Origin: Fidelibacterota bacterium
Lineage (GTDB): Bacteria; Pseudomonadota; Alphaproteobacteria; Rhodospirillales; Rhodospirillaceae
DNA: 38,667 bases
Reading direction: 5' to 3'
Assembly: GCA_947470105.1 (NCBI GenBank)
Contig: CANISR010000011.1
Location: 1 to 38,667 of the forward strand
The notes under the pieces were generated by a model. That model saw only the letters and a list, made by a program, of their open reading frames with translations. It ran no database searches and was not told the DNA's origin. The number at the start of each line of letters is the position of its first letter. Position 1 is the first letter of the stretch. Positions 1 to 38,667 of the stretch are shown here, piece by piece. The position numbers were made by a program, and so were the translations under genes.

Positions 1-62
1 GGGGGCTACCTTGGACACGGCGCCGTTCTCCGAGAGGCCGGCGTCTCGGCCGGCCAATCCGG

Positions 63-581
63 TTAGGGTTTTGAAAGCAGGCCGGGCGCCGTGATCGCCG
101 CGCCGTCCGCCTGTTGCACATCGAAGATTTTGCCGTCGCTCGAGATGACCCGGCCTGGCACCGCGGCAATGGGAATCCCGGTGGCGCCGTCGATGACCGG
201 CAGGGGCCAGGGCTGGATCGTGACGAGGCCACCGTCGCGGACCGGCAAGGGCGTCACAACCCCGGCGCTGTCGACGCGGACGTTTGCCGTCTGGTTCGCG
301 GCTGTGAACTGCGGCGCCGCGCCGTCCACCACGGCCGGCGGCCGCACCACGGTTTCGGGCAGGCGCACGCCCAGGTCCTGGAGGTAGGCGATCCGGTCAG
401 CTCGGCTGAGGCCGTCCAGGGCGGATCTGACGGCCGCTTGATCGAGACCGAGGGCCGTAATCTGCGCGGCGATGCCGGAGCGAACGGACTCGACCCGGGT
501 ATCTTGCGCCATGGACAGGGATGCGCTGGTGCCGGCCGCAACGACGGCGGCGAGAGTGCATTGCAGGAATAAGGATTTCAC
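63..581 (-). CDS. Small exported protein, unrecognised family
   Basis: I do not recognise this family. The proposed start is the GTG at 581-579, because AGGAG lies 7 bases upstream on the minus strand; an upstream ATG at 632 would add 17 residues before the signal sequence and has less support. From the GTG the product has 172 residues. It begins with a basic-hydrophobic signal peptide of about 25 residues ending in SMA before Gln26, so it is probably exported to the periplasm. The next 50 or so residues look helical and charged. The rest is rich in Val, Pro, Gly and Ala and looks beta or extended, with no catalytic motif. It is divergent from the DUF6502/lipoprotein pair and shares about 160 bases of upstream DNA with it, so a joint role is possible but is only inferred. 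The stop is TAA at 65-63. Confidence 0.6.
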   Translation of the reverse strand: MKSLFLQCTLAAVVAAGTSASLSMAQDTRVESVRSGIAAQITALGLDQAAVRSALDGLSRADRIAYLQDLGVRLPETVVRPPAVVDGAAPQFTAANQTANVRVDSAGVVTPLPVRDGGLVTIQPWPLPVIDGATGIPIAAVPGRVISSDGKIFDVQQADGAAITAPGLLSKP

Positions 582-741
582 GGGGGCTCTCCTGGGTTGG
601 GAGTCAAGTTTGTGCGTGGGCTTATTGCACACGACGAACCGGACGATAGAAACCCCGAAACCTCAGGTCAAGACAAAAATGTGTGCATTTTCCCCACATC
701 ATGGTACACGGGCCTTTATCGTGTCATGTGCGGAAGAACAC
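582..741. other. Divergent intergenic region with probable promoters
   Basis: These 160 bases separate the leftward exported-protein gene from the rightward DUF6502 gene and must hold both promoters. A weak rightward candidate is TTGCAC at 625-630 with TAGAAA at 647-652, a 16-base spacer. A short inverted repeat, TGTGC at 611-615 and GCACA at 627-631, overlaps its -35 part and could be an operator. The elements match the consensus only partly, so I claim no exact start site. Confidence 0.25.
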
Positions 742-1587
742 GTGCCGGAGCCATCGCCACCGACCCTGTCCGAACCACCCCAGAGCCTGGTGCGGGCGAT
801 TCTGTGCCTGGCGCGACCTTTGGTGCGGCTGCTGATTTCCCGGGGCATCACCCTGCCGTACCTCACCAACCTGCTTAAATCGGTCTACGTGCAGGTGGCG
901 GAGACTCATTTCGCGGTCGATTCCGCCGCTCCCAGCGTCAGCCGGTTGAGTGTGCTCACGGGCCTGCAGCGCCGCGACATCCGCCGAATCCAGGAAGCGC
1001 CGCCGCCGGATCAAAGTCCGCCCCAGGCGCTGTCGCTGGGGTCGCGGCTTATGGCGATCTGGGCCGGCGACAAGCGCTATCTCGATGCTGCCGGAAAGCC
1101 CATGCCTCTGCCCCGCAGCGCCACGGACGCGCCGTCCTTCGACGACTTGGTGCGCGAGGTCTCAAAGGATGTGCGGCCAAAGGCAATACTCGACGAGCTC
1201 TTGCGTCTCGGCCTCGCGGCCATGGACGAGAGCGAGCGGGTATCGCTGAAGTCCGAAGGCTTCGTGCCGCGGGCGGGCTTCGACGAGAAAGCCTATTTCT
1301 TCGGCCGCAATCTTGCCGACCACGTCGGCACCAGCGCCCACAACCTTATGGGCGAGGGCGCGCCATTGCTGGAGCGCGCGGTCTATTACGACAAACTCAC
1401 AGCCGCCAGCGTCGCGCATCTCGCCGTCCGGGCGCGGGAGATGGGCACGGAGACCCTTGTCGCGTTCAACCGGGAAGCTCTGGCATGCGCCGATAACGAT
1501 GCCGGCAAGCCGGACGCCGACCGCCGCATGGCGCTTGGCCTGTACTACTACGAAGGCCCCGACGATCTGCCGGAGCCGAAGCCATGA
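742..1587 (+). CDS. DUF6502-like protein, possible DNA-binding regulator
   Basis: The product resembles the DUF6502 family of uncharacterised proteobacterial proteins. This is recalled from the N-terminal pattern (two hydrophobic-basic helices, LARPLVRLLISRGITLP) and from the lipoprotein gene that follows. The segment SVSRLSVLTGLQRRDIRRI reads like a helix-turn-helix, so a regulatory role is plausible but unproven. There is no signal peptide and no clear membrane segment, which suggests a cytoplasmic protein. The start is uncertain: GTG at 742 has GGAAG 5 bases upstream and gives 281 residues, while ATG at 679 and GTG at 721 are in-frame alternatives with poorer ribosome sites. The frame stays open back to 472, but that part overlaps the divergent gene. 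The stop overlaps the next gene's start (ATGA), so the two are translationally coupled. Confidence 0.65.
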   Translation: MPEPSPPTLSEPPQSLVRAILCLARPLVRLLISRGITLPYLTNLLKSVYVQVAETHFAVDSAAPSVSRLSVLTGLQRRDIRRIQEAPPPDQSPPQALSLGSRLMAIWAGDKRYLDAAGKPMPLPRSATDAPSFDDLVREVSKDVRPKAILDELLRLGLAAMDESERVSLKSEGFVPRAGFDEKAYFFGRNLADHVGTSAHNLMGEGAPLLERAVYYDKLTAASVAHLAVRAREMGTETLVAFNREALACADNDAGKPDADRRMALGLYYYEGPDDLPEPKP

Positions 1588-2786
1588 TTTCCCGCAGCTT
1601 GCGCGGGGTGTTTCTCGCGTCAGCCCTGCTCGCCCTTACGGGCTGCGCCGCCTTCGACACCCGCCCGGCGGTCTGCCGCCTGCAGCGGGGTGACGGCATC
1701 GGCGGCACAGGCATCCAAAGCGATGTCTTGCTGCGCCTGGTGGCCGCCGACCGGGGTATGGGCGGCACGGGCATTTCCGATCACCGCGGCATGGGTGGTA
1801 CGGGGGTGGTGGCGCAGAACGGCAATCGCGGCATGGGCGGCACCGGCATCATCGGCGTCGTCACCGGCTTCGGCTCCATCTGCGTCAACGGCTATGAGAT
1901 CGAGATGGCCGATTCCACCGCGGTTACCGTGGAGAACCTGCCGGCGGCGGCGGCCGATATCAAACTTGGCCAGGTGGTCGAGATCGAAGCCTTTAAGCCC
2001 GACGGCAAGCTCCCCGCTAAAAATCTAACGGCCGCATCCGTCAACGTGCGCATGGCTGTCGCCGGGCCGGTCAGCAGTGTCGGTCCCGACGGCACCACGG
2101 CAGTGATCGCCGGCCAGACCGTGCGGAAGTCGGCTTTGAGCCGGGCGGCGCAATTCAATGTCGGGCAGTGGGTCGCGGTATCCGGCCTGCGCCGCGGTGA
2201 TGATGTGGTGATCGCCACCTCCATTGAAACGCTGCCCCAGGCCGGGCGCGAGGTGCTGGTGGCAGGTCCGGTGCGCATGGACCTGGATGGTCGCCGGAGA
2301 ATCGGCGGGCTGATGGTAGCGGCCTCGCAACTCACGGCCGGCCAGACCGCCGTAGTGCGCGGTAGCGGGCAGGGGGCGACCTTTGTGGCCAGCGCGGTCA
2401 GGACCGAGCTTCCCCCGGATTTCACCACCCGCGTGGCAACCCTGTCGGTGGAAGGCTTTGCGACCGCCATGGATGCCGGCCAGATCCGGATCGGGTCCAT
2501 CACCGCGGGCGTCACCCAGAAGGTCCTGGCCGGGGCCCTGCGCACCGACCTGGGCGCCCAGGTGGTCCAATTGGAGGGGCGGCTCAATCCTATCGGCGTC
2601 CTGGCGCCGGACCGTGTCATCGTATCCGTCCGCCCGTTGGATGGCGTTCAGATCACCCGCCCCGAGCGGCTTGAGCTTTTGCCCGGGACCGGGGGCTCCA
2701 TCATCACCATCCTGCCGGGGAGGCCCGTGACCCCCGAACGGCCGGACATGGTCCCCGGGGTCATCGGCAGTGCCACCAAGCCCTAA
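1584..2786 (+). CDS. DUF5666-like lipoprotein with GMGGTG repeats
   Basis: This 400-residue protein is predicted to be exported and lipid-anchored. Residues 1-20 form a signal peptide ending in the lipobox LTG before Cys21. Residues 38-89 carry four copies of G(I/M)GGTG(I/V). The rest looks like about four tandem beta-rich modules (roughly 91-156, 158-216, 225-275 and 288-349). Each has a V-x-G-x-V opening, a central GQxV or GAQVV step and a closing beta strand, which matches my memory of DUF5666 domains. The C-terminus is Pro/Gly-rich. No catalytic residues stand out, so a structural or ligand-binding envelope role is more likely than an enzyme. Its ATG overlaps the stop of the DUF6502 gene, and I recall this pairing from other proteobacteria. 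The function of the family is unknown to me. Confidence 0.7.
   Translation: MISRSLRGVFLASALLALTGCAAFDTRPAVCRLQRGDGIGGTGIQSDVLLRLVAADRGMGGTGISDHRGMGGTGVVAQNGNRGMGGTGIIGVVTGFGSICVNGYEIEMADSTAVTVENLPAAAADIKLGQVVEIEAFKPDGKLPAKNLTAASVNVRMAVAGPVSSVGPDGTTAVIAGQTVRKSALSRAAQFNVGQWVAVSGLRRGDDVVIATSIETLPQAGREVLVAGPVRMDLDGRRRIGGLMVAASQLTAGQTAVVRGSGQGATFVASAVRTELPPDFTTRVATLSVEGFATAMDAGQIRIGSITAGVTQKVLAGALRTDLGAQVVQLEGRLNPIGVLAPDRVIVSVRPLDGVQITRPERLELLPGTGGSIITILPGRPVTPERPDMVPGVIGSATKP
1695..1850 (+). repeat. Four GMGGTG-type coding repeats
   Basis: Within the lipoprotein gene, codons 38-44, 58-64, 69-75 and 83-89 encode GIGGTGI, GMGGTGI, GMGGTGV and GMGGTGI. The DNA copies differ at third positions (ggc/ggt, acg/acc/aca), so the repeats have been kept at the protein level and are not a recent DNA duplication. 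Spacing between copies is uneven: 13, 4 and 7 residues. Confidence 0.85.
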
Positions 2787-2849
2787 CAGGACAAACCGCA
2801 AGCGGCAAAAAATCGCGCCCCGTCAATGGTGTTACCCCCATGAGTGCGC

Positions 2850-2878
2850 TTGACTCAGGCTGGCCCCGCCGTTTAGAT
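2850..2878 (+). promoter_or_regulatory. Candidate sigma-70 promoter of the nuo operon
   Basis: TTGACT at 2850-2855 matches five of six bases of the -35 consensus and sits in GCTTGAC, the form common in alphaproteobacteria. With a 17-base spacer the -10 would be TTAGAT at 2873-2878, a weak match. Transcription would begin near 2885 and leave a leader of about 145 bases before nuoA. Confidence 0.4.
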
Positions 2879-2970
2879 CACGCGAGTTTTACCGGACGGG
2901 AGCGGGGGCTGCGTCGGCGGTTGTAGTAATACATTCGCTCGTCCTCACAACCTTCTGGAATTAATAATAA

Positions 2971-3008
2971 AAAGGCTTTCCACGATTGCGCCGTGGAAAC
3001 CGCCCTTT
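2971..3008 (+). promoter_or_regulatory. Leader hairpin upstream of nuoA
   Basis: TTTCCACG at 2977-2984 pairs perfectly with CGTGGAAA at 2992-2999 around a 7-base loop. The stem can extend outward through AAAGGC and GCC(C)TTT with a small CC bulge. It ends about 20 bases before the nuoA start, in the inferred leader. The T-rich stretch after it on the plus strand is short, so it is a weak terminator at best. It could end the lipoprotein transcript, or act as an attenuator or mRNA-stability element for nuo. Confidence 0.4.
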
Positions 3009-3029
3009 AGTTTCCAGGCTAGGGTGCCG

Positions 3030-3395
3030 ATGCAAAATATCTTGGTCGAATACCTGCCGATCCTGATTTTCCTTGGGATCGCTATGGGCCTAGCCCTGGT
3101 GATCATCATCGCGTCGTTGATCGCCGGCCCCTCCCGTCCTGACCCGGAAAAGACCTCCGCCTACGAATGCGGCTTCGAAGCCTTTGATGACGCGCGCTCC
3201 AAGTTCGACGTGCGCTTCTACCTGGTGTCGATCCTGTTCATCATTTTCGACCTGGAAGTGGCCTTCCTGTTCCCCTGGGCCGTGAGCCTGGGCCGCATCG
3301 GCCTGTTCGGCTTCTGGTCCATGATGGTCTTCCTGGGCGTATTGACCGTCGGTTTCATCTACGAGTGGAAAAAAGGAGCGTTGGAATGGGAATAA
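3030..3395 (+). CDS. nuoA: NADH-quinone oxidoreductase subunit A
   Basis: NuoA is a small membrane subunit of respiratory complex I, near the quinone-binding junction. The 121-residue product has three hydrophobic segments (about 8-32, 63-85 and 91-112). It has the family hallmark loop with YECGFEAF, whose Cys is the conserved loop cysteine, and [22 protein letters not shown] chose ATG 3030 because AGGG lies 5 bases upstream; a GTG at 3024 would add two residues. It is the first gene of the nuo operon and overlaps nuoB by 10 bases. Confidence 0.95.
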
Positions 3396-3940
3396 CCGTT
3401 CCGGGCGCGCCCGCAGTGGATCCTGTCCGGGCCACCGGCCCCGAAGACGCGAAATTCATGTCCCGAGTGGCGGGCGAGCTCTCGGATAAGGGCTTTCTGC
3501 TCACGTCCATCGACCAACTCGCCAACTGGGGCCGCACCGGCTCCATGTGGCCCATGACCTTTGGGCTGGCCTGCTGCGCCGTTGAGATGATGCATGTGGC
3601 CATGGCGCGCTATGACTTCGACCGCTTCGGCATGGTGTTCCGCCCGAGCCCGCGTCAGTCCGACGTCATGATCGTCGCCGGCACCCTCACCAACAAAATG
3701 GCGCCGGCCCTGCGCAAGGTTTACGACCAGATGCCGGAGCCGCGCTGGGTGATTTCCATGGGCTCCTGCGCCAATGGGGGCGGCTACTACCACTATTCCT
3801 ATTCCGTGGTGCGCGGCTGCGACCGCATCGTTCCCGTGGATATCTATGTGCCGGGCTGCCCGCCGACCGCGGAAGCGCTGCTCTACGGCATCCTGCAGCT
3901 CCCCAAGAAAATCCGCCGCGTCGGCACCATTGATCGCTAA
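3386..3940 (+). CDS. nuoB: NADH-quinone oxidoreductase subunit B
   Basis: NuoB is the complex I subunit that holds the terminal [4Fe-4S] cluster N2, the electron donor to quinone. The 184-residue product shows the unusual tandem cysteines CC at residues 63-64 in [10 protein letters not shown], with further ligands at Cys128 (GSCANGGG) and Cys158 (VPGCPPT). Together these are the complete N2 ligand set. ATG 3386 is preferred because GGAG lies 7 bases before it; the frame is open to a GTG at 3365 inside nuoA that lacks such a site. The gene overlaps the end of nuoA, which indicates translational coupling. Confidence 0.97.
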
Positions 3941-3961
3941 TCAGGGCGACCGGTAACCCAC

Positions 3962-4597
3962 ATGACAAACGCAACTGAAAAGCTCCGCGAGATCGCCGGC
4001 GTCATCGCGTCCACCCAGGGCGCTGACGTGGTCACCGCGGACGTAGTGCGCGGCGAGTTGATCGTCAACGCTCGGGCCGCCGCGATCGTGAAGGTTCTGA
4101 CCTTCCTGCGCGACGATCCGCGCATGAATTTCGATCAACTGGTTGATATCTGCGGCGCGGACTACCCCGAGCGCGCCGAGCGCCTGGAGGTGATCTACCA
4201 CCTCATCAGCATGAAGCAGAATTTGCGCGTGCGCATAAAGGTGCAGACCGGCGAAGAGGGTGTGGTCCCTACCGCGTGCGGCGTCTGGCCGTCGGCAAAC
4301 TGGCTGGAGCGCGAGGTCTGGGACATGTACGGCGTGTTCTTCTCCGACCACCCGGACCTGCGCCGCATTCTTACCGACTACGGCTTTGAAGGCTTCCCGC
4401 TGCGCAAGGATTTCCCGCTCACCGGCTATGTGGAAGTCCGCTACGACGAGGACCAGAAGCGCGTGATCTACGAGCCCGTGAAGCTCGCCCAGGATTTCCG
4501 CAGCTTCGACTTCCTCAGCCCGTGGGAAGGCATTCAGAAGATTCTGCCGGGCGACGAGAAAGCCCCTCCGGCTCCCGCGAAGCAGGGAGGCGCATAA
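3962..4597 (+). CDS. nuoC: NADH-quinone oxidoreductase subunit C
   Basis: NuoC is the 30-kDa subunit of the complex I connecting module and lies beside NuoB and NuoD. The 211-residue protein has the family's C-terminal signature, from [20 protein letters not shown] through the [10 protein letters not shown] segment, followed by [13 protein letters not shown]. It is a separate gene here, not fused to nuoD as in enterobacteria. The C-terminal tail is Pro/Ala-rich (KAPPAPAKQ). It starts 21 bases after nuoB and ends one base before the nuoD start. Confidence 0.96.
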
Positions 4598-4598
4598 C

Positions 4599-5804
4599 AT
4601 GCCCGATACCGCGCATATGGACGACAACGTCGGCAGGGAAATTGAGAACTACACCCTCAATTTCGGCCCCCAACATCCCGCGGCCCACGGCGTGCTGCGT
4701 CTGGTCCTGGAAATGGACGGCGAAGTCATCGACCGCTGCGATCCTCACATCGGGCTGCTCCACCGCGGCACCGAGAAGCTGATCGAGTACAAGACCTACC
4801 TGCAGGCGATCCCGTACTTCGACCGCCTCGACTACGTCTCGCCCATGAACCAGGAGCAGACGTTCGCCATCGCCATCGAACGCCTGCTCGGCATCACGCC
4901 GCCGAAGCGCGCCCAGTACATCCGCGTGATGTTCGGCGAGCTGACCCGCATCCTCAACCACATCATGAACATCGCGTCTTACGCCATGGACGTGGGCGCC
5001 ATGACGCCGTTCCTGTGGACCTTCGAGGAACGCGAAAAGCTGATGGGGTTCTACGACGAGGTCTGCGGTGCGCGCCTGCACGCCAACTACATCCGTCCGG
5101 GCGGCGTCAGCATGGATCTGCCGCCGGGCCTCATGGACCGCATCAAGCTGTGGGCCGACAACTACCCCAAGATGATCGACGACCTTGAAGGCCTGCTCAC
5201 CGAGAACCGCATTTTCAAGCAGCGGACCGTCGATATCGGCGTGGTCTCGGCCGAACAGGCCATTGCCTGGAGCTTCTCCGGCCCCAATCTGCGCGCCTCG
5301 GGTCTGGCGTGGGATCTGCGTAAGTCGCAGCCTTACGACTCCTACGAAGACTTCGATTTCGACATTCCGATCACCAAGCACGGCGATTGCTACGACCGCT
5401 ATCTCGTGCGCGTCGAGGAAATGCGCCAGTCGGTGAAGATCATCCAGCAGTGCCTGGAGAAAATGCCCGGCGGCCCTGTGCGCGTGAACGACAGAAAAGT
5501 GATGTCGCCGCCGCGCGGCGAGATGAAGACCTCCATGGAAGCGCTGATCCACCACTTCAAGCTCTATACCGAAGGCTTCAAGGTCCCCGCGGGCGAAATT
5601 TACGCCTGCACCGAAGCGCCCAAGGGCGAGTTCGGCGTGTACCTGGTGGCCGACGGCACCAACAAGCCCTACCGCTGCCGCATCCGGGCTCCGGGGTTCG
5701 TACACCTGGAAGCCATGGACGCCATGCTGCGCGGCCATATGCTCGCGGACGTTCCTGCCGTCCTTGGTTCAATTGATATCGTGTTCGGCGAGGTCGACCG
5801 ATGA
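4599..5804 (+). CDS. nuoD: NADH-quinone oxidoreductase subunit D
   Basis: NuoD is the 49-kDa subunit of complex I. It is related to the large subunit of [NiFe] hydrogenases and forms much of the quinone pocket with NuoB. The 401-residue product has the [15 protein letters not shown] motif near the N-terminus, whose His is implicated in quinone binding in the family. Next come [12 protein letters not shown] and [12 protein letters not shown], and it ends in [12 protein letters not shown] as most NuoD proteins do. A GGAGG ribosome site overlaps the end of nuoC. The stop overlaps the nuoE start in an ATGA. Confidence 0.97.
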
Positions 5805-6496
5805 GTGCGCGCGATCTCGCGAAAGAACAACCGGCCAGCTTTGCCTTCAACGCCGAGTATCTGGCGCTGGCGAAGAAGGTCATCGCCAAGTATCCCGCCG
5901 GCCGCCAAGCCAGCGCGGTGATCCCGCTGCTCGACTACGCCCAGCGTCAGGAAGGTTGGGTAACGCGCCCGGCCATCGAGGCCATCGGCGCCATGCTCGA
6001 TATGGCGGCGATCCGCGTGCTGGAAGTGGCGACCTTCTACACCATGTTCAACCTGTCCCCGGTGGGGAAGACCCACATCCAGGTCTGCACCAGTCTTTCC
6101 TGCGCGCTGCGCGGCTCGGGCGAGGTCATGAAGGCCTGCAAGGACAAGCTCGGCCTCGGCGCCGGCGATATCACGCCCGATAAGGCGTTTTCGCTGATCG
6201 AAGTGGAATGCGCCGGCGCTTGCGTCAACGCGCCCGTGGCCCAGATCGGCGACGACTACTTCGAGGACCTGGACTACGCCTCGACCGCAAAGCTGATCGA
6301 TGCGTTCAAGCGCGGCGAGAAGCCTAAGCATGGTTCCATGATCGGCCGGGACGCGTCCGCGCCCGCCGGCGAAGCCATTACGCTGACCGAAGACCCGACC
6401 AAGCCCATCCCGAAGCAGGACTTGGCCGCCGCCAAGGCCGCCTTCGAGAAAGCCAAAGCCGAGGCCGCCGCGAAAGCGGCCGCGCCCAAAGCCTAA
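5801..6496 (+). CDS. nuoE: NADH-quinone oxidoreductase subunit E
   Basis: NuoE is a thioredoxin-like [2Fe-2S] subunit of the NADH-dehydrogenase module (cluster N1a). Four cluster cysteines are visible at residues 96 and 101 (CTSLSC) and 137 and 141 (CAGAC). The core ends near residue 180. It is followed by about 50 extra residues that finish in a lysine-alanine-rich tail ([20 protein letters not shown]), likely a flexible or helical appendage. Such tails occur in alphaproteobacterial NuoE and no function is known to me. The start codon overlaps the nuoD stop. Confidence 0.96.
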
Positions 6497-6518
6497 GTTG
6501 CGATAGGGAAGCTCTCAC

Positions 6519-7808
<1,290 letters not shown>

Positions 7809-7826
7809 TCGTAGGGGAAGGGGACA

Positions 7827-9890
7827 ATGCCTAAACTCACGATCGACGGTATGGCGGTAGAAGTTCCGGCCAACGCCACCATTCTCCAGGCGGCGGAGCA
7901 GGTGGGCGTGGAAATTCCGCGCTTCTGCTATCACGAACGCCTCTCCATCGCCGGCAACTGCCGCATGTGCCTGGTTGACGTAGAGAAGTCGCCGAAGCCT
8001 GTGGCGTCCTGCGCCATGCCGGTGGCCGAAGGGATGGTGGTGCACACCCGCTCGGACCGCGCCAACAAAGCGCGCGCCGGCGTCATGGAATTCCTGCTCA
8101 TCAATCACCCCCTCGATTGCCCGATCTGCGACCAGGGCGGCGAATGCGATTTGCAAGACCAGGCCATGGCTTATGGCGCCGATCGCGGCCGCTTCCATGA
8201 AAATAAGCGCGCGGTGAAGGACAAGGAACTCGGGCCTCTGGTGGCCACGTCCATGACCCGCTGCATCCACTGCACCCGCTGTGTGCGCTTTGCCACGGAA
8301 GTGGCGGGCGTGCCGGAACTGGGCGCTGTCGGCCGCGGTGAGAACATGGAGATCACCAACTATCTCGAGAACATGCTGACGTCGGAGCTGTCCGGCAATG
8401 TGGTGGATCTGTGCCCGGTGGGCGCGCTCACAAACAAGCCCTATGCCTTCGGCGGCCGTCCGTGGGAGCTGCGCAAGACAGAATCCATCGACGTCATGGA
8501 CGCGGTCGGAACCAACATCCGCGTCGATGCCCGCGAACAGAAAGTCATGCGCGTGCTGCCGCGCATCCACGAGGACGTGAACGAGGAATGGCTGGCCGAT
8601 AAGAGCCGCCAGGCCTGCGACGGCCTCTCCAACCAGCGCCTTGACCGACCCTACGTACGCAAGAACGGCAAGCTCACCGAAGCCACCTGGCCGGAAGCCT
8701 TCGCCGCCATCACCGCGAAAGTACGCGGCCTGCCGGGCTCCAAGATTGCCGCCATCGCCGGCGATCTCTGCGACGCTGAGTCCATGTTCGCGCTCAAGGG
8801 GCTGATGACTGCGCTGGGCTCGGCCAATCTCGACTGCCGTCAGGACGGCGCCGCGCTCGACGCCCTGTCCCGTGCGTCTTACCTCTTCAACAGCACCATC
8901 GCCGGCATCGAACAGGCCGACGCGCTGCTGATCATCGGCTCCAATCCGCGCACCGAAGCGCCGATCCTCAACGCCCGTATCCGCAAGCGCTTCCTGCGTG
9001 GCGGCTTCCCGGTGGGCGTGATCGGCCCCGATGTTCCGCTGACCTATAAGACCCAGAATCTCGGAAACAGCGCCGATATCCTGTCGCAGATCGCCTCGGG
9101 CGCTCATGCGTTCGCGGCCACGCTCAAGAACGTCAAGAAGCCCATGCTGATCGTCGGGCAGGGGGCGCTCGCGCGCGCCGACGGCGCTGCTATTCTCAGT
9201 GTTGCCCGCGAGATCGCGGACGCCTGTGGCTTGGTCAAAGACGGCTGGAACGGCTTCAACGTGCTGCATACGGCAGCGGCCCGCGTCGGCGGCCTTGATC
9301 TCGGCTTTGTGCCGGGGACAGGCGGCAAGGACGTGCGCGGGATCCTCGATGGCGCCGGCAAGGGCGAGATCGAAGTGGTCTATCTCCTGGGCGCCGACGA
9401 GATCGACACCAACAAGCTCGGCAAGGCCTTTGTGATCTATCAGGGCCACCACGGCGACCGCGGCGCCCATCGCGCCGACGTTATCCTGCCGGGTGCGGCT
9501 TATACCGAAAAAGACGGCCTCTACGTCAACACCGAGGGCCGGGTGCAGCAGGCGTTGCGTGCCGTGTTCCCGCCGGGCCAAGCCCGTGAGGACTGGACCA
9601 TCGTCCGCGCCCTGTCCGAGAGCCTCGGCAAGACTTTGCCTTACGATAATCTCGCCCAACTGCGGGCGGCTCTTCGTGATGCGGCGCCGGAATTCGTCAA
9701 GATTGATGTGATCCAGGCCGCGACCTGGGGCGGGTTCGGAAAAGCGGGGCAGGTGAGCGCCACGCCGTTCGAATATCCGGTCAAAAATTACTACATGACC
9801 GACCCCATCAGCCGCGCATCGCGCACCATGGCGCGCTGCACGGAAGAATTTGTGATGGGCGGCGCTAAGAAAACCGGCACGGACGGCTGA
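7827..9890 (+). CDS. nuoG: NADH-quinone oxidoreductase subunit G
   Basis: NuoG is the large iron-sulfur subunit of the NADH module and is related to molybdopterin oxidoreductases. The 687-residue product begins with a ferredoxin-like [2Fe-2S] domain (CRMCLVD, with a later SCAMPV). Next is the His-Cys region [12 protein letters not shown], then [11 protein letters not shown] with a distant Cys in [10 protein letters not shown] for the [4Fe-4S] clusters. From about residue 220 it has a degenerate molybdopterin-oxidoreductase-type fold with no sign of a cofactor ligand. The length matches other alphaproteobacterial NuoG proteins and is shorter than the enterobacterial form. An AAGGGGA site precedes the ATG. 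Confidence 0.97.
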
Positions 9891-9891
9891 T

Positions 9892-10908
9892 ATGACACTG
9901 GCTGAATTCTGGACCGAGTATCTGTTCCCGCTGCTCTATATCGCGGGCAAGATCCTGTTGTTCGCGGTGCCGATCATGATCGGCATGGCGTTTTTGACCT
10001 TGGCAGAGCGTCGCATCATCGGCGCCATGCAGCTCCGCAAAGGCCCGAACGTTGTGGGGCCCTTTGGTCTGCTGCAACCGTTCGCCGACGCGGTGAAGCT
10101 GCTGTTCAAGGAAACAGTGCTGCCCACGGGCTCGAGCCCGGTGGTGTTCTTCCTGGCGCCCATGATCACCTTCTCCCTGGCGCTCATCGCCTGGGCGGTG
10201 ATGCCGGTGGCGGGCGGCTGGGTGATCTCCGACCTCAATGTCGGCGTGCTTTATCTTTTCGCGGTGTCGTCCCTCGGCGTCTACGGCATCGTCATGGCCG
10301 GCTGGGCATCCAACAGCCGCTACGCCTTCCTGGGCGCCATGCGCTCGGCGGCGCAGATGGTGTCCTACGAAGTCTCCATCGGCTTCGTGATGATCTCGGT
10401 GCTGATGACGGCCGGTTCCCTGAACCTCTCCCGGGTGGTCGAGGCCCAGAAGGACATGTGGTTCTTCCTGCCGCACTTCCCCATGTTCATCGTGTTCTTC
10501 ATTTCGGTGCTGGCGGAAACCAACCGCCACCCCTTCGACCTTCCGGAAGCGGAATCCGAACTGGTCGCCGGTTTCATGACCGAATACTCGTCCATGGCCT
10601 TCGCCCTGTTCTTCCTGGGCGAATACATGAACATGATCATGATGTCGGGGATGGTTTCGATCCTGTTCCTGGGCGGATGGCTGCCCCCGTTCGGCATCCA
10701 CATCTTCGGCTACGAGCTTGGCCTCATGTGGTTCGCCCTCAAGGTCTGCTTCTGCCTGTTCGTATTCATCTGGGTGCGCGCCACGTTCCCGCGCTTCCGC
10801 TATGACCAACTGATGCGCCTCGGCTGGAAAGTGTTCCTGCCGTTGTCCCTGGTGTGGCTGATCCTGACGGCGGGATTCCTGGTCTACACCGGCCGTGTCG
10901 GGTCGTAA
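9892..10908 (+). CDS. nuoH: NADH-quinone oxidoreductase subunit H
   Basis: NuoH is the membrane subunit at the interface between the peripheral and membrane arms and forms the entry to the quinone tunnel. The 338-residue protein has about eight hydrophobic segments. It has the cytoplasmic loop [17 protein letters not shown] with its conserved acidic residues, and also [15 protein letters not shown]. It starts one base after the nuoG stop, so ribosomes probably re-initiate there. Confidence 0.97.
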
Positions 10909-10917
10909 GGAGTTTCC

Positions 10918-11406
10918 ATGGCATTCCTTGACCGTACCGCCCGCACCGCGCTCCTCACCGAACTGGCTTCGGGAATGTGGCTGACCTTGCGCTACATGTT
11001 CAAACCCAAGGTGACGCTCAACTACCCGAACGAAAAAGGCCCGCTGTCGCCGCGGTTCCGTGGTGAGCATGCGCTGCGCCGCTATCCCAACGGCGAAGAG
11101 CGTTGCATCGCCTGCAAGCTGTGCGAGGCCATCTGCCCGGCCCAGGCCATCACCATCGAGGCCGAGCCGCGGGCCGACGGTAGCCGGCGCACCACCCGTT
11201 ACGACATCGATATGACCAAGTGCATCTACTGCGGCTTTTGCGAGGAAGCCTGCCCGGTGGACGCCATCGTCGAGGGGCCGAACTTCGAGTTCGCCACCGA
11301 GACCCACGACGAACTGCTCTACGACAAGAACAAGCTGCTCGCGAACGGCGACCGCTGGGAGCCAGAGCTGGCCAAGCGGCTCGAACTCAATGCGCCGTAC
11401 CGCTGA
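10918..11406 (+). CDS. nuoI: NADH-quinone oxidoreductase subunit I
   Basis: NuoI carries the two [4Fe-4S] clusters N6a and N6b that link the NADH module to cluster N2. The 162-residue protein has two complete ferredoxin motifs: C63, C66, C69, C73 ([11 protein letters not shown]) and C102, C105, C108, C112 ([11 protein letters not shown]). The N-terminus (residues 1-30) carries the amphipathic segment that lies on the membrane. AAGGAG stands just before the ATG. A gap of 64 bases follows, the longest inside the operon. Confidence 0.97.
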
Positions 11407-11432
11407 GAATTGGGGCCTGGGGAATACGTCCG

Positions 11433-11474
11433 ATGAATAAGACGCAACGCACGACGGGGAGGGTGGCAGCATGA
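11433..11474 (+). CDS. Possible 13-codon leader ORF coupled to nuoJ
   Basis: In the nuoI-nuoJ gap an ATG at 11433 opens a 13-residue frame, [13 protein letters not shown]. Its TGA overlaps the nuoJ ATG in ATGA (11471-11474). GGGGA lies about 10 bases upstream. The peptide is basic and has no recognisable family. It may serve only to bring ribosomes to nuoJ, or it may be chance, since nuoJ has its own GGGAGGG site. Confidence 0.25.
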   Translation: MNKTQRTTGRVAA

Positions 11475-12082
11475 TAGTAGCATCGCTCGCCTTTTACCTG
11501 TTCTCCATCATCGGCGTGATCTCAGCGCTGAACGTGATCTTCCAGCGCAATCCCGTGCACTGCGTGCTGTGGCTAATCCTGACCTTCTTCAACGCCGCCG
11601 GCCTGTTCGTGCTGCTGGGCGCGGAATTCGTCGCCATGATCCTGGTGGTGGTCTACGTCGGCGCTGTCGCGGTCCTGTTCCTGTTCGTGGTGATGATGCT
11701 CGACATCAATATTGCGGTCATGCGCGAAGGCTTCATGAAGTATCTGCCGGCGGGGGCACTCATCGGCGTGATCCTGTTCGCCGAGCTGGCCACCGTTTAC
11801 GGCGGCTGGGTGATGTCGCCGGACGCGCAGGGCCTGCGCGTCGTGCCGGCCCCCATGGACCTGCCCAATACCGAAGCTTTGGGCGCCATTCTCTATACTG
11901 ATTATGTCTACCTGTTCCAAAGCGCCGGGCTGATCCTGCTGGTGGCCATGATCGGCGCCATCGTCCTGACGCTCCGCCGCCGCCCGGGTGTGCGCAAACA
12001 GAAGATCTCCGAGCAGGTCGCGCGCAGCGCGTCTGAAACCCTGTCGGTGGTCAAGGTCGAGACCGGGAAGGGCCTGTCGTGA
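11471..12082 (+). CDS. nuoJ: NADH-quinone oxidoreductase subunit J
   Basis: NuoJ is a small membrane subunit of complex I next to the E-channel. The 203-residue product has about five hydrophobic segments and the hallmark [28 protein letters not shown], of which the V-V-Y-V-G-A-V part is the conserved pi-bulge helix. The C-terminal 35 or so residues form a polar cytoplasmic tail. GGGAGGG lies about 8 bases before the ATG. The TGA stop overlaps the GTG start of nuoK. Confidence 0.96.
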
Positions 12083-12414
12083 ACAATCTTCTCACCACCG
12101 GGCCGTTCGCCGTCGGCCTGTCCCACTTCCTGACGGTCGGCGCGATCATGTTCACGCTCGGCATCTTCGGCATCTTCCTGAACCGCAAGAACCTGATCGT
12201 CATCATGATGTCGATCGAACTCATGCTGCTCGCGGTCAATATCAACCTTGTGGCGTTCTCTTCGTTCCTCGGCGATCTCGTCGGGCAGGTTTTCACCATG
12301 CTGGTGCTCACCGTCGCGGCCGCCGAAGCGGCCATCGGTCTCGCCATCGTCGTGGTGTTCTACCGCAACCGGCGTTCGATCGAAGTCGAAGACATCAATG
12401 AGATGAAGGGATAG
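12079..12414 (+). CDS. nuoK: NADH-quinone oxidoreductase subunit K
   Basis: NuoK is a three-helix membrane subunit with two conserved glutamates in the proton path. Both are visible, in [11 protein letters not shown] and in [14 protein letters not shown]. The product has 111 residues, about ten more than usual. The extra residues ([10 protein letters not shown]) are N-terminal and come from the GTG at 12079, which overlaps the nuoJ stop. No internal ATG or GTG would restore the usual length with a good site, so the GTG is kept. Confidence 0.95.
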
Positions 12415-12419
12415 CCCCA

Positions 12420-14375
12420 GTGCTATTGGTTGCTTCCGTCTTCCTTCCCCTGGTGGGCGCTTTCATCGCCGGCTTCTTTGGCCGCATCATCGGCGACCGT
12501 CCGTCGCAGATCGTGACCTGCATGGGGATCGGCCTTGCCGCCCTGTGCTCGATCCCGACTTTCGTCGATGTGGCCCTGCACGGCCACGCCCAGACCATCA
12601 ACATCATGACGTTCCTGTCGTCGGGCACTTTCGAGGCCAACTGGGCGCTGCGGTTTGACACCCTTTCGGCGGTGATGGTGCTGACCGTCACCTGCGTCTC
12701 GACCCTGATTCACGTCTATGCCGTGGGATATATGTCCCACGACGACTCACAGCCGCGCTTCATGGCTTATTTGTCGTTGTTCTCCTTCGCCATGCTGATG
12801 CTCGTGACGGCCGACAACCTGGTGCAGTTGTTCTTCGGCTGGGAAGGGGTGGGTCTCGTGTCCTACCTGCTGATCGGCTTCTGGTTCAAAAAGCCCTCCG
12901 CCAACGCCGCCGCCATCAAGGCCTTCGTGGTCAACCGTGTGGGTGACTTCGGGTTCCTGCTCGGAATCTTCGCGGTCTACTTCATGTTCGACGCCGTCAA
13001 CTTCGACGTGATCTTCGCCGCCGCTCCTGGAAAGGCCGACGCCAGCGTCACCTTCTTCGGCATCAACGCTCATGCCATGACCATCACCTGCCTGCTGCTG
13101 TTCGTCGGCGCCATGGGCAAGTCGGCCCAGATCGGCCTGCACACCTGGCTGCCGGACGCCATGGAAGGTCCGACGCCGGTTTCGGCGCTGATCCACGCCG
13201 CGACCATGGTCACCGCCGGCGTATTCCTGGTGGCGCGTATGTCGCCGCTGTTCGAATTCGCCCCCAATGCGCTGGCAGTTGTGACCGTCATCGGCGCCAC
13301 TACCTGCTTCTTCGCCGCCACCTGCGGCCTCGTGCAGACCGACATTAAGCGCATCATCGCTTATTCGACCTGCTCGCAGCTCGGCTACATGTTCTTCGCC
13401 TGCGGTGTCTCCGCCTATCAGGCCGGCGTTTTCCACCTCATGACCCACGCCTGGTTCAAGGCGCTGTTGTTCCTGGGCGCGGGCTCCGTGATCCACGCCA
13501 TGTCCGACGAACAGGACATCCGGAAGATGGGCGGCATCTGGCGCCTGATCCCGGTCACCTTCACGGTAATGGTGATCGGTAACCTGGCGCTCACCGGCAT
13601 CCCGCCTTTCGCGGGCTATTTCTCCAAGGACACCATCCTGGAGGCCGCGCTGGCGGCCGGTACCACCACCGGCAACTACGGCTATCTCCTGGGTATGATC
13701 GTGGTGTTCCTCACCTCGTTCTATTCCTGGCGCCTGACGTTCCTGACCTTCTTCGGCGCTCCGCGCGCCGACCACCACACCATGGAGCATATTCACGAGA
13801 GCCCGAAGATCATGACCATCCCCCTCGGCGTGCTCGCCGTTGGCGCGGTGTTCGCGGGTATGCTCGGCGTGCACTATTTCGTGGGCGAAGGGCGTGAGCA
13901 CTTCTGGGGCGAGGCCATCAAAGTGCTGCCGGCTCAGGACTCACTGCATAAGATGCATGAGCACGAAGAACACATGAGCGCGGTTGGCCATCTGGTCGCC
14001 CTGCTGCCGCTGATCCTGAGCCTCTCGGGTCTGGCGCTCGCCTATCAGTTCTATATCCGCCGGCCGGAGATTCCCGGGAAGCTCGCGGCCCAGTTCCCGA
14101 CGCTCTACCGGTTCCTGCTCAACAAGTGGTACTTCGACGAGCTCTACCACTTCCTGTTCACCAAGAACGCGTTCCGCCTCGGCAAGTTCCTGTGGAAGCG
14201 CGGCGACGCCGGCATCATCGACCGCTTCGGTCCGGACGGCTTGTCCGCGCTGACCAACAGCGCCGCGCGCCGCCTGGGCGCCCTGCAGTCGGGTTATCTC
14301 TATCACTATGCCTTCGCCATGATCGCGGGGATCGCCCTGATCGTGACGTGGTTCGTCGTTGGACGGCCGGGTTAG
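12420..14375 (+). CDS. nuoL: NADH-quinone oxidoreductase subunit L
   Basis: NuoL is the distal antiporter-like proton-pumping subunit of complex I. The 651-residue protein has the family core FFGWEGVGLVSYLLIGFW with the conserved Glu of helix 5. It also has HTWLPDAMEGPTPVSALIHA and later Lys/His-containing helices, and a long C-terminal amphipathic helix region (after about 500) that runs along the membrane arm. The start is a GTG with AAGGG 9 bases upstream, five bases after nuoK. Confidence 0.96.
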   Translation: MLLVASVFLPLVGAFIAGFFGRIIGDRPSQIVTCMGIGLAALCSIPTFVDVALHGHAQTINIMTFLSSGTFEANWALRFDTLSAVMVLTVTCVSTLIHVYAVGYMSHDDSQPRFMAYLSLFSFAMLMLVTADNLVQLFFGWEGVGLVSYLLIGFWFKKPSANAAAIKAFVVNRVGDFGFLLGIFAVYFMFDAVNFDVIFAAAPGKADASVTFFGINAHAMTITCLLLFVGAMGKSAQIGLHTWLPDAMEGPTPVSALIHAATMVTAGVFLVARMSPLFEFAPNALAVVTVIGATTCFFAATCGLVQTDIKRIIAYSTCSQLGYMFFACGVSAYQAGVFHLMTHAWFKALLFLGAGSVIHAMSDEQDIRKMGGIWRLIPVTFTVMVIGNLALTGIPPFAGYFSKDTILEAALAAGTTTGNYGYLLGMIVVFLTSFYSWRLTFLTFFGAPRADHHTMEHIHESPKIMTIPLGVLAVGAVFAGMLGVHYFVGEGREHFWGEAIKVLPAQDSLHKMHEHEEHMSAVGHLVALLPLILSLSGLALAYQFYIRRPEIPGKLAAQFPTLYRFLLNKWYFDELYHFLFTKNAFRLGKFLWKRGDAGIIDRFGPDGLSALTNSAARRLGALQSGYLYHYAFAMIAGIALIVTWFVVGRPG

Positions 14376-14390
14376 GCGAGGGCATCAGTC

Positions 14391-15938
14391 ATGGGTAACT
14401 TCCTCTCACATTCGCCGATCCTCTCGATCATCACCTTCCTGCCGCTGGTGGGGGCGCTGATCATTCTTGCCATCGGAGGCAAACCCGAAGTCGTGGCCAA
14501 ACAGGCGCGCATCATCGCCCTGTGGACGACGCTGATTACGTTCCTGTTCTCGCTGGTGATCTGGATCTACTTCGAGCCCGGCACCGCCGCGTTCCAATTC
14601 GAGGAGCGCTTCGACTGGCTGCCGCAATACAAGATCGGCTACCACATGGGCGTGGACGGCATTTCGATGCTGTTCGTGATCCTGTCCACCTTCCTCATGC
14701 CCATCTGTATCCTGGCGTCCTGGGATTCGATCGAGAAGATGGTGCGCGAGTACATGATCTCGTTCCTGATCCTCGAGACCATGATGGTCGGCATGTTCTG
14801 CGCCATGGATATGGTGCTGTTCTACGTCTTCTTCGAAGGCGTGCTGATCCCCATGTTCCTGATCATCGGCGTCTGGGGCGGCGGCCGCCGCGTCTATTCG
14901 GCCTTCAAGTTCTTCCTCTATACGCTCACCGGCTCGGTGCTGCTGTTGGTGGCCCTGCTGGCCATGTATTTCCAGGTCGGCACCACCGACATCCCGGCGC
15001 TGACCCAGGCTAATTTCCCGCGCGAGATGCAATACTGGCTGTGGCTGGGCATGTTCGCCTCTTTCGCGGTCAAGGTGCCCATGTGGCCGGTGCATACGTG
15101 GTTGCCCGACGCCCACGTGGATGCGCCGACGGCCGGATCGGTGATCCTGGCCGGCGTGCTGCTGAAGATGGGTGGATACGGCTTCTTGCGGTTCTCGCTG
15201 CCGATGCTGCCCGAGGCGTCCGCCTATTTCACGCCGATGGTCTACGCGCTCTCGGTCATTGCGGTGATTTACACCTCGCTGGTGGCCCTGGTGCAGGAGG
15301 ACATGAAGAAGCTGATCGCTTATTCGTCCGTCGCGCACATGGGCTACGTCACAATGGGCGTGTTCGCCGCGAACCAGCAGGCAGTGGAAGGGGCGATTTT
15401 CCAGATGCTCTCCCACGGCGTGGTCTCGGCCGCGTTGTTCCTCTGCGTCGGCGTGATCTACGACCGGCTGCACACCCGCGAGATCAGCCGCTACGGCGGG
15501 CTCGTCAACAACATGCCCAAGTACGCGTTCGCCTTCATGGTGTTCATGCTGGCCTCGGTGGGCCTTCCGGGGACCGCCGGCTTTGTCGGTGAATTCCTGG
15601 TGCTGACCGGCACCTTCCAGGTGTCCAGCACTACCTCGTTGCTCGCGGCCAGCGGTGTCGTGCTCGGCGCCGCCTATATGCTCTATCTCTACCGCCGCGT
15701 GGTTTACGGCGAGCTGACCAAGGACGACGTCAAGGCCATGGTCGACCTGGAGCCGCGCGAAATCGCGATCTTCGCGCCGATCATCATCGTCACCATGTGG
15801 ATGGGCGTGTATCCCATGTCTTTCCTCGGCATCATGAACCAGTCGGTGGCCGAGCTGGTCGCCGGGTATCACGCCGCCCTCAAGAACTCCGCCGACATCG
15901 CGCCGCTCGGCAGCCAGCTCTTCGCCTGGCTGCGGTAA
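14391..15938 (+). CDS. nuoM: NADH-quinone oxidoreductase subunit M
   Basis: NuoM is the second antiporter-like proton-pumping subunit of complex I. The 515-residue protein has about 14 hydrophobic segments. It has [21 protein letters not shown], with the essential helix-5 Glu, and [21 protein letters not shown]. The following helix region contains the conserved lysine in [16 protein letters not shown]. It lies between nuoL and nuoN with short gaps and an ATG start. Confidence 0.96.
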
Positions 15939-15948
15939 GGAAAATCCC

Positions 15949-17379
15949 ATGTTCTCATTCCTCACCCCCGCGGTTCCGGAAATCTTCATGGCCATCAGCG
16001 CCATGGTGCTGCTGCTGGCCGGCGTGTTCCGCGAAAAGGACTCCACCAACATCCTGTCCTGGCTGACGGTGGCGGTGATGGCCGTGGCGGCTTTCCTGAT
16101 CCTCAACATGAAGGGCTCGGGCACTGCTTTTAACGACCTATTCGTGGTCAACGCCTTCACCTCCTTCGCCAAGGTCCTGACATTGATCGGCGCCGGGCTG
16201 ACCTTGCTGCTGATCAATTCCTGGGCGCACAGTGAGAACGCCGCGCGCTTCGAACTTCCGATCATCGTGCTGTTCTCGACCATCGGCATGATGATGATGA
16301 TCTCGGCCAATGATCTGATCGCACTCTACCTCGGTATCGAACTGCAGAGCCTGCCGCTCTATGTGCTTGCCGCTTACCGTCGTGACAACGTGCGTTCGAC
16401 TGAAGCCGGGGTGAAGTATTTCGTCCTCGGCGCCCTGGCGTCCGGCATGCTGCTTTACGGCTCGTCGCTGGTTTATGGCTTCGGCGGCACCACGACGTTC
16501 GACGGCCTCGCCACCGCCATCAAGGGCGGCCCTGACTCCCTGGGCATCATCATCGGTGTGGTATTCGTGATCGCCGGCCTCGCCTTCAAGGTATCCGCGG
16601 CGCCGTTCCACATGTGGACGCCGGACGTCTACGAAGGGGCGCCGACACCGATCACCGCCTTCTTCTCCGTGGCGCCCAAGGTCGCCGCCCTTTGCCTGTT
16701 CCTGCGCGTCCTGGTCGGGCCGTTCGCGTCCATGATCGAGCAATGGCAACAGGTCATCGTGCTGATCTCGATCTTGTCCATGCTGTGGGGCTCGGTCGCG
16801 GCTATCACCCAGAAGAGCATCAAGCGCCTGATGGCCTATAGCTCCATCGGCCATGTCGGCTACGCCTTGATCGGCCTTGCGGTCGGCAACGAGGAAGGGG
16901 CCCGCGGCCTGCTGTTCTACCTGCTGATCTACGTGTTCATGAACGTCGGCACTTTCGCCGTGATCATGTCCATGCGGGTTAAGGGCAAGTATGTGGAGCA
17001 AATCTCCGACCTCGCCGGCCTGGCCAAGCACAATCCGCTGATGGCGGCCGCACTGGCGGCGCTTATGTTCTCCATGGCCGGCATCCCGCCGCTCGCGGGC
17101 TTCCTCGGCAAATTCTACATTTTCGTCGCCGCCGTGAACGCGGGCTTCGTACCGCTCGCCGTGGTCGGCCTGCTCGCCAGCGTTATCGGCGCTTTCTACT
17201 ACATCCGCATCATCAAGCTGGTGTACTTCGACGAGGCCACCGTCCAGTTCGACAAACCCGGCCTGCTCACGGGCACCCTCATGGGCGCCTCGAGCATTCT
17301 GATGCTGGTGTATTTCGTCTATCCCGCCCAACTCGTCAGCGGGGCCGAAACCGCAGCCAAGGCGTTGTTCCTCGGCTAG
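15949..17379 (+). CDS. nuoN: NADH-quinone oxidoreductase subunit N
   Basis: NuoN is the third antiporter-like subunit and the last gene of the complex I operon. The 476-residue product shows LIALYLGIELQSLPLYVLAAY with the helix-5 Glu, HMWTPDVYEGAPTPITAFF, and the lysine-bearing KSIKRLMAYSSIGHVGYALIG segment. AAGGA precedes the ATG by about 6 bases. No clear terminator separates it from birA, 28 bases downstream, so the transcript probably continues. Confidence 0.96.
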   Translation: MFSFLTPAVPEIFMAISAMVLLLAGVFREKDSTNILSWLTVAVMAVAAFLILNMKGSGTAFNDLFVVNAFTSFAKVLTLIGAGLTLLLINSWAHSENAARFELPIIVLFSTIGMMMMISANDLIALYLGIELQSLPLYVLAAYRRDNVRSTEAGVKYFVLGALASGMLLYGSSLVYGFGGTTTFDGLATAIKGGPDSLGIIIGVVFVIAGLAFKVSAAPFHMWTPDVYEGAPTPITAFFSVAPKVAALCLFLRVLVGPFASMIEQWQQVIVLISILSMLWGSVAAITQKSIKRLMAYSSIGHVGYALIGLAVGNEEGARGLLFYLLIYVFMNVGTFAVIMSMRVKGKYVEQISDLAGLAKHNPLMAAALAALMFSMAGIPPLAGFLGKFYIFVAAVNAGFVPLAVVGLLASVIGAFYYIRIIKLVYFDEATVQFDKPGLLTGTLMGASSILMLVYFVYPAQLVSGAETAAKALFLG

Positions 17380-17407
17380 TAACTTCACCGGTCCATGAAA
17401 GGCCGGC

Positions 17408-18208
17408 ATGAACGAAACCTATATTTCCGCCGCCCATGCGCCGCCGGAACCGCACTTGCCTGCGGGCTGGCGACTGATGGCGTTCGAGACCCTGGACAGC
17501 ACCAACGATGCGCTCAAGCGCCTGGTGGAGCAGGGGGCTGAGCTGTCGGAAGGCGTGCTGATGTGGGCCAATACCCAAACCGGCGGCCGCGGCCGTGCCG
17601 GCCGCAGCTGGGAGAGCCCGCCCGGCAATGTCTATGTGTCCTATCTGATCCAGGCGCCGGCCCGGAAGCATGACGCGCCGCAGATCGGGTTCCTTGCCGC
17701 CCGGGCCGTGGCCGACACCATCCTGGATCTCCCGCGCCACAACGCAGCTCCCCCCAAGGTCACCTGCAAATGGCCGAACGACGTGCTGGTGGAAGGCGAG
17801 AAAGCCGCTGGCATACTGCCTGAAATGATCTCCGGCGCCGACGGTAAGGATTGGATCGTGCTGGGGATCGGCATCAACCTGAATGCGGTCGAGGTCGCCA
17901 ATCCCACCTATCCCGTGACGGCGCTCGCCAACCATCATATCGACACCACCGCAGCCCATGTGCTGACGGTGCTGAGCAGGTTCCTCGCCGCTGGTTTAGT
18001 GATATGGCGGGAGAAGGGGTTTGAACCTCTTCGCGAAGCCTGGCTGGAGGCCGGACCTGCCATCGGTTCAGCGACCACCGTGAACCCCGGTAAGGGCCCC
18101 GTGAACGGCACGTTCGCGGGGCTGGACGCCGATGGCGCGCTGCTGCTGGATACTGCCGCCGGGCGGCAACGCATTCTCGCCGGCGATGTTTTGTTTGGAG
18201 ACGCCTAG
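17408..18208 (+). CDS. birA: Biotin--[acetyl-CoA-carboxylase] ligase, HTH-less
   Basis: This enzyme activates biotin with ATP and attaches it to the acceptor lysine of biotin carrier proteins such as that of acetyl-CoA carboxylase. The 266-residue protein has LDSTNDALKRL, the biotinyl-AMP loop GGRGRAGRSW near residues 58-67, and KWPNDVLVEGEKAAGIL with the catalytic-domain lysine. A small C-terminal domain follows. The N-terminal helix-turn-helix of E. coli BirA is absent, so it should modify proteins but not repress transcription. AAGG lies 5 bases before the ATG. It directly abuts coaX. Confidence 0.94.
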   Translation: MNETYISAAHAPPEPHLPAGWRLMAFETLDSTNDALKRLVEQGAELSEGVLMWANTQTGGRGRAGRSWESPPGNVYVSYLIQAPARKHDAPQIGFLAARAVADTILDLPRHNAAPPKVTCKWPNDVLVEGEKAAGILPEMISGADGKDWIVLGIGINLNAVEVANPTYPVTALANHHIDTTAAHVLTVLSRFLAAGLVIWREKGFEPLREAWLEAGPAIGSATTVNPGKGPVNGTFAGLDADGALLLDTAAGRQRILAGDVLFGDA

Positions 18209-19006
18209 ATGCTGCTGGTGATCGATTGCGGCAATACCAATGTCGTGTTCGCGGTCTATGACAACGATGTCTTGCGCGGACAATGGCGCGCGGCCACCAA
18301 GACCGAGCGCACATCCGACGAGTTCGGCATCTGGCTCATGGAACTGCTGGAACGCGACGGCCTTGAGCCGGCGCGCATCACCGCCGCCATCGTTGCCTCG
18401 GTGGTGCCGGCCCGGAACTTCGACCTCGCGCGCATGTGCGAGAAATACTTCAAGTGCAAAGCGCGGTTCATCGGCGAACCCGATCTTGACCTCGGTACCC
18501 AGGTTCGTCTCGACAACCCGAAAGAGGCCGGCGCCGATCGCGTCATCAACGCCATCGCCGCCCACGCCAGCTACGGCGGGCCGCTGATCATCATTGATTT
18601 CGGCACCGCCACCACCTTCGATGTGGTGGACGCCACCGGCGCCTATTGCGGCGGCTGTATCGCGCCCGGCATCAACCTTTCCATGGAAGCCTTGCACATG
18701 GCGACGGCCCAATTACCGCGTCTGCCCGTGGTCAATCCCGGCAAAGCGCCCGTCGTGGGCACCACCACCGTCGCCGCCATGAGCTCAGGTGTATTCTGGG
18801 GCTACATCGGGCTCATCGAAGGTCTGGTGGCGCGCATCAGAGCCGAGCGGGAAGCCATTGAGAAACGCAAGATGACCGTGATCGGCACCGGCGGCCTTGC
18901 GCCGCTGTTCGCCGAAGCCACATCAGTGATCGAACACATCGATCACGACCTGACCCTGCGGGGCCTGCTCCAGGTCCATAAGCGCAACACCAAATATTTG
19001 AATTGA
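18209..19006 (+). CDS. coaX: Type III pantothenate kinase
   Basis: CoaX phosphorylates pantothenate, the first step of coenzyme A synthesis, and is the type that is not feedback-inhibited by CoA. The 265-residue protein shows the ASKHA-fold phosphate motifs: DCGNTNVVFAVYD at the N-terminus, GADRVINAIAA, and IDFGTATTFDVVD. The adenosine motif GTGGLAPLFA follows in the C-terminal half. The ATG follows the birA stop with no gap, and a GGAG lies inside the end of birA. The birA-coaX pair is common in alphaproteobacteria. Confidence 0.95.
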   Translation: MLLVIDCGNTNVVFAVYDNDVLRGQWRAATKTERTSDEFGIWLMELLERDGLEPARITAAIVASVVPARNFDLARMCEKYFKCKARFIGEPDLDLGTQVRLDNPKEAGADRVINAIAAHASYGGPLIIIDFGTATTFDVVDATGAYCGGCIAPGINLSMEALHMATAQLPRLPVVNPGKAPVVGTTTVAAMSSGVFWGYIGLIEGLVARIRAEREAIEKRKMTVIGTGGLAPLFAEATSVIEHIDHDLTLRGLLQVHKRNTKYLN

Positions 19007-19015
19007 CCCAGTATT

Positions 19016-20701
19016 TTGAAACGTAAATCCGCACCGGCTTCCGACGTTCCCGAAGGCCTGGATAAAGGCCTGTGGTTCGTACCCTTGGGGGGCTCCGGCG
19101 AGATCGGGATGAACCTCAATCTCTACGGCTGTGACGGCCAGTGGCTGATGGTGGATCTCGGCGTCACCTTCGGCGATGACTCGGTCCCCGGCGTCGATGT
19201 GGTCATGCCCGACCCCAGTTTCATTGCTGAACGGCGTGAAAAACTTAAAGGTTTGATCGTCACCCACGCTCATGAAGACCATATCGGCGCGGTGGCCCAT
19301 CTCTGGCCGCTGTTGAAATGCCCGGTCTACACCACGCCCTTCGCCGCCGAATTCCTGACGTACAAGCTGAGAGAAGCGGGGCTTGAGGACGTAGTGCCTG
19401 TGACCGTCATCCCCCTCGGTGGCCAGGTGCAAGTGGGCCCGTTTACGGTGGACTTCATCTCGCTCACGCACTCCATCCCCGAGCCCAACGCGCTCGCCAT
19501 CCGCTCGCGCTACGGCACCATCTTCCATACCGGCGACTGGAAGTTCGACCCGGAGCCGCTGATCGGCGAAGCGGTGGATTTCGATGCTCTTCGCACTTTG
19601 GGCGACGAGGATGTCCTCGCCCTGGTGGGGGACTCCACCAATGTGTTCACCGAAGGCGAAGCCGGCTCGGAGCGCGAGGTCCGCGACAGCCTCATCGAGC
19701 TGTTCTCACGCTACAGAGGGCGTATTGCCGTTGGCTGCTTCGCCTCCAACCTCGCGCGCCTCGACAGTATTGCCCGGGCAGCCCAGGCCAACGGCCGCCA
19801 TGTGGCGCTAGTGGGCACGTCCCTGTGGCGCATCACCGAGACCGCGCGCAAAACCGGTTACCTCTCGGATGACTTGACGTTCTACGAGGCCGAGGACGCC
19901 GCCCATCTCCCGCGCGACAAGGTGCTGTACATCTGCACCGGCAGCCAGGGCGAGGCCAGGGCGGCCATGATGCGCATCGCCTTCGATCAACATCCGGCCG
20001 TGGGCCTGGAGGAGGGCGATGTGGTGATCTTCTCGTCGCGGGTCATCCCCGGTAACGAGAAAGCCATCTCCAAGGTTCAGAATCAATTGGCGCTCATGGG
20101 TGTGGACGTAGTGACCACGCGGGATCACTTTATTCACGTCTCCGGGCATCCGGCGCGGGACGACCTGCGGCGCATGTACCAGATGGTGCGGCCGCGCATC
20201 GCCATCCCGGTCCACGGCGAAGCCATGCACATGCGCGCCCATGCGGCGCTGGCCAAAGAATGCCAGGTGCCGCACACGGTGCTGGTCACGAACGGCAGCG
20301 CGGTGAAGTTGGCCGACAAGCCGGGCGCGGACCCCATGCGCGCTCATGTGGCGGGAAAGGTCTGGGCCGGCCGGTTCGCCCTGGACGACGGCAAGGCCAT
20401 ACCGCTGTCGGCGCCGATTTTCCGCGACCGCAAACGAATGTTCTTTGAAGGCGCCGCGGTGGTCACCGTCACCCTGGATGACGATGGCGAGATCGCCAGC
20501 GATCCGGTCGTGACCTCCCTCGGCATGACTGAGCCCATGAACGAGCTCGAATGGGACAAATTGCTGACCAGGGCGGTTGCCCGTTTGCCCAAAAAAGCCC
20601 GCCGTGACGATGAGGCCGTGGAAGAGTCCCTGAAAGCCGCGGTGCGCAAGGCCTTCGCCCCGCGCAAGCCCGTGGTCAAGGTGCACCTGCAGCGGATATG
20701 A
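19016..20701 (+). CDS. rnj: Ribonuclease J
   Basis: RNase J is a zinc-dependent metallo-beta-lactamase/beta-CASP nuclease with 5'-3' exonuclease and endonuclease activity in RNA decay and rRNA maturation. The 561-residue protein has FVPLGGSGEIGMN, the metal motif THAHEDH at residues 83-89, GDSTNVFTEG, and the beta-CASP segment HVSGHPARDDLRRM with VPVHGEAMH-type motif C. The start must be the TTG at 19016: the same frame has a stop 10 bases upstream (the coaX TGA), and the next in-frame ATG lies inside the conserved core. No clear ribosome site is present, so translation may depend on coupling to coaX, 9 bases upstream. Confidence 0.93.
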   Translation: MKRKSAPASDVPEGLDKGLWFVPLGGSGEIGMNLNLYGCDGQWLMVDLGVTFGDDSVPGVDVVMPDPSFIAERREKLKGLIVTHAHEDHIGAVAHLWPLLKCPVYTTPFAAEFLTYKLREAGLEDVVPVTVIPLGGQVQVGPFTVDFISLTHSIPEPNALAIRSRYGTIFHTGDWKFDPEPLIGEAVDFDALRTLGDEDVLALVGDSTNVFTEGEAGSEREVRDSLIELFSRYRGRIAVGCFASNLARLDSIARAAQANGRHVALVGTSLWRITETARKTGYLSDDLTFYEAEDAAHLPRDKVLYICTGSQGEARAAMMRIAFDQHPAVGLEEGDVVIFSSRVIPGNEKAISKVQNQLALMGVDVVTTRDHFIHVSGHPARDDLRRMYQMVRPRIAIPVHGEAMHMRAHAALAKECQVPHTVLVTNGSAVKLADKPGADPMRAHVAGKVWAGRFALDDGKAIPLSAPIFRDRKRMFFEGAAVVTVTLDDDGEIASDPVVTSLGMTEPMNELEWDKLLTRAVARLPKKARRDDEAVEESLKAAVRKAFAPRKPVVKVHLQRI

Positions 20702-20723
20702 TAAAGCGAGCAAGCGAGGACTA

Positions 20724-21137
20724 ATGATCGGTCGTTTGAACCATGTCGCCATCGCCGTGCCGGACCTGGCGGCGGCGACGGCCACCTACCGGGATGTACT
20801 GGGGGCAAAGGTCTCGGCGCCCCAGGATTTGCCGGAGCACGGCGTTACCGTGGTGTTCGTGGAGCTGCCCAACACCAAGATCGAACTCCTGCATCCGCTG
20901 GGCGAGAGATCGCCCATAGCCAAATTCCTGGAGTCCAATCCCGCCGGCGGCATTCATCACATGTCGTTCGAGGTCGAGGATATTTACAAAGCGCGCGACC
21001 AACTCAAAGCCATGGGCAAACGCATCCTCGGCGACGGTGAACCCAAGATCGGCGCCCACGGTACACCGGTGCTGTTCCTGCATCCCAAGGACTTCGCCGG
21101 GACTTTGGTGGAAGTGGAAGAGGTCGCCAAGAAATGA
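20724..21137 (+). CDS. mce: Methylmalonyl-CoA epimerase
   Basis: This small metalloenzyme interconverts (2S)- and (2R)-methylmalonyl-CoA in propionate metabolism. The 137-residue protein is a pair of vicinal-oxygen-chelate modules. Visible metal-site features are LNHVAIAV (His7), a Glu in KIELLHP, GGIHHMSFEV, and a C-terminal Glu in GTLVEVEE. GAGGA lies 4 bases before the ATG. The mutase partner is not in this window. The position between rnj and proS is a recurrent alphaproteobacterial arrangement. Confidence 0.9.
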   Translation: MIGRLNHVAIAVPDLAAATATYRDVLGAKVSAPQDLPEHGVTVVFVELPNTKIELLHPLGERSPIAKFLESNPAGGIHHMSFEVEDIYKARDQLKAMGKRILGDGEPKIGAHGTPVLFLHPKDFAGTLVEVEEVAKK

Positions 21138-21625
21138 TGCGCCGCGCGCTCATCGCCGCAGGGTTACTGTTCGCCCCCACGGTCGCGGTGGCGCAGAACC
21201 AGGCGCTGTCGGTTTCCGTCTCCGACTGCCAGCGCATCGTGACGCACCGCCCGAGCGCGGACGTGGAGTACAAGCCGGGCGTGGATGTGCACGGCAAGGC
21301 GGTGGTCCCGGCGGACGTGGGTGGCGGTTATGGCCTGACCCTGCCGGAGTCCGTCGATATCCAGATCGGTGTGGATCTGGCGGACCGTCTGGCCCTGCGC
21401 GACGGCCGCAACCGGCCTAAGGGGCAGGAACCCGTGCGCAAGGTCATGCCCTTCGCGGGTTATGCGCCCCTGGGGACGCTCTCGGTGCGGGGTAACGATC
21501 TCTATTGGAACAACGAGCGGCTGGCCCCCCAGGACGAGGCCCTGCTGGCCTCCGCCTGCCGCCAGGGGTTCAGCGCTGCAGGGATTGTCCTTCCCACAGA
21601 AAAGCCGCAACCACCGCGTAAGTAG
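21134..21625 (+). CDS. Uncharacterised exported protein
   Basis: I do not recognise the family. The product has up to 163 residues and starts with a signal peptide of about 20 residues (MMRRALIAAGLLFAPTVAVA) that ends before QNQALSV, so export to the periplasm is likely. Two cysteines remain in the mature part (SDCQRI and SACRQGF) and could form a disulfide. There are short beta-like stretches and a Pro/Lys-rich end. In many relatives a DUF1467 membrane protein occupies this place between mce and proS; this protein does not look like one. The start overlaps the mce stop (ATGATG, either ATG possible). Confidence 0.8.
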   Translation: MMRRALIAAGLLFAPTVAVAQNQALSVSVSDCQRIVTHRPSADVEYKPGVDVHGKAVVPADVGGGYGLTLPESVDIQIGVDLADRLALRDGRNRPKGQEPVRKVMPFAGYAPLGTLSVRGNDLYWNNERLAPQDEALLASACRQGFSAAGIVLPTEKPQPPRK

Positions 21626-21701
21626 CGCGTTTGGTTGCCTCAAAGCCGGGGTTCGCTTATGGTCCGGCCTGATCTAAATCCAGCTTTCTCAAGGACTTCC
21701 C

Positions 21702-23012
21702 ATGCGCTCGTCGCGCCTTTTTCTGCCCACCCTCAAGGAAAACCCCAGCGAGGCCCAGATCGTCTCGCACCGGCTGATGTTGCGCGCCGGCATGGTCCGC
21801 CAGCACGCGGCCGGGATCTATAACTGGCTGCCCTTGGGAACCATGGTGCTGAACAAGATCGCGGCCATCGTGCGCGAGGAGCAGAACGCGGCCGGCGCCC
21901 AGGAAATCATCATGCCGACCATCCAATCCGGTGACCTGTGGAAGGAAAGCGGCCGCTACGACGACTACGGCCCCGAGATGCTGCGCATCAAGGACCGACA
22001 TGACCGCGATATGCTCTACGGCCCCACCCACGAAGAGGTGGTGACCGATATCGTCCGCAATAACATCAAGAGCTACCGCGACCTGCCCAAGAACCTCTAC
22101 CAGATCCACTGGAAGTTCCGCGACGAGGTGCGGCCGCGCTTCGGGGTCATGCGCGGGCGCGAGTTCCTCATGAAGGACGCCTATTCCTTCGACCTTGACT
22201 ACGCCCGCTCGAAGCATGCCTACCACCAGATGTTCGTGGCGTATCTGCGGACCTTCGCCCGTATGGGCCTGAAGGCGATCCCCATGCGTGCGGATTCAGG
22301 GCCCATCGGCGGCGACCTCAGCCATGAATTCATCGTTCTGGCGGATACAGGCGAAAGCGCCGTGTTCTGCCACAAGGCGCTGCTCGAAAAGCCGGCGCCC
22401 GAGAATGTGGTCTACGACGCCGACCTGCAGCATATCATCGACGACTGGACCAGCTATTACGCCGCCACCGACGAAAAACACGATCCCGTCGTGGGCGAGA
22501 AGATGGGCGCGGATTTGATCAGTGCCCGCGGCATCGAGGTGGGACACATCTTCCACTTCGGCAAAAAGTATTCCGAGCCCATGAAGGCTTCGGTCATTGG
22601 ACCCGACGGCAACCCCGTGCACGTCATGATGGGATCCTACGGCATCGGCGTGTCGCGCCTTGTGGGCGCAATTATCGAAGCCAGCCATGACGAGCACGGC
22701 ATCGTGTGGCCGGAAGGTGTGGCGCCTTTCGGTATCGGCATCATCAACTTGAAGCCCGGCGATGCAGGTTGTGACGCGGCCTGCGAGGATCTCTATGCCA
22801 AGCTGACCAAGGCCAAGAAGGAAGTGCTCTACGACGACCGTGATGAACGGCCGGGCGTGAAGTTCGCCGACATGGACCTCATCGGCGTGCCCTGGCAGGT
22901 AGTCATTGGCCCCAAAGGCATCGCCAAGGGCCTGGTGGAACTGAAGCGGCGCGCGGGCGGCGTCAAAGAGGAAATGGCGCTGGACGCCGTCCTCAATAAG
23001 CTGACGGCGTAA
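21702..23012 (+). CDS. proS: Proline--tRNA ligase, short alphaproteobacterial type
   Basis: ProS attaches proline to tRNA(Pro). The 436-residue protein is a class II synthetase: motif 1 region [11 protein letters not shown], motif 2 with [17 protein letters not shown], and motif 3 [15 protein letters not shown], followed by the anticodon-binding domain. It lacks the roughly 180-residue editing insertion of the E. coli enzyme between motifs 2 and 3. That agrees with what is known of alphaproteobacterial ProS and suggests that alanine mischarging is corrected by a separate protein not seen here. AAGGA precedes the ATG. Confidence 0.95.
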
Positions 23013-23015
23013 CGC

Positions 23016-24269
23016 ATGATTTTCGGAGCCTTCGAACGCATGGTGGCGGCGCGCTATCTCCGGGCGCGGCGCAAGGAAGGCTTTGTTTCGGTGATAGCGG
23101 GATTTTCGCTGGTGGGGATCGCGCTGGGGGTCGCCACCTTGATCATCGTCATGGCGGTCATGAACGGCTTCCGCGCCGATATCCTCGACCGCATTCTGGG
23201 CGTCAACGGCCACATAAATATCTATCCCGGCGTGCGGGAATCCATGATCACGGACTATGACGCCAAAGCCAAGCTGGTGGCGGCCATTCCCGGTGTGGTC
23301 AATGTGACGCCGATTATCGAAGGCCAGGTGCTAGCGGTTTCGCCGGCGACCGCCGCCGGCACCCTGGTGCGCGGCATGCGCTGGGAGGACATGGAGAAGC
23401 TCAGCCGTGTCTCCGATCACATCATTGACGGTTCGTTGTCCGAGTTTAACGGCGGCGACGGCATCCTCATCGGCGCGCGCATGGCGGAGCGGTTCGGGGT
23501 GAGAGGCGGTGACGAACTCACCCTGGTATCACCCAAAGGCAACGTAACCGCCTTCGGCACCGCGCCGCGCTCGTCCACCTTCCAGGTCAGCGGCGTGTTC
23601 AATACCGATATGAGCGAATACGACAGCTCCATCGTTTTCATGCCGCTGGCGCTATCCCAGGCCTATTTCAAGATTCCCGAAGGGGTCACCAGTTTCGAGG
23701 TGCGCGTGTCCGATCCCGACAACGCACGGGGCATCGCCCGGCAAATCGAGACTGTCCTCGGCCCGCGCGTGCGGGTGCTATCGTGGGAGCAGACCAACGC
23801 AGCCTATTTCAACGCCCTGGCGGTCGAGCGCAATGTCATGTTCATGATCCTCACCATGATCATCCTGGTGGCAGTGCTGAACGTCATCTCCGGCCTGATC
23901 ATGCTGGTGAAGGACAAGGGCTCCGACATTGCCATCCTACGCACCATGGGCGCTTCGCGCGGCATGGTCATGCGGGTGTTTTTCATCGCCGGCGCCAGTG
24001 TGGGCGTCATCGGTACGCTGGCGGGTTTCGGCCTCGGCCTGCTGTTCTGTGACAACATCGAAAGCGTGCACCAGGCGCTGCGCTACCTCACGGGCAGCGA
24101 AGTGTTCTCGCCCGAGGTCTATTACCTGACCCAGATCCCGGCCAAGATGGAATGGAGCGAGACCGCCTCGATCGTCGCCATGGCACTCACGCTGTCCTTT
24201 GGCGCCACCATTTACCCGGCCTGGCGCGCAGCCAAGACCGATCCGGTCGAGGCGCTCCGCTATGAGTAA
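23016..24269 (+). CDS. lolC: Lipoprotein-releasing ABC transporter permease (LolC/E)
   Basis: This is the inner-membrane permease that, with LolD, releases outer-membrane lipoproteins to the LolA carrier. The 417-residue protein has the MacB/FtsX-like layout: a first membrane helix at about 24-50, a large periplasmic domain to about 265, then three C-terminal helices. The start has the family pattern [18 protein letters not shown]. Only one permease gene is present, so the complex may be a homodimer or the partner may lie elsewhere. It starts 3 bases after proS and overlaps lolD by 8 bases. Confidence 0.92.
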
Positions 24270-24942
24270 TGCGGTTCTCGAACTTAGGAACCTCCAACGC
24301 AGATTCGTTCAGGGTGGCACCACGCTTCAGGTGCTGCGCGGCGCGGAGTTGACGGTTGCCCGCGGTGAAGTTGTGGCTCTCGTAGGCCCCTCCGGCGCCG
24401 GTAAGTCGACTCTGCTGCATATCGCCGGCCTGCTGGAACAGCCGGACGAGGGTGAGGTGCGCCTCGCCGGTGAAGAATGCGGGTCCCTTAATGACGAACG
24501 CCGTACCGATCTGCGCCGTTCAAAGCTGGGATTCGTGTACCAGTTCCATCACCTGCTGCCTGAATTCTCCGCCGAGGAGAACATCATCGTCCCACAAATG
24601 ATCGCGGGGATTTCCAAGGCCCAAGCCAGCGTTCGCGCCCAGGAACTGCTGGCGGCCATGGGCTTGGCGGCCCGCGCCGACCATCGCCCTGGCCAGCTTT
24701 CGGGCGGTGAACAGCAGCGCGTCGCCATTGCGCGCGCCCTCGCCAATCGACCGGCCTTGCTGCTGGCGGATGAACCCACCGGCAACCTGGACCCAGATAC
24801 TTCGGAAGCGGTGTTCGCCCAGTTCATTTCACTGGCCCGCAGTCACGGCCTTGCGGCGCTGATCGCCACCCATAACCCCGCGCTCGCGGCGCGCATGGAC
24901 CGCACGGTGAGGCTCGCCAATGGTGTGCTGACGACGGTCTAA
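24262..24942 (+). CDS. lolD: Lipoprotein-releasing ABC transporter ATPase
   Basis: LolD powers lipoprotein release by ATP hydrolysis. The 226-residue protein shows Walker [10 protein letters not shown] (about 42-50), the signature LSGGEQQR at 146-153, and Walker [13 protein letters not shown] with the H-loop in IATHNP. The start is ATG 24262, with GAGG 9 bases upstream; the open frame extends to 24199 inside the permease gene but without a suitable start. It is the last gene before the terminator at 25050. Confidence 0.94.
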
Positions 24943-25049
24943 ATCATCGCCGCGGACAGGGCCTATGACCGGCCCACCATCGACCTCCTGCCCACGAAAA
25001 AACCGCTGGGATGCTGCGGAGGTTGCCCGAACGCAAATAGCCAAAATAG

Positions 25050-25079
25050 AACGCCGCCTCCCGAAAGAGGCGGCGTTTT
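25050..25079. terminator. Bidirectional intrinsic terminator
   Basis: CGCCGCCTC at 25052-25060 pairs perfectly with GAGGCGGCG at 25067-25075 around CCGAAA. Two A-T pairs extend the stem, and TTTTG follows on the plus strand. On the minus strand the stem is followed by TTCTATTTT. It lies between the convergent lolD and dienelactone-hydrolase-like genes and can end both transcripts. Confidence 0.88.
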
Positions 25080-25097
25080 GCTTTTCAGGCGCGAAAG

Positions 25098-25967
25098 CTA
25101 GGCGACGCCGTTGGCCTTGAACCAGGCCAGCATCTTGCTCCAGCCGTCCTTGGCGTCGGCGGCGTTGTAGGTGGGGCGGTAGTCGGCGTTGAAACCGTGT
25201 TCGGCGGCGGGATAGACGTCGATCCGCGACGGGTTGTTGGCGGCTTTCAGCGCGGCGCGCATCTGGTCCACATGGGCCATGGTGATGCCGGTGTCCTTGC
25301 CGGCATAGAGGCCCAGAACCGGAGCGTGCAGGTTCTTGATCTCGTCGATGGGATTGGTGGGCTTCATCTCGTTGGGGGCGCCAACCAGGGCGCCGTACCA
25401 TGCGACGCCGGCTTTCACAGCGGGGCTATGCGCGGTGTACATCCAGGTGATGCGTCCGCCCCAGCAGAAGCCGGTCACGGCGACTTTGGTGGCGTCGGCA
25501 TTGCCGCTGGCGCGGGCGAAGTTCACGGCTGAATCCAGATCCTGCATGACCTGGGCGTCCGGCACTTTGGCGACGATGGGCCGGATATCGTCGATGGACG
25601 CCAGCTTCGAGACGTCACCCTGGCGGGCGTACATCTCGGGGGCGATGGCGTAGTAGCCGGCCTTGGCGAGGCGGCGGCAGAGGTCCTTGATATGCTCGTG
25701 GACGCCGAAGATTTCCTGCACCACTAGGACCACGGGGTACTTGCCGCGTGCGGCCGGCATGGCGCGGTAGCCGGGGATGGCGCCGCCGACAGCGGGGATC
25801 TGCACTTCGCCGGCGGTGAGGCCATTGGAATCAGTGGTGATGGTCTGTGCCGAAACCGGCGACACCGCGAGGGCGAAGCCCGTGGCCAGGGTCGCAACCG
25901 CAAAGCCGCGCCGCGACATGTCGCCCGGAAGCGCGATGCTGAGTTCGGTCTCGAGTGTGTCGTCCAT
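25098..25967 (-). CDS. Dienelactone hydrolase family protein, Tat-exported
   Basis: This alpha/beta-hydrolase resembles carboxymethylenebutenolidase (dienelactone hydrolase), which opens a lactone in chloroaromatic breakdown; the real substrate is unknown. Start ATG 25967 has GGGGAG 6 bases upstream and gives 289 residues. Residues 17-40 form a twin-arginine signal ([12 protein letters not shown]...SAQ), so the folded protein should reach the periplasm. The catalytic triad is complete: Cys168 in GFCWGG, Asp225 in AGKDTG and His257 in AEHGF. The family Glu is at 85 in QEIFG. Cytoplasmic relatives lack the signal. It is a single gene, divergent from dnaE. Confidence 0.9.
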
Positions 25968-26035
25968 GGTGGTCTCCCCAAAGGTTGAGCGTTCAGGATA
26001 GCGCCTTGAAAGTAGCCGGACTACCTCACATTTCC

Positions 26036-26044
26036 TGTGGATAA
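26036..26044 (-). promoter_or_regulatory. Perfect DnaA box upstream of dnaE
   Basis: TGTGGATAA at this place is the exact complement of the DnaA box TTATCCACA. It lies 60 bases before the dnaE start, in the 136-base region shared with the divergent hydrolase gene. A degenerate copy, TGTGGCTGA, follows at 26064-26072 in the same direction. A short palindrome, GTAG-N5-CTAC, lies at about 26012-26024. One perfect box also occurs by chance inside dnaE, so function is not assured. Confidence 0.45.
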
Positions 26045-26103
26045 CCCTGGTTGCCTGATCCCCTGTGGCTGACAGGGCCGGGCGCCTATGGAATGCTGCG
26101 GCC

Positions 26104-29100
26104 ATGCCCCAAACGCCCTTTGTCCACCTCCGCGTCCATTCCGCCTATTCGCTGTCGGAAGGGGCGATCAAGATCCCCAAGCTGGCCGCCCTCTGTGCGG
26201 CAGCCAATATGCCGGCGGTGGCTCTCACCGATACACGCAACCTGTTCGGCGCCCTGGAATTCTCGGTGGAGTGCAGCAAGGTCGGCGTCCAGCCCATCGT
26301 CGGCTGCCAGATCGCTGTCCGGCGTGAGGAACTGTCCACCGGCCACGGTCAAAGCGGCCGCCAGCCGGACCCGGACGCCCTTGTGCTGCTGTGTCAGAAC
26401 GAAGCGGGCTACGCCAATCTTATCAAGCTGGTGAGCAAGGCGTTCATCGACACCACCACCGGCGAAATTCCCCAGGTGAGTTTGGCCGATGTGGCCGCCC
26501 GGTCCGAGGGTCTGATCGCGCTGACCGCGGGACCGGCCGGAACAGTGGGCCGCCATCTTCTCGACGGCCAGCGCATCAAGGCCGAGGAAACCGTTCAGCG
26601 GCTGATCGAGATGTTTCCCGGACGGCTGTACATCGAAATCATGCGTCACGGGCTCAAGACCGAGGAGCGCATCGAGACCGCCCTGATCGACATCGCCTAT
26701 GCCTACGATGTGCCGCTGGTGGCCACCAACGAATGCTTCTTCGCCAACGAAGGCATGTACGCCGCCCACGACGCGCTGATCTGCATCGCCGAGAAATCTT
26801 TCGTCTCGATGCACAACCGCCGCCGCCTGACGCCGGATCACCGATTCAAGAGCGCTGCGGAAATGGAGGCGCTGTTCGCCGATTTGCCGGAGGCGATCAC
26901 CAATACGTCGGTCATCGCCAGGCGCTGCGCGTTCAAGGTCAACGAACGCAAGCCCATCCTGCCCCGGTCGCCCAAGACCGGCAACCGAACGGAAGAGGAG
27001 GCGCTGCGCGAGCTGGCCGTAAACGGTCTCGAACATCGTCTCGAGACGCTGGTCTATAAGCCCGGCATGACGGCGGACGAAAAAGCCCAGGTGGCAAAGC
27101 CCTATCGCGAGCGGCTGGAATACGAAGCGGCGATGATCGTGAAGATGGGTTTCGCCGGTTACTTCATGATCGTCGCGGACTTCATCCAATGGGCCAAACA
27201 GCGCGACATTCCGGTGGGCCCGGGCCGTGGCTCGGGCGCCGGCTCCGTGGTGGCATGGGTGCTGACCATCACCGACCTTGATCCTTTGCGCTTCGGCTTG
27301 CTGTTCGAGCGGTTCTTGAACCCCGAACGCGTGTCCATGCCCGACTTCGATATCGACTTTTGCCAGGATCGCCGCGACGAAGTTATCCGTTATGTGCAGA
27401 ATGAATACGGCCGCGACCGGGTGGCGCAGATCATCACCTTCGGAAAGCTGCAGGCCCGCGCCGTGCTGCGCGGCGTCGGGCGCGTGCTCGAGATGCCGCT
27501 CGGCTATGTGGATAAGATTTGCAAGCTGGTGCCCAACAACCCTGCGGCGCCCGTGACCCTGGAAGAGGCGGTAAAGGCGGAGCCTGAGCTCCAGAATCTG
27601 CGCGACACCGACGACAGCGTTAAACATCTCATCGATATCTCACTAAAGCTGGAGGGGCTTTACGCCCACGCCGGTGTTCACGCCGCCGGACTGGTGATCG
27701 CCGACCGGCCGCTCGACGACCTGGTGCCGATCTACCGCGATCCCAAGTCGGACATGCCGGTAACCCAGTTCAATATGAAGTGGGTGGAGAGTGCCGGCCT
27801 GGTGAAGTTCGACTTCCTCGGCCTCAAGACCCTGACCGTCATCGACCGCGCGGTAAAGCTGCTGAAGCTGCGGGGCATCACGATCGATATCCTCACCATA
27901 CCACTGGACGACAAGCGGACCTTCGACATGCTGATGCGCGCCGAGATGGTCGGGGTGTTCCAGTTCGAAGGCACGGGCATGCGCGACGTGCTGCGCAACC
28001 TCAAGCCCGACGTGTTCGAGGACCTCATCGCGGTGGTGGCGCTGTACCGCCCGGGTCCCATGGACAATATTCCGAGCTTCATCAGCCGTAAACACGGGCG
28101 CGAGCCTATCGATTATATGCACCCATCCCTGGAGCCGATCCTGAAAGAGACTTACGGGATCATGGTCTACCAGGAGCAGGTCATGCAGGCGGCTCAGATC
28201 CTGGCAAGCTACAGCCTCGGCGGCGCCGATCTGTTGCGCCGTGCCATGGGCAAGAAGATCAAGGCGGAGATGGACGCCCAGCGTGACCGCTTCGTCGAAG
28301 GGGCCGGCGCCCAAGGCATCGTCGCCGAGCGCGCCTCCACCATCTTCGACACTATCGAGAAGTTCGCGGGCTACGGCTTCAATAAGTCGCACGCGGCGGC
28401 CTACGCGCTGGTGGCCTATCAGACCGCGTTCCTCAAGGCCAACTACCCGGTCGAGTTCATGGCCGCGTCCATGACCCTCGACATGCACAACACCGACAAG
28501 CTCGCAGCCTTCCGCGCGGAACTTTCGCGCCTTGGCATCGAACTGATGCCGCCGGACATCAATGCCTCGGATGTAACCTTTACGGTGGAGCTGGATGCGG
28601 CGGGCAAAGGCGCTATCCGCTACGCCCTGGCGGCCGTGCGCAATGTGGGCGCCGGCGCCATGGAAGCTCTGGTGAAAGAGCGCACCAAGGGCGGGCCGTT
28701 CAAGAGTCTCATGGATTTCGCCAACCGTGTGGACGGCGGTGTCATCAATAAGCGCCTGCTGGAAAACCTGGTGCGGGCGGGGGCGTTCGACACGCTTCAC
28801 GCCAACCGGGCGCAATTGCTGGGCGGTCTTGAGAGCATCCTGCGTCATGCGCAGAGCCGCCAGGCCGACCGGGCGTCCAAACAGGTGAGCCTGTTCGGCG
28901 GCGAGGGGCCGGCGCTCAAGTTGTCGCTGCCGGATGTGCCCGATTGGCGGCCTATGGAGAAACTCAGCAACGAGTTCGAAGCCATAGGTTTCTATCTCTC
29001 GGCCCATCCGCTGGATGCCTATGCCGGCACGCTGCAGGCGCTCGATGTCATCAAGGCCCGCGATCTACCCACGCTCACAGCCGGAGATGTCACCCGGCCG

Positions 29101-29574
29101 CTGCGCATGGCGGGTACCGTAGTTTCCAAACGCGAGCGGGTTGGCAAGCGCGGGAATAAGTACGCGTTCATCGCGCTATCGGACGACACCGGGTCGTTCG
29201 AGGTGATGGTGTTCTCGGAAGTGTTGTCGCTGTCGAGGGACCTGCTCGATTCGGGCACGCCGGTGCTGTTGACCCTCGATGGCCAGCTTGAGGACGACAA
29301 GCTGCGCCTGCTCGCCAGCCGCATTGATTCTCTCGAAAAGGCGGTGGCCGCGCGGGTGCGCAATCTGAAGATCAGGATCGAACCTCACGTGCCCATGCAC
29401 GAGCTGCGCGACCTGCTGAACGCCGACGGCCGCGGCAAAGGCCGCATCGTGCTCGCCGCGCGCACGAATGATCACGATGTGGAGGTGGCGCTTCCGGGGA
29501 CGTTTGCCATTCAACCCAAGACGCTCTCAGGATTGAACAACATCCACGGCATAGCAGAGATCAGGGAGTTCTAA
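26104..29574 (+). CDS. dnaE: DNA polymerase III subunit alpha
   Basis: DnaE is the catalytic subunit of the replicative polymerase. The 1156-residue protein has, in order, the PHP domain ([13 protein letters not shown] at the start), and the palm with [14 protein letters not shown] and the catalytic aspartates in PDFDIDF (residues 413-419). Next are the fingers, tandem helix-hairpin-helix segments with [13 protein letters not shown], a C-terminal OB-fold (about 995-1080) and a final domain. VSLFGG near residue 930 looks like a clamp-binding motif. I chose ATG 26104 because HLRVHSAYS follows it as in relatives; an open upstream stretch to 26065 is probably leader. A DnaA box lies upstream. Confidence 0.96.
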
Positions 29575-29596
29575 GCGCGGAGAGGGATTTCTGCGC
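29575..29596. terminator. Weak hairpin between convergent genes
   Basis: Just after the dnaE stop, GCGCGGAGA at 29575-29583 can pair as RNA with TTTCTGCGC at 29588-29596 around GGGA, using two G-U pairs. No T-run follows, so it is a poor intrinsic terminator. It is the only stem I see in the 33 bases between dnaE and the convergent DUF1232 gene. Confidence 0.3.
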
Positions 29597-29607
29597 GGAC
29601 TGTGCGC

Positions 29608-30027
29608 TTAAATCGCCAGACTCAAATGCCTTAGCCGCCGCGTGAGCTTTTGTGTCCAGCTCCGGTAGTCATCGAGGTCGAGGCGGATTGAGCGGACCAC
29701 CAGCATGAGGATGGCGCTGTCGTCGATGTAGCCCATGCCGGGGATGAAGTCCGGGATCAGGTCGAACGGGTTAAGCACATAGATCAGAGCGACGGCCGCG
29801 GCGAAGACCGTGCGTTTGGGCGCTGCGCGGTAGCTGCCGTCCGCGTAGTCCTTGACCAAGTCGAACAGCACGGAGACGTCGCTGGCGATATCGGCGAGGG
29901 GCCCCCGCACCAGCCGGCGGAAGGTCCGGGACCGGGATACGATACGGCCCAGGTCCGAGCGCCTGACCTTTCGTAAGCCGTCCCGCAAAGCCCGTTGGAT
30001 GGCGGCCCGCGTCACTGTTGCGTCCAT
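29608..30027 (-). CDS. DUF1232 (YkvA-like) membrane protein
   Basis: This 139-residue protein carries the DUF1232 signature, YVLNPFDLIPDFIPGMGYID followed by D, in which the Asp/Pro residues are the conserved core. It is preceded by a hydrophobic segment (VFAAAVALIYVL). The N-terminal half is basic and helical. Members of this family are small and membrane-associated, and their function is unknown. ATG 30027 is chosen because AGAGG lies 8 bases upstream; a TTG at 30033 is an in-frame alternative. It is transcribed against dnaE and away from rpsB. Confidence 0.85.
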   Translation of the reverse strand: MDATVTRAAIQRALRDGLRKVRRSDLGRIVSRSRTFRRLVRGPLADIASDVSVLFDLVKDYADGSYRAAPKRTVFAAAVALIYVLNPFDLIPDFIPGMGYIDDSAILMLVVRSIRLDLDDYRSWTQKLTRRLRHLSLAI

Positions 30028-30138
30028 GCTCAATACCTCTGTTCACCGGCGGTTACGCCTATTTGGGGCGTTTCTTGAGACTCTTCAATGGATTGCCTGC
30101 CCGGTCTGTTCCCTTAAAAGCATAATGGGCAGGAAATG

Positions 30139-30164
30139 GCGGGTAAAACCCCGGTTTAACCCGC
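30139..30164. promoter_or_regulatory. 26-base imperfect palindrome before rpsB
   Basis: GCGGGT and AAACC at 30139-30150 pair with GGTTT and ACCCGC at 30153-30164, with one A-A mismatch. It is 11 of 12 pairs around a central CC. It ends 9 bases before the proposed rpsB -35 element, so it could be a protein-binding site for rpsB or for the divergent DUF1232 gene. A hairpin in a longer rpsB leader is the alternative. Confidence 0.35.
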
Positions 30165-30173
30165 TGCCCTGGC

Positions 30174-30202
30174 TTGCTTTTCAGGCATGAACCCCCTATA
30201 TC
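30174..30202 (+). promoter_or_regulatory. Candidate rpsB promoter
   Basis: TTGCTT at 30174-30179 (within GCTTG) and TATATC at 30197-30202 are separated by 17 bases. Both match the sigma-70 consensus only partly. Transcription would start near 30209 and leave a leader of about 114 bases. Bases 30028-30322 hold no gene that I can support. Confidence 0.35.
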
Positions 30203-30322
30203 CCGGGCCATTCCACACGCGGGCTCGGGCAACTGGGTGTTCCAGTTTGTCCATCCGGTGCCGGGGGAACGGTTTCCCTGGTCACTCGCCCGCGGAGGCA
30301 CAACCGGAAAACAGAGGACAAC

Positions 30323-31192
30323 ATGGCCCCGCCATCCTTTTCTATGCGCCAGATGATCGAAGCTGGCTGCCACTTCGGACACAATACCCGCCGCTGGAAC
30401 CCCAAGATGAAGCAGTACCTCTACGGGGTACGCGACGGGGTCCACATCATCGATCTGCAGCAGAGCGTCCCGATGCTCAGCCGCGCCATCGCTGCCGTTC
30501 ATGACGTCACCGCAGCCGGTGGCCGCGTGCTGTTCGTGGGCACCAAGCGCCAGGCCCAGGACATCGTCAAGGAATACGCCGAACGCTGCGGCCAGTATTA
30601 CGTCAACCACCGTTGGCTGGGCGGCACGCTCACCAACTGGAAGACCGTTTCTCATTCGATCAAGCGCCTCAAGGAACTGGAAGAGCGCCTGAGCAATGAA
30701 CAGCAGATCGCCGGCCTGACCAAGAAGGAACAGCTCACCCTCGCGCGCGAGCAGGAAAAGCTGAACCGTTCCTTGGGCGGCATCAAGGACATGGGCGGCC
30801 TGCCCGATATTCTGTTCGTCATCGACACGAACAAAGAAGCCATCGCCGTCGCCGAAGCCAAAGTGCTCAACATCCCCGTGGTTGCGGTGCTCGACAGCAA
30901 CTCCGATCCGGCCGGCATCACCTATCCGATCCCCGGCAATGACGACGCCATCCGCGCCATCAAGCTCTACTGCGAACTGGTGGCCAACACCGTGCTCGAC
31001 GGCATTCAGGATGAAATGAAGACCGCGGGCGTCGATATCGGGGAAGGCGAAACGGCTCCGGTGGAAGCGCTCCCCGAAGGCGCCGAGGGCGATGCTCCGA
31101 AGGGCCCGCAGGTGGTGAAGAAGCCCCGTTCGCGCACCCCGCGTCCCGCCCCCAAGAAGGCCGACGGGGCCTCTGACGGCGCCGACGCTTAA
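30323..31192 (+). CDS. rpsB: 30S ribosomal protein S2
   Basis: S2 is a late-assembling protein of the small ribosomal subunit that helps S1 bind. The 289-residue protein has the N-terminal [22 protein letters not shown] block, the [11 protein letters not shown] motif and [12 protein letters not shown]. It exceeds the E. coli length by about 48 residues because of a C-terminal tail rich in Pro, Lys and Ala ([14 protein letters not shown]), which is common in alphaproteobacteria. AGAGGA lies 5 bases before the ATG. The gene is followed by tsf, as in most bacteria. Confidence 0.97.
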
Positions 31193-31201
31193 GCTTTTAT
31201 G

Positions 31202-31225
31202 CCGGCGCCCTGAACAGGGGGCCGG
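31202..31225 (+). other. First hairpin in the rpsB-tsf gap
   Basis: CCGGCGCCC at 31202-31210 pairs with GGGGGCCGG at 31217-31225 around TGAACA, with one G-G mismatch in nine. It starts 10 bases after the rpsB stop. No T-run follows at once, though a run of seven T stands at 31255-31261. It may be an mRNA processing or attenuation element. Confidence 0.45.
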
Positions 31226-31233
31226 ATCAGACA

Positions 31234-31283
31234 GAATGTGATCCGCGACAGCGCTTTTTTTGAAGTGGCCGCGGATCACATTC
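31234..31283 (+). repeat. Perfect 14-bp inverted repeat before tsf
   Basis: GAATGTGATCCGCG at 31234-31247 and CGCGGATCACATTC at 31270-31283 are exact reverse complements separated by 22 bases. The spacer contains TTTTTTT (31255-31261). The right arm ends about 10 bases before the GAGG ribosome site of tsf. The mRNA could form a long stem, or a dimeric protein could bind the DNA. Confidence 0.8.
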
Positions 31284-31303
31284 CACATTTTTTCGAGGAT
31301 TCC

Positions 31304-32233
31304 ATGGCTCAAATCACTGCTCAATTGGTGAAGGACCTGCGCGAAAAGACCGGCGCGGGCATGATGGACTGCAAGAACGCCCTTTCCGAAACGAACGGCG
31401 ACATGGAAGCGGCCATCGACTGGCTGCGTAAGAAGGGCCTGTCTCAGGCTGCCAAGAAGTCCGGCCGCGTGGCCGCTGAAGGCCTCGTCGGCGTGGCGAC
31501 GCTGGGCAATGTCGGCGCCGCGGTGGAAATCAACGCCGAGACCGACTTCGTTGCGCGCAACGTGCTGTTCCAGGACTTCGTCGACGCTGCCGCCAAAATC
31601 GCCCTTGAAGTGAAGGGTGACGTGGAAGCGCTTAAGGGCAAGCCGCATCCGGGCGAAAGCCGTACGGTCTCCGAGCAGCTCACACACCTCATCGCCACCA
31701 TCGGCGAGAACATGGCCATCCGCCGCGCGGCCGCCATCGCCGTCGACCAGGGCGTGGTCGCGTCCTACATCCACACCGCCATCCGCCCGGGTCTGGGCAA
31801 GATCGGCGTGCTGGTGGCCCTTGAGTCCACCGGTGACAAGACCAAGCTGGCCGAACTGGGCAAGCAGATCGCCATGCATGTGGCCGCCGCCAACCCGCAA
31901 GCCCTCTCCATTGCGGACGTAGATCCGGCGGTGTTGAGCCGCGAGCAGGCCATTTACCGCGAAAAGGCCGCCACTTCCGGCAAGCCCGCCGACATCATCG
32001 AGAAAATGGTCCTGGGCAGCACCCGCAAGTACTACGAGGAAGTGGTGCTGCTGGAGCAGGCCTACATCATGGACGACAAGTCCAAGGTCGCGCAGGTCGT
32101 CGAAAAGGCCGCCAAGGACGTGGGCGCCCCGGTCAAGCTGGCGGGCTTCATCCGCTTCGGCCTGGGCGAAGGCATCCAGAAGGAAGAGAAAGACTTTGCC
32201 GCCGAAGTCGCCGCGGTGGCAGGCACAAAGTAG
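31304..32233 (+). CDS. tsf: Elongation factor Ts
   Basis: EF-Ts exchanges GDP for GTP on EF-Tu. The 309-residue protein shows [19 protein letters not shown] at the start and the EF-Tu contact motif TDFVARN at residues 80-86, followed by the core domains. ATG 31304 is chosen because the family begins here and GAGG lies 6 bases upstream; the frame is open back to 31238, through the inverted repeat, which is probably untranslated. A strong terminator follows. Confidence 0.97.
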
Positions 32234-32292
32234 CTTTCTCCCGTTTCCAGCGGCGCGGTTTGGTATATGATGCCAGCCGCGCCGATGAGCCT

Positions 32293-32320
32293 AAAAAGGA
32301 CGGCAAAACCGTCCTTTTTT
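32293..32320 (+). terminator. Strong intrinsic terminator after tsf
   Basis: AAAAAGGACGG at 32293-32303 pairs perfectly with CCGTCCTTTTT at 32309-32319 around CAAAA, and ends in six T. It separates rpsB-tsf from pyrH-frr. Being A/T-flanked it is nearly symmetrical, but only the plus-strand direction has a gene to end. Confidence 0.92.
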
Positions 32321-32363
32321 CATGAGCTTACGGCCACAGAATTCGAGGACGGGAACCGACCCC

Positions 32364-33098
32364 ATGGCTGAGCCGCTTCCCTACAAACGCGTCCTGGTGA
32401 AGATCTCGGGCGAGGGCCTCATGGGCCCCAGCCCGTATGGCATCCACAACGAGACCCTGCTCAAGATCGCCAACGACATCAAGGCCGTCACCCAGGCCGG
32501 GCGACAGGTGTGCCTGGTCATCGGCGGGGGCAATATCTTCCGCGGCGTGGCCGGGGCCGCCCACGGCATGGACCGTACAACGGCGGACTACATGGGCATG
32601 CTGGCGACCGTCATCAACGGCCTCGCGGTGCAGAACGCCCTGGAATCCATCGGTGTGCCGACCCGCGTGCAGTCGGCCATCGCCATGGCGCAGGTCAGCG
32701 AGTCCTACATTCGCCGCCGCGCCGTGCGGCACATGGAAAAAAGCCGGGTGGTGATTTTCGCCGCTGGCACCGGCAATCCGTTCTTCACCACCGACACCGC
32801 CGCGGCGCTGCGTGCCGTGGAAATGAATTGCGACGCGCTGCTCAAGGCCACCCAGGTGGACGGGGTCTACAACACCGACCCCAAGCGCGATCCGAACGCC
32901 GTGCGCTACGACCGCCTTACCTTCGACAAAGTGATCGCCGACGATCTCAAGGTGATGGACACCGCGGCCATCGCATTGGCCCGCGAGAACCGCCTGCCGA
33001 TCGTGGTGTTCAACATGCATGAGGCCGATGCCATTGCTCGCGTGTTGGAAGGTAAAGGCAAGTTCACCGTGATCGCCGATGCCACCAAAGCGGCGTAG
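32364..33098 (+). CDS. pyrH: UMP kinase
   Basis: PyrH phosphorylates UMP to UDP and feeds all pyrimidine nucleotides and UDP-sugars. The 244-residue protein of the amino-acid-kinase fold shows [14 protein letters not shown] (phosphate loop), [10 protein letters not shown], the [20 protein letters not shown] region, and [19 protein letters not shown] 32364 is preferred. An in-frame ATG at 32322 would start right at the terminator T-run, so a transcript starting after the terminator could hardly use it. GGGA lies 9 bases upstream of the chosen start. Confidence 0.95.
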
Positions 33099-33138
33099 GG
33101 CTGAGACGCTTAAAATTTAGAGGGAGTGGGGGAGCGAT

Positions 33139-33708
33139 ATGGCCCTGAATAACTATCCGGACCTGAAGAAAGACATCCAGCACAAGATGGACGTCAGTAT
33201 CGAGCACGTCAAAAAAGAGTTCTCGGGCCTGCGCACCGGTCGCGCGTCGACCTCGCTGCTGGAATCCGTTGTCGTCGATGCCTACGGGGCCAAGATGCCG
33301 CTCAATCAGTGCGCGTCGGTCTCAGTGCCGGAGCCGCGCCTGCTGTCGGTGTCGGTCTGGGACAAGGGCCTCGCCAAGGCTGTCGAGAAGGGCATCCGCG
33401 ACGCCAACCTCGGGCTCAACCCCATGGCCGACGGCACCCTGATCCGGGTTCCGATCCCGCCGCTCACCACCGAGCGCCGCGCCGAACTTACCAAGGTCGC
33501 GCACAAATATGCCGAGAACGCCCGGGTGGCGATCCGTAACGTGCGCCGCGACGGCAATGAAGTACTGAAGAAGTTTGAAAAAGACCACGTCGTCTCCCAG
33601 GACGAACACCGCAAGTTCGCGGAAGAAGTCCAGAAGATGACCGACCAGTACATCGGCAAGGTCGACGAGGCCCTGAAGCATAAAGAATCCGAAATCACCC
33701 AGGTCTAG
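33139..33708 (+). CDS. frr: Ribosome recycling factor
   Basis: RRF, with EF-G, splits the ribosome after termination. The 189-residue protein, close to the usual 185, shows [23 protein letters not shown] and the tail [20 protein letters not shown], and it is helical throughout as expected. GGGGAG lies 5 bases before the ATG. It starts 40 bases after pyrH, and uppS follows 3 bases after its stop. Confidence 0.97.
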
Positions 33709-33711
33709 CCA

Positions 33712-34461
33712 TTGCCCGCCGAACCCGCGCCTCGGCTGAATCCAGATAACGGCTCCGCTCCGGGGCCCGTGCACGTCGCCATCATCATGGATGGTAACGG
33801 GCGCTGGGCGAAGGCCAGGGGACTGCCGCGCACGGCCGGCCATAAGCGCGGCGCCGACGCGGTCAAGCGCGTCGTTAAATGCGCCGGCAATCTGGGAATT
33901 TCCTACCTGACCCTGTTCGGGTTTTCATCCGAGAACTGGCAGCGCCCGGAAAACGAGGTGCGGGACCTTCTCGGCCTGCTGCGGTTTTACCTCGAGAACG
34001 ACATTGCCGAGCTGCACGCCAACGGCATCCGCTTCAACATCATCGGCGACCGTTCCCGCCTGCCGCCGGAGACCGTCAAGTTGATCGAGGGCGCCGAAGC
34101 CCGCACCGCGGCCAACACCCGCATGACCCTGATCATCGCTCTCAGCTACGGTAGCCGGCAGGAGATCGTCGCCGCCGCCAGATCGGTCGCCAAGGACTGC
34201 GCCGAGGGCCGCCTCAAGCCCGAGGACATTGATGAGGCCCGCTTTGGACAGGGACTGTTCACGGCTGGGATTCCCGACCCCGACCTCCTGATACGCACCT
34301 CCGGCGAGCAGCGCATCAGCAACTTTCTGCTGTGGCAGTTGGCCTACACCGAACTCGTGTTCACGGACACCCTGTGGCCTGACTTCGGCAATGCCGAGCT
34401 GGAAGCCGCCATCGCCACCTACCGCTCGCGCGACCGCCGCTACGGCGCGGTCACCGCGTAA
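33712..34461 (+). CDS. uppS: Isoprenyl transferase (undecaprenyl diphosphate synthase)
   Basis: UppS makes the C55 undecaprenyl diphosphate carrier for cell-wall and polysaccharide synthesis. The 249-residue protein has HVAIIMDGNGRWA with the catalytic Asp27, the SENWxRP region, and the diphosphate-binding TSGEQRISNFLLWQ with LVFTDTLWPDF. The start is probably the TTG at 33712, three bases after frr, with AGG inside the end of frr. The next in-frame start, GTG 33769, would cut to the edge of the core. The first 19 residues are Pro-rich and not conserved. Confidence 0.94.
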   Translation: MPAEPAPRLNPDNGSAPGPVHVAIIMDGNGRWAKARGLPRTAGHKRGADAVKRVVKCAGNLGISYLTLFGFSSENWQRPENEVRDLLGLLRFYLENDIAELHANGIRFNIIGDRSRLPPETVKLIEGAEARTAANTRMTLIIALSYGSRQEIVAAARSVAKDCAEGRLKPEDIDEARFGQGLFTAGIPDPDLLIRTSGEQRISNFLLWQLAYTELVFTDTLWPDFGNAELEAAIATYRSRDRRYGAVTA

Positions 34462-34472
34462 TAGGACCTTAG

Positions 34473-35258
34473 ATGTTCTGGACCCGCGTTGCCTCGGGGG
34501 TGGTTCTCGCACCCCTGTTCCTGGCCCTGGTCTATTGGGAGCGTCCGTATTTTCATCTGATGATGACCGCCATTGCCGGGCTGATCGCCTGGGAATTCCT
34601 GCGCATGGACGGCAAGGTGGGGCCAAAGCGCCAAGCCCTAACCATAGGCGGGATCGTCGTGGCGGCGCTGGCCATGACCTTCGTGTCGGCGACCGCGGCA
34701 CTCGTGATCGGTGCGGCGGTCGGCGTGGCCGCAATCGTCGCGGACAAGCTGGCGGGGCGGCGGGAACGCCATACCGCCCAGATCGCCGTTCCCTACGTGC
34801 TGCTGCCGGCCATCTCGCTCCTCTACATGATGGATGTGGGCGGGTCTGAATCGATCTTCTGGCTGCTGGCGGTGATCTGGGCCACGGACATCGGCGCCTA
34901 CGTCTGCGGCCGACTCATTGGCGGACCTAAGCTGGCCCCCTCCGTGAGCCCTAAAAAGACCTGGTCGGGGGCGGTCGGCGGGTTGATTTGGGCGGTCATT
35001 GCCAGCTCCGGTGTATACTGGGCCTACCACGGGATTTTCCTGCCCCATCTGGCTGCCATAACGATCTTATTGTCGATTATTAGCCAGGCCGGAGATCTCT
35101 TTGAATCTGCGCTAAAAAGACGTTATGACGTTAAGGACTCGGGGGCCTTGATTCCGGGTCATGGTGGATTCATGGACAGGTTCGACGGTCTATGGGCTGC
35201 GGCCCCCTTTGCCGCGCTTTTTTGCGCTATTCTGGGCGGCGGAGTGCAACACTGGTGA
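34473..35258 (+). CDS. cdsA: Phosphatidate cytidylyltransferase
   Basis: CdsA makes CDP-diacylglycerol from CTP and phosphatidate, the branch point of phospholipid synthesis. The 261-residue membrane protein has about six to eight hydrophobic segments. It has the family signature near the C-terminus: KRRYDVKDSGALIPGHGGFM followed by DRFD. ATG 34473 lies 11 bases after uppS. The C-terminus ends with a short hydrophobic run. The pairing with uppS and dxr is standard. Confidence 0.95.
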   Translation: MFWTRVASGVVLAPLFLALVYWERPYFHLMMTAIAGLIAWEFLRMDGKVGPKRQALTIGGIVVAALAMTFVSATAALVIGAAVGVAAIVADKLAGRRERHTAQIAVPYVLLPAISLLYMMDVGGSESIFWLLAVIWATDIGAYVCGRLIGGPKLAPSVSPKKTWSGAVGGLIWAVIASSGVYWAYHGIFLPHLAAITILLSIISQAGDLFESALKRRYDVKDSGALIPGHGGFMDRFDGLWAAAPFAALFCAILGGGVQHW

Positions 35259-35332
35259 GGGCCTGAGGCGACGGGAGCATTTTCGAAGAAGATGCCACCG
35301 GTCTGAGTCGCATCAAGGCGCTATAAGCCGGG

Positions 35333-35364
35333 TCCGGACTTCACAGCTTTCAGCGACGTCCGGA
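35333..35364. repeat. Small inverted repeat upstream of dxr
   Basis: TCCGGAC at 35333-35339 and GTCCGGA at 35358-35364 are exact complements with an 18-base loop, in the 145-base cdsA-dxr gap. The left arm is itself part of the palindrome GTCCGGAC. It may be a weak stem or a protein-binding site. I see no convincing terminator in this gap. Confidence 0.35.
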
Positions 35365-35403
35365 TTCTAAGAAACAGATGAGCGAGCAGGCGGGGGATAC
35401 GAC

Positions 35404-36567
35404 GTGCGGCGGATAACCATTCTGGGATCCACAGGGTCGGTGGGTGAGTCCACTATCGACCTGGTGAACCGCAATCGCGACGCCTATCGGGTCGTCGCGC
35501 TGACCGCCCACAGCAATTGGGAAAAGCTCGCCCTCCAGGCCAAAGCCCTGCAGCCCGAAATGGTGGCGCTGGCCGACGTTGCCGGATACGGCGCCCTCAA
35601 GGCCGCCCTGGCCGGCACCGGCATCACGGTGAGCGCCGGGGACGAAGCGGTCTGCGACGCCGCCCGCATGGACGCCGACTGGGTCATGGCCGCGATTGTC
35701 GGCGCCGCCGGCCTGAAGCCCACCCTGGCCGCGGTGACCCGCGGCGCGACGGTGGCGCTGGCCAACAAGGAATGTCTGGTCAGCGCCGGCGACGTGTTCA
35801 TGGCGGCAGTCCAGCGCCATAAAGCCACGCTTCTGCCTGTGGACTCAGAGCATAACGCCATCTTCCAGGTGTTCGATTTCGACCAGCACGCCCAGGTCAC
35901 CAGGATCATCCTGACCGCCTCGGGCGGTCCATTCCGGACTATGTCCTTTGCCGACATGCGGGGCGTAACCCCCGCCCAGGCCGTGGCCCATCCCAACTGG
36001 TCCATGGGCGCCAAGATCTCGGTCGATAGCGCGACCATGATGAACAAAGGGCTCGAGGTGATCGAGGCCCACCATCTGTTCCGTATGCCGGCATCCCGTA
36101 TCGAGGTGGTGGTTCACCCCCAGTCGGTGATCCACAGCATGGTCGAATACGCCGACGGCTCCGTGCTGGCCCAGCTCGGCACCCCCGATATGCGGACCCC
36201 CATCGCCTACACCCTGGGCTGGCCCAGCCGGCTCCAGGCGCCGGCGGCGCGTCTGGACTTCGCACGCCTCGGCGCGCTTACCTTCGAAGCCCCCGATTTG
36301 CAGCGGTTTCCGGCCCTGAAACTGGCCCAGGATGCGCTGGTAGCGGGCGGTGCCGCGCCGACAATCCTTAATGCCGCCAATGAGGTGGCCGTGGCCCGGT
36401 TCCTGGCGGGGGATATCGGCTTCCTTGAGATCGCCGCAATTGTCGATCATACCCTGGCCAGGTTGGCCCAGCCGGCTTTGACTACTTTGGATGACATTCT
36501 GGCGGTGGACGAAGAGGCGAGGGCGGTCGCGGGGGCGGCCAAGAACTTGAGCGTCGCGGCGGAATAG
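35404..36567 (+). CDS. dxr: 1-deoxy-D-xylulose-5-phosphate reductoisomerase
   Basis: Dxr converts DXP to 2-C-methyl-D-erythritol 4-phosphate with NADPH, the committed step of the MEP isoprenoid pathway. The 387-residue protein has the nucleotide motif GSTGSVG at 8-14, PVDSEHNAIFQV with the metal-binding Asp/Glu, TASGGPFR, and HPNWSMGAKISVDSATMMNK. The start is GTG 35404 with GGGGGA about 7 bases upstream. A 12-residue frame (ATG 35378 to TAA 35416) overlaps it out of frame. Confidence 0.95.
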   Translation: MRRITILGSTGSVGESTIDLVNRNRDAYRVVALTAHSNWEKLALQAKALQPEMVALADVAGYGALKAALAGTGITVSAGDEAVCDAARMDADWVMAAIVGAAGLKPTLAAVTRGATVALANKECLVSAGDVFMAAVQRHKATLLPVDSEHNAIFQVFDFDQHAQVTRIILTASGGPFRTMSFADMRGVTPAQAVAHPNWSMGAKISVDSATMMNKGLEVIEAHHLFRMPASRIEVVVHPQSVIHSMVEYADGSVLAQLGTPDMRTPIAYTLGWPSRLQAPAARLDFARLGALTFEAPDLQRFPALKLAQDALVAGGAAPTILNAANEVAVARFLAGDIGFLEIAAIVDHTLARLAQPALTTLDDILAVDEEARAVAGAAKNLSVAAE

Positions 36568-36617
36568 AAATATGGGGCTGACGGTTTCAACGGGGGCTAG
36601 GTCGGAGATTTATCAGC

Positions 36618-37748
36618 GTGCTTGAACAGCTTTTTGGCGTCCCTTTCACCCTCGCAAGCTTCCTTGTTGCTCTGACCGTCGTCGTGTTCGTGCACGAGTT
36701 CGGCCATTTCTGGGTGGCGCGGCGTAACGGCGTGCGCTGCCAGGCCTTCTCCATCGGCTTCGGTCCTGAGTTGTTCGGCTATACGGACAAGCTGGGTACC
36801 CGCTGGAAGTTCAGCCTGATCCCGCTTGGCGGCTACGTGAAAATGTTCGGCGAAGCCGAGACCATGCAGGCCGTGGAGGGCGGCAAGGAAGGGGAAGCGA
36901 AATCTGAGTTCCGCGAACTGACGCCCGAAGAAAAGCTCGTTTCCTTCAAGCACAAGACCGTCGGCCAGCGTGCGGCCATCGCCGTGGCGGGACCGGCCGT
37001 GAACTTTCTATTCGCCATTGTGGTGTTTTGGTTCACCTTCATGAGCGTCGGCCGTCCGATCACCGAACCGGTGATCGGAACCGTCCAGGAAGGCTCTGCT
37101 GCTGCTGCTGCCGGCCTCGCTCCTGAGGACCGCGTGCTGTCCATCGATGGCACCAAGGTCGAGCGCTTCGAGGACATTCGCGGCGTCATCCAGCTTTCGA
37201 CCGGCGCCCCCCTGGACGTGGTCATCCGCCGCAGGACCGAGGAGTTGACCCTTTCGGTAGCACCCCGCCAGAGCGTCACCAAGGATACGTTCGGCAACGA
37301 GACCAAAGTTTTCCTGCTCGGAATCACCTCTTCCGGGGAGACGCGGTACAAGGATCTGAACCCCGCCACGGCGCTGGGCGAAGCTGTCGACCAAACTTAC
37401 CAAATTGTAAGGGGCACCACGGTGGCCCTCGGTCAGATTGTGGCAGGCACCCGTGGCACCGAGGACCTGGGAGGCCCGATCCGCATCGCGAAATACTCGG
37501 GACAGGCTGCGCAATCCGGGGTGGCCGGGTTCATCATTTTCATGGCGATTCTCTCCTTAAACTTGGGGTTTATCAATCTTTTCCCGGTCCCGCTGCTTGA
37601 CGGCGGACACCTGTTGTTTTACGCCATCGAAGCCGTGCGCAAACGCCCACTTTCGGAACGGGCGCAGGAATGGGGATTGCGCGTCGGACTGGCACTCGTT
37701 CTTGCGTTGATGGTGTTTGTCACCTGGAACGACATCGTTCATTTTTGA
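36618..37748 (+). CDS. rseP: RIP metalloprotease RseP (site-2 protease family)
   Basis: RseP cuts anti-sigma factors and signal-peptide remnants inside the membrane. The 376-residue protein has the zinc motif HEFGH at 26-30 in the first membrane helix. It has one visible PDZ domain at about 145-215, where E. coli RseP has two, and NLFPVPLLDGGHLLFY in the third helix. Start GTG 36618 has GGAG about 10 bases upstream. It is followed closely by bamA. The job here is probably envelope stress control, though no anti-sigma factor gene is in the window. Confidence 0.93.
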   Translation: MLEQLFGVPFTLASFLVALTVVVFVHEFGHFWVARRNGVRCQAFSIGFGPELFGYTDKLGTRWKFSLIPLGGYVKMFGEAETMQAVEGGKEGEAKSEFRELTPEEKLVSFKHKTVGQRAAIAVAGPAVNFLFAIVVFWFTFMSVGRPITEPVIGTVQEGSAAAAAGLAPEDRVLSIDGTKVERFEDIRGVIQLSTGAPLDVVIRRRTEELTLSVAPRQSVTKDTFGNETKVFLLGITSSGETRYKDLNPATALGEAVDQTYQIVRGTTVALGQIVAGTRGTEDLGGPIRIAKYSGQAAQSGVAGFIIFMAILSLNLGFINLFPVPLLDGGHLLFYAIEAVRKRPLSERAQEWGLRVGLALVLALMVFVTWNDIVHF

Positions 37749-37806
37749 TCCCGTCCCTATGCCAGCCAGCAGGACTATCGGGCAGATTTGAGACTAGGAA
37801 TTGTTG

Positions 37807-38667
37807 ATGACGTTGGGGGCCCGATTGGTTCTACGCGATTTGGTTCGCCGTGATATGCCGCGCGGCAATGCCGCGCGCTTTTCGGCGGTGCTGTTGGCCG
37901 TACTGCTCATGGCCTGCGCCGTGCTGACTGTCGCAATGCCGGGGGGGGCTTTTGCCCAGAGCGACGCCGACGCCATCGAGATCATCGCCGTGCAGGGCAA
38001 CCAGCGTGTGGAGCCTGCCACCATCCGCACGTACCTGACCGTGCGGGAAGGCGACACCTTCGATCCGGCCCGTATCGACCGGTCGCTCAAGAATCTGTTC
38101 GCCACCAGCCTGTTCGCAGACGTCAGCATCACCCGTCAGGGATCGACCCTGCTGGTGCGCGTGGTCGAGAACCCGATCGTCAATCGGGTCCAGATCGAGG
38201 GCAACAGCAAGATCAAGGACGACGCCATCACGCCCGAGATCCAGCTCCGGGCCCGCGTGGTCTATACCCGCACCAAAGTGCAGCAGGACGTCGAAAAGAT
38301 CCTGGAACTCTACCGCCGCAAGGGCCGCTTCGCCGCCCGCGTCGAACCCAAGGTTATCGAACTGCCGCAGAACCGCGTCGACGTCGCTTTCGAAATCACC
38401 GAAGGCCAGCCGACCTACGTGCGCACTATTAACTTCGTCGGCAACGAATCCTACGACGACGGCGAGCTGCGCAGCGCCATCCAGACCCGTGAAGAGCGTT
38501 GGTGGCGAATCTTCAGCTCCAGCGACACCTACGACCCCGACCGCATGAACTACGACCGCGAACTTCTGCGCCGCCACTACCTGCAGAACGGCTTCGCGGA
38601 CTTCGAGGTAATCTCGGGGATAGCCGAGCTCGCGCCCAACCGCGAAAACTTCTACATGACCTTCACC
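37807..38667 (+). CDS. bamA: Outer membrane assembly protein BamA, 5' part
   Basis: BamA folds beta-barrel proteins into the outer membrane. The window ends in frame after 287 codons, so the rest of the gene is missing. ATG 37807 has AGGA 7 bases upstream. Two in-frame TTG codons directly precede it. Residues 1 to about 52 form a long signal peptide with a basic start, a hydrophobic run and AFA before Gln. The rest contains about three POTRA domains, recognisable by IEIIAVQGNQRV, VQIEGNSKI and INFVGNESY at their starts, with LFATSLFADV in the first. The barrel lies beyond the window. The rseP-bamA order is typical of proteobacteria. Confidence 0.93.
   Translation, partial: MTLGARLVLRDLVRRDMPRGNAARFSAVLLAVLLMACAVLTVAMPGGAFAQSDADAIEIIAVQGNQRVEPATIRTYLTVREGDTFDPARIDRSLKNLFATSLFADVSITRQGSTLLVRVVENPIVNRVQIEGNSKIKDDAITPEIQLRARVVYTRTKVQQDVEKILELYRRKGRFAARVEPKVIELPQNRVDVAFEITEGQPTYVRTINFVGNESYDDGELRSAIQTREERWWRIFSSSDTYDPDRMNYDRELLRRHYLQNGFADFEVISGIAELAPNRENFYMTFT

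Follow-up and report, generated by a model that had tools for sequence, protein, structure and literature searches.

Gene layout of the DUF6502 locus

The locus analyzed here raises the question of what a protein of the DUF6502 family, for which Pfam (PF20112) describes no function, does next to a lipoprotein and a divergently encoded exported protein. It occupies one end of a 38,667-nucleotide stretch of DNA (the window), directly upstream of NADH dehydrogenase subunit (nuo) genes. Comparative and modeling evidence suggests that the locus is very probably an autoregulated envelope module, in which DUF6502 would bind the palindrome GTGKG-N7-CMCAC and the cargo would be exported proteins with GIGGTG motifs.

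The arrangement given in the original prediction, i.e., an exported protein, a DUF6502 protein and a lipoprotein overlapping it by ATGA, is borne out, all three ORFs being open (Table 1). The gap between the divergent genes, 582-741, measures 160 bases. Since the DUF6502 ORF has further in-frame starts at 679 (ATG) and 721 (GTG), the use of GTG742 is a choice, made because of the spacing of a GGAAG. The two family assignments, also part of the original prediction, both exceed the Pfam cut-off of 27 bits: DUF6502 matches over residues 18-272 (E 1.6e-33, 116.2 bits) and DUF5666 (PF18914) in two stretches (E 2.1e-12, 47.6 bits). The divergent exported protein has no Pfam match at E <= 1, and none of the three proteins reaches an NCBIfam profile cut-off.

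Table 1. Coordinates of genes and predicted features of the locus in the window
Feature	Position	Strand	Remarks
Exported protein, 172 aa	63-581	-	GTG start 581, AGGAG upstream, signal peptide by eye
Operator 1 (predicted), GTGGGCTTATTGCACAC	616-632	.	just downstream of the divergent promoter's -10
Sigma-70-like promoter of divergent gene	643-671	-	TTGACC (671-666), 17 bases, TATCGT (648-643); consensus match only
Operator 2 (predicted), GTGTGCATTTTCCCCAC	681-697	.	upstream of the divergent -35; GTG742 follows 45 bases later
DUF6502 protein, 281 aa, proposed autoregulator	742-1587	+	PF20112; model m2c10782fb682, mean pLDDT 89
Predicted helix-turn-helix 1, residues 37-89	850-1008	+	holds residues 75, 76, 83 and 84, which follow operator type; model
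Predicted winged helix-turn-helix 2, residues 92-177	1015-1272	+	model, structure alignment
Two long C-terminal helices, residues 180-203 and 221-253	1279-1500	+	model; dimerization guessed
DUF5666 lipoprotein, 400 aa	1584-2786	+	ATGA overlap with DUF6502 at 1584-1587
Four G(I/M)GGTG motifs behind signal peptide	1695-1847 (1695, 1755, 1788, 1830)	+	
Four small OB-type beta modules, residues about 86-156, 159-216, 224-274 and 284-347	1839-2624	+	model m8cf848fbd147, mean pLDDT 79

DUF6502 is predicted to adopt a DNA-binding type of fold

The predicted structure of DUF6502 is composed of two helix-turn-helix units, whose helices and wing fit such a fold, and agrees with the DNA-binding fold proposed for it earlier. 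Five structure models range in pLDDT from 89 to 66. The structural matches are middling: the best Foldseek match has an E of 0.35, and the VIA matches lie at Z 6-7.4 (highest 7.4), a range below 8 in which, as the tool warns, a match may reflect a common arrangement. Matches to HetR (Z 6.8, rmsd about 10) were too loose to be considered. We likewise did not take as proof of kinship two sub-significant sequence matches to proteins of solved structure; one of the two, to a phage immunity repressor (E 0.087), covers the helix-turn-helix region.

Comparison with known regulators places DUF6502 apart from each of them. In the way its promoter, two operators and divergent genes are arranged, the locus is like those of MarR, IclR and PadR type repressors, and alignments of the predicted winged helix with chains of IclR and MarR reach Z 6-7. 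Unlike these repressors, DUF6502 has an extra helix-turn-helix preceding the winged one and shares its operon with an exported lipoprotein, and it matches none of the three families in Pfam (E <= 1) or NCBIfam. Unit 1 (37-89) aligns with sigma factor region 4 (Z 6.5-6.7); in contrast to sigma factors, DUF6502 has no other sigma region and its putative operator is an inverted repeat, not a -35 element. Neither a sigma-70 family nor any Pfam family besides DUF6502 matches at E <= 1. MraZ sites consist of GTGGG direct repeats. DUF6502 resembles MraZ in its GTGGG half-sites and its presumably autoregulated operon, but its sites are inverted repeats at spacing 7 and it has no MraZ domain (Pfam). 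The best reading, on sequence and modeling evidence, is that DUF6502 represents an unrecognized family of autoregulatory DNA-binding proteins, for which our analysis supplies a fold prediction, a putative operator and partner proteins beyond the Pfam entry.

Putative operators flank a predicted divergent promoter

Upstream of DUF6502 genes lies the palindrome GTGGGAAWWWTTCCCAC, of which the window carries two variants (operators 1 and 2), 65 bases apart. Consensus matching gave two promoter-like sites in 3.6 kb vs. 0.5 in shuffles, and the promoter element found here recurs between the operators of five other loci (L101, L113, L161, L095 and L117). Successive operator pairs are mostly 62-67 bases apart (19/32), the rest at 34-36, 45, 55, 59 and 88-93 bases; given this spread, strict helical phasing is not claimed.

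In the mechanism that we propose, DUF6502 would bind GTGKG-N7-CMCAC with its two helix-turn-helix units, probably as a dimer. One operator would lie on either side of the divergent promoter, the two together also spanning the start region of the DUF6502-lipoprotein operon. In the simplest reading, DUF6502 would repress both this operon and the divergent gene until released by an envelope signal. Control of its own operon, suggested earlier, gains comparative support from candidate operators in the promoter region. A possible, if less likely, alternative is that DUF6502 is an activator: operator 2, which ends upstream of the divergent promoter's -35, would occupy an activator position, and the DUF6502 promoter would lack a good -35, the best plus-strand consensus match near 742 being poor (3/6 in the first hexamer). 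Against this, the divergent transcript is expected to start at operator 1, where a repressor would typically bind.

The palindrome accompanies DUF6502

The conservation of the palindrome was assessed in 80 database loci (L087-L166, some of whose contigs recur under other names among L037-L086), to which all counts over 80 or, with the window, 81 refer. The exact pattern precedes 55/81 DUF6502 genes. The 20 kb of upstream sequence hold 87 sites, where 0.39 would be expected from the 15 sites found in 780 kb of sequence from these loci, and shuffles gave a mean of 0.07 (maximum 1); these counts are not independent, since the loci are related. At spacing 7 there are 66 instances of GTGGG..CCCAC, and at spacings 3-6 or 8-13 there are none. 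Of the 26 loci lacking an exact site, 19 scored above the 99th percentile of control windows with a matrix built from the other loci, so that exact pattern and matrix together left seven of the 81 without a convincing operator, among them Nitrosomonas L146 and L160. Rhizobium L169 likewise showed no convincing operator.

Genome-wide, GTGKGNWWWWWNCMCAC was found in 24/25 genomes with DUF6502 vs. 2/36 without (Fisher 1.3e-13). By our count of two listings, 58 of the 66 sites in the 25 DUF6502 genomes are directly upstream of a DUF6502 gene, and all four matches in the 3.86 Mb of the window's own genome precede DUF6502 genes; a backward-pattern control gave 0-1 per genome in these genomes. Additional sites distant from DUF6502 occur. 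Some of these are due to chance, since they fall within coding sequence.

The operator sequence also follows the protein. Base 6 of the operator is A in all loci where DUF6502 residue 76 is His (54/54) and is not A in all loci where it is Gln (11/11), a match that covers the 65/81 typed loci and rests on one clade split. Among all DUF6502 columns, the four that best separate the operator types are 76, 84, 75 and 83, which belong to the predicted recognition helix of unit 1 or, like residue 76, adjoin it. A palindrome beside a gene does not identify the protein that reads it, and another protein might do so, DUF6502 being merely one target. We consider this improbable, since the sites occur together with DUF6502 and hardly at all in its absence, and since operator type tracks its recognition-helix residues. 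We infer that DUF6502 itself reads the palindrome.

Exported GIGGTG proteins are the steady partners of DUF6502

DUF6502 and DUF5666, named as neighbors in the original prediction, are indeed adjacent on the same strand in 64/80 loci spanning several classes of proteobacteria, which exceeds chance. A GIGGTG protein stands in for DUF5666 in 12 of the remaining 16 loci. The partner that DUF6502 keeps is an exported GIGGTG protein, in most cases one of the DUF5666 family.

As for the divergent gene, an exported protein is called at this position in 26/81 loci vs. 5.3% of random anchors. Homologues of the window's own divergent protein are convincing in just two genomes, G000 and G004 (at the same place in G004:C202), among 61 related ones; two further genomes have only matches of E 0.004-0.007 inside long frames. 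(Counts over 61 or 99 refer to a separate set of genomes.) The three genes are therefore not a fixed trio: of the three-gene module originally proposed, the DUF6502/DUF5666 pair stood, and this particular divergent protein did not. What recurs is the divergent position, held by an exported protein or, at the other main locus, by a structured RNA. The poor conservation of the divergent protein would fit a chance co-location of three genes that form no functional module, but the adjacency of the pair over several classes and the replacement of DUF5666 by GIGGTG proteins make this very unlikely.

In the proposed module, the cargo would be exported proteins with GIGGTG behind the signal peptide, here a DUF5666 lipoprotein predicted to form a chain of four OB-like modules. 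The first module matches DUF5666 above the cut-off. The lipobox LTGC (residues 18-21, Cys21) was recognized by eye, the Pfam profile LPAM_1 scoring 12.8 bits vs. a cut-off of 20, and some relatives have no lipobox Cys. The lipoprotein differs from the Pfam DUF5666 entry in its four tandem modules, the GIGGTG motifs in front and its fixed place behind DUF6502. In the predicted structure, single modules align with the OB-fold periplasmic proteins CusF and PilY2 (Z about 7.5), unlike which it is a chain of four.

GIGGTG is common to otherwise unrelated exported proteins at DUF6502 loci and to one unlinked target in a relative; elsewhere in 13 genomes it falls in unrelated cytoplasmic proteins or doubtful frames. 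A barrel gene lies near 40/80 DUF6502 loci, and none was seen adjoining the window copy, where the contig ends at base 1. Among 27 of its products, 11 match Phenol_MetA_deg outer-membrane barrels (PF13557) at E <= 0.01, that of L037 scores 16.4 bits vs. a cut-off of 22, and one weakly matches FapF (E 0.0035). Operator control of the barrel gene in alphaproteobacteria was rejected, the site being mostly missing, by eye, from barrel upstream regions.

A structured RNA takes the divergent position at a sister locus

That the palindromes act in RNA, as leader or terminator hairpins, is extremely unlikely. Their inverted-repeat form and a possible location of operator 1 at the very start of the divergent transcript would fit such a role, but operator 2 is upstream of the divergent promoter, the A/T core is strongly constrained, and 14/87 sites, both window sites included, pair T/C or G/A at positions 4 and 14, which would break an RNA stem and thus favors protein half-sites.

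The window's genome holds a sister locus whose divergent product is a structured RNA of roughly 200 bases, found in 32/33 DUF6502-bearing vs. 0/66 other genomes examined; six of the 32 positives are independent and 26 are not, since the model was trained on 28 sequences beside DUF6502 (L083, with an insertion, being left out of the alignment). The RNA helix swap test took in one wrongly anchored row (L075). No known RNA fits: eight loci searched against Rfam gave no match at gathering score, and only far sub-threshold ones at E <= 5. Pairing of the conserved RNA loop with gene starts was also rejected, with no signal above shuffles (mean z 0.1 for DUF6502, -0.4 for the lipoprotein and 0.8 for the barrel; 15, 15 and 13 loci, L107 being excluded because it had no anchor).

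Implications and distribution

Taken together, the two genes have the appearance of a regulatory unit's core, in which a predicted DNA-binding switch would act on its own sites and accompany exported GIGGTG proteins. Two families without function thereby yield one testable hypothesis, with a named protein, a 17-base site, a specificity residue and a short target list. GIGGTG is a linear motif shared by unrelated exported proteins at the same loci, and a structured RNA outside all Rfam families follows the regulator genome by genome. Bolder, and rather doubtful, is the idea that DUF6502, the palindrome and the GIGGTG proteins make up an unrecognized proteobacterial regulatory and export system, in which the regulator would sense the state of the envelope, with GIGGTG as a mark for a common fate (e.g., recognition or passage by an outer-membrane barrel) and the new structured RNA tuning it as divergent output in one alphaproteobacterial family.

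Full-text literature searches found no paper on DUF6502 or on the palindrome and, by title, none relevant to the hexapeptides. In the passages that they returned, DUF5666 appears as a gene in tables of a Mycobacterium abscessus regulon and an Acidithiobacillus network, among the named features of a model that predicts pH, and in a proteome-wide stability study of Cupriavidus (UniProt Q0KEC5); no function is described in these passages.

The pair is common, with 481 relatives in one genome-collection scan, and culturable carriers include Aromatoleum tolulyticum and Nitrosomonas. A search of viral contigs found no relative. A virus or plasmid origin of the window copy was rejected, given the lack of viral relatives and its place beside nuo genes. 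The locus can ride on plasmids, since 75 plasmid records carry a relative, 66 of them from Rhizobium. Plasmid-borne relatives of Azospirillum, Methylocystis and Pseudoroseomonas also carry the palindrome.

Organization of the window locus and distribution of the DUF6502-DUF5666 pair

The window, which is the entire contig C11 of a 3.86-Mb draft genome, carries in its first 2.8 kb a gene for an exported protein and, divergent from it, genes for a DUF6502 (PF20112) protein and a DUF5666 (PF18914) lipoprotein, the start of the latter overlapping the stop of the former (ATGA). NADH dehydrogenase subunit genes come after the lipoprotein gene, and a hairpin with a minus-strand T run (2977-2999) separates it from the first of them. 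Elsewhere in the window, positions 30214-30321 (+) match the Rfam rpsB sRNA family (41.9 bits vs. a cut-off of 40). The same genome (G000) encodes two further DUF6502-DUF5666 pairs, on contigs C100 and C3, the latter being referred to as the sister locus.

Coordinates of the main features (window positions unless a genome or fetched locus is given)
Feature	Position	Strand	Remark
Exported protein	63-581	-	divergent gene
Operator 1	616-632		palindrome
Predicted promoter of exported protein	671-643	-	TTGACC, 17 bases, TATCGT; between operators 1 and 2
Operator 2	681-697		palindrome
DUF6502 protein	742-1587	+	
DUF5666 lipoprotein	1584-2786	+	
Secreted Dioxygenase_C-type protein	G020:C3; L198 2021-2983	-	candidate unlinked target
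Structured RNA, sister locus	G000:C3:41019-41114; L066 5820-5915	-	divergent from DUF6502 paralogue

DUF6502 is present in 33 of 99 related genomes and in none of 14 control genomes; within the window's own genus it is universal (19 of 19, with this genome counted). Its gene and a DUF5666 gene are adjacent in 48 of 50 fetched stretches, the other two ending at a contig edge. A scan of named genomes returned 481 relatives, and locus counts out of 80 rest on the best 80 of these, which come from alpha-, beta- and gammaproteobacteria and from some MAGs with other labels. Among these best 80 of 481, a same-strand DUF5666 gene adjoins DUF6502 in 64 loci; the 16 without one are mostly gammaproteobacterial. 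One DUF6502 locus of gammaproteobacterial type (L116) is found in a MAG record titled Klebsiella pneumoniae, a title that seems wrong.

A palindromic operator precedes most DUF6502 genes

Side-by-side comparison of regions upstream of DUF6502 yielded a palindrome, GTGGGAAWWWTTCCCAC, which in the window's own subgroup takes the forms GTGGGT/C..A/GCCCAC and GTGTGT..ACACAC. Exact GTGKG-N7-CMCAC sites (87 in total) lie no more than 250 bases from 55 of 81 DUF6502 starts, compared with 15 sites in the other 780 kb of the same loci; the number expected for the upstream portion was 0.39 sites, and shuffled upstream regions contained a mean of 0.07 exact sites. The half-sites are spaced by 7 bases only. 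With a matrix derived from the exact sites, 74 of the 81 upstream regions score higher than 99% of control windows, including 19 of the 26 loci with no exact site; the seven below threshold include Nitrosomonas loci L146 and L160.

Computationally, the operator is tied to DUF6502. Among 61 related genomes, 24 of the 25 with DUF6502 have a match to the operator pattern, vs. 2 of the 36 without it, the sole exception among the 25 being G018, in which both the pattern and the structured RNA described below are absent. Of the 66 sites in these 25 genomes, 58 are directly upstream of a DUF6502 gene (hand count). The window's own genome contains four sites that fit the pattern: operators 1 and 2, ahead of the window copy, and another pair ahead of the C3 copy. 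The C100 copy has a variant whose core contains C. Twelve of 14 further genomes reached via the loci have one to seven sites, and exact sites are found in three of four plasmid loci examined, Rhizobium locus L169 having none.

Three or four of the eight sites not directly before a DUF6502 gene look like genuine targets. In G020, operators lie 26 and 91 bases before the gene for a secreted Dioxygenase_C-type protein that displays GGMGGTGG after a twin-arginine-like leader; its contig differs from those of the DUF6502 genes found in that genome. One exported protein in G020 and one in G004 have an operator 41 or about 50 bases before their start, and a fourth G020 site lies between two genes. 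An operator-like palindrome is common to two genera (G019 and G022) at the same intergenic place (L200 2973, L201 3019), where it sits behind the genes of a convergent pair. Other off-locus sites fall within coding sequence and were counted as chance. Separately, an operator match in Nitrosomonas supralitoralis (L213 152-168), a single case, is 245 bases before flavocytochrome c sulfide dehydrogenase-like genes.

DUF6502 as a predicted DNA-binding autoregulator

Built from 81 sequences, the structural model of the DUF6502 protein (mean pLDDT 89; 89 to 66 across five models) consists of a helix-turn-helix (residues 37-89), a winged helix-turn-helix (92-177) and two long helices. Foldseek returned no significant match (best E 0.35), and a sequence search against solved structures gave sub-significant matches only. 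By VIA-align, the matches of the first unit are sigma region 4 and Z-alpha chains; those of the second are IclR, MarR and other winged helices. Z is ≤ 7.4 throughout, rated middling by the tool.

A better argument for DNA reading than these fold matches is the correlation between residues and operator. Loci with A at operator base 6 have His at residue 76 (54 of 54), and those with another base have Gln (11 of 11). The four alignment columns that best separate the operator types (76, 84, 75 and 83) all lie in, or directly next to, the recognition helix predicted for the first unit. Since the split follows one clade, it represents one event rather than many; both types occur in the window's own genome, the window copy having Gln76 and C/T operators, and the C3 copy, which belongs to an mnmC-linked group, A operators. 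We consider it very likely that DUF6502 is, as originally proposed, an autoregulator, one that binds DNA and reads the palindrome. Its binding would be direct, presumably as a dimer, and would respond to a signal.

Operator 1 overlaps the expected start of the divergent transcript, and operator 2 is just behind the -35 element of the divergent promoter and ahead of the DUF6502 start, an order repeated in the other loci compared for promoters. Such a layout is consistent with repression in both directions, but operator 2 could instead serve activation; we lean towards repression by DUF6502. The divergent exported protein itself has a convincing homologue in G004 only, in the same place. Divergent signal-peptide-like frames were called at 26 of 81 loci vs. 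116 of 2193 random anchors by a crude caller, some of whose calls appear false (e.g., L143, L149 and L151); with ATG starts only, the counts are 18 of 81 vs. 68 of 2206. At L159, the divergent gene (3340-4821, -) encodes a second DUF5666 lipoprotein.

GIGGTG motifs and the DUF5666 lipoprotein

In 12 of the 16 loci without an adjacent DUF5666 gene, the neighbour of DUF6502 is instead a GIGGTG-bearing exported protein, downstream in seven (L115, L116, L128, L130, L132, L133 and L164) and divergent in five (L124-L127 and L157). The motif is shared by 60 of 67 DUF5666 frames in the 80-locus set (best 80 of 481). In the window's own genome, the corresponding DNA pattern has eight matches; six belong to the three DUF5666 proteins, and the other two are in frames that are short or doubtful. 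The sole other plausible GIGGTG frame seen there is a short one with MAKKSKPGKSEDPSGIGGTGQ and no signal peptide (L274, G000:C6 near 351). GIGGTG might give the exported proteins a shared fate, in export or in sorting, although we consider this rather unlikely.

The lipoprotein model (35 sequences, mean pLDDT 79) shows a flexible part with four G(I/M)GGTG motifs, followed by a chain of four small β modules. Single modules resemble OB folds such as those of RPA32, PriB, CusF and PilY2 (Z 7-8.5). A likeness of the whole chain to DDB1 in Foldseek was disregarded (TM 0.1). Among relatives, motif number varies and an Arg-Pro-rich tail is frequent.

A PF13557-related β-barrel gene is present at 40 of the 80 loci (best 80 of 481), on the same strand in 13 (e.g., Nitrosomonas, Azoarcus and Aromatoleum) and on the opposite strand in 27; 11 of 27 barrel members match PF13557 at E ≤ 0.01. 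None was seen beside the window copy of DUF6502.

A structured RNA at the sister locus

At sister-type loci, DUF6502 is preceded by a Methyltransf_30/DAO gene, which we take to be mnmC. The divergent promoter predicted between the operators is followed there by no conserved protein, and a conserved sequence of ~200 bases, ending in a strong terminator-like hairpin, comes after it. In folding, the C3 copy outscores shuffled sequences by 5.4 standard deviations, and RNAalifold gives 22 pairs, 11 of them changed on both sides. The arms of the outer helix pair with their own partners at -15.5 vs. -11.3 when permuted (sd 0.5; 29 sequences), with 0 of 5000 permutations as good, uncorrected for relatedness.

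A covariance model of this RNA matches in 32 of 33 DUF6502 genomes and in none of 66 without DUF6502. Six of the 32 supplied no training sequence, and all six of their matches adjoin DUF6502. The model has no match in the window; among the other loci searched, beta- and gammaproteobacterial ones included, matches are confined to six loci of the sister-locus group. The RNA matches no Rfam family, and no pairing signal emerged when it was tested against the start regions of adjacent genes. Second, degenerate copies, with neither operator nor terminator, occur in G041 (L242, C10) and G059 (L243, C25), in nearly identical surroundings.
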